The notes under the pieces: model-generated
The model's input: only the letters and a program-made list of their open reading frames with translations
Databases searched by the model: none
Told to the model about the DNA's origin: nothing
Source of the DNA: Actibacterium pelagium
GTDB lineage: Bacteria > Pseudomonadota > Alphaproteobacteria > Rhodobacterales > Rhodobacteraceae
Assembly: GCF_002285415.1 (NCBI RefSeq)
Contig: NZ_NSBU01000007.1
Span: 1,016,583-1,080,582 of the forward strand
Length of the DNA: 64,000 bases
Reading direction: 5' to 3'
Made by a program: the position numbers and the translations under genes
In this document: one piece after another, positions 1 through 64,000 of the stretch
How positions within the stretch are numbered: position 1 is the stretch's first letter
Layout of the letters: each line of letters opens with the position of its first letter

Positions 1-432
1 ATTGAATTGCGCATCCGTGTCGCCTTGCTCAGCAGCTTTGCGATACCATTTGACCGCTTCCGCATAATCCTGTGTGACACCGTCGCCATAATGATACGTC
101 ACACCCAGATTGAATTGCGCATCCGTGTCGCCTTGCTCAGCAGCTTTGCGATACCATTTGACCGCTTCCACAGAATCCTGTGTGACACCGTCGCCATTAT
201 CATACGTCACACCCAGATTGAATTGCGCTGATGCGTGTCCTTGCTCAGCAGCTTTGCGATACCATTTGACCGCTTCCACATAATCCTGTGTGACGCCGTA
301 TCCGTTGTAATACATCACACCCAGACTGTATTGCGCTGATGCGTGTCCTTGCTCTGCCAACGGACGCCATTCCGTCAGTGCATTCTCATAATCACCGCGC
401 TTAGCCGCTGCCAATCCCTTGTCAAAATCCTG
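1..432. repeat. 108-bp tandem DNA repeats inside the Sel1 gene
   Basis: Copies begin at 1, 109, 217 and 325, an exact 108-bp period (36 codons). The first two copies are almost base-identical; the third and fourth differ more. Identity at the nucleotide level, not only in protein, points to recent duplication or gene conversion. The array runs off the left edge, so copy number is unknown. Confidence 0.9.
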
Positions 433-501
433 AGCAGACAATCCGCCCGCGCTTGCGATTGCTAAGCCCAACACGAATGAAATCGTTCTAAATGCCTTCA
501 C
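1..501 (-). CDS. Sel1-repeat (SLR/TPR-like) exported protein, 3' part outside window
   Basis: Reads from GTG at 501 without stop to the window edge (167 codons). Residues 1 to about 23 form a signal peptide (basic start, hydrophobic core, ends near LSA), so the protein is probably periplasmic. The rest is made of 36-residue Sel1 repeats with the core EAVKWYRKAAEQG and LGVTY; four are visible. Sel1 proteins are helical scaffolds for protein-protein contacts; the partner is unknown. GTG 501 is chosen because GGGAGGA sits just upstream; an in-frame ATG at 537 lies within 3 bases of a predicted -10 box, probably upstream of the transcript start. The 3' end is not seen. Confidence 0.85.
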   Translation of the reverse strand, partial: MKAFRTISFVLGLAIASAGGLSAQDFDKGLAAAKRGDYENALTEWRPLAEQGHASAQYSLGVMYYNGYGVTQDYVEAVKWYRKAAEQGHASAQFNLGVTYDNGDGVTQDSVEAVKWYRKAAEQGDTDAQFNLGVTYHYGDGVTQDYAEAVKWYRKAAEQGDTDAQFN

Positions 502-539
502 TTGATAATCCTCCCGTTCACGAACGGTGATTACCATCG

Positions 540-568
540 CGATAATGCGCTGCCCTGACCTATGTCAA
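540..568 (-). promoter_or_regulatory. Predicted sigma70-type promoter of the Sel1 gene
   Basis: On the minus strand TTGACA (568-563) is a perfect -35 box, followed by 17 bases and a weak -10 TTATCG (545-540). Transcription would start near 533, between the candidate ATG at 537 and the GTG start at 501. Inferred from spacing only. Confidence 0.4.
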
Positions 569-578
569 AATCGCCACT

Positions 579-720
579 TCAAGCTTTGAGGCGATAAACA
601 GACTGCCGACTGATACCCATTTCACGCGCTGAGATGTTCATTCCGTCATTCAAAAGCTGCTTGGAGCGTTTTGTATCAATCGTCGCTCTACGACCGAGAT
701 ACGTGCCCGTGATCCTCCCC
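579..720 (-). pseudogene. Resolvase/invertase C-terminal remnant
   Basis: The last ~38 residues of a minus-strand open frame (GRRATID, then KQLLNDGMNISAREMGISRQSVYRL before the stop at 579, read in two pieces) match the helix-turn-helix tail of Tn3-type serine recombinases. Upstream the frame no longer looks like a recombinase and there is no catalytic domain or serine, so this is a decayed fragment, a trace of past mobile DNA. From 721 to 1035 (about 315 bases) I see no intact gene, only possible out-of-frame remains of the same element and the upstream region of the next gene. Confidence 0.55.
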
Positions 721-1035
721 CACTGAAGTGCTCCGCCGCTATCTTGAGAAAGCGGACACGCTTCGCCAGCAATCTGTCCCAATCTGGTGGCGGGTCCGGT
801 TTGCCCTGCTCTACCCCGTTTGAACATGTCAGACATGTGGCTTGGTTGGGTGCGTTTCCATCTGCCAACCGTGAACACTAAGATTGGGACGGTATTCGAA
901 AATTGAAAATGCGGTCTTTGGAACTTTAAGGGCATGTGTATCTAGTTCAGCCGCAACTGATACCTTGGCTTGCGCTCGGCAGTATCAGTGCCCATAGTTT
1001 TTTGTATAAGGACAAAATTTCAGAAAGGTACGCAG

Positions 1036-1419
1036 GTGAAGAGCATTATTGGAGGGGTAATAGTTGGCATTACTTTAAGTGCTCCTGTATTTGGCTTCGA
1101 AGCCAACGACCGTTTAGCTGCTGTAATGGAGCTTGATAACAAGGAATTTACCGAGGTTCAGGGACATCTCAAAAGAAGTTGGATGTGGGATGAAAGCGAC
1201 CCGAGTTTTGTCGTGACTGTTGGGTTAGTGACATACGATGTTGAGCTTGACGATGGACGAGGCACAACGAAAAGAGCCATGCAGTGCCCTCAGCAGGAAA
1301 TTTTTGGGAATCCTAACGAAGGCTGTTCTATTTCGTTTGATGGGATTTATCACACGGAAATATCGAACAATATTGTGGAAGTCGATCTAACCATTTGGAA
1401 CGTGGAATTTATCGACTAG
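1036..1419 (+). CDS. Small exported protein of unknown function
   Basis: A 127-residue product read from GTG 1036, which has AGAAAGG seven bases upstream; the open frame extends back to 970 but that start lacks a ribosome site. Residues 1-23 look like a signal peptide (VKSIIGGVIVGITLSAPVFG). The mature part is acidic, with two cysteines (in MQCPQ and EGCSI) that could form one periplasmic disulfide. No family recognised. Base composition is AT-richer than the core genes of the window, and it lies in the accessory segment next to tRNA-Arg, so it was probably acquired by transfer. Confidence 0.55.
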   Translation: MKSIIGGVIVGITLSAPVFGFEANDRLAAVMELDNKEFTEVQGHLKRSWMWDESDPSFVVTVGLVTYDVELDDGRGTTKRAMQCPQQEIFGNPNEGCSISFDGIYHTEISNNIVEVDLTIWNVEFID

Positions 1420-1912
1420 CGTTCCTTCCCAAACTGTTGATTTCGCAACTGAGCGAACACGGCGCTGCAGACCGTCGCGAGAAAAAACCGAACCGCATTG
1501 TCCAAGTGAAGTTTCGCGACGAGAAGGTTAAAATCTAGAATATCGCTTATGTGAAAAAAATAGCGATGCGATCCGGGTGCGCAAAGAAGGTTGAATCACC
1601 GAACCACTTTTCTTTGGTTGCTCGCCTGTTGTGCGAACGCTGACAAGGAAGCTCGCTCTTCAGACTATTTTCGCTCGTTAGAAAATGGGAAGGTAAACGT
1701 ACCCCTCCATTGTTCTATGAATAGGAGGGGGTGGCCCATTTTGGTGAAAGTTGGCCCGTGGAACCGCCTGCCCCAGATTCTTTACGCATCCACAATTCAA
1801 ATAATTCAACGGATGGCTAAGGCCCCGAGCGCTTGCAGGGGGTATTTTAGGGGGGACAGCAGGGAGTTAAATGTCAATTACTCTTAAATTACAACAGCTT
1901 AAATAAGAGAAA
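1420..1912. other. Gene-poor stretch between accessory gene and tRNA-Arg
   Basis: About 490 bases with no convincing gene. An open plus frame at 1434-1538 ends in a basic tail (RIVQVKFRDEKVKI) and may be the end of a broken gene, family not recognised. A 98-codon frame at 1591-1887 has no ribosome site or family features. Runs of G (near 1725-1733 and 1838-1857) are seen. No copy of the tRNA 3' end that could be an attachment site was found here. Confidence 0.5.
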
Positions 1913-1989
<77 letters not shown>

Positions 1990-2036
1990 CTGAGGCCGGG
2001 ATATAGGGCATGCAACCATGCCCCGCAACCGGCAAA

Positions 2037-3257
2037 TCAGTCGAAGAGATCGTGGCAGAGTTCCAGCGCTTCCACAAGCTTATCAACCTCTTGGGTGGTG
2101 TTATACAAACCGAACGAGGCGCGGCAGGTCGCACTGACACCCAGGTGATCCATCAGAGGACCGGCGCAGTGGTGTCCCGCACGCACGGCAACGCCCTTTT
2201 TATCCAACACTGTCGAGATGTCATGGGCATGGGCCGCACCTTGCAGCGTGAATGAAAAAATCCCGCCCTTGGTCGCCGAATGGCCCTGCACGTTCAACCA
2301 GTTCAAACCGTCCAGCTTTTGTCGAGCATAGGCAGTCAGCGCTTTCTCATGCGCTGCGACATTCTCCATGCCCAACTCCATCAGGTACTCAAGCGCCACA
2401 CCCATTCCGATTTGCTGGACGATGCCGGGGGTGCCGGCCTCAAACTTCATGGGCGGGTCGGCATAGGTGATCTCGTCCTTGTGGACCTCGCGGATCATGT
2501 CGCCACCGCCAAAGAAAGGAATCATCTCGTCCATGCGTTCCTTGCGGATGTGGATCGCGCCGGAACCCGAGGGGCCGTAAAGTTTGTGACCAGTGATGGC
2601 ATAGAAATCAGCGCCGATATCTTCGACATCCACGGGCATGTGCACCGAGCCTTGCGAGCCGTCAACCAGCACGGCAACACCCTTGTCATGAGCGGCCTGC
2701 GTGATCGTCTTCACGTCAACGACCGTCCCCAAAACATTCGACATTTGGGTGATCGCGACCAGTTTGGTTTTGGGACCGATCGCATCAATCACCTTCTGTG
2801 GATCAAGATCGCCATTCGCGTCGACATCGACCCATTTCAGAACCACACCCTGTCGTTCGCGAAGGAAGTGCCAAGGCACGATGTTGGCGTGGTGCTCCAT
2901 CACGCTAAGAATGATCTCGTCCCCAGCCTGCAGGTTCGGCATGGCCCAGCTATAGGCGACCAGGTTGATGCCTTGCGTGGTGCCCGTGGTGAAGACGATC
3001 TCATCTTCATCCTTAGCACCAAGGAAGCGCGCAACGATGCCACGGACGCCTTCGTACTTCTCGGTCGCCAGGTTAGAAAGGTAATGCAAGCCCCTGTGAA
3101 CATTCGAATATTCTTCGGCATACGCTTTGGTAACCGCGTCAATTACGACCTGCGGCTTTTGTGCGGATGCTCCGTTGTCCAGATACACAAGCGGCTTGCC
3201 ATTCACCTCACGCGACAGGATCGGGAAATCGGCGCGGACCTTCTCTAGGTCATACAT
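2037..3257 (-). CDS. sufS: SufS cysteine desulfurase
   Basis: 406-residue PLP enzyme (class V aminotransferase fold) that removes sulfur from cysteine for iron-sulfur cluster assembly by SufBCD in the cytosol. Lys225 in [11 protein letters not shown] binds PLP; Cys364 in [10 protein letters not shown] is the persulfide-forming cysteine of group II (SufS/CsdA) desulfurases; EHHAN at 121-125 stacks on the cofactor. Length is normal. Last gene of the suf operon; its start overlaps the preceding YIP1 gene by 8 bases. A second desulfurase of the NifS/IscS group heads the same operon. No SufE, SufT or SufA gene follows; tRNA-Arg does. Confidence 0.96.
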
Positions 3258-3852
3258 TTGGAGCCTCCATCACGGGAAGTAATCCCAGTTGAGAGATCAG
3301 TGAGATCAACACAAAAGTTGTCAGGACAAACGACAGAACCGTTACGACGATCGCCTGACCAATGCCGTCGAACTTGTGCAGCTCGGCGACAAAATTCAGC
3401 AGCAGCCAAATGAACAAGGCGATCGAAACCAGACCCAGCAAAGCCGCAAGAATGGCCATAACCGGGACCAGCAACAGTTGCACGACCTGCAGAGCGATCA
3501 GGATGGCCTGCATCCATGCAAACAGACGCAACCCGCCGTCCATATCACCCTGCCCGCCCATCAGGCGCCCGATGCTTACAATGGCCATGATCAACGCCAG
3601 CGTTATGCCACCCAAAAGGCCAACAGCCTGAAATGGGGACATCTGCAAGAATGCCAGAACTTGTTCGGGCGGAACGGGAAACAAAATCTGCCCAATGCCG
3701 GTCAGGACAACCGACAGCAAGATCATCGCGACAAAGGCGCCCCAGGCCTGTCCGCGCGTTGCGGGCAATTCCAAAACCTTACGGGCCGCGACTCGCGGTG
3801 TTTGGACGGACTCAAGCGCCAAGCTCCAAAGGTTTTGGAGGATCGTAGTCAT
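3250..3852 (-). CDS. YIP1-family membrane protein (second of pair)
   Basis: 200 residues with about five hydrophobic segments (for example the stretches around residues 35-60, 80-100, 110-135, 135-155 and 170-195), an inner-membrane protein of the YIP1 domain type. Function in bacteria is unknown. It begins four bases inside the preceding YIP1-like gene (ATGA overlap) and overlaps sufS by 8 bases, so it is translationally coupled within the suf operon. The context suggests expression under iron or redox stress; a direct role in cluster assembly is not shown by the sequence. Confidence 0.75.
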   Translation of the reverse strand: MTTILQNLWSLALESVQTPRVAARKVLELPATRGQAWGAFVAMILLSVVLTGIGQILFPVPPEQVLAFLQMSPFQAVGLLGGITLALIMAIVSIGRLMGGQGDMDGGLRLFAWMQAILIALQVVQLLLVPVMAILAALLGLVSIALFIWLLLNFVAELHKFDGIGQAIVVTVLSFVLTTFVLISLISQLGLLPVMEAPNV

Positions 3853-4367
3853 GACTTGGGGCTACCTTCAGCTGTTTTCACTCGGGTCATGCCCTCTGCT
3901 TCCAGCAAGGACAAGAGCCAGATCACCCCAAAGCCAATCAACAGGATCGCACCAACCGCCTGTTCGGCCGGGCCTTCACCGATGAATCCGCGCACCATTC
4001 CATAGAACAGCCACAACGGCGTTGATGCCAGCAAGGACCAGAACAGCGCCAGACGCGCGCCGAACCAACTGCCTTTGCCACCAAAGATCATCAACACGAT
4101 GTGAGAAACTGCCGCGACGCCATACAGAAGCAGCGGCGCAACCAGCAGCCATGCCATGGCGGCGTATTGCAGACTGGCCTCTAGCGGCACGGTGTCGTCC
4201 AAGTGCGCCTGACGCGCGATCACCGGAAGCTGCGAGATAAAGATCAGCGCGCAGGCACCCATGGCATAAGCCAAGGCACGGTCTTCACGCTGACCTCCCG
4301 CAAGCTGTCGAGCGATCACCCGGCGCGGATTGCGCCAGGTGGCCACGATATCCTGAGTTACGCTCAT
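3849..4367 (-). CDS. YIP1-family membrane protein (first of pair)
   Basis: 172 residues with about four membrane segments (roughly 33-50, 68-95, 103-122, 135-155) after a short cytoplasmic N-terminus; YIP1-like. It overlaps the start of the next YIP1 gene by 4 bases and the end of sufD by 4 bases. Two unequal YIP1 proteins in tandem could be partners of a hetero-complex or an old duplication; similarity between them by eye is low. Function unknown. Confidence 0.7.
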   Translation of the reverse strand: MSVTQDIVATWRNPRRVIARQLAGGQREDRALAYAMGACALIFISQLPVIARQAHLDDTVPLEASLQYAAMAWLLVAPLLLYGVAAVSHIVLMIFGGKGSWFGARLALFWSLLASTPLWLFYGMVRGFIGEGPAEQAVGAILLIGFGVIWLLSLLEAEGMTRVKTAEGSPKS

Positions 4368-5650
4368 GCGCGGTGGCGCACCAGCCAGCCAGCCATCCGG
4401 TCAAGGATTTCCTCGGCCAGTGCTTCATCCGCGATTTCGTCCAGCGCTTCAGCAAGGAAGGCCAGCGTCAGCATGTCGGTCGCGTCATCTTTCGGGACAC
4501 CACGCGAGCGAAGATAGAATAGACCCTCTTCGTCAATCGCACCCGAGGTAGAGCCGTGAGAACAGGCCACGTCGTCGGCATAGATTTCCAGCTCTGGCTT
4601 GGCCAGGAACTGGCTGTCATCGTCCAGAAGCAACGACTGGCTAATCTGATAACCGTCGGTCTTCTGCGCGCCTTCCTTCACAAGGATCTTGCCTTGGAAG
4701 ACACCGGTCGCACCGTTACGCAGCACCTTTTTGAAAACCTGACGGCTTTCGCAACGCTCGGCGTCGTGGGTGATGAAAACGGTGTCATCGTGATGGAAAT
4801 CACCGTCGCCAACACATGCACCGGCGATATGGGCCGATGCATCGTCACCGGTCAGTTCGATCACTGCTTCGTTGCGAGTCATCACACCGTTTGCGGTCAG
4901 GGTGAAGGACTTGAACAGGCTTTCTTCGCCTAGACGAGCGAAGATATGGGTCACGGCCTGACGCTCATGATCGCGACCTTGGGCCCGCACATGGTGGAAC
5001 GCAGCGCGGTCTGCGACTTCGACCTCTAGCACCTTGTTGAACCGCGCGGCGGCGGGGCCGTTCTCCAGAAGGGTCAGTTCGCCCCCCTCTTCCACCTTCA
5101 CGACGTGATGCAAGATCGCGTCGGATTGGGTGTTGGCATGAACGTAAGACAGCGCGACAGGCTTCGAGACCTTGCCTGTGACGCGGATCAGAACACCGTC
5201 TGTCGCAAAGGCCGTGTTCAGCGCCGCAAGCGGGCGTTCCACGGGGGTCTGACCATTCGCTTCAAGAACGCCATAAACGTCCTTGGCCCAATGGATGTCA
5301 GCGGCCTGAGCCTCTGCCAAACGGGAAATTTCGATACCTTCAAGCGACAGGTCGTCCGAGGCATCGGCGTCAAACACACCATCCACAAAAATGATCCGCA
5401 GCCGATCAACTGTCCCGAATACCGGCGACTCGTCGGTTTCAAACAGCGAAGCGGCCTGCGGCTCGACAGACGTCAAGCGCGCCGGGTTGGTGTATTTCCA
5501 ATACTCATCCCGCGCACCGGGCAGGCCCATCTGACGGACACGCGCCAACGCATCGGCCCGCACCTTGGCGGACCAGCCTGTGGCCGTAACTTCGCCAAGC
5601 GCAGCAAGGCGCGCATCGGTGGCGTCTTGTTTCACTTGCGGCAGGGCCAT
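4364..5650 (-). CDS. sufD: SufD, Fe-S cluster scaffold subunit
   Basis: 428 residues of the SufB/SufD family. SufD pairs with SufB and the ATPase SufC in the SufBC2D scaffold complex that builds iron-sulfur clusters in the cytosol. The C-terminal half carries the right-handed beta-helix core typical of the family, with the conserved segment ACSHGSTSGAID near residue 366 and YLRSRGVPK just after. SufD is more divergent than SufB, as usual. Start ATG 5650 overlaps the sufC stop by one base (TAATG type), indicating tight coupling. Confidence 0.95.
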   Translation of the reverse strand: MALPQVKQDATDARLAALGEVTATGWSAKVRADALARVRQMGLPGARDEYWKYTNPARLTSVEPQAASLFETDESPVFGTVDRLRIIFVDGVFDADASDDLSLEGIEISRLAEAQAADIHWAKDVYGVLEANGQTPVERPLAALNTAFATDGVLIRVTGKVSKPVALSYVHANTQSDAILHHVVKVEEGGELTLLENGPAAARFNKVLEVEVADRAAFHHVRAQGRDHERQAVTHIFARLGEESLFKSFTLTANGVMTRNEAVIELTGDDASAHIAGACVGDGDFHHDDTVFITHDAERCESRQVFKKVLRNGATGVFQGKILVKEGAQKTDGYQISQSLLLDDDSQFLAKPELEIYADDVACSHGSTSGAIDEEGLFYLRSRGVPKDDATDMLTLAFLAEALDEIADEALAEEILDRMAGWLVRHRA

Positions 5651-6405
5651 TATGCGACCTCCGCCAGAATGTCGGCGTAACCGTTGTTTTCAACTTCCAG
5701 CGCCAGCTCGGGGCCGCCGGTCTTCACGATACGGCCGTCAGCCATGATATGAACGACATCCGGTTTGATGTGATCCAGCAGGCGCTGGTAGTGTGTGATG
5801 ACAAGGAAGGCACGGCCTTCGTCGCGCAGGGCATTCACGCCTTCGGCAACCAGTTTCATCGCGTCGACGTCCAGACCCGAGTCCGTTTCGTCTAGGATGC
5901 ACATCTTCGGTTCCAGCATCGCCATCTGCAGAATTTCGTTTCGCTTTTTCTCGCCACCCGAGAAGCCAACGTTCACAGGGCGCTTCAGCATGTCTGCGTC
6001 GATCTTAAGGTCCTTAGCTTTGGCGCGAACGACTTTCAGAAAGTCGGCTGCCGACAGCTCTTCTTCACCACGTGCCTTACGCTGCGCGTTCACCGCGGTG
6101 CGCAGGAAGGTCATATTGCCAACGCCGGGGATCTCCACCGGATATTGGAACGCGAGGAACAGGCCCGCTGCAGCACGCTCTTCCGGTTCCAGATCCAGCA
6201 GGTCTTCACCTTCCAGTGCTGCTTCGCCATCAGTTACTTCATAGCCGTCGCGACCAGACAGGACGTAGGACAAGGTCGACTTGCCCGAACCATTGGGCCC
6301 CATGATCGCATGGACCTTGCCAGCCTCGACGGTCAGGTCGACACCCTTGAGGATCTGCTTGTCCTCTTCTTCAAGTTTGACGTGTAGGTTTTTGATTTCC
6401 AGCAT
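5650..6405 (-). CDS. sufC: SufC, ABC-type ATPase of Fe-S assembly
   Basis: 251-residue soluble ABC ATPase that powers the SufBCD scaffold. Walker A is GPNGSGKST at residues 36-44, Q-loop around FQYPVEIPG (87-95), signature FSGGEKKRNEI from about 148, and Walker B LDETDSGLD at 171-179, with the DETDSGLD form characteristic of SufC. H-loop at VITHYQRLL. Length normal. Lies between the YbjQ-like gene (6 bases upstream) and sufD (1-base overlap). Confidence 0.97.
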   Translation of the reverse strand: MLEIKNLHVKLEEEDKQILKGVDLTVEAGKVHAIMGPNGSGKSTLSYVLSGRDGYEVTDGEAALEGEDLLDLEPEERAAAGLFLAFQYPVEIPGVGNMTFLRTAVNAQRKARGEEELSAADFLKVVRAKAKDLKIDADMLKRPVNVGFSGGEKKRNEILQMAMLEPKMCILDETDSGLDVDAMKLVAEGVNALRDEGRAFLVITHYQRLLDHIKPDVVHIMADGRIVKTGGPELALEVENNGYADILAEVA

Positions 6406-6410
6406 TTTTC

Positions 6411-6728
6411 TCAGTCCTTACTTACGGTGACGGCGGTGCCAGAAGCCGACACCATCAGCATGTTGTTGATCACTTCATAGTCGAGGTCGACCCCAACCAC
6501 AGCATTTGCGCCGACGGCTGCGGCGCGATCTTTCAATTCCCGCAAGGCGACGTCGCGCGCCTTGCCCAATTCCTGTTCATAGGCCGCTGATCGGCCCCCG
6601 ACGATGTCGGTAATGGCTGCAAAAACGTCACGAAAAACATTCGCGCCCAAGATAGCTTCGCCTACGGCGATGCCCTTGTAGTCAACAATCTTGTGCCCCT
6701 CGATCGAGGGCGTTGTTGTCACGATCAT
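6411..6728 (-). CDS. YbjQ/UPF0145 family protein
   Basis: 105 residues matching the YbjQ (UPF0145) family: starts with [13 protein letters not shown], then DYKGIAVGE and the [15 protein letters not shown] core. These small proteins form ring-like pentamers and have been called heavy-metal-binding domains, but no function is firmly known. No cysteine is present. It sits 6 bases before sufC and 4 after the small membrane protein, inside the suf operon, which hints at a metal- or stress-linked role. Confidence 0.85.
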
Positions 6729-6732
6729 CTTT

Positions 6733-6935
6733 TCACCCCCAAAGCGCTTTCATCAGCATCATCAACGCCATGGCCCCTAGTCCCAGTACCAAGGCGGTCA
6801 CCAGGACAGAGTTTCCAATCAGCCCCTCGTCAGTTCCGACACGTTTCCGACGCACGCTAAGACCAATCAGCATGCCGACGAACACGCCGACACCAACGCC
6901 AGCCGAGTCGATTGCCAAGGCGATGATGGTCGACA

Positions 6936-6936
<1 letters not shown>
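6733..6936 (-). CDS. Small two-helix membrane protein of unknown function
   Basis: 67 residues with two hydrophobic helices (about 5-24 and 43-62) joined by a basic loop ([11 protein letters not shown]). No family recognised. The start overlaps the sufB stop by one base and it is followed by the YbjQ gene after 4 bases, so it is a bona fide operon member. The occurrence of a small membrane protein between sufB and sufC, plus two YIP1 proteins later, gives this suf operon an unexplained membrane component. Confidence 0.65.
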
Positions 6937-8468
<1,532 letters not shown>

Positions 8469-8486
8469 CGCTGTTTCCTTCCTGCC

Positions 8487-8501
8487 GGGGGCGCCGCCCC
8501 C
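8487..8501 (-). promoter_or_regulatory. GC-rich intercistronic hairpin before sufB
   Basis: GGGGGC and GCCCCC (6 bp, loop of 3) in the gap between the NifS/IscS-type gene and sufB. There is no U-run after it, so it is not a terminator; it may protect the sufB mRNA end or tune relative expression. Inferred from base pairing only. Confidence 0.35.
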
Positions 8502-8510
8502 CCGTGTTCC

Positions 8511-9584
8511 TTATGCTGCGCGCGCCTGGTGCCGAGACCAAGCCTTTAGCCACGCTTCGGCAAAACGCAGCACGTCATCTTCTGTTGTTGTGGGGCCAAG
8601 CGAGACCCTCACAGCCGACCTTGCCTGGTCAGCGTCATATCCCATCGCACGCAAAACGCGGCTTTCCTTGACCTTGCCGCTGGAACAAGCCGACCCCGCC
8701 GAAATGGCAAAACCAGCAAGATCCATCTGCATCACCTGCGTCTCGCCCTTCCAACCGGGCGTGATAAAGCAAGAGGTATTAGGAATCCTACGTGCATCTT
8801 TTCCGACAAAAATAGTTTTATTTGCCTCAGCCGCAAGCGTGTTTTCTAGAATGTTTCTAAGTTTTTCGACTTGGTCCGGAATACCGACCTCAAGATCGCG
8901 CTGAGCTGCCTCAGCTGCGGCCCCGAAGCCCGCGATTCCAATGATGTTTTCCGTGCCAGAGCGGCGCCCCATCTCTTGTCCGCCACCGACGGCCAAAGAG
9001 GTGATATCCAGCCCCTGCTTAACGATCAGAGCGCCAACTCCCTTGGGTCCGCCGAATTTGTGGGCAGAAACAATAGCCAGATCAGCGCCGCTCCATGAGA
9101 AGGCAAAAGGGATTTTGCCGACGGCTTGAACCGCATCCAACAGCAGATAGTTCGCCTTGCGCGCGCCATAGGGCAAAAGCCCCTCTGCATCGCGCGCGGG
9201 CGGCTCGGTGATCACGCCGGTTTCGCTATTGGCCAGCCCCATGGCCAGCGTGTGGCCACCGGCCCCATCTTCGTTGCTCAGATCAAAATGAGACCACAGA
9301 CAATCATGCGCGGTGTCTTGCACCATGACATCGCAGCCTGCAGGGCGGTTTTCCAAAACCCTCGCGGCCTCGGTCGCGCCGCTGGTGAACACCACCTCTG
9401 AAACGTTGCACCCGACAGCCGCCGCGACCTGTGCGCGGGCCTTCTCGACCAGCGACTTCGCGGCACGCCCCTCAGCATGGACCGAAGACGGGTTGCCCAC
9501 CACATCCATCGCCGCCAGCATCGCTGCGCGCGCCTCTGGCCGCAGTGGGGCCGTGGCGTTCCAGTCAAGATAGGTTCGGTTCAT
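8511..9584 (-). CDS. Cysteine desulfurase, NifS/IscS group
   Basis: 357 residues from ATG 9584. This start is favoured over the upstream ATG at 9626 because it gives a 4-base ATGA overlap with iscR and begins directly at the fold (MNRTYLDWNATAPLRPEA). PLP lysine is Lys176 in SAHKFGGP; the catalytic cysteine is Cys300 in GSACSSGKV, on the long flexible loop typical of group I (NifS/IscS) enzymes, unlike SufS at the other end of the operon. It would supply sulfur for cluster assembly. Two desulfurases of different groups in one suf operon is a known arrangement in Rhodobacterales. Confidence 0.9.
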   Translation of the reverse strand: MNRTYLDWNATAPLRPEARAAMLAAMDVVGNPSSVHAEGRAAKSLVEKARAQVAAAVGCNVSEVVFTSGATEAARVLENRPAGCDVMVQDTAHDCLWSHFDLSNEDGAGGHTLAMGLANSETGVITEPPARDAEGLLPYGARKANYLLLDAVQAVGKIPFAFSWSGADLAIVSAHKFGGPKGVGALIVKQGLDITSLAVGGGQEMGRRSGTENIIGIAGFGAAAEAAQRDLEVGIPDQVEKLRNILENTLAAEANKTIFVGKDARRIPNTSCFITPGWKGETQVMQMDLAGFAISAGSACSSGKVKESRVLRAMGYDADQARSAVRVSLGPTTTEDDVLRFAEAWLKAWSRHQARAA

Positions 9585-10042
9585 CCCTCGTCCACCACTT
9601 GGAACAGGGTCGGAACCGCAGGACACGGCGCCAGATCATTCCTCACCACATCCGACAGGCGCGTCTGGTGAAGGAAGACATACACATGGGCGCTAAGCCC
9701 TTCCCACAACCGGTTGGTCATCGACTGCGCACGCGAGCCCGACACGCCGCCCGAGGCCCCTGCCCCGGTGTGCAGCGCACTGACAGTTTCATCCACGGCG
9801 CCCAGCACATCGGCCACCCGAATGTCCGACGGTGACTGGGCAAGACGGTAACCACCGCCCGGCCCACGGACCGATTCCACCAGTCCGGCGCGGCGCAGTT
9901 TCACGAAAAGCTGCTCGAGATAGGGCAGTGAGATGTCCTGCCGCTTCGAGATTTCGGCCAGCGTTGTCAGCCCATCGGCTGGCTGAAGGGCCAAATCGGC
10001 CAGCGCAACCATCGCATAACGGCCTTTCGTGCTGAGTTTCAT
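9581..10042 (-). CDS. iscR: IscR, Rrf2-family regulator of the suf operon
   Basis: 153 residues from ATG 10042 (GGGGG upstream); the open frame extends further but MKLSTKGRYAMVALADLAL is the classic Rrf2 start. Winged helix-turn-helix at residues 1-65 with the conserved RGPGGGYRLA wing. The E. coli-type three-cysteine cluster motif is absent: the only cysteine is Cys140. A Rhodobacter sphaeroides IscR with a single cysteine has been described as an unusual iron-sulfur-binding repressor; this protein appears to be of that type (family knowledge). It heads the suf operon and overlaps the desulfurase gene by 4 bases. Confidence 0.92.
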   Translation of the reverse strand: MKLSTKGRYAMVALADLALQPADGLTTLAEISKRQDISLPYLEQLFVKLRRAGLVESVRGPGGGYRLAQSPSDIRVADVLGAVDETVSALHTGAGASGGVSGSRAQSMTNRLWEGLSAHVYVFLHQTRLSDVVRNDLAPCPAVPTLFQVVDEG

Positions 10043-10124
10043 GGGCCTACCCCCTGCAAACGGTTGACGTGAGGCGGCAGGGCAATTACCTCCCTTTGCA
10101 CCCCTTTTCGGTATCGTCCGAAAA

Positions 10125-10162
10125 TTTAGAATTGTTCTAGAATGCCTGAGCAAACTCGTCAA
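10125..10162 (-). promoter_or_regulatory. iscR/suf promoter overlapped by a 17-bp inverted repeat (Iron-Rhodo-box-like)
   Basis: Minus-strand -35 TTGACG (10162-10157), 17-base spacer, -10 TAGAAC (10139-10134). The inverted repeat TTTAGAA-N3-TTCTAGA (10125-10141, one mismatch) covers the -10 box. The position fits repression by IscR binding, and the repeat resembles the predicted Iron-Rhodo-box of Rhodobacterales, as I recall it; the assignment is inference. Confidence 0.6.
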
Positions 10163-10198
10163 GTTTAAGCACAGGCCACCTAAGCGGAAGAGTAGCGC

Positions 10199-10852
10199 AT
10201 GCCTGAGGTCATTTTTCCTGGCCCCGAAGGCCGACTTGAAGGTCGGTATCACCCTCAGAAAGAAAAAGACGCACCGATCGCGATCGTTCTTCATCCACAC
10301 CCGCAGTTTGGCGGCACGATGAACAACAAGGTTGTCTACAACCTGCACTATGCGTTCTACAACATGGGCTTCACGGTTCTGCGGTTTAACTTCCGCGGCG
10401 TGGGCCGCAGTCAGGGCGAATACGATCAGGGCGTGGGCGAGCTGTCAGATGCGGCTTCGGCTCTGGATTACCTGCAGTCGATGAACGCCAATGCGAAACA
10501 TTGCTGGGTCGCCGGCTTTAGCTTTGGCGCATGGATCGGCATGCAGCTTCTGATGCGTCGCCCCGAGATCACAGGCTTTGTCAGCGTTTCGCCGCCTGCG
10601 AATATGTATGACTTCTCGTTCTTGGCGCCCTGCCCCAGCTCTGGCCTGATCATCAACGGCTCTGCTGACCGCGTGGCACCGCCCGCTGACACCCAGACGT
10701 TGGTCGACAAGCTGCACGAACAGAAGGGCATCACCATCACCCACCAAGAGCTTGAAGGAGCAGACCACTTCTTCAAAGAGCCGCACATGGACACGATGAT
10801 CGGTAATGTTCAGGAATATGTCTCGCGTCGTCTGACCGAGAACACCCGATAA
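10199..10852 (+). CDS. Alpha/beta hydrolase of the COG2945 type
   Basis: 217 residues with a full alpha/beta-hydrolase triad: nucleophile Ser108 in GFSFG, acid Asp157 in NGSADRVAPP, and His190 in EGADHFF. The N-terminal part has LHPHPQFGGTM and FNFRGVGRSQG (oxyanion region), typical of the small hydrolases related to dienelactone hydrolase. Cytosolic; natural substrate unknown. Transcribed away from iscR from a 156-base shared upstream region, and followed by its own terminator, so it is monocistronic. Confidence 0.85.
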   Translation: MPEVIFPGPEGRLEGRYHPQKEKDAPIAIVLHPHPQFGGTMNNKVVYNLHYAFYNMGFTVLRFNFRGVGRSQGEYDQGVGELSDAASALDYLQSMNANAKHCWVAGFSFGAWIGMQLLMRRPEITGFVSVSPPANMYDFSFLAPCPSSGLIINGSADRVAPPADTQTLVDKLHEQKGITITHQELEGADHFFKEPHMDTMIGNVQEYVSRRLTENTR

Positions 10853-10856
10853 AGAG

Positions 10857-10890
10857 TTAGGGCGCATCTCTACGCGCCCTAAACTCCTCT
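10857..10890 (+). terminator. Rho-independent-like terminator after the hydrolase
   Basis: Perfect 9-bp stem TTAGGGCGC / GCGCCCTAA (10857-10865 with 10874-10882), 8-base loop, followed by a short pyrimidine-rich tail (ACTCCTCTT). It begins 4 bases after the stop codon. Confidence 0.65.
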
Positions 10891-10982
10891 TATGCGGCAG
10901 ACCTGAAACACCCCTATGGGAATGGGTCTGCCCGCAAGCCGAGCCGCTCGGCGACCAATCCCTTAACTTTCATGACCGAAAA

Positions 10983-11753
10983 TCAGGCGTCGTCCTGAAA
11001 CAGGACGTCGCTGAGCTTCGCAGCCGCGCCTTGCAGCAGTTCTTTGCGCTCGACAGCCTCGGTCAGGGACATGCGCTGCGACGGGCCGTGATAGGCAAGT
11101 CCGGCGACAAAGCGACCATGCGGATCCAGCACGGGCACGGCGATCGCGATCATGCCGTTCATGAACTCTTCCCGGTCTGTGGAATAGCCAAGCTTGCGAA
11201 TGTTCTGAAGCTCTTCCAGCAACGACGCGCTGTCACACAATGTATGTTCCGTCATCTTTTTAAGATTGAGCGAGGCAACCAAGGCCTCTCTCTTTTTCGG
11301 GGCAAGGCTCGCTAGAAAAGCTTTTCCACTTGCGGTGCAGTGAAACGGAACGCTTGTGCCGATCGGCAACTGGATGCGAAACGGCCAGTCGGTCTCGACC
11401 CGATCCAGATAGCTCATGCCTTCGTTGCCCGGCACCGCATAGTTGACGGTTTCCCCGACCTGCTCGGCGACTTCCTTCAGGATTTGGTGTCTGGCGACAT
11501 GATCGCGTGAATTGTGCAGCAAGCCGGACCCAAGGTCGCGTAACCGTCGGGCCACTTGGTACTTCTTTGCGTTTCCGGGCCGCGTGAGAAAGCCATTTTC
11601 TTCCAGCGTGACACACAGCCGATGAACCGTCTGCTTGGGCAGACCTATGTGTTCATTGATCTGCGTTGCGGTCATCGCCTGATCGCTTTGACCTAAAACC
11701 TCTAGGATTCTCAGCGTTCTCAGATTGGTTGGGATGCGCTCAGATTCCGACAC
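10983..11753 (-). CDS. IclR-family transcriptional regulator
   Basis: 256 residues: N-terminal winged helix-turn-helix (about 10-75, with TATQINEHIGLPKQTVHRL, 19 residues) and a C-terminal IclR effector domain (about 85-250; PIGTSVPFHCTASGKAFLA, and STDREEFMNGMIAIAVPV). IclR proteins sense small carboxylates or aromatics and control nearby catabolic genes. It is divergent from the GMC oxidoreductase with 107 bases between starts, so it probably controls the oxidoreductase-TRAP cluster. In that gap TTCTCG (11784) and CGAGAA (11822) form a loose inverted repeat. Effector unknown. Confidence 0.9.
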   Translation of the reverse strand: MSESERIPTNLRTLRILEVLGQSDQAMTATQINEHIGLPKQTVHRLCVTLEENGFLTRPGNAKKYQVARRLRDLGSGLLHNSRDHVARHQILKEVAEQVGETVNYAVPGNEGMSYLDRVETDWPFRIQLPIGTSVPFHCTASGKAFLASLAPKKREALVASLNLKKMTEHTLCDSASLLEELQNIRKLGYSTDREEFMNGMIAIAVPVLDPHGRFVAGLAYHGPSQRMSLTEAVERKELLQGAAAKLSDVLFQDDA

Positions 11754-11860
11754 AGTCAGCCCTCTTCAAAAAAAATGATGAATTTCTCGCGAATCACTGT
11801 AACGTCCTGAGATCGCAAAATCGAGAACTAAAGTCTCATTTTTTGATATTTTGGGGTAAA

Positions 11861-13462
11861 ATGGAATTCGACTTCGTAATAGTTGGGGCTGGGTCTGCCG
11901 GGTGTGCGATTGCTAATCGCCTGTCGGCGGATGGTCGGTTCTCTGTTGCGCTGATCGAAGCGGGGCCGGCAGATCGGAACCCGTGGATCCATATTCCGGT
12001 CGGTTATTTCCGCACGATGGGCAACCCGAACTCGGATTGGGGGTATGTCACCGAAAAGGACGAAGGCATCGCCGGGCGCTCTATTTCATGGCCCCGGGGT
12101 CGCGTGCTGGGTGGATCCAGCTCGATCAACGGGCTGCTTTATGTCCGGGGCCAACCTCAAGATTATGACCACTGGGCTCAGCTCGGGTGTATCGGGTGGT
12201 CTTGGGACAGCGTTCTGCCCCTGTTCAAGCGATCAGAGACATGGAACGGCGAGCATTCGAACGACGTTCGAGGCACAGACGGACCGCTTTCAGTTCAAGA
12301 CTCTCGGCTGACGCGAGAGGTCGTGGACACGTGGCTGGATGCTGCCGAGGCCGCGGGGTATCGGCGGACCAAGGACTATAACGGTGAAGACCAAGAAGGT
12401 GTCGGCTACTTTCAACTGACAATGAAAGGGGGGCGGCGGTGCTCTTCGGCGGTGGCCTATCTGAAGCCCGCCAAAGGTCGCAAGAACCTGACAATCCTTA
12501 CAAACGCGCAAACAGAGAAAGTTCTGATCGAAGACGGGCGCGCGACTGGTATCCGCATCAAGCGTCACGACCTTTTAGAAGACATCCGCGCCCGGAAAGA
12601 GGTGATCCTAAGCGCCGGGGCAATCGGCTCGCCTCAGATCCTGATGCTGTCAGGGATCGGTGACCCCGAAGAACTGACGCCTCATGGGATAGACGTTCAC
12701 ACAGCACTGCCGGGGGTAGGAAAGAACCTGCAAGACCACCTGCAGGCCCGCCCGGTCTATAAAACCAGCCTCAGCACGATCAACACGGAAGCCAACAACA
12801 TATTCAAGCAAGGCATGATGGCGATGCAATACGCCCTCACCCAACGCGGGCCAATGACGATGGCAGCCAGCCTTGGCACGGGTTTCCTGAAAACCGACGA
12901 GCGGCTTGAGACGCCGGATATCCAGTTTCACATCCAACCGTGGAGCGCGGACAAACCCTCCGACGGGCCGCACAAGTTTTCGGCCTTTACGGCCTCTGTT
13001 CTGCAGCTGCGCCCGGAAAGCGCGGGACATCTTTCGCTACGTTCGGCCCGGATGGAGGATCACCCGGCGATCCATCCGAACTATCTGGCAACAGACCTTG
13101 ACTGCAAAACCATCGTCAAAGGCATCCAGATCGCTCGGAAGATCGCCCAGACCAACCCGCTGAAATCTCACATCACCGAGGAACACGCCCCCGGCCCGGG
13201 GATCGCGTTTGACGATGAGGTCGCAACACTGGATTGGGCGCGGCGGACCTCGGTCACGATCTACCACCCGACGGGAACCTGCAAAATGGGGGTGGACGAC
13301 AAAGCCGTCGTGGACCCGCGGCTTCGGGTCAAAGGGGTTTCGGGCCTGCGCGTCGCGGATGCCTCGATCATGCCGACAATCGTCAGCGGCAACACGAATG
13401 CACCCTGTATCATGATTGGCGAAAAGGCCGCCGACCTGGTTCTGGAGGACGCCCGATCATGA
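11861..13462 (+). CDS. GMC-family FAD oxidoreductase (choline dehydrogenase-like)
   Basis: 533 residues from ATG 11861; the open frame extends to 11666 but would cover the divergent promoter. Rossmann FAD motif VGAGSAGC near residues 8-15; GMC signature 1 region WPRGRVLGGSSSINGLLYVRG (split: RGRVLGGSSSING). Catalytic pair probably His469 (YHPTGT) and Asn513 (GNTNAP). GMC enzymes oxidise alcohols to aldehydes or acids. Substrate unknown; the TRAP transporter and dehydrogenase downstream suggest it acts on the imported compound. It is not next to betaine aldehyde dehydrogenase, so true choline dehydrogenase (BetA) is unlikely. Confidence 0.88.
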   Translation: MEFDFVIVGAGSAGCAIANRLSADGRFSVALIEAGPADRNPWIHIPVGYFRTMGNPNSDWGYVTEKDEGIAGRSISWPRGRVLGGSSSINGLLYVRGQPQDYDHWAQLGCIGWSWDSVLPLFKRSETWNGEHSNDVRGTDGPLSVQDSRLTREVVDTWLDAAEAAGYRRTKDYNGEDQEGVGYFQLTMKGGRRCSSAVAYLKPAKGRKNLTILTNAQTEKVLIEDGRATGIRIKRHDLLEDIRARKEVILSAGAIGSPQILMLSGIGDPEELTPHGIDVHTALPGVGKNLQDHLQARPVYKTSLSTINTEANNIFKQGMMAMQYALTQRGPMTMAASLGTGFLKTDERLETPDIQFHIQPWSADKPSDGPHKFSAFTASVLQLRPESAGHLSLRSARMEDHPAIHPNYLATDLDCKTIVKGIQIARKIAQTNPLKSHITEEHAPGPGIAFDDEVATLDWARRTSVTIYHPTGTCKMGVDDKAVVDPRLRVKGVSGLRVADASIMPTIVSGNTNAPCIMIGEKAADLVLEDARS

Positions 13463-13596
13463 TGCACACACACCAATTCGCCGATCGAAGAATGAAGACG
13501 CCTTTGGTCAAAACACGGAACAACAGCGGGGCAACGCCTTCAGCCCCGAAGGAAATATAAAGTCAACGAGGGCACTTAACTTTGGGAGGACTATAA

Positions 13597-14691
13597 ATGT
13601 TCAGACTAAAAAATGTGGCAGCGGGTGTAACAGCACTTGCGCTTATGTCGACAGCCGCAATGGCTGAGAAAGTACTGCGGATCCAATCGGTTCTGCCAAA
13701 CACCGCAGACGAAGTCTTCATGCTGAACGAGTTCGGCAAGGACGTGGCCGCTCTGACGAACGGATCGCTGACGATTGAAGTACTGCCGGCAGGCGCCGTG
13801 GTTGGCCCGCGTGACATCATGGACGCGGTGGATGCAGGCCTTGTCGAAGGCGGCTTTGCGTGGACCCACTATTGGGGTGGCAAGCACGTAGCGGCGAACC
13901 TCTTTGGTGCACCAGTCGCGGGCGCCGGTGTTGGCCTAGACAACATCGCGTTCCTAAGCTGGTTCCAGTATGGCGGCGGCAAAGAGCTGTATGACCGCCT
14001 GTGGGACGAAATGGGCGTAAACGTCAAAGCCTTCATGCTGCAGCCGGTTGGCCCCGAGGCCCTAGGCTGGTTCCCGAAACCGATCGAGTCGATGGATGAC
14101 TTCCGCCAGATGCGGTTCCGCGCTCCTCCGGGCATGGTTGGCGCAGCCTATGCTGACATCGGCGTTCCAGCCGTCGCAATGGGTGGCGGTGACATCCTGC
14201 CGGCACTGGAAAAAGGCACCATCGACGCAGCCGAATGGTGCTGCCCGAAGCCTGACTCTGTCTTCGGCTTCCAGAAGGTGCTGAAGCACTACTATCTGCA
14301 GGGTCTGCACCAGGTCACCGTGAACGCCGACATGTATGTGAACGGCGACTTCTACGACAGCCTGACCGACACCGAGAAGAAAGCGCTGGAAGTGGCAGCA
14401 AACGCATCGCTGTCGAAGTCCTTGTCCTACCGTATCTATGAAAACGGCAAGGCGCTGAAGGATCTGACCGATAACCACGGCGTTATCCTTGAAGACACTC
14501 CGGCGGACTACTTCACCGAGTACATGGCAGCAGCCAAGAAAGCCTTGCAGGCAGCAGCGGACGAGAACGAGTTCTTCGCTGAAGTCTGGCAGTCTCAGAA
14601 AGACTTTGCGGACATCGCAGTTCCATTCTGGGCAGGCGCGCAGACCTCGAACGCGGGTCTGGGTCGAGCACATGCAGACACGCTGAAGTGA
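13597..14691 (+). CDS. TRAP transporter solute-binding protein (DctP family)
   Basis: 364 residues with a clear signal peptide cut after AMA (residues 21-23): a periplasmic binding protein. The segment DDFRQMRFRAPPG (168-179) holds the arginine that pairs with a substrate carboxylate or acid group in DctP/TakP proteins (Arg173 or Arg175). The following GGGDILPALEKGTIDAAEW resembles the TakP (2-oxo acid) subgroup. Ribosome site GGGAGGA precedes ATG 13597. It works with the fused DctQM permease downstream. The ligand is probably a small organic acid or sulfonate (inference). Confidence 0.92.
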   Translation: MFRLKNVAAGVTALALMSTAAMAEKVLRIQSVLPNTADEVFMLNEFGKDVAALTNGSLTIEVLPAGAVVGPRDIMDAVDAGLVEGGFAWTHYWGGKHVAANLFGAPVAGAGVGLDNIAFLSWFQYGGGKELYDRLWDEMGVNVKAFMLQPVGPEALGWFPKPIESMDDFRQMRFRAPPGMVGAAYADIGVPAVAMGGGDILPALEKGTIDAAEWCCPKPDSVFGFQKVLKHYYLQGLHQVTVNADMYVNGDFYDSLTDTEKKALEVAANASLSKSLSYRIYENGKALKDLTDNHGVILEDTPADYFTEYMAAAKKALQAAADENEFFAEVWQSQKDFADIAVPFWAGAQTSNAGLGRAHADTLK

Positions 14692-14705
14692 TAATCAGCG
14701 ACGGT

Positions 14706-14769
14706 GCGGGGCCCATCAGGGTCCCGCGCTTCATTTTCGGCAAGGGCAAAAGCCTTTTCCAAAAATGAA
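14706..14769 (+). terminator. Two stem-loops between dctP and dctQM
   Basis: First stem GCGGGGCCC/GGGTCCCGC (14706-14714 with 14719-14727, loop ATCA). Second, longer stem TTCATTTT (14730-14737) with AAAATGAA (14762-14769), closed inside by AAGGGC-AAAA-GCCTT. Such hairpins after TRAP binding-protein genes usually reduce read-through so that more binding protein than permease is made. No clean U-run, so probably attenuating or RNA-protecting. Confidence 0.5.
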
Positions 14770-14807
14770 GACCCACAAGAGGGCAGCGACAACAAGGGAG
14801 AATTGGG

Positions 14808-17276
14808 ATGGCCGCAGATGAGGTGAACCCGGATGAGCTTGAGATTGCAGATGAGCTGATCGCGGAACGACGCGCCGAAGCGCCCGGTGAAACGCCAGAG
14901 GATATGACGGCGTGGCAACGCCCGATTACCGCAGCGATTGATGTACTGAACCATCGAGCAGGCCAATTGATAGCCTTGCTCATGATCCCGTTGATCGCGG
15001 TGGTGGTGTACGAGGTCATTTCACGAAATTCCTTCGCGATCCTGCAAAACGCTGGATTCGAAGAACTGGCTCGTTCCTTAGGGCTTGGACCTACTCTGTG
15101 GGTCTATGACACCAGCCGTATGATCGCGGGTGTCTTGTTTATGGGGGCGGCTGGCTATGGCTTGATGCGCGGCGTCCATATCCGGGCGGACTTCCTGTAC
15201 CGCAACTGGTCCGCCAAGACCCAAGCGACCGTGGACGCGTCGCTGTACCTGCTGTTCTTCATGCCCTCGATGATCTTCTTCACCGTTGTGGCGGCCCAGT
15301 TCTGGTGGCTGGCCTATTCCACAGGCGAAACGATGCAGATCGACAGTGCATGGGGCCCGCTATTGTGGCCCGCACGGATCGCGATGCCCATCGGTGGCTT
15401 CCTGCTGATGCTGCAGGGCATCCCCGAAATCTTCCGCGCCTTCCACAGAATGGGGAAAGAGCGCGAGCGCCTGTTCGTAAGGGCCCTACCCGTCTATCTG
15501 ATCGTTCTGATCTGGTTGGTTCTGGCGGTATTCCAGCCCGAGGTTGTTCCGGGCGGAGAATGGTTCTCTGACATCATGTCGGCTCGCCCCAACCTGTCCA
15601 AGCCCACCATTGGCTTGATCATGCTGGGCGCGATGCTGTTCGTGATTTTCATCGGGTTCCCGATCTCATTCACCCTGATCTTCTTGGCGTTTGTCTTCGG
15701 CATCTGGGGGGCCAACTTCAAGCTGACCACCCTGCTGATGACGCTGAACACCAACTCGACCATGCTGAACGACCAATTGATGGCGGTCCCGCTGTTCGTC
15801 CTGATGGGGATCGTGATGGAGGCCGCCGGGTTGATGGAGCGTCTGTTCGCCTCGATTCAGATGATCATGGCCCGCGTCCGCGGCGCCCTGTTCATCGCGG
15901 TGTTGATCGTATCGACGATCTTCGCGGCGGCGACGGGTATTGTTGGGGCCTCGGTCACGCTTCTGGGCATCATGGCCGGCGCCACGATGAGCCGCTCTGG
16001 CTATAACGTCCAACTGGCGGCGGGTACGATCACGGCAGGTGGCACCTTGGGTATCCTGATCCCACCGTCGATCATGCTGATCGTGATGGGTCCAGTCCTA
16101 GAAGTTTCGACGCTGGATCTGTTCCGCGGGGCCTTCATCCCCGGTGCGTTGCTGGCATCTCTGTATCTGCTCTACACGCTTGGGCGTTGCTGGATGAACC
16201 CAAGCCTGGGTCCGATCCTTTCGGAAGAAGACCAGCCCGACACTTCGAAGTTCTACGGTGCAGAGGTGGCCCTGATCTGTCTGGGCGTACTGACCATCTG
16301 CCGGGTCTTTGGTCTAAGCCTTGGTGGCGCATTTGGGTTCATCCCGTTCGGTGGCCTAATCGTCGTCTCGGCCGTGATCGCCGTTGCCTATCTGGCTTAT
16401 CGGAAGCTGAACGTCCTGCGCATCGTCTTCCCGATCGGCGTTCTGTTCCATCTGGCCATGGTCTTTGTCGCATCTGGTGAGGGCGGCATTTCGGTCTGGT
16501 CGATCATCTTTGCAGCCTTCGTCTTGCTGCTCGCCTTCCTGTCCAAGCCGATCTATGGCGCGGATGCCGAAGGCAACTTCTACTTCTCGCAGCTTTGGGA
16601 CGAATTCTTCGCGGGGCTGATGCCGCCGACGATCCTGATTTCCTTTGCTTTGGGCTCGATCCTTCTGGGGCTGGCAACACCGGCCGAGGCCGCCGCAATG
16701 GGCGCGTTCGGTGCGATCCTGCTGTCGGTCGCTTATCGGAAGTTCACCATCCCAAGCTTCTTCGACAGCCTGATCAAGGCGCTGGAGATCACCGTTCTGA
16801 TCATGTTCCTGGTCGCGGCTTCGAACTTCTTCGGGGCGCAGTTCAGCTCTTTGGGAACGCCCAAGATGATGACCGAACTGTTGCTGGGGCTGGATATGTC
16901 GCCCTACCTGATCCTGATCTTGGTGATGGCGTTGATCTTCCTTCTGGGGTGGCCTTTGGAATGGGTGCCCATCGTGTTGATCGTGGTGCCGATCCTGCTG
17001 CCCACGGTCGAGGCGTTGGATGTCTATGGCCTTAGCCGATACGACATGATGGTCTGGTTCGGCATTCTGGTCGCGGTGAACTTGCAGACGGCGTGGCTAT
17101 CGCCACCCGTGGCCCTATCCGCGTACTTCCTGAAGGGGGTCGTGCCCAACTGGGATCTCAAGGACATCTATCTTGGCATGATGCAGTTCATGCTGGTCCA
17201 GCTGTTCGGCCTGATCCTTCTGTTCCTCTTCCCGCAATTGGTGCTTTGGCTGCCAGCCGTAATGTCAGGAAACTAA
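14808..17276 (+). CDS. Fused TRAP permease DctQM
   Basis: 822 residues. Residues 1-45 are acidic and soluble; about 50-225 form the small DctQ subunit (four membrane helices); from about 235 the large DctM subunit (12 or more helices), with PIGFPISFTL-like FIGFPISFTL and GTLGILIPPSIML typical of DctM. The DctM half holds an extra hydrophobic insertion of roughly 120 residues (about 465-590, four predicted helices) before it resumes at SQLWDEFFAGLMPPTIL, making the protein longer than common DctQM fusions. Imports the ligand of the preceding binding protein using a sodium gradient (family knowledge). Confidence 0.93.
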   Translation: MAADEVNPDELEIADELIAERRAEAPGETPEDMTAWQRPITAAIDVLNHRAGQLIALLMIPLIAVVVYEVISRNSFAILQNAGFEELARSLGLGPTLWVYDTSRMIAGVLFMGAAGYGLMRGVHIRADFLYRNWSAKTQATVDASLYLLFFMPSMIFFTVVAAQFWWLAYSTGETMQIDSAWGPLLWPARIAMPIGGFLLMLQGIPEIFRAFHRMGKERERLFVRALPVYLIVLIWLVLAVFQPEVVPGGEWFSDIMSARPNLSKPTIGLIMLGAMLFVIFIGFPISFTLIFLAFVFGIWGANFKLTTLLMTLNTNSTMLNDQLMAVPLFVLMGIVMEAAGLMERLFASIQMIMARVRGALFIAVLIVSTIFAAATGIVGASVTLLGIMAGATMSRSGYNVQLAAGTITAGGTLGILIPPSIMLIVMGPVLEVSTLDLFRGAFIPGALLASLYLLYTLGRCWMNPSLGPILSEEDQPDTSKFYGAEVALICLGVLTICRVFGLSLGGAFGFIPFGGLIVVSAVIAVAYLAYRKLNVLRIVFPIGVLFHLAMVFVASGEGGISVWSIIFAAFVLLLAFLSKPIYGADAEGNFYFSQLWDEFFAGLMPPTILISFALGSILLGLATPAEAAAMGAFGAILLSVAYRKFTIPSFFDSLIKALEITVLIMFLVAASNFFGAQFSSLGTPKMMTELLLGLDMSPYLILILVMALIFLLGWPLEWVPIVLIVVPILLPTVEALDVYGLSRYDMMVWFGILVAVNLQTAWLSPPVALSAYFLKGVVPNWDLKDIYLGMMQFMLVQLFGLILLFLFPQLVLWLPAVMSGN

Positions 17277-17279
17277 TCG

Positions 17280-18326
17280 ATGACTGTAAAACGAGGTACT
17301 CTTTCCTACCTGAAATGGCCGCTGATCACGACAGTCATCGGTCTGGGGCTTAGCGGCTGGTTGGGCTGGGAAACCGAAGGCACAATGTCTGGAGTGGTGT
17401 CCTTCCTGATTGTCGGGGCGGTTCTGGCCGCGCTAGAGATCGCGCTGTCCTTCGACAATGCCATCGTCAACGCCAACAAGCTGGTCGAGATGACCCCGGT
17501 CTGGCAGCGGCGTTTTCTGACCTGGGGGATCCTGATCGCCGTGTTCGGGATGCGGATCATCTTCCCGCTGGCCATTGTCGCGATCTTTGCGTGGATCAAT
17601 CCTTTCGCTGCGATGCATCTGGCCCTGTCAGACCCGGATGAATACAGCCGGATTATCGGCCACGCACACGGCCCGATCTCTGCCTTCGGCGGGACCTTCC
17701 TGATGATGGTCGCGCTGAAGTTCTTCATCGACGAGGACAAATCCATCGACTGGATTGAAATGCTGGAACGGAGGCTGCGCCGGTGGGGCTCGATCCGGGG
17801 GTTCGAAATCTCTTTCGTGCTGGTGATCGTGCTGGCGATCTCTCAGACCCTTCCCGACAAGGACATCGGCCGTTTCCTGACCTCGGCGGTCATGGGCCTT
17901 TTGGTCTTTGCCATGGTCGACGGGCTGGGCACCTATCTGGACAATATCGCAGGGTCCACCGCCGAGATCGGCGCCAAGGGCGGGTTGGGTGCGTTCCTGT
18001 ATCTTGAAGTTCTGGACGCAAGCTTTTCGTTCGACGGCGTGATCGGAGCCTTCGCGCTGACGACCAACATCCTTTTGATCGCGATCGGTCTTGGGATCGG
18101 TGCCATGTATGTCCGTTCAATGACCATCATGCTGGTCGAACGCGGGACTTTGGCTGAATTCCGATATCTCGAACATGGCGCCTTTTATTCGATCTTTGCT
18201 CTGTCGATCGTGATGTTCCTGCAATCCATCGTCCATGTGCACGAGTTGATCACCGGCGGGGTCGGCATGACGCTGATCGCGACGGCCTTTTATGCCTCAA
18301 TCCTTCATAACAAGCGACAGGCCTAG
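17280..18326 (+). CDS. TerC-family integral membrane protein
   Basis: 348 residues, about nine membrane helices, with the two TerC hallmarks SFDNAIVNANKL (about 57-68) and DASFSFDGVIGAFA (about 244-257), whose aspartates sit inside the membrane. TerC/Alx proteins are linked to manganese export and to metalation of exported proteins. It begins 3 bases after the TRAP permease stop, so it is co-transcribed with it. Why a TerC protein is in an uptake operon is not evident; it may be needed for metal homeostasis of the downstream metal-dependent dehydrogenase (speculation). Confidence 0.9.
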   Translation: MTVKRGTLSYLKWPLITTVIGLGLSGWLGWETEGTMSGVVSFLIVGAVLAALEIALSFDNAIVNANKLVEMTPVWQRRFLTWGILIAVFGMRIIFPLAIVAIFAWINPFAAMHLALSDPDEYSRIIGHAHGPISAFGGTFLMMVALKFFIDEDKSIDWIEMLERRLRRWGSIRGFEISFVLVIVLAISQTLPDKDIGRFLTSAVMGLLVFAMVDGLGTYLDNIAGSTAEIGAKGGLGAFLYLEVLDASFSFDGVIGAFALTTNILLIAIGLGIGAMYVRSMTIMLVERGTLAEFRYLEHGAFYSIFALSIVMFLQSIVHVHELITGGVGMTLIATAFYASILHNKRQA

Positions 18327-18353
18327 GGAGCCGCAACCAGAAAGGACCTTGAA

Positions 18354-19661
18354 GTGGCGCGTAACTATTTGAAAAAAGCGGCCCTTACCTCGCGGTCGGA
18401 CGCGGGTGAAACCACGAAGATCGTCGCAGGTATTCTGGCCGATATCGAGGCCCGCGGCGAAACCGCAGCGCTGGAATACGCCGCCAAGTTCGACAAATAC
18501 GATGGGAACGTTCAACTGACCCCGGATGAGATCGACGCTGCCTGCGCCAAGGTCCCGCAGAAGCTGAAGGACGATATCCTATTCGCCCATGACAACGTGC
18601 GCAGGTTCGCAGAGGTCCAGAAGAAAACCGTCGAAAATGTGGAATACGAGATCAACCCGGGCCTGATTGCCGGGCAAAAGGCGATCCCGGTTTCGGCCGC
18701 CGGGTGCTATGTACCTGCGGGTCGGTATCGTCACATCGCAAGCGCGATCATGACAGTGACCACGGCAAAGGTCGCTGGCTGTGAACATATCACCGTCTGC
18801 TCCGCGCCCCAGCCCGAAGTCGGGCTTTACCCGGCGATTGTCTTTGCCGCGCACGCCTGCGGGGCGGACAAGATCATGGCGATCGGGGGCGTTCAGGGCA
18901 TTGCGTCGATGGCCTTTGGTCTGTTCGACCAACCCAAGGCAAATATTATCGTGGGCCCCGGCAACCAATTCGTGGCCGAGGCCAAGCGCACGCTTTATGG
19001 CCGCGTCGGTATCGACATGATCGCTGGCCCCACAGACAGCCTGATCCTTGCCGATCAGGGTGCTGACCCACACATCGTCGCAACCGACCTCGTAAGTCAG
19101 GCAGAGCATGGATATAACTCTCCTGTTTGGCTGGTGACAGACCATCGCCCCTTGGCCGAAGCAGTCCTTGCCCGCGTCCCCGACCTGATCGCTGACCTGC
19201 CAGAGCTGAACCGCGAAAACGCCGAAGCTGCGTGGCGCGATTATGCCGAGGTCATCCTGTGCGACGACCGAGAGGAAATGGCCGCGACCTCTGACGCCTA
19301 TGCGCCTGAACACCTAACCGTTCAGGCCGGCGATCTGGATTGGTGGCTGGACCGGCTGCGCTGCTATGGCTCGTTGTTTTTGGGCGAAGAGACGACCGTG
19401 TCTTACGGCGACAAGGCCTCTGGTACGAACCACGTTCTTCCGACCTCGGGCGCGGCTAGCTATACTGGCGGCCTGAGCGTTCACAAATTCATGAAGATCG
19501 TCACATGGCAAAGGGCAACACGCGAAGGGTCAAAGAAGGTCGCCGAGGCAACCGCCCGCATTTCGCGGCTGGAAGGGATGGAGGCACATGCCCGTGCCGC
19601 GGACGTCCGCCTTGCCAAATACTTCCCCGATGAAACCTTCGATCTTAGCGCTGATGGTTAA
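18354..19661 (+). CDS. Histidinol-dehydrogenase-family enzyme, HpsN-like (sulfopropanediol dehydrogenase?)
   Basis: 435 residues with the full HisD active-site set: metal ligands Gln249, His252 (SQAEHG), Asp353 (YGDKASG) and His412 (EGMEAHARA), catalytic Glu319-His320 (YAPEHL) and His360 (TNHVLPT). Where biosynthetic HisD has a YVPGG-type loop, this protein reads GCYVPAGRYRHIASAIM (115-131) and later CYGSLFLGEETTVSYGDKAS, features I associate with HpsN, the NAD-dependent 2,3-dihydroxypropanesulfonate (DHPS) dehydrogenase. No other his gene is nearby, and a TRAP operon precedes it. A two-step NAD oxidation of an imported diol is the likely job; HisD proper is the alternative. Confidence 0.7.
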   Translation: MARNYLKKAALTSRSDAGETTKIVAGILADIEARGETAALEYAAKFDKYDGNVQLTPDEIDAACAKVPQKLKDDILFAHDNVRRFAEVQKKTVENVEYEINPGLIAGQKAIPVSAAGCYVPAGRYRHIASAIMTVTTAKVAGCEHITVCSAPQPEVGLYPAIVFAAHACGADKIMAIGGVQGIASMAFGLFDQPKANIIVGPGNQFVAEAKRTLYGRVGIDMIAGPTDSLILADQGADPHIVATDLVSQAEHGYNSPVWLVTDHRPLAEAVLARVPDLIADLPELNRENAEAAWRDYAEVILCDDREEMAATSDAYAPEHLTVQAGDLDWWLDRLRCYGSLFLGEETTVSYGDKASGTNHVLPTSGAASYTGGLSVHKFMKIVTWQRATREGSKKVAEATARISRLEGMEAHARAADVRLAKYFPDETFDLSADG

Positions 19662-19708
19662 AACGACACAGATTTGAACGGACTGAACACGTCACGAAAG
19701 GACATCTA

Positions 19709-20119
19709 ATGTTTCAAAAAATACTCGTGCCACTGGCGCTGACCCATGGCGTGTCCGAGAAAACCTTGGCCGCCGCGAAATCCTTGGCCGATGCCGACGG
19801 TAAGATCACGGCCCTGCATGTCTATGAGATTCCTCAAGGCACGGTCAGCGCCCTGATGGGAGAAGAGCGCATTCAACAGGGTCTGGACGCCGCGTGGGAG
19901 GCCTTGAAAGAAAAGACCAAAGGGTTTGACGGTGTTGAGGCAGAAATCATCCGCGGCCACGCCTATCGCTCTATCGTGGATTATGCCGAAAGCGGCGGTT
20001 ACGATTGCATCGTGATCGGCTCTCACAAACCCGGTCTTAGCGACTATCTGATCGGATCGACCGCAGCGCGGGTCGTGCGCCATGCGTCCTGCACCGTGCA
20101 TGTCTATCGCGGCGGCTAG
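19709..20119 (+). CDS. Universal stress protein (UspA family)
   Basis: 136 residues, single Usp domain. The nucleotide-binding signature GSHKPGLSDYLIGSTAARVV (about 108-127) follows the G-2x-G-9x-G-S/T pattern, so it probably binds ATP. Starts with MFQKILVPLAL. Usp proteins are often attached to TRAP operons, where a UspA (TeaD) regulates the ectoine transporter TeaABC; a similar role here is plausible. It follows the dehydrogenase by 47 bases and ends the cluster; the next gene is convergent. Confidence 0.88.
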   Translation: MFQKILVPLALTHGVSEKTLAAAKSLADADGKITALHVYEIPQGTVSALMGEERIQQGLDAAWEALKEKTKGFDGVEAEIIRGHAYRSIVDYAESGGYDCIVIGSHKPGLSDYLIGSTAARVVRHASCTVHVYRGG

Positions 20120-20131
20120 ATCAGGCTCGCG

Positions 20132-20872
20132 TTAGACTTTCCCGGTGAGAGAGGTCAGCAACAACCCGCCCCGACGTCGAAACTCTGACAATTGCAACGC
20201 CCCTTCCGCGACAAGCATCGGATTAGACAGCGCGCGCTTCAACAGCGCCCGCGCCTGCCAGGCAGGCCATGTGGCCGGGTTCTTGGTCTTGGCGCGTGAC
20301 AGTCTGTTCAGCGCTTTCTGGGCCAGTTCAGAAATCGCTTCGGGGCGACCATCCAGCAAGGGTATGCGGTTCTGCGCCTCTAGCTCTGGGATGGCGCGCA
20401 GCCAACTGGCGACGCCACTGGCATAGGCAATGTCGCGGATCGCCGTTTCGTTGGTCTCACCCAACAACCGGGCAGCGGTCCACATCAGGTGGCCCGAGGT
20501 CGCATCGATATAGCGGTCGAAATCAGCCTCATCCTTGAACGGGTCACGGTAGATGTCCCACTGGCGCGCGGTAACCAGCCCGTCCAGAACAGCGGCAGCT
20601 TCGGCGTCCAGAACCTCGGCCAAAGGGGTTACGACCTCATGTCGACGCACGTGCCCGCCCTTGGCGATTTCATCCAAAGCGTCCCGCCACCATTGCAGGC
20701 GCATCTCGGCGATCATGGCTTCTTGCGTGACCCAAGGGGCCCGGGCCACTTCGAGGTTCATCGCATAAAGCGGGAACAGCACGGCACGCGCCGAAACCGG
20801 CGCGGCCATCGTCGCGGCAAATCGGTCCGGGTCGCCCTTGGCAACCTGATCTGCACAGGCCTGAAGGGTCAA
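20132..20872 (-). CDS. Squalene/phytoene-synthase-like protein, probably non-catalytic (NDUFAF6-like)
   Basis: 246 residues of the squalene/phytoene synthase fold. The Asp-rich prenyl-diphosphate motifs are missing: the first site reads YAMNLEVARAP (36-46) and the second LRAIPELEAQNRIPL (158-172). This pattern is that of the NDUFAF6 group, a respiratory complex I assembly factor in mitochondria. So it is probably not a terpene synthase. It overlaps cimA by 4 bases as the last gene of cysS-cimA. Only about 246 residues, shorter than active enzymes. Function in bacteria uncertain. Confidence 0.75.
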   Translation of the reverse strand: MTLQACADQVAKGDPDRFAATMAAPVSARAVLFPLYAMNLEVARAPWVTQEAMIAEMRLQWWRDALDEIAKGGHVRRHEVVTPLAEVLDAEAAAVLDGLVTARQWDIYRDPFKDEADFDRYIDATSGHLMWTAARLLGETNETAIRDIAYASGVASWLRAIPELEAQNRIPLLDGRPEAISELAQKALNRLSRAKTKNPATWPAWQARALLKRALSNPMLVAEGALQLSEFRRRGGLLLTSLTGKV

Positions 20873-22488
20873 ACCGCAGCCACCTTGTCGTGAACCAGTT
20901 TGTAGGTAATCGCATCCAGAAGCGCCTCGAACGAAGCATCGACTATGTTCGGCGACACACCCACGGTGGACCAGCGATGGCCATCGCCATCTTCGCTGTC
21001 GATGATAACGCGGGTCACGGCCTCGGTGCCGCCTTGTGTGATGCGGACCTTAAAGTCGACCAGCTTCATATCGTCGATCACCTGCTGATAGGGACCAAGG
21101 TCCTTGCCAAGCGCGCGTGACAGCGCGTTCACCGGCCCCCGGTCATTGCCAGCGTCATCAAGGCTTTCCGAAGCGCTGATCATCTTTTCGCCACCCACTT
21201 CGACCACCACGACGGCCTCTGACAGGGTCTTCAGCACGTTATGGTCATCGCGGATACGTTCCACGCTGACACGGTAGCGGCGGACAGAGAAATAGTCCGG
21301 CAGAATGCCCAGCTCTTTCCGCGCTAAAAGTTCAAAACTGGCCTGCGCGGTGTCATAGGCATAGCCCAGCCCCTCGCGCCGCTTGATCTCGTCAAGGATG
21401 CGCGGCAAGGCCGCTTTGTCGGACACATTAAGGCCGGCTTCTTTCAGACGTTTGCGCAGGTTGGACTGGCCCGCCTGGTTGGACATCGGGATGATGCGTT
21501 CGTTGCCGACAATTTCAGGATCGATATGTTCGTAGGTCGAAGGATCCTTCAGGATCGCACTGGCATGAAGCCCGGCCTTATGGGCAAAGGCCGATGCACC
21601 CACGTAGGGGGCGCTTTTCGACGGAACACGGTTCAGGATGTCGTCCAGCTTACGCGATGCACGGGTCAGGCCAGCCAATGCTTTTTCCGTAACACCGACC
21701 TCAAAGGCACTGCGATAAGGCTCTTTCAGCATCAGCGTCGGGATCAGGGTCACAAGGTTGGCGTTGCCACAACGCTCTCCCAGGCCGTTCAGCGTACCTT
21801 GAATCTGACGCGCGCCCGCATCCACCGCGGCCAGAGACGAGGCAACGGCGTTGGACGTGTCATTATGGGTGTGGATGCCAACGTGATCGCCGGGGATACC
21901 GCCTTCGATCACGGCCTTGGTGATCTTATAGACCTCGGCCGGCAGGGTGCCGCCATTGGTGTCACACAGGACGATCCAGCGCGCACCGGCCTCGAATGCC
22001 ACGCGCAGACACTGCATCGCATATTCAGGGTTGGCCTTGTAGCCGTCAAAGAAATGCTCGGCGTCAAACAGCGCCTCGCGGCCCTGCGCCACCAGATGCG
22101 CGATCGAGGCGCCGATGTTTTCAAGGTTCTCTTCCAGCGTGATCCCAAGCGCCTTGGTCACGTGGTAGTCGTGGCTTTTGCCAACCAGACAGACGGCGGG
22201 CGTGTTCGCGTTCAGAACGCCAGCCAACACATCGTCATTCTCGGCAGAGCGCCCTGCCCGCTTGGTCATCCCAAACGCGGTGAAGGTCGCGCGGGTTTTC
22301 GGCGCTTGCTCGAAGAACTCGCTGTCAGTGGGGTTCGCCCCGGGCCAGCCGCCTTCGATATAGTCAATGCCAAGCGCGTCCAAAGTCTTTGCGATCTGAT
22401 GCTTTTCAGCCGTCGAGAACTGGACGCCCTGCGTCTGCTGGCCGTCGCGAAGCGTGGTGTCAAAAAGATACAGGCGTTCTTTGGTCAT
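20869..22488 (-). CDS. cimA: Citramalate synthase (CimA)
   Basis: 539 residues of the 2-isopropylmalate/citramalate synthase family. [12 protein letters not shown] at residues 9-20 starts the TIM barrel; [11 protein letters not shown] holds metal-binding histidines; the C-terminal regulatory LeuA-dimer domain spans about 400-535. The family member of this length makes (R)-citramalate from pyruvate and acetyl-CoA, the first step of the threonine-independent isoleucine route. It overlaps cysS by 4 bases, and lies behind a leader peptide with Ile and Cys codons. Confidence 0.9.
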
Positions 22489-23855
22489 TTCAGCGCCTCC
22501 AGTTTGGCGGGGTCGAAACCGGCGGCGGGCTGAAGCTCTACCCCGGCTTTGCTCATACGGACTTCAACGCCCGCCTCAAGCAGTGCTGTTTTCAGGGCAT
22601 CAACACCCGAGAAGTCTTTTGTTTCCATAGCCTTGGCACGAAGTGCCGCCAGCTGGCCAGCATATGCTGACAGGTCGACTTCTGGTGCCTTGGCCCAGTT
22701 GGGAACTTCGTCTCCCATAAACCCTAAGAACTGCAGTGTATGCCTCAAAGTTGGAGCATCATCAGCAACAGCAAGTTGATGACATTCTGCGATCGCGCCC
22801 GCGGTATTCAGATCGTCTGACAACGATTGAATGACGGCAACGTAAGGATTTCCAATTCCAGAGCCTTTATCTGCGATCGCATACCATTTTCGAAGAGTAC
22901 GTTCTGCCTCTTCCCGCTTCTTCTCGGTCCAATCCATCGGCTTGGAATAATGCGTCGACAGCATCACGAAGCGGATCACCTCGCCCGGCACGCCTTGGTC
23001 CAGCAAATCCCGTACGGTGAAGAAGTTGCCAAGCGACTTGGACATCTTCTTGCCTTCGACCTGCAGCATCTCGTTGTGCATCCAGACCTTGGCGAATTCG
23101 CCGTCTGGGTGGGCACAGCAGCTTTGCGCGATCTCATTTTCATGGTGCGGGAATTGCAGATCCAGCCCGCCGCCATGGATGTCAAAGCTTTCGCCCAACA
23201 ATTCATAGCTCATGGCAGAACATTCGATGTGCCAGCCCGGACGCCCCCGGCCCCACGGGCTGTCCCAGCCCGGCAGGTCGTCAGAGGACGGCTTCCAGAG
23301 CACAAAATCCATCGGGTTACGCTTATAGGGCGCGACCTCGACCCGGGCCCCCGCGATCATGTCATCGACCGAGCGGCCCGACAGCGCACCGTAATTCTTG
23401 TAGCTTTCCACGGCGAACAGCACGTGACCTTCGGCCGAGTAAGCGTGGCCTTTTTCGATCAACCCTTCGATCATCGAAATCATCTGCGGGATATACGCCG
23501 TGGCGCGCGGCATATGCGTCGGCTCTAGCGCGCCGATGGCGGACATGTCGTCCAGATACCATTGCGTGGTTTCGGCGGTGATCTCGCTGATCGGACGGCC
23601 GCTTTCGGCGGCACGCGCGTTGATCTTGTCATCGACGTCCGTGAAATTGCGGACGTAGGTCACGTGATCAGCGCCATAAACCTGTTGCAGCAGGCGGAAC
23701 AAGACGTCGAACACCAGCACGGGGCGCGCGTTGCCCAGATGCGCCCGGTCATAGACCGTCGGGCCACAGACATACATCCGCACATTCGCCGGATCGATGG
23801 GCGTGAAGACCTCTTTCTTGCGGGTCTTGGAGTTATAAAGCTTGATCTCGGTCAT
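22485..23855 (-). CDS. cysS: Cysteinyl-tRNA synthetase
   Basis: 456 residues, class I synthetase charging tRNA-Cys. Zinc/cysteine-selecting Cys30 in [13 protein letters not shown]-type motif AHLGNARP at 38-45; WHIECSAMS and [18 protein letters not shown] provide the remaining zinc ligands; KMSKS as KKMSKSLGN near 267. Length normal. ATG 23855 has AAGGA 7 bases upstream, placed directly after an alternative hairpin of the leader region. First gene of the cysS-cimA-psy-like operon. Confidence 0.97.
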
Positions 23856-23867
23856 AGCCGTTCCTTG

Positions 23868-23936
23868 CGCCTGTTCAGGCGGGGCTTATCACCAGTTTCA
23901 AAGGAATGAAATGACCGACCCGCCTGACTATGTCAG
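23868..23936 (-). promoter_or_regulatory. Attenuator-like RNA switch before cysS (three exclusive pairings)
   Basis: In the transcript: 1:2 is CTGAC-ATA-GTCAG (23936-23924) and includes the leader stop codon; 2:3 is TCAGGCGGG with CCCGCCTGA (23927-23919 with 23883-23875), a perfect 9 bp; 3:4 is CGCCTGAACAGGCG (23881-23868). Each pairing excludes the next. 3:4 ends one base before the cysS ribosome site AAGGA and has no U-run, so it could act on translation start rather than as a terminator. All seen in the sequence; the mechanism is inference. Confidence 0.65.
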
Positions 23937-23977
23937 CGGATAATAATGCAGCAGATGATGTTGGTGCCTTTGGTCAT
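23933..23977 (-). CDS. Leader peptide MTKGTNIICCIIIR upstream of cysS-cimA
   Basis: A 14-codon frame with consecutive codons ATC ATC TGC TGC ATT ATT ATC (Ile2-Cys2-Ile3) just before CGC TGA. The downstream genes are the Cys-tRNA synthetase and citramalate synthase (isoleucine pathway). The predicted promoter puts transcription start at 23977/23978, so the mRNA would be leaderless, beginning at this ATG. An in-frame ATG at 23989 lies inside the -10 box. The last codon and stop form the first arm of three exclusive RNA pairings. Together these suggest ribosome-mediated control by charged tRNA-Cys/Ile. No homologue known to me. Confidence 0.65.
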   Translation of the reverse strand: MTKGTNIICCIIIR

Positions 23978-23984
23978 GGAGGCG

Positions 23985-24013
23985 ACCATAGGCACCGTCA
24001 CCGCGCGGGTCAA
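23985..24013 (-). promoter_or_regulatory. Predicted promoter of the leader peptide-cysS operon
   Basis: Minus-strand TTGACC (24013-24008), 17-base spacer, TATGGT (23990-23985). The -35 box overlaps the stop codon of the upstream EamA gene. Expected start of transcription at 23977/23978 coincides with the leader ATG. Confidence 0.5.
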
Positions 24014-24924
24014 GCGCTCGCACGGTGGATCATCCGTAGATTGGGGCGCATTTGAGTGAGGATGGTCAAACCAATCCCCACAGCAATGATCAACGCCCCG
24101 ATCCAAGTGAGCGGCGGATAGACCTCTGCCAGAAACAACGATCCCGACCCAAGGCCGATGGCGGCTGACACATAGGCAATCTGGCTTAGCATGACGGGTC
24201 CACCCAACTCCTGCAGCCGGAAATAGGCTGGGAATGTCATGCCTGCTGCCAGAAACTGGACAAGAGTTACCCAGATCAACTGGCCCTCAAACAATTGTCC
24301 TGCGGGAACTCCGCCATAAAGAACGAATTGCAGCCCCACTAAGGGGATCAGCGCGAAACTGTGGCTCCAGAACGCCAACGCCAACGGATGCGCCCCTTTA
24401 GGCCAGTCCAGCGTGCGGTAAATGTTGCCGCTGGCAAGGATCGCGGGAAGGCCAAGGGCCGCAAGGCTCCACAAATCCACCGCATCCACACCCCCCTTGC
24501 CAAGAGTGACCAAACCCGCGCCGATCAGGCCGAACAGTATTCCGGCTACGCCCAAAAAGCCCGGTCCTTTCAGCCCGAATACGACTGACAGGCCAAGCGT
24601 GGCAACAGGCGACAACGCGGCCACAAGGCTGACCTGCCCCGCGCCAACGCGCGGCACCAGCACGGTGATCACGAAGTTGACCAAGGCAAAGCTAACCGCC
24701 CCGGAAATCAGGGTATAGCGCAACATCTGCCCGCGCGGCAGGGCGATCCCGCCCCGCAGGATCAGCGCCGGAAGGATCAGACCCGCCCCGCCCGCTGAAA
24801 GAACCATCGCCCACAAAAGCGGCGGCACCCCCGCAGCAGCAGCCAGCTTGCTAAGCGGAAAGGTCAGCCCGAACAGGCCCCCGGTATAAAGCAGCAGGAA
24901 GATGGCCTTGATACGATCAGGCAT
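24010..24924 (-). CDS. EamA/DMT-family transporter
   Basis: 304 residues, ten membrane helices in two EamA repeats (about 8-140 and 150-295), an inner-membrane exporter of the drug/metabolite superfamily. Substrate unknown. The start overlaps the VOC gene by 8 bases, so the two are translated together, and the pair lies behind a predicted SoxR-controlled promoter; export of a redox-active or toxic compound would fit. Its stop codon overlaps the predicted cysS leader promoter. Confidence 0.88.
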   Translation of the reverse strand: MPDRIKAIFLLLYTGGLFGLTFPLSKLAAAAGVPPLLWAMVLSAGGAGLILPALILRGGIALPRGQMLRYTLISGAVSFALVNFVITVLVPRVGAGQVSLVAALSPVATLGLSVVFGLKGPGFLGVAGILFGLIGAGLVTLGKGGVDAVDLWSLAALGLPAILASGNIYRTLDWPKGAHPLALAFWSHSFALIPLVGLQFVLYGGVPAGQLFEGQLIWVTLVQFLAAGMTFPAYFRLQELGGPVMLSQIAYVSAAIGLGSGSLFLAEVYPPLTWIGALIIAVGIGLTILTQMRPNLRMIHRASA

Positions 24925-25291
24925 AGCTTACGACCTCGTATTCGATGTCATCTGGCCCATCGAAATAGAAGCGCTTGCCGGGCTCGTAATCGGCATGATT
25001 GAACGTGGCATAGCCCGCCGCACTGACCTTGGCTTCGGCGTCATCCAGATCCTCAACGACGATCCCAATGTGGTTCAGGCCCGCGCGACTGTAGTGCGGG
25101 TCGCCATTCGTGATCAGTTTTTTGCCGGGCGTATAAAGGGCTAGATAACTGTCCTTGTTGCCAACGTGGACACTGTAACCGCCGTTAATCGCCGCCCCTT
25201 CCCACCGGACTGTCCAATCAAACAGGCCGCACAGAACCTTGGCCGTGGCTTTCGGATCGGGGACAGTGATGTTTACATGCTCGAGGTGCAT
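24917..25291 (-). CDS. VOC (glyoxalase/dioxygenase) family protein
   Basis: 124 residues, two beta-alpha-beta-beta-beta modules: MHLEHVNITVPD at the start with His5, and LNHIGIVVEDLDDAEAK (about 73-89) with His75, then EYEVVSYA carrying the C-terminal glutamate. His-His-Glu is the usual metal set of the VOC superfamily, which includes glyoxalase I and antibiotic resistance proteins. AAGGA precedes ATG 25291. Divergent from soxR around a sox box; probably part of a SoxR-induced detoxification pair with the EamA transporter. Confidence 0.85.
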   Translation of the reverse strand: MHLEHVNITVPDPKATAKVLCGLFDWTVRWEGAAINGGYSVHVGNKDSYLALYTPGKKLITNGDPHYSRAGLNHIGIVVEDLDDAEAKVSAAGYATFNHADYEPGKRFYFDGPDDIEYEVVSYA

Positions 25292-25326
25292 CTGACTTCC
25301 TTTCGAATTGAAAAAACTCGAAAAAG

Positions 25327-25357
25327 AACATAATCTTTCAACTTAACTTGAACTCAA
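25327..25357 (-). promoter_or_regulatory. Sox box in a 19-bp-spacer promoter
   Basis: TCAACTTAACTTGA (25338-25351) is a near-palindrome close to the core of the enterobacterial soxS operator. On the minus strand it lies in a promoter with -35 TTGAGT (25357-25352) and -10 TATGTT (25332-25327), separated by 19 bases, the over-long spacer typical of SoxR/MerR-activated promoters. It would drive VOC-EamA, and sits just upstream of soxR. Confidence 0.65.
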
Positions 25358-25371
25358 TAGGAAAAGTTTTG

Positions 25372-25836
25372 TTGAAAAACAGTCGGGTAGAGAAACGCGG
25401 ACTGACAATTGGCCAAATGTCAGAGCGGACCGGCCTCGCCACGTCTGCAATCAGATTCTACGAGGAACAAGGTCTGGTGCATCCGTTTCGCACCGATACT
25501 GGACAGCGAAGGTATGACCGGGCTGACCTGCGCAGGCTGTCATTCATCATGATCTCGCAGGGTCTTGGGTTCTCGATCGCCCAAATCCGCGAAAGCCTGT
25601 CGAAACTGCCCGAGAACCGAACTCCGACAAAGGCGGACTGGACGCGCCTATCAAAGGGGTTTCAGCAAGAGTTGGATGCCCGGATCGAACAGATGCAGGC
25701 CCTAAGGGAACGGCTGGACGGGTGCATTGGCTGCGGTTGCCTCTCGTTGAAGAAATGCACCCTCTACAACCCTCGCGACCGGGCGCGGCAAAAAGGGGCT
25801 GGGCCACGTTATGTGATGGGGGACAGCCCGGATTAG
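25372..25836 (+). CDS. soxR: SoxR, redox-sensing MerR-family activator
   Basis: 154 residues from TTG 25372. A TTG at 25348 is in frame but lies within the operator, and AGGAAAA precedes 25372. N-terminal MerR helix-turn-helix (LTIGQMSERTGLATSAIRFY, 11-30), dimer helix about 90-115, then the [2Fe-2S] motif Cys118-x2-Cys121-x-Cys123-x5-Cys129, identical in spacing to E. coli SoxR. Senses redox-cycling compounds or superoxide and untwists long-spacer promoters. The likely target is the divergent VOC-EamA operon; no soxS-like gene is present, as usual outside enterics. Confidence 0.93.
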   Translation: MKNSRVEKRGLTIGQMSERTGLATSAIRFYEEQGLVHPFRTDTGQRRYDRADLRRLSFIMISQGLGFSIAQIRESLSKLPENRTPTKADWTRLSKGFQQELDARIEQMQALRERLDGCIGCGCLSLKKCTLYNPRDRARQKGAGPRYVMGDSPD

Positions 25837-25878
25837 GGCGCACTTGACCAAATCGAAGCTCGGGCGCACCTTAATTAC

Positions 25879-26472
25879 ATGGCTTTGCAGAACCGCGTAA
25901 CACCGGAAGGAAAGATCATCGCCAACCCCGCACGCGGGGGATGGATGGGCAATCGCGGCATTTTGCATGACGACAACAAACAGCTTCAGCAGGCCCGCTG
26001 GCGCCACAAGGCGTGGATCATCTGCAAGCTGAACTTCAAGGGGCGCCATCGGGACGTCATGGCCCCGAACCACTATACAGAGCTATTTTTTCTAGACGAA
26101 GCCACCGCCCTTGCTGCCGGACACCGCCCCTGCGCCGAATGTCGTCGCGCCGCGTTCAATGCCTATCGCGATGCAATTGACGGCAAAGCCTTGCGCGCCC
26201 CGCAAATCGACGCGCAATTGCACAGCGCCCGATTGGATCCCTCGAAACGCCAAAAGATCATCTGGGAAGAGTGGTTCGACTTGCCGGACGGCTGTTTCGT
26301 CCGTCACGAAGGTCAGGTGTGCGTCATCTGGAAAGGCGCGCTACACCCCTATTCGCCATGCGGCTATGGCCCAGCCTTGCCGCGCCCGACTTCAGGGTTG
26401 ACCGCAGTGCTGACCCCAGGCCCTTCGCTGACAGCATTGCGTAACGGCTATGTCCCGCAGGTCGCGCTTTAG
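25879..26472 (+). CDS. Conserved protein with Ada-like zinc-binding motif, function unknown
   Basis: 197 residues. The only recognisable site is AGHRPCAECRRAAF (about 79-92), which resembles the metal-binding cysteine motif of Ada-type DNA repair proteins (RPCxxCRP), but there are too few other cysteines nearby to be sure. Other cysteines are in IICKLN and at CFVRH and VCVIW. No signal peptide or membrane segment. Convergent with the ABC-F gene; stop codons overlap (26469-26472). Weak start evidence; ATG 25879 is simply the first good start. Confidence 0.6.
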   Translation: MALQNRVTPEGKIIANPARGGWMGNRGILHDDNKQLQQARWRHKAWIICKLNFKGRHRDVMAPNHYTELFFLDEATALAAGHRPCAECRRAAFNAYRDAIDGKALRAPQIDAQLHSARLDPSKRQKIIWEEWFDLPDGCFVRHEGQVCVIWKGALHPYSPCGYGPALPRPTSGLTAVLTPGPSLTALRNGYVPQVAL

Positions 26473-28277
26473 CCGGCCTTGTCTTCCAGCATCAGCCACT
26501 CTTCTTCCGCCTCGGCCAGTTTGGTTTGGCGTTCGACCAATCCCTCGCTGGCTTTCTGGAATTTGACCGGCTCTTTGCTGAACAACTCGGGATCGGACAG
26601 GAATTCTTCCAGCTTGGCGATCTCGGCCTCCAGCCGTTCAATGATTGCAGGCAGCTTTTCCAGCCGGTGCTTTTCGGTATAGGTCAGCCCTTCGACGGGT
26701 TTGGAAGCTGGCTTTTCCTTGGCTGGCTCGGCCTTCACAGCTTTCTTTTTCTCGACCGGGGCTGCGATCTCTTCACGTTGGTCCTGATAGTCGCTCCACC
26801 CGCCGGCATAGGTCGTGGCCTTGCCATCACCTTCCATCGCGATGGTGGTGGTGGCGACACGGTCAAGGAAATCGCGGTCATGGCTGACAAGCAGCACCGT
26901 GCCGTCATAGTCGCCAAGAATTTCCTGAAGCAGGTCCAGCGTTTCTACGTCCAGATCGTTGGTCGGTTCGTCCAGCACCAAAAGGTTGCTTTCCCGTGCC
27001 ATGATCTTGGCAAGCAACAAGCGCGCCTTTTCGCCCCCGGACAAAGACCGCACCGGCGCACGGGCCTGTCGTTCGTCGAACAGAAACTCTTTCAGGTAAC
27101 CAACCACGTGTTTCGGGTTCCCTCGCACCATGACTTGATCGGCGCGGCCAGAGACGCGCATCTCGGGATCGCCCGTCAGACTTTCCCAAAGGGTCATATC
27201 CGGGTCCAGCTGCGCACGGTTCTGATCGAAGACGGCCATCAACAGATTGGTGCCCAGTTCGACCGTCCCGGTGTCGGGTTCGACTTTCCCGGTCAACACC
27301 TTCAGCAAGGTGGTTTTGCCCACACCGTTCGGGCCAACAAAAGCTACGCGATCCCCACGAAGTACGCGTAAATCAAATGGCTTAAAGATGACCTTTTCAC
27401 CGTAAGCCTTTGAAATATCTTTCGCTTCGATAACCCGTTTGCCCGACTTCGGACCGGCCTCTAGTGCCATGCTGGCGGCACCTTGGCGCTTGATCTGGCT
27501 GGCACGTTCAGCCCGCAGTCCCTGCAAAGCCCGTACGCGGCCTTGGTTCCGCTTGCGACGCGCACTGATGCCCTCGACTGCCCAACGCGCCTCTGATTTG
27601 ATCTTACGATCCAGCTTGTGGCGGGCGATATCCTCTTCTTCCCAAGTCTTGTCGCGCCATTCCTCGAAGGCCTCGAACCCCTTTTCCTGGCGGCGCACCT
27701 GCCCACGGTCAATCCATAGGGTCGCGCGTGTCAGTGCGCGCAGGAAGGCCCTGTCGTGCGAGATCAGGACGAACGCGTTCCGCGTTTCGCGCAGATGGGT
27801 CTCAAGCCAAGCGATGGCCTCGATGTCTAGGTGGTTGGTCGGCTCGTCCAGCAGCATCAACTGCGGCTCTTCCGCGATCAGCTTTGCAAGAGCTGCTCTG
27901 CGACGCTCGCCGCCAGAGGCGGCCTTAACCGAAGTCGCAGGATCAAACTTCAACCCTTCTGCAACCATCTCAACCTTATAGGCCTCGGACGGGTCCAAGC
28001 CCGATACAGCGAAATCTCCAAGCGTCTGGAAGGACGACAGATCGGGGTGTTGCTCCATATAGCCGACGCTGATCCCCGGCGGCACAACGCGTGTCCCCTG
28101 ATCAGCCTCGACAAGCCCCGCCATGACCTTCATCAGCGTCGATTTACCGGACCCGTTCCGCCCCACAAGGGCCACCCGGTCACCGGGCTGAACAACAAGA
28201 TCCAAGTGGTCAAAAACCGGGTCCCCCCCGAAGGTCAGGGAAATATCAGAAAGCTGAAGTAAAGGTGCGCGTGCCAT
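26469..28277 (-). CDS. ABC-F ATPase, Uup-like
   Basis: 602 residues with two ABC domains and no membrane segments. First Walker A GRNGSGKST (about 39-47) with signature ASGGERRRAAL, second Walker A GPNGVGKTT with LSGGEKARLLL; both Walker B sites end in DEPTNHLD or DEPTNDLD, the ABC-F hallmark. Residues about 530-602 form a coiled coil as in Uup. ABC-F proteins act on ribosomes or, for Uup, affect precise transposon excision and ribosome/DNA events. Uup is the best subgroup because of the C-terminal coiled coil; EttA is excluded by it. Confidence 0.9.
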   Translation of the reverse strand: MARAPLLQLSDISLTFGGDPVFDHLDLVVQPGDRVALVGRNGSGKSTLMKVMAGLVEADQGTRVVPPGISVGYMEQHPDLSSFQTLGDFAVSGLDPSEAYKVEMVAEGLKFDPATSVKAASGGERRRAALAKLIAEEPQLMLLDEPTNHLDIEAIAWLETHLRETRNAFVLISHDRAFLRALTRATLWIDRGQVRRQEKGFEAFEEWRDKTWEEEDIARHKLDRKIKSEARWAVEGISARRKRNQGRVRALQGLRAERASQIKRQGAASMALEAGPKSGKRVIEAKDISKAYGEKVIFKPFDLRVLRGDRVAFVGPNGVGKTTLLKVLTGKVEPDTGTVELGTNLLMAVFDQNRAQLDPDMTLWESLTGDPEMRVSGRADQVMVRGNPKHVVGYLKEFLFDERQARAPVRSLSGGEKARLLLAKIMARESNLLVLDEPTNDLDVETLDLLQEILGDYDGTVLLVSHDRDFLDRVATTTIAMEGDGKATTYAGGWSDYQDQREEIAAPVEKKKAVKAEPAKEKPASKPVEGLTYTEKHRLEKLPAIIERLEAEIAKLEEFLSDPELFSKEPVKFQKASEGLVERQTKLAEAEEEWLMLEDKAG

Positions 28278-28381
28278 ACCGGCGGGCTATCCAAGCGGGC
28301 GCATTAGGTCAATCCCCGCTGATTGGTCCCGCCAATCAGCACGCTGGTCGAGGCCGGCCTTTAGGCTGCCCGAGAACAGCG

Positions 28382-29119
28382 TCACCCTGCCGTGGCGCGC
28401 AACAAGCGTTTCCGCGCGGGCGGGATGGCCTTGATCTCTAGCCCCGTAAAGACATGCAGCGTGTTCAGGTCCCGGTCGACCACGGCGTGGTCCGACACCC
28501 ATCCGCCCATCAGAAGATAGGTCCGCAGCAAGGGCGGCATCCGTAACTGGGCACGTTTCAGGTCAGGTTTACGCAAGCGCAGTTTCTGCGCAAAACGAAA
28601 CACATTCGGGGCCTTCACACGCGGCAAAAATCGTTTTGGGGCCAGATGGCGATCTTTCAGCAAGGCAAAGGCGTCCATATACTCTTCCGACTCGGTTCCT
28701 TTGAACGAAGAACAGCCGAACAACATCTCGACACCTTCATCGTCGACATATTGGGTCATCGCGCCCCAGGCGACGCGCAGGATGTCCGCGTCTTTCCAGT
28801 CTGGGTGAATGCAAAACCGCCCCATTTCGACCAACGGACCGCTGAAATCCTCCAAGGCCGACAGTTCGTAATATTGAGCCGAATAGCTTTTGCTGATCTC
28901 TTTACCGGTTGCCAAAGGCAGCAGGCGAAAACAGCAGACAAGCGTTTTGGACTTGGTTTCCTCAACAAGCATGTGGACACAAGAGGCGTCGAACTCGTCA
29001 GCGTCCACTCCGGCAGCTTCTCCGCGGAACGTCAGGCCCCGAAGGGCCTGCGCAGCCCGAAGGTCTTCTTCGCTGTTTGCGATCCGCGCTTGATAGCGGC
29101 CTTTAAGAAGTCCACGCAT
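28382..29119 (-). CDS. olsB: OlsB-type N-acyltransferase (ornithine/glutamine lipid synthesis)
   Basis: 245 residues of the GNAT-like family that transfers a 3-hydroxyacyl chain from ACP to the amino group of ornithine, the first step of aminolipid synthesis. Seen: AQALRGLTFRGEA at 23-35, SYSAQYYELSALE (about 78-90), VEMGRFCIHPDW (about 96-107). The partner O-acyltransferase OlsA is not adjacent. In roseobacters a related enzyme (GlsB) uses glutamine, and the sequence alone does not separate the two by eye. Membrane-associated, cytoplasmic face. Confidence 0.8.
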   Translation of the reverse strand: MRGLLKGRYQARIANSEEDLRAAQALRGLTFRGEAAGVDADEFDASCVHMLVEETKSKTLVCCFRLLPLATGKEISKSYSAQYYELSALEDFSGPLVEMGRFCIHPDWKDADILRVAWGAMTQYVDDEGVEMLFGCSSFKGTESEEYMDAFALLKDRHLAPKRFLPRVKAPNVFRFAQKLRLRKPDLKRAQLRMPPLLRTYLLMGGWVSDHAVVDRDLNTLHVFTGLEIKAIPPARKRLLRATAG

Positions 29120-29224
29120 CGCTCACATCCTCTTGCATTGCGACATGTATTCTGTCGACTAGATATGGTCCCAAGCATAATAGCACGCAAGACATGACAT
29201 AAATTTGACGGGAGAGATGCACCA

Positions 29225-29620
29225 ATGATCGAAAAAGTCGTTAAGTCCAAGGAAGAGTGGAAGGCGCAACTGTCTGATCTTGCGTATAAAGTTACAAGAA
29301 AACATGGGACAGAACGCGCTTTTAGCCATGACAACTTCCCCAAGGATCCGGGAAAGTTCCGTTGCGTCTGTTGTGGGGCTGATCTTTTTGATCAGGCCAC
29401 GAAATATGACAGCGGAAGCGGCTGGCCCAGCTTTTATCAGCCCATTGATTCCGATATCATCGGGGAAAAAACAGATCGTAGCTTCTTCATGCGCCGCACC
29501 GAAGTGCACTGCAACCGCTGCGATGCGCACCTCGGACACGTCTTTCCTGACGGCCCCGAACCAACAGGGCTGCGTTACTGCATCAATGGTGTCGCGCTGG
29601 AATTCGAGCCAGACGACTAG
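29225..29620 (+). CDS. msrB: Methionine-(R)-sulfoxide reductase MsrB
   Basis: 131 residues, complete single-domain MsrB repairing the R-epimer of methionine sulfoxide in proteins. Structural zinc is held by CVCCGAD and [17 protein letters not shown] and [18 protein letters not shown] carry the active site, with the catalytic cysteine in RYCING. No signal peptide, so cytosolic. ATG 29225 follows GGGAGAG. Its stop codon overlaps that of the convergent bamE. Confidence 0.95.
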
Positions 29621-30081
29621 TTGTCGAGGAACTGACCGGGGACAAAGTTGCCGAAGTTACCCAGAAGCTGACGCAGGAAGGTGATGCGGTTAATATTGTC
29701 GTCTGTCACACGACGGTTCAGAACCACGACCTGCCCGTCTTCCAGACCAAACCGTTCAACGTTCGAAACGGTGCCGCCTTCGTCAAAGGAAATCGCGACG
29801 ACCTCGCGCTCTACCTCTTTGGGCTTGAAGTACAAACGCGTCTCCCAACGGCTGGCGACATAGTAATAGTCACCATCGCTGATCACACCGCTTGTGGAAG
29901 GAGTACCGACATTGGTCGCCACCGTGTCGCGCGTATCGACGCCGACGATCACGTTTTCCAGGTCTTCCTCGGAAGGAACATAACCGTGCGAGCGTTCCAG
30001 TGTCGCGGTGCCGCACGCGGACAATCCAAGGCATAGCCCCGAAACCAGGACCAGATTACGTGTCAAAGCAGATTTGAACAT
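29617..30081 (-). CDS. bamE: BamE (SmpA/OmlA) outer-membrane lipoprotein
   Basis: 154 residues from ATG 30081 (AAGGGG five bases upstream; a GTG lies 6 bases earlier). Lipobox LSAC near residue 20 makes it a lipoprotein. The BamE fold follows: [26 protein letters not shown], then the beta strands [10 protein letters not shown] and [12 protein letters not shown]. BamE is a subunit of the BAM complex that folds outer-membrane proteins. Divergent from the YceD gene, as in many alphaproteobacteria. Confidence 0.92.
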
Positions 30082-30162
30082 ACACACCCCTTGCCTTGCG
30101 CTGCTGCGCCTCGTAACGGCTTACAGAAGGAATGGGTTTGGTTCAAGAATGGAACGCACCAG

Positions 30163-30714
30163 ATGAGCAATACAGAATCAAAGATTAACCTGCGGCGCCT
30201 GCCCGCCGATCAGTCATTTGCCTTTCTGTTAGAGCCTGACGCGGAAGCGCGCGCAGCGATCGCGACACAGTTGGAGCTGATCGCTCTGCGCAAAGTGCGG
30301 TTCGAAGGAGAGCTGACCCCGGCTGGCAAGAAAGACTGGCGTTTAAAGGCCAAAGTGGGTGCAACCGTGGTGCAGCCCTGCGTGGTCACGCTTGGGCCCG
30401 TCTCTACCCGGATCGACGACACGATCGAACGGCTTTACCTTGCCGATTTCGACGAACCCGAAGAGGGATCAGAGGTCGAAATGCCCGAGGATGACTCGAT
30501 TGAAGCGATTCCCGACATTCTGGATCTGGAAGAGGTCATGATCGAAGCGATTGCCCTTGCCCTGCCCCTTTATCCAAGGGCCGATGATGCGGCCTTGGAA
30601 ACCTCTGACTTCGCCGCGCCCGGCGTGGCCCCAATGACCGATGAAGATGTCAAACCTTTCGCAGGTCTTGCAGGCTTGCGGGACAAACTGGCAAAAGGCG
30701 AAAAAGAAGACTGA
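30163..30714 (+). CDS. YceD/DUF177 family protein (23S rRNA accumulation)
   Basis: 183 residues from ATG 30163; the longer frame from 30091 reads into the divergent promoter. The family core VGATVVQPCVVTLGPV (near 65-80) is followed by the very acidic middle and the end FAGLAGLRDKL typical of YceD proteins. YceD is genetically linked to rpmF and plsX and is needed for 23S rRNA accumulation in E. coli and plants. Here it precedes rpmF by 142 bases, keeping the conserved order. Confidence 0.88.
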   Translation: MSNTESKINLRRLPADQSFAFLLEPDAEARAAIATQLELIALRKVRFEGELTPAGKKDWRLKAKVGATVVQPCVVTLGPVSTRIDDTIERLYLADFDEPEEGSEVEMPEDDSIEAIPDILDLEEVMIEAIALALPLYPRADDAALETSDFAAPGVAPMTDEDVKPFAGLAGLRDKLAKGEKED

Positions 30715-30856
30715 AAAAACACTTGCGCCGGGACAGAATCTTAGTATGTTCCCGGCCTCGTTTGAATGTTGGGCAGAGCGGCGCGCCACGAAGGTGCGAT
30801 TGTTGCTGGACCCTTAGAAAACAGGGCGTAAGCCCCACCAATACCGAGGTTGTGAC

Positions 30857-31066
30857 ATGGCTGTCCCTCAGAATAAAATCACGCGGTCGCGCCGCGGTAA
30901 CCGTCGCTCGCACGATGCACTGGTTGCGGGTAACCCGCAGGAATGCCCGAACTGCGGCGAACTGAAGCGTCCGCACCACGTTTGTGGCGCTTGCGGTCAC
31001 TATGATGATCGCGAAGTCGTTGCTGCTGCAGACGACATCGATCTGGACGAAGAAGACGCCGCTTAA
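30857..31066 (+). CDS. rpmF: Ribosomal protein L32
   Basis: 69 residues, starting [20 protein letters not shown], the standard L32 N-terminus. Zinc-ribbon cysteines CPNC (31-34) and CGAC (44-47) are all present, so this is the zinc form. Acidic C-terminal tail as in alphaproteobacteria. Followed by plsX after 29 bases. Confidence 0.98.
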
Positions 31067-31095
31067 GCGTCAGCTGACCAGCGATTAGAACTCAG

Positions 31096-32202
31096 ATGAC
31101 CGCAGACGCAAGTCACGCGGCGCAAGAGGCGCCTCGCACCGTTCTTTCGGTGGACGCGATGGGGGGCGACAGAGGACCGGCGGCAGTTGTCGCCGGTATT
31201 GCTCGTTCTGCGGCCAAAAATCCTGAGATCGCCTTCATCCTGCATGGGCCCGAAAAAGAGCTCACCAAGCTCGTCAAGCGCCGCAAGGTTCTGGCGGGTC
31301 GCTGTGAGATTCGGGATGCCGACGAAGTTGTGACCATGGACGCAAAGCCTAGCCAGGTGATGCGCAAGGGTAAGAACACGTCGATGTGGTCCGCGATTGA
31401 AGCGGTTCGTAACGGTGACGCCACCGTCTGCGTGTCCTGTGGCAACACCGGCGCGCTGATGGCGCTTAGCATGGTGCGTCTTCGCAAGTTGCCCGGCGTA
31501 AATCGCCCGGCGATCGCCTGTCTCTGGCCATCGCGCAACCCGCAGGGGTTCAACGTGATGCTAGATGTCGGCGCCGATATTCGCGCCGATCAGCATGATC
31601 TTCTGCAATATGCGATGATGGGGGCATCCTATGCCCGCAACGGTCTGCACCTGCCCCGCCCGCGTATCGGCCTGCTGAATGTCGGCACCGAAGAACACAA
31701 GGGCCGTGCAGAGCTGAAAGCGGCGCATGACCTGATCGAAGAAGCGGCCAAAACCAACGACTATGACTTTGTCGGCTTCGTCGAAGGTGGTGATATCCCC
31801 TCGAACAAGGTCGATGTGATTGTCACGGACGGTTTTACTGGCAACGTTGCCCTGAAAACGGCCGAAGGGACCGCCAGCCTGATCAGCGAGCTGCTGCGCG
31901 CGGCGTTCAAATTCAGCCCGCTTTCGCGGATTGCTGCCTTGTTGGCACTGACCTCTTTGCGTCGTTTACGCAAGCGGATCGACCCTCGCCGTGTGAACGG
32001 CGGCGTATTTCTGGGCCTGAACGGAACAGTCGTGAAATCTCATGGTTCTGCTGATGCGACGGGAGTGTCCTCGGCCGTCAAACTGGCGTTTCAACTGGCC
32101 CAAAGTGGTTTTGCAGAAAGACTGGCGGCTCGGGTTGCATCCACCCCGACACAGCGTCAAGATGATGAGACTTTCCACTCCGAGAGTAGCGGACAAAAAT
32201 GA
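31096..32202 (+). CDS. plsX: PlsX, acyl-ACP:phosphate acyltransferase
   Basis: 368 residues. Makes acyl-phosphate from acyl-ACP, the acyl donor of PlsY in phospholipid synthesis. Recognised by LSVDAMGGDRGP (about 15-26), SCGNTGALMALSM (about 116-128) and VTDGFTGNVALKT (about 248-260). Cytosolic, membrane-peripheral. Stop overlaps the fabH start by 4 bases; the rpmF-plsX-fabH order is widely conserved. Confidence 0.97.
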   Translation: MTADASHAAQEAPRTVLSVDAMGGDRGPAAVVAGIARSAAKNPEIAFILHGPEKELTKLVKRRKVLAGRCEIRDADEVVTMDAKPSQVMRKGKNTSMWSAIEAVRNGDATVCVSCGNTGALMALSMVRLRKLPGVNRPAIACLWPSRNPQGFNVMLDVGADIRADQHDLLQYAMMGASYARNGLHLPRPRIGLLNVGTEEHKGRAELKAAHDLIEEAAKTNDYDFVGFVEGGDIPSNKVDVIVTDGFTGNVALKTAEGTASLISELLRAAFKFSPLSRIAALLALTSLRRLRKRIDPRRVNGGVFLGLNGTVVKSHGSADATGVSSAVKLAFQLAQSGFAERLAARVASTPTQRQDDETFHSESSGQK

Positions 32203-33170
32203 CAATCAGAGCTGTCGTCAAAGGCATCGGCCACTATCTGCCGGAACGCGTGGTTCCGAATTCCGAATTCGAAAAGTCGCTGGATACCTCCGACCAATGG
32301 ATTCGCAGCCGTTCGGGAATTGAACGCCGCCATTTCGTTGCAGAAGGCGAAACAACCTCTGATCTGGCAGCAAACGCTGCACGCGCCGCTTTGGACGATG
32401 CAGGTCTGACCCCCGACGACGTCGACGCGATCATTGTGGCGACCTCGACCGCGGATAACACCTTTCCGTCAGCCGCGACCGTTGTTCAGGCAAAGCTTGG
32501 CATGGAAAAAGGCTTTGCCTTCGACGTGCAAGCCGTCTGCGCGGGATTTGTCTTTGCTCTGACCAATGCAAACGCCCTGATTCTGGCCGGTCAGGCCAAA
32601 CGGGTGCTGGTCATCGGCGCTGAAACCTTCAGCAAGCTGATGGACTGGAACGACCGTGGCACATGCGTTCTGTTCGGTGACGGCGCTGGTGCGCTGTTGA
32701 TCGAGGCTCAGGAAGGCAAAGGCACCAACGAAGATCGCGGCATTCTTGCCTGTGACCTTAACTCGGACGGTCGTCATCGTGACATTCTGTTCGTGGATGG
32801 TGGCGTGTCTACCGGTACCGTTGGCCACCTGCGGATGGAGGGCAAAGAAGTCTTCCGCCACGCGATCGAAAAACTGGCGGCCACAGCCCATGCCGCTTTG
32901 GACAAGATCGGAATGTCGGGTGGAGATGTGGACTGGATCGTCCCGCATCAGGCCAATCTGCGCATCATCAAAGGCACTGCTCAACGCATGCAAGTGCCCA
33001 TGGATCGCGTCATTGTCACCGTCCAAGATCATGGCAACACCTCTGCCGCATCGATTCCCCTTGCCCTGTCTGTTGGCAAGGAACGGGGCGACATCAAACC
33101 CGGTGATGTGGTGGTAACAGAGGCAATTGGCGGTGGTTTGGCCTGGGGATCGGTGGTTCTGCGCTGGTAA
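32199..33170 (+). CDS. fabH: FabH, 3-oxoacyl-ACP synthase III
   Basis: 323 residues. Starts fatty-acid synthesis by joining acetyl-CoA to malonyl-ACP. Catalytic Cys in [12 protein letters not shown] (about 112), His in [11 protein letters not shown] (about 250) and Asn in [11 protein letters not shown] (about 280). N-terminal [11 protein letters not shown] is typical. Translationally coupled to plsX. Confidence 0.97.
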
Positions 33171-33264
33171 TCGCGTAAGCAGGGTATCCTGCAAGCCATT
33201 GATATTGACTCGGAAAATCATTTCTCCGTATCTTTGCAAAACACGCGGATTTCAGGGGGATATT

Positions 33265-33567
33265 ATGGCTTCGAAGACTTTGACACGTATGGACTTAAGC
33301 GAAGCTGTCTTCCGCGAGGTTGGGTTGTCGCGAAACGAATCCGCGCAACTGGTTGAATCCGTACTGGATCACATGTCCGATGCACTGGTCTCTGGCGAGA
33401 CCGTAAAGATCTCTTCTTTCGGTACTTTCAGCGTCCGCGAAAAAGCCGCGCGTGTTGGCCGGAACCCTAAAACCGGCGAAGAAGTTCCAATTTCTCCGCG
33501 CCGGGTTTTGACCTTCCGCCCGTCTCATCTGATGAAAGACCGCGTCTCGGCCGGTAACAAAGGCTGA
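33265..33567 (+). CDS. ihfA: Integration host factor subunit alpha
   Basis: 100 residues from ATG 33265 (GGGGGAT upstream). DNA-bending HU/IHF protein; [20 protein letters not shown] (about 52-71) is the signature with the DNA-intercalating proline arm [10 protein letters not shown]. Alpha rather than beta is inferred from sequence type and from the MerR gene that follows, as in other alphaproteobacteria. Acts with IHF-beta in recombination, replication and promoter architecture. Confidence 0.95.
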
Positions 33568-33570
33568 TAG

Positions 33571-34248
33571 ATGCCGGCGCGTAAATCCAAAGACGCCTTT
33601 CGCACAATCAGTGAAGTTTCTGAGTGGCTGGACACCCCGGCCCATGTGTTGCGTTTTTGGGAAAGCCGCTTTCCACAAGTCAAACCCGTGAAGCGTGCTG
33701 GTGGGCGGCGCTACTATCGCCCTGCCGACATGATGCTTCTTGGGGGCATCAAGAAGCTGTTGCATCAGGATGGTATGACGATACGTGGCGCCCAGAAGTT
33801 GTTGCGCGAGGAAGGGATCAAACACGTGAGCGCGATGTCGATCCCCTTGGACGGTCCCGCACTTCAGAAGACGGACCAGCCTGCACCTGAGGTGACAGCC
33901 GAGCCCGAAATCAAGGAAACCCCGATTCCCGAACCGACTCCGGATCCGGAAACAGCTGCTGCCGACCAGTCGGCCTTTTTCCTTGAAGGCGGAGAAGTTC
34001 GCGCACCAGAGAAGCCAACGCCCCCCTCTGCCCCGGTAAAGACCAGCGCCGAGGATGACGAAGAGACAGAGCAGTTGGACCTTATGGACGACCCGGAAAC
34101 GCCTGCTGCGGCCAAGATGACACCGACAGAGTTCCGGGCACGTTTGGCCGATAAAGAAACGCGGACGCGGCTTCAGGCGAACCCCAAGGCGGTCCAGCAA
34201 GTGATCGTCAAACTTCTGGCGCTTCAGACCCGCATGGCAGGTCGTTGA
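33571..34248 (+). CDS. MerR-family regulator with disordered linker
   Basis: 225 residues. MerR helix-turn-helix at 10-75 ([32 protein letters not shown]). Then an acidic, proline-rich linker (about 90-175) and a short C-terminal helix region (about 180-225). It lacks the usual dimer helix and ligand domain of MerR proteins, and has no cysteine. Starts 3 bases after ihfA and is co-transcribed; the ihfA-MerR pair is common in alphaproteobacteria and enterics have none. Target unknown. Confidence 0.85.
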
Positions 34249-34316
34249 AATCTGGTGAAGATGACCACATTTCTGACTTGCCCCCACATTCAGACATGGT
34301 ATGACACACGCCACGT

Positions 34317-34393
34317 CGGGCTATGGCGCAGCCTGGTAGCGCGTCCGTCTGGGGGACGGAAGGTCGCAGGTTCGAGTCCTGCTAGCCCGACCA
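34317..34393 (+). tRNA. tRNA-Pro (anticodon GGG)
   Basis: Acceptor CGGGCTA pairs with TAGCCCG, anticodon stem TCCGT/ACGGA around loop CTGGGGG (anticodon GGG), T loop TTCGAGT, encoded CCA at 34391-34393. Followed at once by a strong terminator, so transcribed alone. Confidence 0.97.
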
Positions 34394-34405
34394 TTTTCAA
34401 AACCG

Positions 34406-34435
34406 CCCGCCCGTGTATCGGGCGGGTGTTTTTGT
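34406..34435 (+). terminator. Rho-independent terminator of tRNA-Pro
   Basis: Perfect 8-bp GC stem CCCGCCCG/CGGGCGGG with a 5-base loop, followed by TGTTTTTG. Confidence 0.9.
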
Positions 34436-34469
34436 ATCTGCCCACATTGGGCCAAGGGGGAGAGACCGC

Positions 34470-35552
34470 ATGAAAACCGGCGTGCTGGCCGATCATCAGA
34501 TCAGGCAGATGATTTCCACGGGCGGCATTTCGGCAGCCTCTCCGATACTGAACGATCAGATTCAGCCTGCCTCTCTGGACCTGCGCCTTGGTGACAAAGC
34601 CTATCGCGTGCGGGCGTCATTCCTGCCGGGCAAAGATTCGACTGTTGCCGAACGGCTGGACGAATTGACCATGCACGAGCTGACGCTGACAGGCGGTGCG
34701 GTGCTGGAAAAAGGCTGTGTCTACGTGGTGCCCTTGGTGGAACGTCTGCGACTGCCCAAGGGCATGACAGCCGCCGCCAGCGCCAAAAGCTCGATCGGTC
34801 GCGTTGACCTGATGACCCGTGTCATCACGGATCAGGGGATCGAATTCGACCGCGTCCCCGAAGGGTATGACGGCCCGCTTTATGCAGAGCTTTGCCCGCA
34901 AAGTTTTTCTGTCGTCGCCCAACCCGGTCAGCTTCTGAACCAGATCATCTTCCGCCAAGGAAAGACGATCCTGACAGATGACGAGTTGCGCGCTGTCCAC
35001 GCCAAAACCCCGATCGTGTCGGGGGAACCTGTGATCTCTGACGGATTGGGCTTCTCGGTCGACCTAAAACCACAAAGCGGCGATCTGGTGGGATATCGCG
35101 CCAAGCGGCACTCTGGCGTGGTCGATCTGTCGAAACTGAACCACTATGACCCCGCTGAATACTGGGAAGAGGTGCGCACCACCGATGGGCGCATCATCCT
35201 TGATCCGGGTGCGTTCTATATTCTTGTCAGTCAGGAAGCGATCGCCATCCCGCCTGACTGCGCTGCTGAAATGGCCCCCTATCTTGCGATGGTCGGTGAG
35301 TTCCGCGTCCACTATGCGGGTTTCTTCGACCCCGGGTTCGGGTTTGACGCCGCTGGCGGAACGGGCTCTCGCGGCGTGCTAGAGGTTCGCTGCCATGAGG
35401 CCCCGTTTGTGCTGGAACACGGGCAAGTCGTGGGCCGCTTGGTCTATGAACGCATGTCCGAGACGCCCGAGGCGCTGTATGGCATCGACATCAAGTCGAA
35501 CTACCAAGGCCAAGGGCTGAAACTGTCCAAACACTTCCGCAGCCCCAGCTAG
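34470..35552 (+). CDS. dcd: 2'-deoxycytidine 5'-triphosphate deaminase, long alphaproteobacterial form
   Basis: 360 residues from ATG 34470 (GGGGGAGA upstream); the longer frame from 34413 overlaps the terminator. dUTPase/Dcd fold in two halves: first half with IQPASLDLRLGD (about 30-41) and AASAKSSIGRVDLMTRV (about 105-121), second half with AGFFDPGFGFD and EVRCHEAPFVLEHGQ. Classical Dcd has about 190 residues; the two-domain form is common in alphaproteobacteria. It would make dUTP from dCTP for thymidylate synthesis. Confidence 0.88.
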   Translation: MKTGVLADHQIRQMISTGGISAASPILNDQIQPASLDLRLGDKAYRVRASFLPGKDSTVAERLDELTMHELTLTGGAVLEKGCVYVVPLVERLRLPKGMTAAASAKSSIGRVDLMTRVITDQGIEFDRVPEGYDGPLYAELCPQSFSVVAQPGQLLNQIIFRQGKTILTDDELRAVHAKTPIVSGEPVISDGLGFSVDLKPQSGDLVGYRAKRHSGVVDLSKLNHYDPAEYWEEVRTTDGRIILDPGAFYILVSQEAIAIPPDCAAEMAPYLAMVGEFRVHYAGFFDPGFGFDAAGGTGSRGVLEVRCHEAPFVLEHGQVVGRLVYERMSETPEALYGIDIKSNYQGQGLKLSKHFRSPS

Positions 35553-36139
35553 GGTCGCGGCAGGCTTAGCTTGGATTGCAAGTGGGCTTTGATCGACGGC
35601 CACTCGAACCGAGTGATCGAATAGACGGCTGTATCGCGGATCGTGCCGTTCGGCATCACGGAATGAGACCGCAACACCCCATCAAGCTGCGCGCCAAGAC
35701 GTTCAATCGCCCGGCGACTTTGCGTGTTCAGACGGTGGGTCCGAAACTCTACGGCGATACAGTCCAAAGCTTCAAAGGCATGGGTCAGAAGCAGCAGCTT
35801 GCATTCGGTATTCATCGGCCCGCGCTGAACCGATTTACGATACCAGGTAGAGCCGATTTCAACCCGTTTGTTCGCAGCATCAATGTGCATGTAGGTCGTC
35901 ATGCCCACCGCCTTGCCTGTGGGTGAAAGAATGGCGAAGGGCAGCATGCTGCCCGCCTTCATCAATCCAAGGCGACGGTCAATCTCGGCAGACATCTGGT
36001 CCGGCGCAGGGACAGAGGTGTACCAAAGCTTGTGCAGATCCCCATCAGCCGTGGCCTCTTGCAGGTCAGCGCAATGATCCTGAGACAAAAGCGATAACGC
36101 GACGTGTTCGCCGCGCAGCTCTACCGGTTCCGGCCACAT
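35549..36139 (-). CDS. GNAT acetyltransferase, RimJ/RimL type
   Basis: 196 residues from ATG 36139, 4 bases after the upstream stop codon; the frame continues to 36214 inside the upstream gene. Matches the RimJ/RimL N-acetyltransferase type: VELRGEHVALSLLSQDHC at the start, IGSTWYRKSVQRGPMNTECK in the CoA region, and RTHRLNTQSRRAIERLGA. Protein or amino-acid substrate unknown. Stop overlaps convergent dCTP deaminase by 4 bases. Confidence 0.82.
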   Translation of the reverse strand: MWPEPVELRGEHVALSLLSQDHCADLQEATADGDLHKLWYTSVPAPDQMSAEIDRRLGLMKAGSMLPFAILSPTGKAVGMTTYMHIDAANKRVEIGSTWYRKSVQRGPMNTECKLLLLTHAFEALDCIAVEFRTHRLNTQSRRAIERLGAQLDGVLRSHSVMPNGTIRDTAVYSITRFEWPSIKAHLQSKLSLPRP

Positions 36140-36143
36140 GGGC

Positions 36144-36377
36144 TTATCCCCGGCGCTTACGAGGCTTGGGCTCGGGCTCTTCCTCGTCAAACAGACCAAA
36201 GGCCTGAATGTCACCAGGCTCTTCTGATTTGCGCGCGGGCTCAGGTGCTGAGTCCGACTTCTTGGTCATGCGATTGAACTGTTCACCGGCGACGTCGAAC
36301 CCCTTGTTGACGCCCATATTGATGATACGGCCCAAAACGCGCCGGACAATCATGTTGATGATGCGGTCCAAATTCAT
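36144..36377 (-). CDS. Small conserved protein, function unknown
   Basis: 77 residues: a basic amphipathic N-terminus (RIINMIVRRVLGRIINMGVN) followed by an acidic and proline-rich, probably disordered tail ending in KPRKRRG. No family recognised. It lies 14 bases downstream of scpB and 4 bases before the acetyltransferase, so it is part of the same transcript. Confidence 0.65.
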   Translation of the reverse strand: MNLDRIINMIVRRVLGRIINMGVNKGFDVAGEQFNRMTKKSDSAPEPARKSEEPGDIQAFGLFDEEEPEPKPRKRRG

Positions 36378-36391
36378 AGCAAACGTCCTTG

Positions 36392-37030
36392 TCAGCTTTC
36401 GTCCTCGAACATATCGCCCTGCCCTTCGGTGTCCAGTTCTTCTTCCTCGGTTGGTGAACCGGGTTTTGGACGGTTCTCCAACAGGCCGGCTGCGCGCAGC
36501 TCTTTCAGGCCCGGCAGGTCGCGCGCGCTTTCCAACCCAAAGTGATCAAGGAAGGTCGGCGTCACCACGTAGGTAACCGGGCGGCCCGGGGTCATCCGGC
36601 GACGGCCAAAGCGGATCCATTCCAGATCAAGCAACTGGTCAACGGTGCCCCGACTGACCGAAACGCCGCGGATCTCTTCGATCTCGGCCCGGGTAACTGG
36701 CTGGTGATAGGCGATGATCGCAAGGGTTTCGATTGCAGCGCGGGACAATTTACGTGTCTCAACCGTTTCCTTCTGCATCAGAAAGCCAAGGTCGCCCGCC
36801 GTGCGGATCGCCCAGCCATCGCCCACTTTTACAACGTTCACACCACGCCCGTCATAGCGCTTGCGCAGATGCACCAAAGCCTCTGCCGCGTCGCAGCCGT
36901 GGGGCATTCGCCCGTTCATCTCAGCCACGCTGACCGGGTCGGCTGTGGCGAACAGGATCGCCTCGACCATGCGTTCTTGCTCGGCCATGGGTGGGGCCTC
37001 GAACAGGCTTTCTTCTTTTTCTTCACTCAT
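36392..37030 (-). CDS. scpB: ScpB, segregation and condensation protein B
   Basis: 212 residues from ATG 37030, which overlaps scpA by 8 bases; the open frame reaches further but that would lie within scpA. Two winged-helix domains; AIIAYHQPVTRAEIEEIRG and SRGTVDQLLDLEWI are the ScpB signature. ScpB is the kite subunit of the SMC-ScpAB condensin that compacts and segregates chromosomes. The C-terminal 30 residues are acidic. Confidence 0.93.
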   Translation of the reverse strand: MSEEKEESLFEAPPMAEQERMVEAILFATADPVSVAEMNGRMPHGCDAAEALVHLRKRYDGRGVNVVKVGDGWAIRTAGDLGFLMQKETVETRKLSRAAIETLAIIAYHQPVTRAEIEEIRGVSVSRGTVDQLLDLEWIRFGRRRMTPGRPVTYVVTPTFLDHFGLESARDLPGLKELRAAGLLENRPKPGSPTEEEELDTEGQGDMFEDES

Positions 37031-37805
37031 CCGGGTCGGTCCTGCGGATTTGAATGGGGGCAAAGAGTTCGCTTTGCCGGATTTCGATCTGCCCGCGCTT
37101 GGCCAGTTCCAGCGAGGCCGCAAAGGTTGATGCAGTGGCCGAGCGGCGCTTGGCCGGGTCGTTTTCCCAACCATCGGGCAGGTAGCTGATCAATTCGGTC
37201 CAGTCGCCAGCGAAACCGATCAGACCCCGCATGCGGTCCAAGGCCTGTTCCATCGTGAAAACGCTGTCGCGATCCATTACGAAAGGCCGGAACTCATCCT
37301 TGGTCCGAATGCGTGCGTAGCCCTGCATCAGGTCCAAGAGCGTGGCGGTATAGGTGATTTTCTTGACGCGGGTGACGTCCTCGGTGATGCCACGCGCAAA
37401 GAAGTCGCGGCCCAATTGGTCGCGCGCCATCAGGCGGGCGGCGGATTTACGCATTGCTTCCAACCGTTCCAGCTGGAACGCAAGGTGGGCGGCAAGGTCT
37501 TCGCCCGACGGCCCCTCATCCGCTGGATCGGGGGGCAGTAACAACCGTGACTTAAGGAAGGCCAGCCAAGCGGCCATCACCAGATAATCTGCCGCAAGTT
37601 CCAGCCGCAGTTCCTTCGCTTTTTCAACAAAAGCCAGATACTGCTCTGCCAGTTGAAGGATCGAGACCTTCCGCAAATCCACCTTCTGGGTACGCGACAG
37701 TGTCAGCAAAAGGTCCAACGGGCCTTCGAATCCGTCCACGTCGATAATCAGGGCCTCGGCAGCAAGCCGGGCCTCGACATCGATATGGGTGGTTTTCTCA
37801 GACAT
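37023..37805 (-). CDS. scpA: ScpA, segregation and condensation protein A
   Basis: 260 residues from ATG 37805. The kleisin N-terminus is clear: DVDGFEGPLDLLLTLSRTQK (about 23-42) and ADYLVMAAWLAFLKSRLLLP (about 73-92). The C-terminal winged helix (about 205-245) would bind the SMC head. Overlaps nagZ and scpB by 8 bases each, so SPOR-nagZ-scpA-scpB are translated as one coupled set. Confidence 0.93.
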   Translation of the reverse strand: MSEKTTHIDVEARLAAEALIIDVDGFEGPLDLLLTLSRTQKVDLRKVSILQLAEQYLAFVEKAKELRLELAADYLVMAAWLAFLKSRLLLPPDPADEGPSGEDLAAHLAFQLERLEAMRKSAARLMARDQLGRDFFARGITEDVTRVKKITYTATLLDLMQGYARIRTKDEFRPFVMDRDSVFTMEQALDRMRGLIGFAGDWTELISYLPDGWENDPAKRRSATASTFAASLELAKRGQIEIRQSELFAPIQIRRTDPDE

Positions 37806-38802
37806 TGGCGGTGGTTCCCTCAAGCGCCTTAAGCTCTTCGCGGAGCGCTTCAATGTCAAGCTGCTCTGGCTCTTGGCGCTGGTCAAGCGCGGCAGTGGCC
37901 CGGGCGGCCTCTTCGGCTGTAAACTGCCCCGAGGCAGAGACAACAGCCTCCATTTCCGCCATGTCCCCATTGCAGTGCAGGACCACATCACAGCCAGCCG
38001 CGCGGGACGCGGCAGAGCGATCCGCGATACTGCCGGACAAGGCCTGCATCGAAACGTCATCGCTCATCAAACAGCCGGTAAAGCCCATTTCCTGACGGAT
38101 CAGGCGGATCATCTCTGGCGATGTGGTCGCCGGGGCAGTCGCGTCGATCGCTGAAAAGACGATGTGCCCAGTCATTGCGAAAGGTGCGTCACACAGGGCC
38201 TTGAAGGGCGCGAAATCAATCGCCGAAAGATCTGCATGGGGCAGATCTACGGTCGGCAGTTCATGGTGGCTGTCCACCAGCGCAAGCCCATGACCGGGGA
38301 TGTGTTTGATCACCGACAGAACACCACCAGCGCCTTGCCCATCCATTACAGCGCGGGCTGCACGGGCCACGGTGTCCGCGTCCATCCCGAAACAACGGTT
38401 CAACAAGAACGGATGCGTGTTGGACCGCGCGACATCGCAAGTCGGCGCACAGTTCACATCGACACCAACCGCATACAACTCTGCCGCAATCAGGCGCGAG
38501 CGTATCCAAACAGCGCGCTCAAACTGCTCCCCCGCACGCTGGACCTGCTCCATTGGCGGCAGGAACTGCGTCCAATGCGGTGGGGTCAGGCGCTGTACGC
38601 GCCCACCTTCCTGATCAATCAGGATCGGCACGTCGCGGCCCATCAGGTCGCGCAGGTCAGCCGTCAACGCGGTCAGTTGCGCCGGGTCTTCGACATTCCG
38701 GGCAAACAGGATGAACCCATAAGGGTCGGCCTCATGGAAAAAGGCCCGCTCCTGAGGTGTCAGGACCGGACCCGAAAGACCAAGGATCGTGGCCGAGGTC
38801 AT
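37798..38802 (-). CDS. nagZ: NagZ, beta-N-acetylhexosaminidase
   Basis: 334 residues, glycoside hydrolase family 3 single-domain form. DQEGGRVQRL (about 64-73), KHIPGHG (about 166-172) and the catalytic Asp in MSDDVSMQAL (about 244) are present. It removes GlcNAc from cytosolic anhydro-muropeptides in cell-wall recycling; AnmK at 61.9 kb acts later in the same route. No signal peptide. Confidence 0.94.
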   Translation of the reverse strand: MTSATILGLSGPVLTPQERAFFHEADPYGFILFARNVEDPAQLTALTADLRDLMGRDVPILIDQEGGRVQRLTPPHWTQFLPPMEQVQRAGEQFERAVWIRSRLIAAELYAVGVDVNCAPTCDVARSNTHPFLLNRCFGMDADTVARAARAVMDGQGAGGVLSVIKHIPGHGLALVDSHHELPTVDLPHADLSAIDFAPFKALCDAPFAMTGHIVFSAIDATAPATTSPEMIRLIRQEMGFTGCLMSDDVSMQALSGSIADRSAASRAAGCDVVLHCNGDMAEMEAVVSASGQFTAEEAARATAALDQRQEPEQLDIEALREELKALEGTTANV

Positions 38803-39767
38803 TTTGCGGTGACAGGCACGCAGCCTGCGCCCTCGGCTGTCAGCGCGGCACAGAAGCGGCGTGTATCAGAGAGGTCGGCAAAACCCACTGCGCGCAGGCG
38901 ATAGAATGTGCGCCCGCCGCGTTCTGCCTGTTGGATCAGGCGCTGTTTGCCCTCTAGGAAGCTGCCGAACCGGCCAGACAGGCGGTCCCATTCGCTGCGC
39001 GCGATGGCTTCGCTGTCAAAAGCGCCCAACTGGACCAGATGCGCTCCGGCCGCAACCGAAGCGACCTCTGTCGGAGCGGGCGCTGCGGGTGCTGCCATAG
39101 CCTCTGCCAACGCGGCCGCAGTCGCCGACGCAAAGCGCGAAGGTGCTGGGCGTCCGGACGGCCGGATAGAGCGGCTTGGCCCCGGAACGCTGGCCGGCAG
39201 AATTTCCACACCCGACGGAGTGGTCAGGACTGCGGGTTTGGGTGCAACCGGCTCTTCCGGTTCTGTTGCCGCAAGAACGGGTTCCGGCGCCGTGATGGGC
39301 TCTGCCCCGCTTGTCACTGGCGGAGGCGCGGTGATCGCGTTTTGGGTGGCGGCCTCAACAGGGGTCTGTTCGACAGGTGTATTCGGAACAATCCGGGCTG
39401 CCGGGCGCAAATTCGACAAGGGTTTATCGGATTCGGTCAAGGTAACAGGGCGCGGCGCCAGAACCAGACGTTCTGCCGGGGCTGCGGCCTCGCCTTCCGA
39501 AGCGACCTGATTCACGGCCAGCCCCATGTGTTCTGCCAATCGTCCACCCGGATCTTCGGGTGCAACCCTCATTGGCCCTTCCAGCGCGCGCACAACGGGA
39601 ACACCGTGCACATCACGCATCATCAGGTCGTAGCCCCAGAAAGCCACCCCACCGACAAGGCCAAGCGACACCAAGGCGCCCACCCAGTTTACTGCATTGG
39701 AGATTTTAGGACCCTCAGAATAAGAGGGACTCGTGTCCGCGAAATCATCAAAATCAATATCTGCCAT
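38799..39767 (-). CDS. SPOR-domain membrane protein
   Basis: 322 residues from ATG 39767. Cytoplasmic acidic N-terminus, one membrane helix (about 28-48), a long proline/alanine-rich periplasmic linker and a C-terminal SPOR domain (about 245-322; AGAHLVQLGAFDSEAIARSE, then YRLRAVGFADLSDTRRFC). SPOR domains bind denuded glycan strands at the division septum. The linker is low-complexity. Overlaps nagZ by 4 bases. DedD/FtsN-like role is inferred from the domain. Confidence 0.88.
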   Translation of the reverse strand: MADIDFDDFADTSPSYSEGPKISNAVNWVGALVSLGLVGGVAFWGYDLMMRDVHGVPVVRALEGPMRVAPEDPGGRLAEHMGLAVNQVASEGEAAAPAERLVLAPRPVTLTESDKPLSNLRPAARIVPNTPVEQTPVEAATQNAITAPPPVTSGAEPITAPEPVLAATEPEEPVAPKPAVLTTPSGVEILPASVPGPSRSIRPSGRPAPSRFASATAAALAEAMAAPAAPAPTEVASVAAGAHLVQLGAFDSEAIARSEWDRLSGRFGSFLEGKQRLIQQAERGGRTFYRLRAVGFADLSDTRRFCAALTAEGAGCVPVTAK

Positions 39768-39803
39768 ACCTGCTCTCACTGCCCTCGAGCAGCGTCGCAG
39801 AAA

Positions 39804-39846
39804 CGCCACCCGGTTTGCCTGTTTGGCCCCGGGTGGCGCCTGTTTT
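39804..39846. terminator. Bidirectional terminator-like hairpin between argS and the SPOR gene
   Basis: Perfect 10-bp inverted repeat CGCCACCCGG (39804-39813) and CCGGGTGGCG (39829-39838). On the plus strand it is followed by CCTGTTTTTT, on the minus strand by a weak TTTCTG. Its place, 9 bases beyond the argS stop, fits termination of argS (minus). Confidence 0.6.
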
Positions 39847-41592
39847 TTAGCGCATTTCTTCTACCGGGGTCACGCCAAGGATACCAAGTCCGGCAGAAAT
39901 AACAACGGCAACGGACCGTGCTAGGGCGATTTTCGCCTGTGATGTTGCTACGTCACCCTCTTGCACGAAGCGCAATTCGGGCAGGTCGTTGCCACGGTTC
40001 CACAGCGCGTGAAGGTCCGAGGCCAGTTCGTACAGGTAGAACGCGACCCGGTGCGGTTCGTGCGTGCGGCCCGCGATTTCCACCAGACGTGGCCATTCGG
40101 CCAGTTTCTTGGCGACTTCAATCTCGGCCTCGTGGCCCAGTTTGGTCAGGTCAGCCGCCGACAGGGTGGCGTCGTCAATGGCGATACCCGCCTCTGTCGC
40201 CTTCCGCAGAACCGAGCACACGCGCGCATGGGCGTACTGCACATAAAAAACCGGGTTGTCCTTGGACTGTTCCAGCACCTTGTCAAAGTCGAAATCCAAC
40301 GGCGCATCGTTCTTGCGTGTCAGCATGTGGAAGCGGGTCACATCGGGACCCACCTGATCCACAACGTCGCGCAGGGTGATGAATGTACCTGCACGCTTCG
40401 ACATCTTGAAAGGCTCGCCGTTCTTGAACAGGCGCACCAGTTGGGTCAGCTTGATATCCAGCGGAACTTCGCCGCCAGACAGGGCCGACACAGCCGCTTT
40501 CATCCGCTTGACATAGCCGCCGTGGTCAGCGCCAAACACATCGATAAGCGCGTCGAAGCCTCTGGAAACCTTGTCATAATGATAGGCGATATCCGGCGCG
40601 AAATAAGTCCAGGAACCGTCCGACTTTTTCACCGGGCGGTCCACGTCATCGCCATGCTCGGTCGATTTGAACAGGGTCTGTTCGCGCGGCTCCCAGTCTT
40701 CGGGCTTCTTTCCTTTGGGCGGCTCTAGCACGCCTTCATAGATCAGGCCTTTGTTCTCGAGCGTCTCAAGCGCAGCCTCAATCTGCCCAGTGCCATAAAG
40801 CGATTTCTCGGAATAGAACACGTCCATCTCGACGCCAAGCGCCTTCAGGTCTGCGCGGATCAGGTCCATCATCGCTTCGGTCGCGAATTCCCGCGTCTCC
40901 GCCAGCCAGACGTCTTCAGGCTGGTCGACATAAGCGTCGCCCACCTTGGCTTTCAGCGCCTCGCCCACCTCAACCAGATACTCACCCGGATAGGTGCCAT
41001 CCTCGAACGCCACCTCTTGGCCGTGCGCCTCAAGGTACCGCAGGTACACAGAGCGCGCCAGAACGTCGACCTGCGCGCCACCGTCGTTGATGTAATACTC
41101 ACGTGTCACATCGTAGCCAGCATAGTCCAACAGGCTGCACAGCGCGTCGCCGAACACCGCGCCGCGAGTGTGACCCACGTGCAGAGGGCCAGTCGGGTTT
41201 GCCGAGACGTATTCGACATTGACCTTTACGCCCTGCCCCATGGTCGAGCGACCATAGTCGGTGCCCGCCTCCAGCACGGTCTTCACCAGGCCCTGCCAGA
41301 CAGACGCATCCAGACGTAGGTTCAAAAAGCCCGGGCCCGCGACTTCGGCCACGGTGATGCGCGGGTCATCGGCCAGCTTAGCAGCCAGCGTTTCCGCAAT
41401 GTCGCGCGGCTTCATCTTGGCGGGCTTTGCCAGCACCATTGCGGCGTTGGTGGCCATATCGCCATGGGCAGCATCACGCGGCGGCTCGACCGCTACGTTT
41501 TTGAAATCCAAGCCGTCGGGCAGCGCACCTTCGGCCACCATTGTGTTCAGCGCGTCGATCACCAGCGCGCGAAGATCGGTGAATAGGTTCAT
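39847..41592 (-). CDS. argS: Arginyl-tRNA synthetase
   Basis: 581 residues from ATG 41592 ([15 protein letters not shown] is the usual N-terminus); the frame extends upstream to 41646 without support. Class I synthetase: HIGH motif within [19 protein letters not shown] (about 123-141), KMSKS replaced by MSKRAGTF, and the DALR anticodon-binding domain at about 460-581. Length normal. Confidence 0.97.
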
Positions 41593-41667
41593 CACATTTG
41601 TCCTGTTACTTGCGCGCGGGTTTAGCATGGCTGGATGTGAGGTCAATTCAGTAGGCCCAAAGAGCCC

Positions 41668-42306
41668 TTAATTTTCGACCGCAACCGGCATCGATTGGCG
41701 CAACAATGACTGATTATTCTGCTGAAGGCGCGCTGCAATCAGTTTGCTAAGGAAAAGTCCGAAGCTTGGGTCGGTGACCACAAGCTGCTGAACTTTCTTT
41801 TCGGACAGCGAGAATACCTCGCAGGGTCCGGCACAAACCGCGCTGGCTGTGCGCCGGTTATCCTGCAGGAACAGCGCAATCTCTCCGAAAATCTCACCCG
41901 CACTCACAACAGCGCCCACTTCGGGGAATTCCACCTTTCCTTGGCAGAGGTAGTACATTTCGTCTGCCTCTTCGCCCTGCCTAAATATGATATCGCCTTC
42001 CGTGAATTTCCGGCGCGTCATCAAAGGCAGCAGCTTTGCGATATCCGGCTCGTTCTCTGAGGCTTCCCTTACCCGTCGCACCAAACTGATATGCTGTGAA
42101 ATCCGAATGATATTTAAAGGCAGCAGGGCCGCGTGCAGGATCAGAATGGGCAAGATACCAGCCCCGGCGGCATAGGCGACGAAAGCGATGTTAGAGGCCA
42201 TGGCCACAAGCCGCAAAGGAACAATGGCTTTCATAAAGAAAGCAGCAAACACAAGAACAGAGGCCAGATAGGACGAATATTCGACCCAATCACCTGAAAC
42301 CTGCAT
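41668..42306 (-). CDS. Membrane-anchored cyclic-nucleotide-binding-domain protein
   Basis: 212 residues from ATG 42306 (a GTG at 42318 is the alternative). Residues about 10-70 contain two or three membrane helices (popeye-like arrangement), then a single CRP-type cyclic-nucleotide-binding domain (about 90-195) with the phosphate cassette region GEIFGEIALFLQDNRRTASA. There is no helix-turn-helix after it, so it is not a transcription factor. A membrane-bound sensor of cAMP/cGMP is plausible, but ligand and partner are unknown. Confidence 0.78.
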   Translation of the reverse strand: MQVSGDWVEYSSYLASVLVFAAFFMKAIVPLRLVAMASNIAFVAYAAGAGILPILILHAALLPLNIIRISQHISLVRRVREASENEPDIAKLLPLMTRRKFTEGDIIFRQGEEADEMYYLCQGKVEFPEVGAVVSAGEIFGEIALFLQDNRRTASAVCAGPCEVFSLSEKKVQQLVVTDPSFGLFLSKLIAARLQQNNQSLLRQSMPVAVEN

Positions 42307-42548
42307 CTGATTACCCACCCAAAAACAACCCCGTTCCCGATCTTAAGCCGGAACTTGATCCGACGCCTAGCCCGAATATCCTTTGAGCAAAGTCGTTGAC
42401 TGCCCGCAAACGATCATTCATTGCTTATATTGCTACGTTACTCTCTATCGACCTCCTTTCTGCTAACTGCGTCTGGCTTTTCGATCTTGCCCTGACGCCG
42501 CCGAGCTGCCGCATCTCCGCGGGCAGCACATCAGAAGGAGACTACGGA

Positions 42549-42755
42549 ATGGCCAATGGCACCGTAAAATGGTTCAACGACACTAAAGGCTACGGCTTTA
42601 TCGCACCGGAAGAAGGCGGCAAGGATGTGTTCGTCCACATCTCTGCGGTCGAACGCTCTGGCCTGCGCGGCCTCGCCGACAACCAGAAAGTGACCTATGA
42701 CCTTGAAGCAGGTCGTGACGGTCGCGAAAGCGCTGTGAACATCGCGCTGGCCTGA
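42549..42755 (+). CDS. Cold-shock protein, CspA family
   Basis: 68 residues from ATG 42549 (AGAAGGAGA upstream). RNA-binding motifs RNP1 KGYGFIAP (about 13-20) and RNP2 DVFVHIS (about 26-32). The last region ESAVNIALA is usual for alphaproteobacterial Csp proteins. A 5' leader of at least 150 bases without another gene fits the long regulatory leaders of csp mRNAs. Ends at a strong terminator. Confidence 0.95.
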   Translation: MANGTVKWFNDTKGYGFIAPEEGGKDVFVHISAVERSGLRGLADNQKVTYDLEAGRDGRESAVNIALA

Positions 42756-42777
42756 TCTTTCAGCCATACAGAAGATC

Positions 42778-42805
42778 AAAGGGCGCCGTTGGGCGCCCTT
42801 TTTTG
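42778..42805 (+). terminator. Rho-independent terminator of the cold-shock gene
   Basis: AAAGGGCGCC pairs with GGCGCCCTTT around a 4-base loop, followed by TTTTTTG. Confidence 0.93.
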
Positions 42806-42818
42806 TTTCAGCTCAGGA

Positions 42819-44018
42819 TTATCCTTCGGGAACCCAACCCGTTTGCATCGGTAGGGCCCGAAGCTTGTCTTTCTGCGGACCGCCCAGCAATTCGCCGTGG
42901 ATCTCGATCGCAAACCGGTCGGTCATGCCCGAGACATAGTCGGCCACCACGCGCGCCAGGGCGATTTTATCTTCGCCGCAATCCTCGACATCGACCTGCC
43001 AGCGGGGCGGCAGGTGTTCGGGGTGCTCCATGTAATGGGGGAACAACTCCATCACCACCTGAGTGACCACCTCGCGGACTTTCATAACCGATGGCGCACG
43101 GTACATGCGCGTGAACATGAAATGGCGCAGGACCTTAAGGTCTTCCCACAAGGCGGGGCTGAACCGGACCACCGGGCGGCCAGCGTTGCGAATATCGTCA
43201 GCGCTATGCGGGTCCATCTCGGTCAGGTTGCGGCGAGTCTCGGCCATGACGTCTTCGACCATAACACCAAAGAACCGACGCAGAGCCTCATGCCGGCGGC
43301 GATACCGGTCGATGGTCGGGTGTTCGCGGTCGACCTCGGCATAGCAGTCGCGCAGGATCGGCAGTTCAGCCACCTCTTCCTGATCGAACAGCTGCGCACG
43401 CAGCCCATCGTGAATGTCGTGGTGATTGTAGGCGATGTCATCGGCCAATGCCGCAACCTGCGCCTCGGCGCTGGCATGTGTATGCAGCTCTAGGTCGTGA
43501 CGGGCGTTATAATCCGCCAGCGCATAGGGCAGATCACCGGTCACCGGACCGTTGTGCTTGGCAATGCCTTCCAGCGTGTCCCACGTCAGGTTCAGCCCGT
43601 CGAAATTGGCATAGTGGCGCTCCAGTGACGTCACGATGCGGATCGCCTGCGCGTTGTGATCAAAGCCGCCGTAGGGCTCCATCAACACATCCATGGCGTC
43701 TTCGCCCGTGTGGCCAAAGGGCGTGTGCCCAAGGTCATGGGCCAGCGCAACGGCCTCGGTCAATTCCGAGTTCAGCCCAAGCGCCCCGGACAGTGTCCGC
43801 GCCACCTGCGCCACCTCGATCGAATGCGTCAGGCGGGTGCGATAGAAATCGCCCTCGTGTTCGATAAAGACCTGTGTCTTGTGCTTCAGCCGCCTAAACG
43901 CCGAGCAATGGATGATACGGTCCCGGTCCCGCTGATAGCAGGATCGAAACGCACTTTCGTCTTCAGGGTACAATCGTCCCCGTGTTTTTGCCGGATCGCA
44001 GGCATATTTTGCCAGCAT
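42819..44018 (-). CDS. dgt: Deoxyguanosinetriphosphate triphosphohydrolase-like protein
   Basis: 399 residues from ATG 44018 (MLAKYACDPAKTRGR); upstream in-frame starts lie across the erpA promoter. HD-domain metal ligands: RLTHSIEV (His about 66), AHDLGHTPFGH (His-Asp about 96-97) and a later DDIAYNHHDIHDG. Family hydrolyses dNTPs to deoxynucleoside and triphosphate. Bacterial family members of this length are often dGTPase-like type 2 with broad specificity. Divergent from erpA. Confidence 0.92.
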   Translation of the reverse strand: MLAKYACDPAKTRGRLYPEDESAFRSCYQRDRDRIIHCSAFRRLKHKTQVFIEHEGDFYRTRLTHSIEVAQVARTLSGALGLNSELTEAVALAHDLGHTPFGHTGEDAMDVLMEPYGGFDHNAQAIRIVTSLERHYANFDGLNLTWDTLEGIAKHNGPVTGDLPYALADYNARHDLELHTHASAEAQVAALADDIAYNHHDIHDGLRAQLFDQEEVAELPILRDCYAEVDREHPTIDRYRRRHEALRRFFGVMVEDVMAETRRNLTEMDPHSADDIRNAGRPVVRFSPALWEDLKVLRHFMFTRMYRAPSVMKVREVVTQVVMELFPHYMEHPEHLPPRWQVDVEDCGEDKIALARVVADYVSGMTDRFAIEIHGELLGGPQKDKLRALPMQTGWVPEG

Positions 44019-44092
44019 TCTGCCCCCTTGGCTTGTCGCCTCTTTTTTGGAAACATATATGCGTGACAGAAACACTTGAACCGGAACGTCCC

Positions 44093-44422
44093 ATGAACCT
44101 GACCCTGCCACCCAAAGTAACGGACCGTGCATTCGCGCGTTTGTCGGAAATTGGTGCCAGCGCCGAGGGCAAAGCCCTGCGCGTCGCTGTCGAAGGCGGC
44201 GGCTGCTCTGGCTTCCAGTATGACATAAAGCTGGACGATGTGGCCGACGGCGACCTGGTGCTGGAAGGCGCCGGAGAGAAGGTCGTGGTCGACGAAGTGT
44301 CCCTGCCCTTCCTTGCCGATGCGGTCATTGATTTCAGCGACGAGCTGATCGGCGCGCGCTTTGTGATCGAGAACCCGAACGCGGCTTCTAGCTGTGGCTG
44401 CGGAACCAGCTTTTCGATCTAG
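44093..44422 (+). CDS. erpA: ErpA/IscA-type Fe-S carrier protein
   Basis: 109 residues from ATG 44093 (an in-frame GTG at 44063 is the alternative). HesB/IscA fold with the three ligand cysteines: GGGCSGFQY and the C-terminal SCGCGTSF. A-type carriers pass clusters from SufBCD to target proteins. The suf operon at 2-10 kb has no A-type carrier gene, so this one may serve it. ErpA rather than SufA is inferred from isolated location and sequence type. Confidence 0.9.
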   Translation: MNLTLPPKVTDRAFARLSEIGASAEGKALRVAVEGGGCSGFQYDIKLDDVADGDLVLEGAGEKVVVDEVSLPFLADAVIDFSDELIGARFVIENPNAASSCGCGTSFSI

Positions 44423-45552
44423 CCTACGGGTTTGGTGCGCAGGCTTCCCGCAAGGACAGAGCTGAGCAGCGCCAAGACGATCAGTATTCCAAATGACATT
44501 TGCAAGGATGTCAGTTCGGCAATACCACCCAGAACCGGCGGCCCCACCAGCAATCCCCCGTAGCCCATTGTCGCTACGCTTGCGATCGCTGCGCCTGACG
44601 GAACATCTGGATCACGGGCGGCGCGGCTGTAGGCCAACGGAAAGATCATCGCGACCCCCAGCGCCATCAGGCCAAAGCCAACCAAGGCTACGGTATAGTT
44701 GGGCCCAAACACCACCAGACAAGCGCCGATCGCAGCCACCACGCCTGAAACGCTGGCAACGCCGACCGAGCCAAACCGGGCCGTTATCCGATCGCCCGAC
44801 AAGCGCATTGTCACCATAGCAACGGAAAAGACTGCGAACCCCAGCGCGGCTTTGGCCTCGGAAACGGCCGTCGTCTCGATCAACATCAATGCGCCCCAGT
44901 CCGCTGCCCCGCCTTCGATCACCGCAGAGCACAGCGCAAACAGACCCACCAAAAGCAACACCCCTTTTGGTAGGGCGAAGATCGGACTGTCCTGAACGGC
45001 GGGCTTTGTTGGCCTCTGCCAATCGATCCAGACCCACCAAAGCATCGAAGTTATGACAAGGCTGAACAGCACAAAGTGCAGCAGAGGGGCCATCGCGACC
45101 TGCACCGCAAAAAAGCCTGACGCCGCGCCTACCCCGGTTCCAAGGCTCCAGAGACCGTGGAAAGACGCCATGATGGGCTTTTTCAGATATTCCTCTACCT
45201 CGCCAGCCCAAGCGTTCATCACCACATCCATCGCCCCATGCGTGGCCCCAAAGAAAAACAAAGCCATCGCCAGCGTAAGCGGGTTGGGTGCCAGCCCAAG
45301 AAAGGTGAGCGACGTCAGATAGGCAAACGCCACATAGCGTGTCGCCTTAGAAGCCCCGATCGTGTCGGATGCACGCCCGGCCAATGGAAACGACAGGATT
45401 GCCCCAACTCCCATAACCAGCAACAGAAGACCAAAGTCCCCAGCTGTCAGCGCATGTTTTTCGGTGATTGCCGGAATACGCGAGGCCCATGCCCCGAACA
45501 GGGCGCCATTCAGGACGAAGCTTGCCATTACAGCGCGGCGTGGGGTTCTCAT
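44419..45552 (-). CDS. MFS transporter
   Basis: 377 residues, 11-12 membrane helices; N-terminal half begins MRTPRRAVMASFVLNGALFG (20 residues) and has GRASDTIGASKATR, a variant of the MFS loop 2-3 motif. Resembles the FucP/YbjJ-like group (GATHGAMDVVMNAWAGEVE), which is unusual in having asparagine-rich helix 4. Substrate unknown. Stop codon overlaps the convergent erpA gene by 4 bases. Confidence 0.85.
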   Translation of the reverse strand: MRTPRRAVMASFVLNGALFGAWASRIPAITEKHALTAGDFGLLLLVMGVGAILSFPLAGRASDTIGASKATRYVAFAYLTSLTFLGLAPNPLTLAMALFFFGATHGAMDVVMNAWAGEVEEYLKKPIMASFHGLWSLGTGVGAASGFFAVQVAMAPLLHFVLFSLVITSMLWWVWIDWQRPTKPAVQDSPIFALPKGVLLLVGLFALCSAVIEGGAADWGALMLIETTAVSEAKAALGFAVFSVAMVTMRLSGDRITARFGSVGVASVSGVVAAIGACLVVFGPNYTVALVGFGLMALGVAMIFPLAYSRAARDPDVPSGAAIASVATMGYGGLLVGPPVLGGIAELTSLQMSFGILIVLALLSSVLAGSLRTKPVG

Positions 45553-45718
45553 GGAATATTTCCGTATTGGTTAGATTTGGCACGTTGTTTGCAACTTCGG
45601 TCTCGGTCAAGGGGACGCGCGGACCAAATTGGCAAATCTCTGCTTGCGCGCTCACAAGGTTGAAATAATTGGGGTTTACGGGCACAAACCGTCGACTGTA
45701 CTTGTCCCGGATTCCCGA

Positions 45719-46900
45719 ATGCCCCATCACCCTACGATTATCATTGGCGCAGGCGCGGCTGGCCTGATGTGCGCCGCCCATGCCGGGCCGGGAACGCTTG
45801 TGATTGATCACGCCAAAGCGGCAGGTGAGAAAATCCGTATTTCGGGCGGCGGGCGCTGCAACTTCACCAATATGTATGCCGGGCCAGAGAACTTTATCTC
45901 GGGCAACCCGCATTTCGCCAAATCTGCGCTGGCCCGTTACACCCAATGGGATTTCATCGATCTGGTGGCCCGGCACGGCATCCCCTATCACGAGAAGACC
46001 CTCGGTCAGCTGTTTTGCGACACTTCTGCCAAAGACATCATCGCGATGCTGTTGGACGAGATGGCCAAGGCAGGCGCGACCCTGCGTTTGCAGACCTCGG
46101 TGACCGAAGTCTATCACGACGGCAATCAATATCACCTGACCCTATCAGAGGGCGCGCCCTTGACCTGTGACCAACTGGTCATTGCCTCGGGCGGGAAATC
46201 CATTCCCAAGATGGGCGCGACTGGTTTCGGCTATCAGATCGCCTCGCAATTCGGCCTGCCGGTGACTGAAACACGCCCCGGGCTTGTCCCGCTGACCTTT
46301 GGCGACACGTTCAAAGCCTATTCCGGCGTATCCCTGCCCGCCCGCGTCACCGCGAACGGCCCCGGCTTTGACGAGGCGCTTTTGTTCACACATCGCGGCC
46401 TATCTGGCCCTGCGATTCTTCAAGCATCCAGCTATTGGCACGAGGGAGAGGACATTTCGATCAACCTTCTGCCCAACCAAGACGTTTTTCAGACCCTACG
46501 CGACCTGCGCGCGCGTGCCGGGGCCAAGAATGCCTCGACCATGTTGGCAGAGGTGCTGCCCTCGCGTCTGGCCCCCTATTTCGCCGAGCAATGGGGCCTG
46601 ACCGGCAACCTTGCCGATTATTCCGATGTCCGCCTACGGGAACTGGCCGAGCAATTTCAGAACTGGACGGTGCGCCCCACGGGATCCGAAGGCTATCGCA
46701 CCGCCGAGGTCACGTTGGGCGGCGTCGATACCGACGCGCTGAATGCCCGCACGATGGAAGCCAAGGCACAACCGGGCCTGTATTTCATCGGCGAGGTCGT
46801 TGATGTGACGGGCTGGCTGGGTGGTTTCAACTTTCAGTGGGCTTGGTCCAGCGGATGGGCCGCGGGTACGGCGATTGCGGAACTGACCAAGCCAAAGTGA
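45719..46900 (+). CDS. YhiN/HI0933-family flavoprotein
   Basis: 393 residues from ATG 45719. FAD site GAGAAGLMCAAHAG (about 10-23), then the family signature EKIRISGGGRCNFTN (about 38-52) and C-terminal GEVVDVTGWLGGFNFQWAW (about 356-374). HI0933/YhiN proteins are BaiN-like NAD(P)/FAD enzymes; a 7-alpha-type steroid reductase and other roles are proposed, but the physiological reaction here is unknown. The frame upstream to 45629 has no ribosome site. Confidence 0.9.
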   Translation: MPHHPTIIIGAGAAGLMCAAHAGPGTLVIDHAKAAGEKIRISGGGRCNFTNMYAGPENFISGNPHFAKSALARYTQWDFIDLVARHGIPYHEKTLGQLFCDTSAKDIIAMLLDEMAKAGATLRLQTSVTEVYHDGNQYHLTLSEGAPLTCDQLVIASGGKSIPKMGATGFGYQIASQFGLPVTETRPGLVPLTFGDTFKAYSGVSLPARVTANGPGFDEALLFTHRGLSGPAILQASSYWHEGEDISINLLPNQDVFQTLRDLRARAGAKNASTMLAEVLPSRLAPYFAEQWGLTGNLADYSDVRLRELAEQFQNWTVRPTGSEGYRTAEVTLGGVDTDALNARTMEAKAQPGLYFIGEVVDVTGWLGGFNFQWAWSSGWAAGTAIAELTKPK

Positions 46901-46972
46901 CCTGACCGTGGACCTTCGTGCCCATCGCCCTAAGATTGGGATGAATAGGGTCTAAGGTCACAAGGTTTGTTC

Positions 46973-47695
46973 GTGTCTCGCATTCTCATCATAGGTTCCG
47001 GCCCCAATGCCATCGAAGCACGTGAGTTTGACCGGGCACGTTTTGACCGGGTCATTGCCATCAACAACGCTTGGCGTATTCGCCCCGACTGGGACGAGAT
47101 GATCTGCCCTGATGACTTTCCCAAGGAACGGCGTCCGGACCAGATCGGCGCTTCTCAGCGTATTGTCACCTCTGACGACTATGTCCCTGCTCAGAACAGC
47201 CTAGGCGGCTTTGTCTATGCCGGTGGGACCATGGCATTTACCGCCGCTTACTGGGCGCTTGCGCATCATCGCCCTGCAAGCATAGCTATGATCGGCTGCG
47301 ACATGGTTTATCCCAATACCGGCAATACGCATTTCTATGGGACTGGAACAGCAGACCCATTGCGAGATGATCCAACCTTGCAATCCTTAGAGGCAAAGGC
47401 AAATCGCCTGATGGTGCTGGCCCGGGAACGCGGTTGCAACATGCTAAACCTATCTACGGATGAAAGCCGCCTGACCTTTCCCCGGGCAACCGCGCAAACC
47501 GCGAATCCTCTGCCACCCTTTGACCCCAGTGCCGTTGAAGCCGCCAAGGCGCGTGAGGCTGAACTGGGGTATCTCAGCGCCTCTGGCATGTACTGGAAAG
47601 AGCCCGATCTTTACGACCCAAGCGAACTGGCCGCGCTCGACCAGCTTTGGCTTGCGGCCGTGCCGAACGCGGGTGGACTTTCGCGCCCCGCTTAG
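46973..47695 (+). CDS. Protein with Rossmann-like N-terminus, function unknown
   Basis: 240 residues from GTG 46973, chosen because AAGG lies 7 bases upstream (a TTG two codons earlier is possible). ILIIGSGPNAIEA at the start looks like a nucleotide-binding loop, followed by VIAINNAWRIRPDWDEMICP. The middle reads GGTMAFTAAYWALAHH and IGCDMVYPNTGNTHFYGTG. This pattern resembles DUF115-like or CST-I-like glycosyltransferase-related proteins, but only loosely. Spaced 34 bases from xthA; may be co-transcribed. Confidence 0.65.
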   Translation: MSRILIIGSGPNAIEAREFDRARFDRVIAINNAWRIRPDWDEMICPDDFPKERRPDQIGASQRIVTSDDYVPAQNSLGGFVYAGGTMAFTAAYWALAHHRPASIAMIGCDMVYPNTGNTHFYGTGTADPLRDDPTLQSLEAKANRLMVLARERGCNMLNLSTDESRLTFPRATAQTANPLPPFDPSAVEAAKAREAELGYLSASGMYWKEPDLYDPSELAALDQLWLAAVPNAGGLSRPA

Positions 47696-47729
47696 GGATA
47701 GTCGCGCCACTTGCTTTCGGGGGTCCACC

Positions 47730-48509
47730 ATGAAAATCGCCACGTTCAACATCAACGGCATCAAGGCGCGGGTAAACGCGCTGTCCGACTGGCTGGACGA
47801 GGCGCAGCCCGATGTCGCCCTGCTGCAAGAGATCAAGTCGGTCGACGAGAACTTCCCCCGCGAACTGTTCGAGGAAAAGGGCTACAACGTCGAAACCCAC
47901 GGCCAGAAAAGCTTTAACGGCGTGGCAATCCTGTCGAAACTGCCGCTAGAAGACGTCACACGTGGCCTGCCCGGCGACCCGGAAGACGAACAGGCCCGCT
48001 GGATCGAGGCCACAGTTGTCGGCAAGCAGGCGATCCGCCTGTGCGGGTTGTACCTGCCCAACGGCAACCCACGTCCGGGCCCCAAATACGATTACAAACT
48101 GGCTTGGATGGAACGCCTGCACGCCCGCGCGCAGGAGTTGATGGCAGCCGAAGCACCTGCACTGATGGCGGGCGACTACAACATCATCCCCCAAGACGAA
48201 GACGCGGCCCGCCCCGAGGTATGGCAGGAAGACGCCTTGGCCTATCTCGACAGCCGCGCGGCCTATCGCCGTATCCTGAACCTTGGCTTTACCGAGGCAT
48301 TCCGCGCCCGCACCCAAGGGCCGGAGCACTACAGTTTCTGGGATTATCAGGCCGGCGCCTGGAACCGGAACGACGGTATCCGGATCGATCACTTCCTGCT
48401 GACCCCACAGGCGGCCGATTTGCTGGTTGATTGCCAGATCGACAAGGAAATCCGGGGCCGTGAAAAGCCCTCGGACCATGTACCTGTGTGGGTCGAACTA
48501 GACCTTTAA
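47730..48509 (+). CDS. xthA: Exodeoxyribonuclease III (XthA family)
   Basis: 259 residues from ATG 47730 (GGGGG upstream). AP endonuclease/3' exonuclease of base-excision repair. Motifs FNINGIKARV (6-15), QEIKS with metal-binding Glu34, MAGDYNIIP (Asp-Asn) and final DHVPVWVELDL with the catalytic His. Length fits exonuclease III. Convergent stop overlaps the lipoprotein gene by 4 bases. Confidence 0.95.
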   Translation: MKIATFNINGIKARVNALSDWLDEAQPDVALLQEIKSVDENFPRELFEEKGYNVETHGQKSFNGVAILSKLPLEDVTRGLPGDPEDEQARWIEATVVGKQAIRLCGLYLPNGNPRPGPKYDYKLAWMERLHARAQELMAAEAPALMAGDYNIIPQDEDAARPEVWQEDALAYLDSRAAYRRILNLGFTEAFRARTQGPEHYSFWDYQAGAWNRNDGIRIDHFLLTPQAADLLVDCQIDKEIRGREKPSDHVPVWVELDL

Positions 48510-49078
48510 CGGCGCTGGTGCGCCAACTTCCGGGCAAAGACTTCTTGGCGCGGTATCCAGTCGTAGCGCTTGTCTTCCAGCACTTCTGACCAGAACAGCA
48601 CACCACTGTTGCGCCACGGGTCCAGAATGATGCCTTCGAACAGGCCTTCGCTTTTGCTGCTGATGATAACCGTAGAGTGATCGATCAGGATCGGGTTTTC
48701 AGAGTTCGCAATGGCGCGGTGCAGCCGAAGCGTTTCGAACTCTTCCCGTGCCAGACGTGCCTGCATGTCATCCGCCCATTGGTAACACAGGCCGCGCGGC
48801 TTGGTGCCCCGATTGACCTTCATGTTGTGAACCAGCGGCGGATCTTCGAGTTCGTACTCTTTGGCCAGATGCAAAGGATAGTCATAGGCCAGTCGCGCCG
48901 CTGTTGCGGCCTCGATCGGGTCAACCTCGGGGTTCATCTGGACAATGGCGGTTGCAAGAGCTTCGATCTGGGCTTTGCTCGCGGCGGGCGGACCACCGGG
49001 CGGCAGGCTTTTACACCCCGCGAGCCCAACGACTGCCACCATTGCAAACACACGCAATGCCCACCGTTTCAATGTCAT
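48506..49078 (-). CDS. Lipoprotein of unknown function
   Basis: 190 residues from ATG 49078. Signal peptide with lipobox VGLAGC (Cys22). The mature protein has LCYQWADDMQARL with a Cys-Trp region, HSTVIISSKSE and DPWRNSGVLFWSEV, which recalls papain-like or transglutaminase-like order Cys-His-Asp (Cys about 96, His about 132, Asp about 150). If real, it is a small periplasmic thiol hydrolase; not certain. Single gene, convergent with xthA. Confidence 0.7.
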   Translation of the reverse strand: MTLKRWALRVFAMVAVVGLAGCKSLPPGGPPAASKAQIEALATAIVQMNPEVDPIEAATAARLAYDYPLHLAKEYELEDPPLVHNMKVNRGTKPRGLCYQWADDMQARLAREEFETLRLHRAIANSENPILIDHSTVIISSKSEGLFEGIILDPWRNSGVLFWSEVLEDKRYDWIPRQEVFARKLAHQRR

Positions 49079-49180
49079 GATACTCTCGCTATCTGTTTCC
49101 GGCCCAGACGCTAATATGAGCACCACCACTTTGTCGAGGCACCATCTTGCCGCGAAGGTCACATCCTCGTGGGTTTGCGC

Positions 49181-49645
49181 CTAGAGAAGAAGTTTCCACA
49201 GAACGTGAAGCGCCATGTAGATCACGATCAGGGATCCGACCGTGTAAAAGGTTGCCCTAACTTCGTGGGTCTGCTTGCTGGCATAGGCCAGAAAATGCGC
49301 GAGCCGCGCCAGCACGAATCCGTACATCAACACCTGCGCCAACCAGAGCGCGGGATTAATGACGACGAACAGCAGCCCAACCGCCAGAAAGCCGGGAATA
49401 TTCTCTAGATCATTGCGGTGCATCCGGCGGGACCGATCGACATAGTCGTTGACCTCTAGCTGCGAGGGATCCGGATCGCGATTGATCAACCCGCGCTGCA
49501 AGTCCTCTGGGCTGGCAAGGCCAGAGTTGCTTTTCAACATGCGATAGACGGTCATCCACCCCTGCCCCATGATTTTCAGCACCATCAGTGCAGCACAAAT
49601 CGCGTAGGTCACAAAAACAGGGTTATCGATTGTCAGTAGTGCCAT
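49181..49645 (-). CDS. MAPEG-family membrane protein
   Basis: 154 residues, four membrane helices (about 8-30, 75-95, 98-115, 130-152). RSRRMHRNDLENIPGFL (about 71-87) is the MAPEG signature found in microsomal glutathione transferase 1. Bacterial members are often glutathione-binding; substrate unknown. Preceded by GGGAGGGA. Likely inner membrane. Confidence 0.88.
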   Translation of the reverse strand: MALLTIDNPVFVTYAICAALMVLKIMGQGWMTVYRMLKSNSGLASPEDLQRGLINRDPDPSQLEVNDYVDRSRRMHRNDLENIPGFLAVGLLFVVINPALWLAQVLMYGFVLARLAHFLAYASKQTHEVRATFYTVGSLIVIYMALHVLWKLLL

Positions 49646-49789
49646 TCCAAAATCCCTCCCTCACACTATGCGCGAAATCCTATCCTTCGAATGATCACCT
49701 GACAAATCCCGCGTAAAATCTGACGAGATGTCTGGACACTCTTCGGCCCATTGATCAGGTTTGGGCGTCAGCAATCAAAGAGAACACCT

Positions 49790-50608
49790 ATGCCTCAAGA
49801 CCTGATCCACGACCCGAAGGGCGGAATGCCGCGCCTGCTAGAAATCATGCGCCGCCTGCGCGATCCGAACACGGGTTGCCCCTGGGACATAGAGCAGGAC
49901 TTTGCCACCATCGCCCCCTACACGATCGAAGAGGCTTACGAGGTCGCCGACGCCATCCAGCGCGAAGACTGGGCGGAACTGAAGGGCGAATTGGGCGATC
50001 TGCTGTTCCAATCCGTGTTCCATGCGCAGATGGCCGCGGAAAAGGGCCTGTTCACCTTTGATGACGTTGCCAACGGCATGTCCGACAAGATGGTCGCACG
50101 TCACCCCCATGTCTTTGGGGATGAAAGCCGGGACAAGTCCGCTGAACAGCAGACCGCCGACTGGGAAAAGATCAAAGCCGCCGAACGCGCCGGAAAAGAA
50201 CAGCAAGGCACCTTGGACGGTGTCGCGGTGAACCTGCCCGCCCTGACCCGCGCGGTGAAGTTGCAGAAACGTGCGGCTCGGGTCGGATTTGACTGGCCAG
50301 ACAGCAGCCTTGTCATCGACAAGATCGTCGAAGAGGCGCGAGAGTTGGAAGAAGCCAGCGACAGCCTGACCGAAGAGGCCGTGAAAGAAGAGTTCGGAGA
50401 CCTGCTGTTCGTGGTCGCCAATCTCGCTCGCCACTTGAAGGTCGACCCCGAAGAAGCCCTGCGGGCAGCCAACGCGAAATTCACGCGCCGGTTCGAAGGG
50501 ATTGAGGCGAAACTGGCCGCGATCGGCAAAAGCCCGGCCCAATCCAACCTAGAAGAAATGGACGCGCTTTGGGACGCCGTAAAGCTGGAAGAAAAAGTCG
50601 AAAAATAA
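49790..50608 (+). CDS. mazG: MazG nucleoside triphosphate pyrophosphohydrolase
   Basis: 272 residues from ATG 49790 with two MazG domains: GCPWDIEQDF and EEAYEVADAI..KGELGDLLFQ (N-terminal) and EEARELEEAS..EEFGDLLFVVAN (C-terminal), both with the EExxE..ExxD metal pattern. Two-domain MazG hydrolyses NTPs to NMP and pyrophosphate and affects (p)ppGpp levels. The longer frame start at 49751 has no support. Confidence 0.95.
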   Translation: MPQDLIHDPKGGMPRLLEIMRRLRDPNTGCPWDIEQDFATIAPYTIEEAYEVADAIQREDWAELKGELGDLLFQSVFHAQMAAEKGLFTFDDVANGMSDKMVARHPHVFGDESRDKSAEQQTADWEKIKAAERAGKEQQGTLDGVAVNLPALTRAVKLQKRAARVGFDWPDSSLVIDKIVEEARELEEASDSLTEEAVKEEFGDLLFVVANLARHLKVDPEEALRAANAKFTRRFEGIEAKLAAIGKSPAQSNLEEMDALWDAVKLEEKVEK

Positions 50609-50609
50609 A

Positions 50610-50659
50610 CCCGATAAAAGAAATCAGGTATTGACCCGATTAAATTAGTCAGGTTTATA
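50610..50659 (+). promoter_or_regulatory. futA promoter with two 20-bp direct repeats (candidate iron operator)
   Basis: CCCGAT-N8-TCAGGT occurs at 50610-50629 and again at 50635-50654, period 25. The second copy overlaps -35 TTGACC (50631-50636), 17-base spacer, -10 TTTATA (50654-50659). Position on top of the promoter of an iron-binding protein gene suggests an iron-responsive repressor (RirA, Irr, Fur/Mur) site; regulator identity is unknown. Confidence 0.55.
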
Positions 50660-50689
50660 CGCTCTTGAAGAAACATTCAGGAGTCACAA

Positions 50690-51694
50690 ATGACTATTCT
50701 GCGCAGCGCACTTATCGCCGCCACACTTGCCACCCCTGCCGTAGCCGCGGAGGAAGTGAACCTTTACTCCTACCGCCAGCCGGAACTGATCCAGCCTCTG
50801 CTGGACGCCTTTACCGCTGAGACGGGCATCGAAACCAACGTCGCCTTCCTTGCCAAAGGCATGGTCGAGCGCCTGCAGGCCGAGGGCAAACGCTCTCCTG
50901 CTGACGTGATCCTGACTGTCGACATCTCGCGCCTGTCCGAGGCCGTAGAAGCAGGTGTCACCCAGTCCATCGAAAGCGAGGCGCTGACGGCCAACGTTCC
51001 GGCCGAATACCGTGACCCTGAGGGCCACTGGTATGGCGTTACCACCCGTGCACGGATCGTCTATGCTTCCAAAGACCGCGTCGCACCGGAAGAGGTCACC
51101 ACCTACGAAGACCTCGCCGATCCGAAGTGGCAGGGCCGCATCTGTACCCGCTCTGGCACTCACCCCTACACGCTGGCGCTGGTTTCGGCGATGATCGAAC
51201 ACCACGGCGAAGAGGCCACCAAGACTTGGCTGGAAGGCGTAAAGTCCAACCTCGCGCGTAAACCGCAGGGCAACGACCGCGCTCAGGTCAAGGCGATCTG
51301 GTCGGGTGAATGCGACATCTCGCTCGGCAACACCTACTACATGGGTAAAATGCTGGAAGACGCAGAGCAGCAGGAATGGGCGAACTCTGTCAACGTTCTC
51401 TTCCCCGTGTTCGAAGGTGATGGCACCCACGTGAACGTCTCGGGTGTCGCAATGACCAAGTCGTCCCCGAACCCTGAGAATGCGCTGAAACTGATCGAAT
51501 TCCTGGCCTCGCCAACCGCGCAGGAAATCTATGCCGAAGCGAACTATGAATACCCGATCGCACCGGGCACAGCACCGACCGAACTGGTTGCCAACTGGGG
51601 ATCGTTCGAGGCGGACAGCCTGAACCTGATGACCATTGCTGGCCACCGCGCAGCCGCGCTGAAACTGGTGGAAGAGGTCGACTTCGACGGCTAA
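50690..51694 (+). CDS. futA: Ferric iron ABC-transporter binding protein (FutA/FbpA type)
   Basis: 334 residues with signal peptide ending around AVA (residues 17-20). Periplasmic ferric-binding protein: VNLYSYRQPELIQPLLDAF at the start and LGNTYYMGKM (about 205-214), with the adjacent tyrosines that bind Fe(III). AGGAG precedes ATG 50690. No FbpB/FbpC permease or ATPase follows; the next gene is convergent, so partner genes must be elsewhere. Upstream direct repeats suggest iron control. Confidence 0.9.
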   Translation: MTILRSALIAATLATPAVAAEEVNLYSYRQPELIQPLLDAFTAETGIETNVAFLAKGMVERLQAEGKRSPADVILTVDISRLSEAVEAGVTQSIESEALTANVPAEYRDPEGHWYGVTTRARIVYASKDRVAPEEVTTYEDLADPKWQGRICTRSGTHPYTLALVSAMIEHHGEEATKTWLEGVKSNLARKPQGNDRAQVKAIWSGECDISLGNTYYMGKMLEDAEQQEWANSVNVLFPVFEGDGTHVNVSGVAMTKSSPNPENALKLIEFLASPTAQEIYAEANYEYPIAPGTAPTELVANWGSFEADSLNLMTIAGHRAAALKLVEEVDFDG

Positions 51695-52542
51695 CGCACC
51701 AGCGTGACACCATCCATCTTAGAAATCACGTTCAGGTCCGCTTCATAGCGGGCCTGAAACTTTTTGGTCTGTTCGTCAGAAAAGGCGATCCGGCCCAGAC
51801 CCGGCGACGGCTTGTCGTGCATTTTCTGCCAGAAACCATTCTGGATCTCGATCAACTGCTCTTCGGGCTTGCTGGCGTTGACCTGCCACTTCACTGGCTT
51901 CCACCCGGTTTTGGGCAGTTCTGGAAACAGAAGACGCAGCTGCTCTTTTGACGTCAGCCGGTCCTCATGCACACAGACAAAGAACTCTTCCGCGCGACAC
52001 GCATCGCGCAGCTCTTCGATCACATCAGGCCAAGTGGTTTCTAGCAGGCACAACGGCGCCTCATAGTCCTGAAACGGATCGACGGCATTCTCTTCGATCC
52101 GCTTACGGTAGGTCGACAAGAAAAAACTATCGTAAGAACGGACGGTCAGAAAGGCGCGGCGCACTGGCTGCTGCAACTGATTGACCAGAAACTCTACGCG
52201 CTGCCCTGCCCCTTCATAGAAGTTCCGGCGCATGATCGCGCCCAGATTGCCAAGAATGTTCTCTTCCGAGATCAGAACCGGGCTTGGGAATTTGACGCCC
52301 AAACGCTCCATCTCTTCGCGCAGCCAAGTCTCATGCTGTTCCAAGTTGTTGCGCTTGAAATGCTTCCGGCCCGGGCTGCGCAGCCTTAGGCGACCACCCT
52401 TTGCACCGTCTCGACCGGGATACAGCGGCTTGATGCCGAACCCTTCCAGCCGGTCGCGATTGCGTCCCAAGAAGGCCTGAAAACTACTTGTCCCAGTGCG
52501 ATGCGCGCCTAAGTGCAGGTAAAGACCGTCTTTAATTTCCAC
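51691..52542 (-). CDS. Sulfotransferase-like P-loop protein
   Basis: 283 residues. LHLGAHRTGTSSFQ (about 9-22) is the 5'-phosphosulfate-binding loop form of sulfotransferases (P-loop without strict GKT/S). A distant RSYDSFFLSTYRKR (about 147-160) matches the 3'-phosphate region. This is typical of small roseobacter sulfotransferase-domain proteins often seen near polysaccharide genes, but none is nearby. Cytosolic; acceptor unknown. The stop codons of this gene and futA overlap. Confidence 0.75.
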   Translation of the reverse strand: MEIKDGLYLHLGAHRTGTSSFQAFLGRNRDRLEGFGIKPLYPGRDGAKGGRLRLRSPGRKHFKRNNLEQHETWLREEMERLGVKFPSPVLISEENILGNLGAIMRRNFYEGAGQRVEFLVNQLQQPVRRAFLTVRSYDSFFLSTYRKRIEENAVDPFQDYEAPLCLLETTWPDVIEELRDACRAEEFFVCVHEDRLTSKEQLRLLFPELPKTGWKPVKWQVNASKPEEQLIEIQNGFWQKMHDKPSPGLGRIAFSDEQTKKFQARYEADLNVISKMDGVTLVR

Positions 52543-52635
52543 TTGACCCGACGGCGAAATCTGCCGCTCCTTGAGAATGCATAGAGGGTTTGAAACACCT
52601 TGTTGGTGTCAAGACAAGAGCCGTAGAGTCCAGAG

Positions 52636-53580
52636 ATGTCAGAACCGCGCAAAATTATCATTGATACCGACCCCGGCCAGGACGACGCCGTTGCGATCCT
52701 GCTGGCACTGGCCTCGCCCGAGGAAATTGAGGTGCTTGGCATCACTGCGGTTGCGGGCAACGTCCCGTTGGCGCTGACCCAAAAGAACGCCCGGATCGTG
52801 TGCGAATTGGCGGGCAAACCGGAAACTCGCGTCTTCGCAGGCTGTGCAGAACCGCTGTCGCGCAAGCTTGTGACGGCAGAGCACGTCCACGGTAAAACCG
52901 GTCTGGACGGGCCAGAGTTGCACGATCCCACGATGCCCCTTCAGGACCAACACGCCGTGGACTTCATCATTGAAACCCTGCGGTCAGAACCCGAGGGCAC
53001 GGTCACATTATGTCCGCTTGGTCCGCTGACAAACATCGCAACCGCTTTGCAGAAAGCCCCGGATATTGCGCCCCGAATTCAGGAAATCGTGCTGATGGGC
53101 GGCGCGTATTTTGAAGTTGGGAACATTACGCCATCGGCCGAATTTAACATTTACGTCGATCCGCAAGCTGCTGAAATTGTTTTTAAATCTGGCATTCCAT
53201 TGTTCGTTATGCCACTGGATGTAACGCATAAGGCGCTTGTAACGACCCCGCGCAACGACGCCTTCCGCGCCATCGGCACCCCGGTGGGTATCGCGGTGGC
53301 AGAGATGACCGATTTCTTTGAACGGTTCGACAAGGAAAAATACGGCAGCGAAGGCGCCCCCCTGCATGATCCCTGCGTCACCGCTTATTTGATCCGTCCA
53401 GAGCTGTTTTCGGGCCGCCATATCAACGTCGAGATCGAAACCCAGTCAGAACTAACATTGGGCATGACCGTCGCCGACTGGTGGGGGGTTTCTGGACGCA
53501 AGCCCAACGCGACCTTCGTTGGCGATCTGGACGCGGACGGTTTCTTTGATCTGCTGACAGAGCGCCTGTCGCGCCTCTGA
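52636..53580 (+). CDS. Inosine-uridine-preferring nucleoside hydrolase
   Basis: 314 residues. DTDPGQDDA (10-18) is the calcium-binding hallmark; ITAVAGNVPL (about 36-45), LMGGAYF (about 154) and HDPCVTAYL (about 242-250) complete the active site. Cleaves the N-glycosidic bond of ribonucleosides for base salvage. Followed by selO after 41 bases; the two may share a transcript. Confidence 0.93.
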   Translation: MSEPRKIIIDTDPGQDDAVAILLALASPEEIEVLGITAVAGNVPLALTQKNARIVCELAGKPETRVFAGCAEPLSRKLVTAEHVHGKTGLDGPELHDPTMPLQDQHAVDFIIETLRSEPEGTVTLCPLGPLTNIATALQKAPDIAPRIQEIVLMGGAYFEVGNITPSAEFNIYVDPQAAEIVFKSGIPLFVMPLDVTHKALVTTPRNDAFRAIGTPVGIAVAEMTDFFERFDKEKYGSEGAPLHDPCVTAYLIRPELFSGRHINVEIETQSELTLGMTVADWWGVSGRKPNATFVGDLDADGFFDLLTERLSRL

Positions 53581-53621
53581 CCCTTGGCAAAGGGCCTATA
53601 CCGCGCCACATATAGCGCATC

Positions 53622-55055
53622 ATGACTTTGCCATTCGACAACAGCTACGCCCGCCTGCCCGACCGCTTTTTCGCGGCCCTGCCGCCGACACCGGTCAAAG
53701 CGCCGGAATTGATCCGGGTGAACGACACTCTGGCCAAGGAATTGGGGCTTGATCCGGAATGGCTGCGCTCGGGCGACGGGATTTCTATGCTCGCGGGGAA
53801 CCATGTTCCCGACGGCGCCAACCCGATTGCGCAAGCCTATGCTGGGCATCAGTTCGGCGGTTGGATCCCCCAGCTTGGCGATGGGCGCGCGATCCTTTTG
53901 GGAGAAGTCATCGACCAGAAAGGCCAACGCAGGGATATCCAGCTCAAAGGCTCAGGTCGCACACCGTTTTCTCGGCGCGGCGACGGTCGTGCGTGGCTTG
54001 GGCCGGTCCTGCGTGAATACATCGTGTCTGAGGCGATGCACGCACTTGGCATCCCGACGACGCGCGCCCTTGCCGCCGTCACAACTGGCGAGCGGGTACA
54101 GCGCGAAAAGGGGTTTCCGGGCGCCATTGTCACCCGCGTTGCCTCTAGCCACATCCGCGTGGGCACGTTCCAGTTCTTTGCCGCCCGCAACGACACCGAG
54201 GCGCTTAAACTACTGACAAGTCACGCAATTAAACGCCACTACCCCGAAGCGGAAACCGCGCTTGACCTGCTGAATGAAGTGATCGCGGCACAGGCCAATC
54301 TGGTCGCGCGCTGGATGGGCGTCGGCTTTATTCACGGGGTGATGAACACCGACAATATGACCGTATCGGGTGAGACCATCGACTATGGCCCCTGCGCTTT
54401 CATGGATGTCTATCACCCGGAAAAGGTGTTCAGCTCGATCGACCAATACGGGCGCTATGCCTACAGCCGGCAACCCGATGTCGCTGTGTGGAACCTTGCA
54501 CAGCTTGCAACCGCCCTTTTGCCCCTGATCGATGACAATCAGGACCAAGCGATTGAAAAAGCAACCGAAGCCGTCAATCGCTTCCCCGCCCTGTTCCGAG
54601 AGGCGTGGCTTCAGGTTTTCCGCTCCAAGATCGGCCTAAGGGACGCTCAAGAGGGCGACGCTGAACTGATCCACCTTCTGATGGACCGTATGGCAGCCAC
54701 CAAAGCGGACTTCACCAACACGTTCCGCGCCCTGTCCGACGACAGCGCCCGCGATCATTTCAGCGACCCCGAGGCGTTTGACCAATGGGCCCCAGCATGG
54801 CACGCGCGCCGCGACCGTGACGGATCCACACCCGAGGAACAAGCCAGGCTGATGCAGCGGGCAAACCCCGCAATCATCCCGCGCAACCACCAGATCGAAG
54901 CCGCGATTCAAGCCGCCCTGCAAGAAGACTTTGCCCCGTTCCACGCTTTGACCGAGGCGCTCGACGCCCCCTTCGCACCGCGCAGGGACAATGACCCCCT
55001 GACCCTGCCTCCGACGGCAGAGCAAGAGGTCATTCACACATTCTGCGGGACATAA
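53622..55055 (+). CDS. selO: SelO (YdiU) protein adenylyltransferase
   Basis: 477 residues, the pseudokinase-fold AMPylator. [10 protein letters not shown] (about 86-95), [20 protein letters not shown] (about 106-125), [18 protein letters not shown] and the metal-binding [20 protein letters not shown] are seen. The protein ends in FCGT, so the conserved cysteine (selenocysteine in metazoa) is at the antepenultimate position. AMPylates proteins in redox homeostasis. Confidence 0.95.
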
Positions 55056-55065
55056 CTGTCAGGAA

Positions 55066-55329
55066 TCAGAGATCAGGGAAGATTCGATCGCAGCGCGTCA
55101 GAATCAGAACGCGTTCCAAGACTTCTAAAATTTGTTCGGAAGGAACCTCGGTTTCTTCAAGCTGTTGCAACCCCGCTAAAAGCGAGGACAACTCTGCGTC
55201 ACTGAGCGTACTCATAAGAATACGCACATTTTTCAGCGGATCTGGTTTAGGTCGTTCAGCACCTTTGTTCAGATATCCTTGATCTTCACAATAGTCCTGT
55301 ACGGCGCTCATTAAAGCGACGGCACTCAT
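55066..55329 (-). CDS. Small protein of unknown function
   Basis: 87 residues, helical and acidic-leaning, for example LMSTLSDAELSSLLAGLQQL (about 39-58) and EQILEVLERVLILTRCDRI. Two cysteines. No family recognised, no signal peptide. AT-richer than neighbours. Reads away from the rhodanese gene, with a 204-base shared upstream region. Moderate coding evidence only. Confidence 0.5.
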   Translation of the reverse strand: MSAVALMSAVQDYCEDQGYLNKGAERPKPDPLKNVRILMSTLSDAELSSLLAGLQQLEETEVPSEQILEVLERVLILTRCDRIFPDL

Positions 55330-55533
55330 TACTTAATAACTCACTAACTTCTTACATTTGTGCAGCTAAATACGAAATGTGGCAAAATATTGGCGCTGCC
55401 CCAAAGTTGCCGCACATCCTAAAATTTTCCCCCTAAATTTTAATAACTCCGACGAACACGCCTCAAGACTTGACCATTGCTTCGATGGCGAAAAGGCTGT
55501 CGGGAAAAGGAAATCAGCTGTGGGAGCGTTTCA

Positions 55534-55935
55534 ATGGCACTTAAGAAGTCGTCGGCCCAGATGGTGGCAGAAGCGCGGGCGCGCATCGAAGAACTAAGCG
55601 TAGAGGAACTGAAAGCGATCTTGGACGACCCGAAAACACTGGTCGTCGATATCCGGGATGTCCGCGAACGCCAAAGGCTGGGCTTCATTCCCGGCAGTTA
55701 CCACGCACCCCGAGGTATGTTGGAGTTCTGGGTTGATCCCGAAAGCCCCTATCACAAAGAAGTCTTCAGCGAAGACCGCAAGTTCGTCTTGCACTGCGCT
55801 GCCGGTTGGCGGTCCGCCCTATCCGCGGCCACATTGCAAGACATGGGGTTCGAAGCGGCGCATCTGGACGGGGGATTCGCGGCTTGGGCAGAGGCAGGCG
55901 AAGCCATCGAACATCCCGAAACCAAAAGGCCTTAA
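55534..55935 (+). CDS. Rhodanese-domain protein
   Basis: 133 residues from ATG 55534, single rhodanese domain (about 20-125). Active loop HCAAGWRSAL carries the catalytic cysteine (about 90); DIRDVRERQRLGFIPGSYH is CH2A motif. May transfer sulfane sulfur. The 55330-55533 upstream region contains AT-rich sequence with no other gene visible, just an imperfect inverted repeat (TGTGGCAA, TTGCCGCACA). Confidence 0.88.
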   Translation: MALKKSSAQMVAEARARIEELSVEELKAILDDPKTLVVDIRDVRERQRLGFIPGSYHAPRGMLEFWVDPESPYHKEVFSEDRKFVLHCAAGWRSALSAATLQDMGFEAAHLDGGFAAWAEAGEAIEHPETKRP

Positions 55936-56019
55936 ACCCCGACTTTCGGATTCCCACACCAAATCGCGGAAAGATTGTGATAGTATGCTCTCATTCAACT
56001 TTAATAATTGGAGCATTCG

Positions 56020-57096
56020 ATGGCACGCGCGTATTTCAATGTGGCGTCTTTCAACGTCAAAAACCTCGTCCTTCCCGGCATCACCTATTACGGCCGCAAC
56101 CGCTATAGCGACGGCAAGTATGACGACAAGCTGACTTGGCTGGCAGAGCAGTTGTTTCGGATGGATGCCGACATTGTCTGCATGCAAGAGGTGTTTCACG
56201 AAGACGCCTTGCAGGCCCTGATCGACAGGTATCATGGGCTGCTGGCGGCCCGTCATTCCGCCCACAAGGCGCGGTTGGATCAATATGACAATGTCTTTTT
56301 CCAGCCGAATATGGATGGGGTGCACACCAACCCGCAGCCGGGTCTGGCAATCCTGTCGCGGCGCGACATCCTAGAGCAAGACCACGTTCAGGACCTGACC
56401 CAGAACCCGATCGAACTGCCCGAGGATGACGGGTTCAGCTACAGCCTGACCAAGACCAGCCGCCCAATGCAAATGGCCAAGATCGATCTGGGCAAAGGCG
56501 TCTCTGGCTGGGTGTTCAACGCGCATCTGAAATCCAAACGCCCGAAGTATCCAACGAACGACCCTGCCTCTGACGAGGATAACGCGCTGTTCTTCGACCG
56601 TTCCAAAGCGGTGTTTCGTTCGTTGGCATTGCGTGCGGGTGAGGCGCTGGCACTTCGGCGCGAAATTCTGGCCAAGACTGAAGGCTCTACCGACCCGACA
56701 ATCGTCGTTGGTGACCTGAATGACGAGATCGGCGCAGTGACGACCGAGATCGTCGGCGGCGAAGTTCCGTGGCGCGCGTGGCCTGGCGACCTGAAGGCGA
56801 AATACTGGGATGTCGAGCTGTATTCAGCAGCGCGGTCCCACATGCGTCGGTCGGAACATGCCTCGCTGCACACCCATATCTACAACGGCCATTACGGCAC
56901 CATCGACCACATTCTTGTCAGCCAAGAGCTGTACTATCGCAATCGGGATCGGATCGGCGATGTCCACTTTGTTCAATGCTACAATGACCACCTGAGCGAC
57001 GACAGCATGCAAGGCGCTCCGTCGATCGGGGACGCCTCGGACCATGGTCAGCTTGTGGTCCGCATGTCGATCGATGACGAGAGGTTGACCAGCTAA
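56020..57096 (+). CDS. Endonuclease/exonuclease/phosphatase-family protein
   Basis: 358 residues from ATG 56020, which follows GGAG by 6 bases. EEP fold: FNVASFNVKNLVLPG near the start, DIVCMQEVFHEDA with metal Glu, VVGDLNDEIGAV (Asp-Asn), TIDHILVS and final SDHGQLVVRM. Probably a Mg-dependent phosphodiesterase or nuclease. No signal peptide. Substrate unknown. Lies between rhodanese and fur genes, all on the plus strand. Confidence 0.88.
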   Translation: MARAYFNVASFNVKNLVLPGITYYGRNRYSDGKYDDKLTWLAEQLFRMDADIVCMQEVFHEDALQALIDRYHGLLAARHSAHKARLDQYDNVFFQPNMDGVHTNPQPGLAILSRRDILEQDHVQDLTQNPIELPEDDGFSYSLTKTSRPMQMAKIDLGKGVSGWVFNAHLKSKRPKYPTNDPASDEDNALFFDRSKAVFRSLALRAGEALALRREILAKTEGSTDPTIVVGDLNDEIGAVTTEIVGGEVPWRAWPGDLKAKYWDVELYSAARSHMRRSEHASLHTHIYNGHYGTIDHILVSQELYYRNRDRIGDVHFVQCYNDHLSDDSMQGAPSIGDASDHGQLVVRMSIDDERLTS

Positions 57097-57156
57097 ACCC
57101 CCTTCACCCTGCCGATGCGATATCCTATACCCGGGTCGCATCGGAAGGGACGAAGC

Positions 57157-57567
57157 ATGACCGAGACCATTGTGGAACGTTGCGAGGCAAAAGGCCTGCG
57201 TATGACCGGCCAGCGCCGTGTGATCGCGCAGGTTCTGAACGATTCCCAAGACCATCCCGATGTAGAAGAACTGTTTGCCCGTGCCACGGCCATCGACGAC
57301 AAGATCTCGATCGCCACGGTCTATCGGACGGTGAAACTGTTCGAAGAGGCCGGCATTCTGGACAAGCTAGAGTTCGGTGACGGGCGTGCGCGGTACGAAG
57401 ATGCAGAACGTGAACATCACGACCACCTGATCGACATGCATTCTGGCGAGGTCATCGAATTCGTCGACCCCGAGATCGAGGCACTTCAGGAAAAGATCGC
57501 CGAGAAACTGGGTTATCGCCTGATGGGCCATAAGCTGGAACTTTACGGCGTTCCGCAAAAAGACTGA
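57157..57567 (+). CDS. fur: Fur-family regulator (Fur/Mur)
   Basis: 136 residues from ATG 57157 (GGAAGGGACGAAGC upstream). N-terminal winged helix (LRMTGQRRVIAQVLNDS and ISIATVYRTVKLFEEAGI) and the metal domain REHHDHLIDMHSGEVIEFVD. The CxxC zinc site of E. coli Fur is replaced (DMHSGE). The ending KLGYRLMGHKLELYGVP matches the alphaproteobacterial Fur homologues that work as Mur, the manganese regulator, as I recall. So the ligand may be Mn2+ or Fe2+. Confidence 0.9.
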   Translation: MTETIVERCEAKGLRMTGQRRVIAQVLNDSQDHPDVEELFARATAIDDKISIATVYRTVKLFEEAGILDKLEFGDGRARYEDAEREHHDHLIDMHSGEVIEFVDPEIEALQEKIAEKLGYRLMGHKLELYGVPQKD

Positions 57568-57646
57568 ACCATCACGTTTCCTGAACGCTGATCCAACAAA
57601 AAACCATCCCCTTGCTGCTGGTGTCATGTCGCCCCCGCCCCTAATC

Positions 57647-57660
57647 TGACCGTACGGTCA
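57647..57660. promoter_or_regulatory. Perfect 14-bp palindrome, TetR-type operator candidate
   Basis: TGACCGTACGGTCA, fully self-complementary, lies 28 bases before the EamA start. Half-site ACCGT/ACGGT is like many TetR-family operators. No TetR gene is adjacent. Confidence 0.55.
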
Positions 57661-57688
57661 ATTCGGGCCGACAACCTTTTGGAACACC

Positions 57689-58570
57689 ATGGACAACCTG
57701 CGCGGCATTTTCTTGATGACGGCCTCGATGGCGCTTTTTGCGATCGAGGATATGTTCATCAAAACCGTCTCAAAAGACCTGCCAATCGGGCAGATCCTTG
57801 CCCTGCTTGGCGCCGGCGGCTTCATGGTCTTCGCCGCAATCGCTGCATATCGCAGACAGCCCCTTTGGACACGTACACTGCTAAGCCGAAAAGTCATCCT
57901 GCGTAACGGAGGAGAGCTTTTGGGAACGGGCTGTTTTGTCTACGCCTTTGTCTTCGGCGATCTTTATACAGCCACGGCGATTTTCCAGACGCTGCCCTTG
58001 GTGATCACCATCGGTGCCGCCTTGTTCATGGGGGCAGCGGTCGGCTGGCGCCGCTGGACGGCGATCAGCGTCGGTTTCGCCGGGGTGATGATGATCATCC
58101 GCCCCGGGTTCGAAGGGTTCGACCCGATCTCTGCCATCGCCCTGATTGCGGTCCTTGGGTTTGCCGTGCGTGACCTGACGACCAGAGTTCTGCCGCCTTC
58201 TGTCACCTCGCTTCAGCTGTCGGCGTATGGCTTCGGGGCCGTCGGGGTTTTGGGGGGCCTGATGATGGTGCTCTGGGAAGCACCGGCAGAGGTCTCTGCA
58301 CTGAATTGGGTGTATCTGGGGTTGGCCATAGTCGTTGGCACGGGTGGGTACTATTTCATCGTTATGGCGATGCGGGTTGGTGAAATCGCAGTTGTCACAC
58401 CTTTCCGATACTCAAGACTGGTCTTCGCGCTGATCGTTTCCGTCACGGTTTTCGATGAAGTTCCGGACCAGTGGTCCCTGCTGGGGGCGGCGATAATTAT
58501 TGCCAGCGGGTTGTACACCTTGTGGCGCGAACAGCGGACTTTTTCGTCTCGCGCCCGCTTGGCAGCCTGA
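57689..58570 (+). CDS. EamA/DMT-family transporter
   Basis: 293 residues, ten membrane helices in two EamA halves (about 1-140 and 150-285). Starts MDNLRGIFLMTASMALFAIE. Exporter of metabolites or drugs; substrate unknown. GC-rich and plain, no special motif. Its start sits just after a perfect palindrome, suggesting control by a dedicated repressor located elsewhere. Different from the EamA at 24 kb in sequence. Confidence 0.88.
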   Translation: MDNLRGIFLMTASMALFAIEDMFIKTVSKDLPIGQILALLGAGGFMVFAAIAAYRRQPLWTRTLLSRKVILRNGGELLGTGCFVYAFVFGDLYTATAIFQTLPLVITIGAALFMGAAVGWRRWTAISVGFAGVMMIIRPGFEGFDPISAIALIAVLGFAVRDLTTRVLPPSVTSLQLSAYGFGAVGVLGGLMMVLWEAPAEVSALNWVYLGLAIVVGTGGYYFIVMAMRVGEIAVVTPFRYSRLVFALIVSVTVFDEVPDQWSLLGAAIIIASGLYTLWREQRTFSSRARLAA

Positions 58571-58631
58571 CCTTGGATGTGTTTCTAAAATTGCTAACGC
58601 TAACTGCCCACCGTTACCGCTAACATAACCT

Positions 58632-58660
58632 TTGCTCTTGGGCGAGTCGGCTGCTATAGA
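58632..58660 (+). promoter_or_regulatory. Predicted promoter of eno
   Basis: TTGCTC (58632-58637), 17-base spacer, TATAGA (58655-58660), 34 bases before the start codon. Spacing-based inference. Confidence 0.45.
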
Positions 58661-58672
58661 GCCGCCGAATGA

Positions 58673-59968
<1,296 letters not shown>

Positions 59969-59980
59969 GGACCACAGCGC

Positions 59981-60448
59981 ATGGACTGTCCCGCGCCTGA
60001 AAACGGCTATCAAGCAGACCATGCGCAACTGCTTTTACGATCTTATCAAAAATGCTTGTGGCGCCCGCTGTTACCTCAGTGCGGCGCCACTTTTGATGTG
60101 GCAAAGGCCCTGTTTGAGAGCTCTGCGGTGGTCTTGTCGCATAACGGGGCTGCGGACCCTATCCTGACCTATGGCAACCGCGCTGCTTTGGAATTGTGGG
60201 AGATGGATTGGGACACCCTGACCCAAATGCCCTCGCGTCTGACCGCTGAACCTGAAGAGCGCGAAGCGCGCGCTGCGTTGCTGAGCTCGATCCGCGACAA
60301 TGGGTATATCGACAACTACCGAGGGATCCGCATCAGCGCGACAGGTAAGCGGTTTTACATCGAAGACGCTGTGATCTGGACACTGACCGATGCCGCCGGC
60401 CACCCTTGCGGACAGGCAGCGACATTTTCCAAAGTGACACCGCTTTAG
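59981..60448 (+). CDS. MEKHLA-domain protein
   Basis: 155 residues. PAS-like MEKHLA domain in its C-terminal half: VVLSHNGAADPILTYGNRAAL (split: DPILTYGNRAAL), then IDNYRGIRISATGKRFYIED (about 106-125) and QAATF. The domain is known from plant HD-ZIP III regulators and bacteria; ligand unknown. Starts 13 bases after enolase and may be co-transcribed. Confidence 0.82.
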   Translation: MDCPAPENGYQADHAQLLLRSYQKCLWRPLLPQCGATFDVAKALFESSAVVLSHNGAADPILTYGNRAALELWEMDWDTLTQMPSRLTAEPEEREARAALLSSIRDNGYIDNYRGIRISATGKRFYIEDAVIWTLTDAAGHPCGQAATFSKVTPL

Positions 60449-60512
60449 GCCCATTGCCTTCACGGCCAGAAGCGGCGACAAGACTGAAGTCTCGCGGCGT
60501 GAAGGAGGTCCC

Positions 60513-61109
60513 ATGACACTTGCACCTGGATTTCACGATGTCCCTTCGGGCCATCTGGCGGCAGTCGTCACCCATCTTCAGATGCTGGACCGCCCCCCTG
60601 CGCGGCCCTCGCCCGACCTGCAAGACCTGAGCCTGATAAAACACGAGACTGTCGCACCCGACTGGTACCGGGACATGTTTCGCCGCATTGGGCAGGACTA
60701 TCTTTGGTTCTCACGGCTTCACATGAAAGACGCTGACCTCGCCCAGATTTTTGAGACGCCGGACTATGACCTTTATACGTTGCGCAAAGGCGACGATGAC
60801 CTTGCGCTGCTGGAGTTGGATTTCCGCAAGGCAGGCGAATGCGAGCTGGCTTTCTTTGGGCTGGACGCCGCGCTTATCGGTACGGGTGCCGGGCGCCTGT
60901 TGATGAACCATGCGATTGATCTGGCCTTTACCCGCCCGATCACCCGGTTCCATGTTCACACCTGTACGCTGGACAGCCCTCAGGCCCTTGGCTTTTATGT
61001 CCGCTCTGGTTTTACCCCCTATCGGACAGAGGTCGAAATCGCCCCGGACCCGCGCCTGACCGGCGACTTGCCTGAAAGCGCCGCACCACAGATACCGCTG
61101 ATCCGTTAA
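60513..61109 (+). CDS. GNAT-family N-acetyltransferase
   Basis: 198 residues, single GNAT domain. Core region LIGTGAGRLLMNHAIDLAF (about 127-145) is the acetyl-CoA-binding Q/R-x-x-G-x-G/A-like loop, followed by CTLDSPQALGFYVRSGFTPY. N-terminal 45 residues are a separate extension (LQMLDRPPARPSPD). Substrate unknown. GGAGG precedes ATG. Confidence 0.85.
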   Translation: MTLAPGFHDVPSGHLAAVVTHLQMLDRPPARPSPDLQDLSLIKHETVAPDWYRDMFRRIGQDYLWFSRLHMKDADLAQIFETPDYDLYTLRKGDDDLALLELDFRKAGECELAFFGLDAALIGTGAGRLLMNHAIDLAFTRPITRFHVHTCTLDSPQALGFYVRSGFTPYRTEVEIAPDPRLTGDLPESAAPQIPLIR

Positions 61110-61119
61110 CGCCTAGCGT

Positions 61120-61545
61120 CTATTCAGGGAGTTCAACGCCACTTCCCCCGGCTTCTGCCGGCATGTCTTTAAACTTTGTAAGGCCGTCATGCATGGGCAG
61201 GACCGTGTCTTCGTAATTGACATGTAACCCGGGCTTGAAGACCAGCGATGGTATCGTTGCCGCATACACATCCGTCACCCCCCAAGTCGGGTGTTCGGTC
61301 ATGATGTGCCCACCACACTCTGTACAGAAAATGCGATTGCTGGTTTCTGTCTTCATGAAATGACCGATCTTTTCGGACCCTTTTGTCACCTTGACCGACT
61401 CTGGCTTCCACAACGAAAATGCGTTTACAGGTCCTGCGGACCACTTGCGGCAAGACTCGCAATGGCAGTACCCCATCGCCTCTGGTTCGCCACTCACCTC
61501 GATTTCCACTGATCCACAAAAGCAATTTCCTGTATAAACAGACAT
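61120..61545 (-). CDS. GFA-family (glutathione-dependent formaldehyde-activating) protein
   Basis: 141 residues from ATG 61545. GFA fold with two zinc sites: GNCFCGSVEIEV with YCHCESCRKW (about 27-36), and IFCTECGGHIMTEH. GFA family includes Gfa S-(hydroxymethyl)glutathione synthase; most members have unknown activity. Longer frame to 61671 lacks support. Single gene. Confidence 0.88.
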   Translation of the reverse strand: MSVYTGNCFCGSVEIEVSGEPEAMGYCHCESCRKWSAGPVNAFSLWKPESVKVTKGSEKIGHFMKTETSNRIFCTECGGHIMTEHPTWGVTDVYAATIPSLVFKPGLHVNYEDTVLPMHDGLTKFKDMPAEAGGSGVELPE

Positions 61546-61701
61546 AACATCCCCCGATTTTTTGCTGAAATAATGGGGCGATATTAGCATAGAGCCTTCA
61601 TTTTCCCAAAAACGCATGGCGCAACCCATTTGATCGAAATCATGGATAGAGTTGACCTTCTGGTCACACACTTTGGAAAGTAACCAAAGATGGAGGCAAC
61701 C

Positions 61702-61857
61702 ATGTCCAAAACAAAAGCGCTATTGCTAATCATTTCGGCTGCTGGATTTCTAAGCGCCTGCACCACGGCCGATACATACCCGATCTCGGGCGAACAATGT
61801 ACACCCGAGGACCCTGTTCAGACGCTTGATGCGGTAGATTGCCAGCTTCCTGTGTAA
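61702..61857 (+). CDS. Short lipoprotein, 51 residues
   Basis: ATG 61702 is preceded by GGAGG at 61692-61696. The signal peptide ALLLIISAAGFLSAC ends in lipobox LSAC (Cys20). The mature peptide is about 32 residues (TTADTYPISGEQCTP and then QTLDAVDCQLPV) with two further cysteines that could form a disulfide. No family recognised. Located between two minus-strand genes. Confidence 0.65.
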   Translation: MSKTKALLLIISAAGFLSACTTADTYPISGEQCTPEDPVQTLDAVDCQLPV

Positions 61858-61885
61858 TCAGCAAAGCATTGGGGTGCAGCTCTGA

Positions 61886-63004
61886 TTAGTCAGGCTGGAC
61901 CTCAGCAAGCTTGGGATAGGACAACTGTCCACCACCGATGGCAACGCTGACACCGGTGGTCCCCGGGGCCGAGGTTGGCATCCCGCGAGAGACGCGCACG
62001 GCGAGATAGGCAAAGGCCTGCGCCTCTAGCATATCGCCGTCCAGACCGATCTCTTCGACGGGCAGAACCGGGCAAGGGCTGCTGGCCGACAACATGGCCA
62101 TCAGGCTTCGGTTCTTGCGACCTCCACCTGCTACCAAGACTTTTGAAACCGGCCGCGGGAAATGCGCCATTCCGCGCGCCACCGCATCGGCCGTGCAGGC
62201 TGTCAGGGTTGTCACCGCATCTGCTGTCGAAAGCGTTGATACCTGCCCCGCCAATTCATGAAAATCATTTCTATCCAATGATTTCGGAGGCATTCTTGAG
62301 AAGAATGGCCGCTTCTCGAACCACGTCATCACCTCGATCGAGATTCGGCCCGTGGCAGCGATTTCTCCATCCTTGTCATACGGGCGAAGCAACCGGGTTG
62401 AGACCAGATCGTCGATCAGCGCATTGGCTGGCCCAGTGTCAAAGGCCAGCAAAGCCCCCGGTGTTTCCGGGGTATCGGCCGTGGGATCAACCCAAGTGAC
62501 ATTCCCAACACCGCCCAGATTTAGAAAGGCGACCGGTTCTTTCTCTCCGGCCCATTGGGCGCAGGCAAAGTGGAAGAAGGGCGCAAGCGGGGCACCCTGC
62601 CCGCCCAGCCCCACGTCGGCAGAACGAAAGTCCCACACCACCGGGCACCCCAATGCATTGGCCAGCACTGCACCGTTCCCCGCCTGATGTGTCCCGCGTG
62701 TTTGCGGGTCGTGGGCCAATGTCTGGCCATGAAATCCTATGACGTCAGGCGTAGCGAACTGACCAAGCAATCGCACATGGGCGTCTTCGACGACGCGCGC
62801 GGCCTCTGGCACTGGGGTGTTTCCGGGCCAGCATCCAAGAGCTGAACGCAAAACCGTGCGCTCTTCAGGTTCATACGCCAGATACCGGCTTTCACCGAAG
62901 CCGAAAATCCGATGACCATCGGTTTCGACCTCTGCCGCATCGACACCATCCAGCGATGTTCCCGACATCGCCCCTAGTGCTTTGATGGGCCCGGTCTTCT
63001 TCAT
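61886..63004 (-). CDS. anmK: Anhydro-N-acetylmuramic acid kinase
   Basis: 372 residues. [20 protein letters not shown] (12-31) is the ATP-binding start of AnmK, followed by [17 protein letters not shown]-type segment. Converts 1,6-anhydro-MurNAc to MurNAc-6-P in peptidoglycan recycling, connecting with NagZ in this window. Divergent from tyrS. Confidence 0.95.
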
Positions 63005-63070
63005 GGCTTTCCCTTATCCGAATGGCTGGGTATATCAGTGGCCGAAAGTAACGTGATGGACAAGCTACCA

Positions 63071-64000
63071 ATGACCTACCACCCTAAATCAGACTTCATG
63101 CGTGTGATGATCGAGCGCGGCTTTCTGGCCGATTGCACCGACTATCAGGCGCTGGACGAGGCCCTGTGTGATGGTGTGGTCCCAGCCTATATCGGCTTTG
63201 ATGCAACGGCAAAGTCGTTGCACGTGGGGTCGCTGATCCAGATCATGATGCTGCGCTGGCTGCAAAAGACCGGGCACAAGCCGATCACCCTAATGGGCGG
63301 CGGCACCACCAAGGTGGGTGATCCGTCCTTCCGGGCAGACGAACGCCCGCTGCTGTCGGCCGAGGACATCGACGCCAACATTGATGGCATCAAGCAGGTT
63401 TTTGCGAAGTACATCGACTATGACGGCGACGGCGAGAACACTGCGCTGATGCTGAACAATGCCGAATGGCTGGACGAACTGAACTACCTCGATTTCCTGC
63501 GGGACATCGGGCGGCACTTCTCGGTCAACCGGATGCTATCGTTTGAAAGTGTAAAGTCGCGTCTGGATCGGGAACAATCGCTGTCGTTCCTCGAATTCAA
63601 CTACATGATCCTGCAGGCCTATGACTTCCTGGAACTGAACCGCCGTTACGGCTGTTTGCTGCAGATGGGTGGCTCGGACCAGTGGGGCAATATCGTCAAC
63701 GGTATCGACCTGACCCGCCGCGTGCTGGACCACGAGATCTATGGCCTGACTTCGCCGCTGCTGACCACCTCGGACGGCAAGAAGATGGGCAAATCGCAGG
63801 ACGGTGCGGTCTGGCTGAATGCCGAGATGCGCTCGCCCTATGAATTCTGGCAGTTCTGGCGCAACACCACGGACGCGGATGTGGGCCGCTTCCTGAAGCT
63901 ATATACCGAATTGCCGATCGAAGAATGTGAACGTCTTGGCGCGCTGGAAGGATCCGAGATCAATCAGGCGAAAATCATTCTGGCAAATGAGGTCACCACC
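63071..64000 (+). CDS. tyrS: Tyrosyl-tRNA synthetase, 3' end outside window
   Basis: 310 codons seen, then the window ends. ATG 63071 ([13 protein letters not shown]) is the usual family start; ATG 63056 is in frame. HIGH-type [16 protein letters not shown] (about 36-51), GGSDQWGN (about 202-209) and KMSKS as [10 protein letters not shown] (about 238-247). Charges tRNA-Tyr. The C-terminal RNA-binding domain is not in view. Confidence 0.95.

Follow-up and report, generated by a model that had tools for sequence, protein, structure and literature searches.

The short open reading frame that precedes cysS and cimA in the 64,000-nucleotide stretch of Actibacterium pelagium DNA analyzed here (the window) is, as judged by comparison with its relatives, a real, conserved, attenuator-like element that is known in part. 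In our assessment this leader probably functions as a ribosome-mediated attenuator that senses both charged tRNA-Cys and charged tRNA-Ile.

Very probably the leader is a copy of the uORFC-8-2 motif, of which 145 examples, exclusively before cysS in Rhodobacterales, are described in the available text of the source as an AUG-initiated uORF whose tandem Cys codons (UGC/UGU) are usually the 14th and 15th, with two prominent stems, of which the first contains these codons, and with a U run at the 3′ end (PMC8632094). Ribosome-mediated attenuation was proposed there on a Cys-only reading, the U run being consistent with an intrinsic terminator; isoleucine, citramalate, and cimA are absent from the main text (PMC8632094). 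In a literature search that left most subscription journals outside, the name uORFC-8-2 was found in no other paper, and no paper joined cysS, cimA or isoleucine, and this leader. Because of that publication and these negative searches, we regard the element as known; what is apparently new, as far as the literature search goes, is the reading with two amino acids, the connection with cimA, and the broader taxonomic range. An earlier note, made from the letters of the window alone, had taken a two-amino-acid leader of this kind to be new in Rhodobacterales; this apparently holds for the two-amino-acid reading but not for the element, which had already been published.

Results

Leader ORF and downstream genes

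The leader ORF (MTKGTNIICCIIIR plus TGA, 14 codons) lies at positions 23977–23933 of the minus strand, between a gene for an EamA-like transporter (24010–24924) and cysS, and reads ATG ACC AAA GGC ACC AAC ATC ATC TGC TGC ATT ATT ATC CGC TGA, with the tandem TGC TGC as codons 9 and 10. None of 300 dinucleotide shuffles of the window's upstream region gave as many Ile plus Cys codons in a uORF (p = 0.0033), the leader frame being counted for this test from an in-frame ATG four codons further upstream, inside the −10 box. The genes, pairings, and promoters described below are likewise on the minus strand. Downstream are cysS, encoding cysteine–tRNA ligase (22485–23855; TIGR00435, 426.5 bits, cut-off 340) and preceded by the Shine-Dalgarno sequence AAGGAA (23861–23866), and cimA, encoding citramalate synthase (20869–22488; TIGR00977, 593.7 bits, cut-off 450), whose start overlaps the cysS stop. 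The frame, its codons, and its position are exactly those given in the earlier note, and the profile scores confirmed its identification of both genes. A squalene/phytoene synthase-like gene (20132–20872), with a weak HpnD match below the cut-off, overlaps the end of cimA, and such a gene adjoins cimA at L082 and L083 too.

In a search of Rfam, no T-box, riboswitch, or other known RNA family matched the leader. The sole match, to mir-455, had an E value of 3.6 and was far under the gathering score, and we attribute it to chance.

Predicted promoter and start of the leader transcript

A promoter scan of the region gave a single promoter-like match (0.3 expected), consisting of a −35 box TTGACC (24013–24008), a spacer of 17 bases, and a −10 box TATGGT (23990–23985), the same site that had been noticed before. 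The −35 box overlaps the EamA-like gene upstream at its stop codon, and 7 bases separate the −10 box from the leader ATG. When 93 leaders were aligned on the ATG, TTG peaked at −36 to −34, TA began at −13 or −12 in 77, and C occupied −1 in 81%; TTG[ACG] occurred within −44 to −25 in 70 of the 93 leaders as compared to 16 expected. A Shine-Dalgarno-like sequence preceded the leader in 12 of 93 cases; whereas, one preceded cysS in 82 of 93. If the usual promoter-to-start distance holds, this spacing predicts that the leader transcript starts at the A of the ATG or one base before it. The claim that the mRNA is leaderless is thus supported by a promoter-to-ATG spacing conserved over 93 leaders.

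Association of the leader with linkage of cysS and cimA

The sample of the window's family contained one genome per genus, 199 genomes of which 188 had cimA. Stretches upstream of cimA were taken from 100 of the 188, and cysS was searched in 30 genomes (11 without cimA, 17 whose cimA scored low, and 2 of the 100), so that 128 of the 199 genomes, plus the window's own, were examined. The cysS search matched in 25 of the 30; it gave no match in G040, which holds a cimA fragment of 73% identity, G161, or G183. Loci were called linked when cysS lay within 4.5 kb upstream of cimA (98 of the 100) or when cimA lay in the cysS locus (16). A leader with an Ile/Cys run by a strict criterion, which gave false positives in 5 of 2280 shuffles, was present at 102 of the 114 linked loci but was missing from all 9 loci that lacked a linked cimA (Fisher p ~2e-8), the latter being a small, related sample in which cimA is either absent (L191, L192, L193, L203, L030, L026) or unlinked (L194, L020, L048), with L020, L048, L030, and L026 drawn from 80 cysS loci of other genomes. 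By a lax rule, a leader was found in 92 of the 98 cysS-bearing stretches upstream of cimA, at 105 of the 114 linked loci, and at 1 of the 5 loci without linked cimA in the family sample (L194); the lax-rule matches at L213, L214, and L194 look like chance. Twelve linked loci missed the strict criterion, and 10 of these, apparent losses, were without a convincing leader (L133, L154, L166, L179, L182, L188, L190, L200, L213, L214). One genome (G098) has, besides its cysS at L205, a second, divergent cysS (L215, 51% identity to the query) with no leader.

When cysS and cimA were apart, an Ile/Cys-run leader preceded neither gene (L020/L083, L048/L082, L194/L189), nor was there an Ile/Cys run before cimA genes not adjacent to cysS (L082–L089, L115, L189). 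In one genus, represented by three species (G118, G221, G222), cimA is absent, the only relative found being a 33%-identical paralogue that is probably LeuA; the leaders of these species, MDWICCLCRA, MEWICCPC, and MDWICCLCRA, have Cys runs without an Ile run, and their Cys codons show TGC/TGT exchanges. Four other genera (G115, G127, G162, G196) have a leader and no detectable cimA beyond a 32–33% paralogue, although G162 has an extra 62-residue stretch with 44% identity. Their cysS contigs end inside or ~0.6 kb after cysS, in assemblies of 300–870 contigs each, and cimA may therefore be unassembled. The strict-rule leaders L197, L199, L201, and L202, from genomes without detectable cimA and on contigs ending at or soon after cysS, were set aside from the contrast of 114 with 9 loci. 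If cimA were truly absent from the four genera, the contrast would become 102 of 114 as compared to 4 of 13 (p ~8e-6) and the tie between leader and cimA would be looser.

Isoleucine and cysteine codons among relatives

Since the lax and strict criteria use the Ile and Cys residues themselves, we also made a composition-blind call, in which the ORF was picked by how its stop codon is placed with respect to the GCGG motif downstream. This call gave one ORF each in 85 of 98 loci, with 30% Ile, 22% Cys, 0.7% Val, and 1.9% Leu; there were at least two Ile in 84 of the 85, at least two Cys in 75, and Ile at codon −3 in 80. Among 92 leaders, Ile occupied codon −3 in 87, Cys occupied no position in more than 67, and all had at least two Ile, including 9 with a single Cys. 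Leaders differ in how many Ile and Cys they have and in what order (MNCICIIICCITC, MTKGTNIICCIIIR, MTTVCTIIRICIIG, MNAPNRIIGIIIGG), the last of these, from the cimA-linked locus L209, having Ile and no Cys. Val and Leu made up 0.6% and 1.8% of leader residues as compared to 6.8% and 8.6% of cysS, which argues that Ile itself, rather than hydrophobicity, is conserved. At codons −7 and −8, the synonymous ATT and ATC interchange among leaders. Codon −3 (23942–23944 in the window) is ATT in 80 of the 87 leaders with Ile there, while ATT makes up 17% of the Ile codons in the cysS genes of the same loci; this bias suggests a constraint at the nucleotide level, possibly on the wobble codon or on the RNA. 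The earlier note had called for a comparison of the codons among relatives, and in the family sample and the composition-blind call alike they are conserved; the Ile codons are apparently conserved as well as the Cys codons, which is apparently new.

Pairings in the leader RNA

The lax rule was satisfied by 174 of 236 loci, and 144 of these had the GCGG motif and were used for covariation; 114 distinct rows from the 144, of length 85–112, made up the alignment for RNAalifold and for counts of both-side changes. The partner-swap scores reported below ignore the relatedness of the sequences.

The strongest covariation of all was found for a pairing, P0, that was not among the three described in the earlier note. 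P0 joins AUGACC at the start-codon end of the leader (23972–23977) to GGUCAU (23911–23916), which in the window is followed by a pyrimidine-rich stretch. In the partner-swap test with 144 leaders, own strands scored 6.41 and swapped strands 4.82, with a maximum of 5.37 in 5000 permutations (z ~11), and in 12 leaders from other clades the scores were 8.86 and 6.70 (z 4.1). In the Cys-only genus, P0 had at most 4 bp and fell below swapped partners.

The stop-codon hairpin P1 (CTGAC-ATA-GTCAG; 23918–23941) pairs 23941–23932 with 23928–23918, with a bulge at 23924. Both-side changes supported it (21 as compared to at most 13 in 1000 shuffles), while its partner-swap result was weak (7.27 as compared to 7.02, z 2.9, below the permutation maximum of 7.36). 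P2 (GGCGGG/CCCGCC) was the RNAalifold consensus structure. Its 5′ arm, UCAGGCGGG (23919–23927), is common to the P1 3′ arm and its 3′ arm, CCCGCCUGA (23875–23883), lies about 10 bases from the cysS Shine-Dalgarno sequence; the strings in the window are TCAGGCGGG (23927–23919) and CCCGCCTGA (23883–23875). Partner swapping gave z 4.9 for P2 in the 144 leaders, z 6.4 when the 12 other-clade leaders were added, and a weak z 1.7 in those 12 alone; its both-side count was reached by 3 of 1000 shuffles, and its inner pairs barely vary. P1 and P2 are mutually exclusive, since both use the strand 23927–23919, and P0 and P2 cross.

The first 72 nt folded with P0 around P1 (z −2.1; 6 of 200 shuffles folded as well); whereas, the full 125-nt leader RNA folded no better than shuffles (z −0.22). 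Without its first 34 nt, the window's RNA was predicted to fold into P2 instead of P0 plus P1. All three pairings named in the earlier note are present as strings, and P1 and P2 gained moderate support from covariation. The third, P3 (CGCCUGAACAGGCG; CGCCTGAACAGGCG at 23881–23868 in the window), had been placed beside the cysS ribosome site; its hairpin is part of the fold predicted for the RNA of the window itself, but over 144 relatives the mean MFE z of this stretch was +0.4, no better than shuffled, and P3 was not upheld as a lock on that site. We conclude that covariation argues strongly for P0, which is apparently new, and moderately for P1 and P2. A terminator scan of the leader region gave no terminator-like site and no consensus intrinsic terminator.

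A candidate second promoter of cysS

The motif TTTYC-N14-TTGMTAAG occurs at fixed spacing between the switch and cysS, both in leader and in many leader-free loci. In the window it corresponds to TTTCAT (23911–23906), 17 bases, and TG-A-TAAGC (23891–23884), and it resembles an extended −10 promoter whose −35 box is weak (23884–23911). Of 106 leader loci, 67 contained a match of at least 7 of 9 to TTGCTAAGC, as compared to 7.6 expected; of 20 loci that were leader-free or Cys-only, 11 did, as compared to 1.4 expected. As far as the available text allows, the motif probably overlaps the U run that was ascribed to a terminator (PMC8632094). We rejected the idea of a genome-wide promoter class: with up to 2 mismatches the window contained 7 matches as compared to 5.76 expected, and there was no exact match in the window's genome. 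Because the motif is unenriched in the window and has no exact match in its genome, we treat the second promoter as a candidate.

Taxonomic range

Among 80 cysS loci from other genomes, most of those from Rhodobacterales and several of the remainder had an Ile/Cys-rich uORF upstream of cysS. The strict rule was passed by 39 of the 49 loci L002–L050, and weaker leaders are carried by L009, L029, L042, and L046. Leaders were also present before cysS in Rhizobium (L063, MKTVICIICRKIIR) and Pararhizobium (L072, MKTVICIICRIIIR), with cimA on the same strand ~2.6 kb and ~3.4 kb beyond cysS, respectively, and in Stappia (L057), Propylenella, an Afifella MAG, a Neomegalonema MAG, and others. In a class sample, cysS matched in 113 of 114 genomes and 30 loci were read, 28 of them outside the family; among these 28, a strict leader occurred at 4 of 16 loci with cimA within ~1.5 kb after cysS and at 0 of 12 without. 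Since the leader is present in both Rhodobacterales and Hyphomicrobiales, it may be ancient in Alphaproteobacteria. In the class sample, a gene whose end, we presume, resembles the gltX C-terminus precedes a leader-free cysS at L224, L226, L242, L244, and further loci, which suggests an older gene order.

Discussion

The leader combines a short ORF in which codons for the regulated amino acids abound with the mutually exclusive structures P1 and P2; their link to the position of the ribosome, and with it stalling, termination, and the direction of the response, we infer from the arrangement. In the mechanism that we propose, the leader would be translated without a ribosome-binding site, since RNA polymerase would start at the leader ATG. 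With Cys-tRNA and Ile-tRNA plentiful, the ribosome would pass the Ile and Cys codons and depart at the stop, whereupon the start-codon end would pair past the stop-codon hairpin (P0 plus P1); this compact structure, followed by the pyrimidine-rich stretch, would lower cysS-cimA expression, most likely by transcription termination. With either amino acid scarce, the ribosome would stall on the last Ile/Cys codons and cover the P1 5′ arm, so that GGCGGG would be freed to pair with the downstream CCCGCC (P2), excluding P1, and polymerase would continue into cysS-cimA. On the assumption that a stalled ribosome reaches ~12–13 nt past the first A-site base, P1 would be blocked mainly by stalls on codons 10–13, which rank among the most constant of the Ile/Cys codons. 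In this scheme, cysS would be the counterpart of the Cys codons and cimA that of the Ile codons, and a second promoter between the switch and the gene may give basal cysS expression.

The closest competitor for the role of isoleucine is the reading published for uORFC-8-2 (PMC8632094, available text), namely that the tandem Cys codons do the sensing and the Ile codons are filler or structural in the RNA. The cimA-less genus, which keeps Cys codons alone, agrees with it, as do the partly nucleotide-driven look of ATT at −3 and, if cimA is truly absent there, the four genera that keep Ile codons without a detectable cimA. It does not explain why Ile at −3 (80 of 85 blind calls) is more constant than any Cys position, why Cys is down to a single codon in 9 of 92 leaders although every one of the 92 has two Ile or more, why an Ile-only leader exists (L209), or why there is no Ile run at the 9 decided loci without linked cimA. 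We consider this reading improbable. The earlier claim that the operon senses Cys and Ile together is borne out by the comparison with respect to the tuning of the codons, against a prior published reading that was Cys-only.

How the structures act is a separate matter, since translational attenuation, in which they would hide or expose the cysS ribosome site, could be combined with dual sensing. We think it rather unlikely, although it deserves more weight than the Cys-only reading: a consensus intrinsic terminator is lacking and the P2 3′ arm is close to the Shine-Dalgarno sequence, but P3 is not conserved as a structure and the strongest covariation lies upstream, in P0, with pyrimidines following. 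Arrest of the ribosome by the nascent peptide itself, in response to a small molecule, might be suspected from the short conserved Ile/Cys core; the variable order and number of Ile and Cys in these leaders, however, are unlike sequence-specific arrest peptides and make such arrest very improbable. Hardly any credence can be given to a chance ORF or a DNA-level element such as a protein-binding site, for which the ATT bias at −3 and the separate promoter-like element conserved nearby might be cited, given the shuffle and composition-blind tests, the synonymous changes, and a promoter locked to the ATG.

Dual sensing of charged tRNA-Cys and tRNA-Ile is the reading that we favor, and comparison supports it well. 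With somewhat less assurance than for dual sensing itself, we lean toward a more specific proposal: a two-input attenuator that joins an aminoacyl-tRNA synthetase to a biosynthetic gene of another amino acid, with leader codons that follow gene linkage (Ile and Cys when the genes are joined, Cys only in the cimA-less genus, and no leader when they are apart) and with the start-codon end of a leaderless mRNA as one strand of the off-state structure. If true, this would correct the published Cys-only reading and extend the element beyond Rhodobacterales; it would also provide a natural experiment on how leader codons follow the presence or loss of a downstream gene, and how one leader serves two unrelated amino acids would become directly testable.

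The leader peptides of the thr and ilvGMEDA attenuators of enterobacteria likewise contain codons for two or more regulatory amino acids, and there a stalled ribosome selects the antiterminator. In those systems, the pathways that yield the amino acids are connected and the leader is equipped with a ribosome site; in the window's operon, by contrast, Cys and Ile correspond to two genes that are unrelated, and the leader mRNA looks leaderless. A leaderless 14-residue leader peptide in an alphaproteobacterium is known from the trpL attenuator of Sinorhizobium meliloti, which, according to the available text, contains Trp as its only regulatory residue and belongs to another operon (PMC10117765). 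Cys-rich leader ORFs before cys operons of Mycobacterium and relatives resemble the window leader in being short, in having Cys runs near the stop, and in having no conserved terminator hairpin; they precede other genes, and Ile codons go unmentioned in the available text (PMC1262725). The nearest relative remains uORFC-8-2, which shares with the window leader the location before cysS in Rhodobacterales, the order of the nearest named cysS loci here, as well as an AUG uORF with two tandem Cys codons. Compared by description only, its first stem may correspond to P0, which encloses the codons, its second to P1, which follows them, and its U-rich 3′ part to the pyrimidine-rich stretch. The two differ in that the Cys codons are usually 14 and 15 there and are 9 and 10 in the window leader, and a P2-like alternative pairing is undescribed in the available text (PMC8632094). 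The published range is Rhodobacterales only, as far as that text goes, while we found similar leaders in Rhizobium, Pararhizobium, and Stappia; this wider range bears on the published limits of uORFC-8-2, not on the membership of the window copy.
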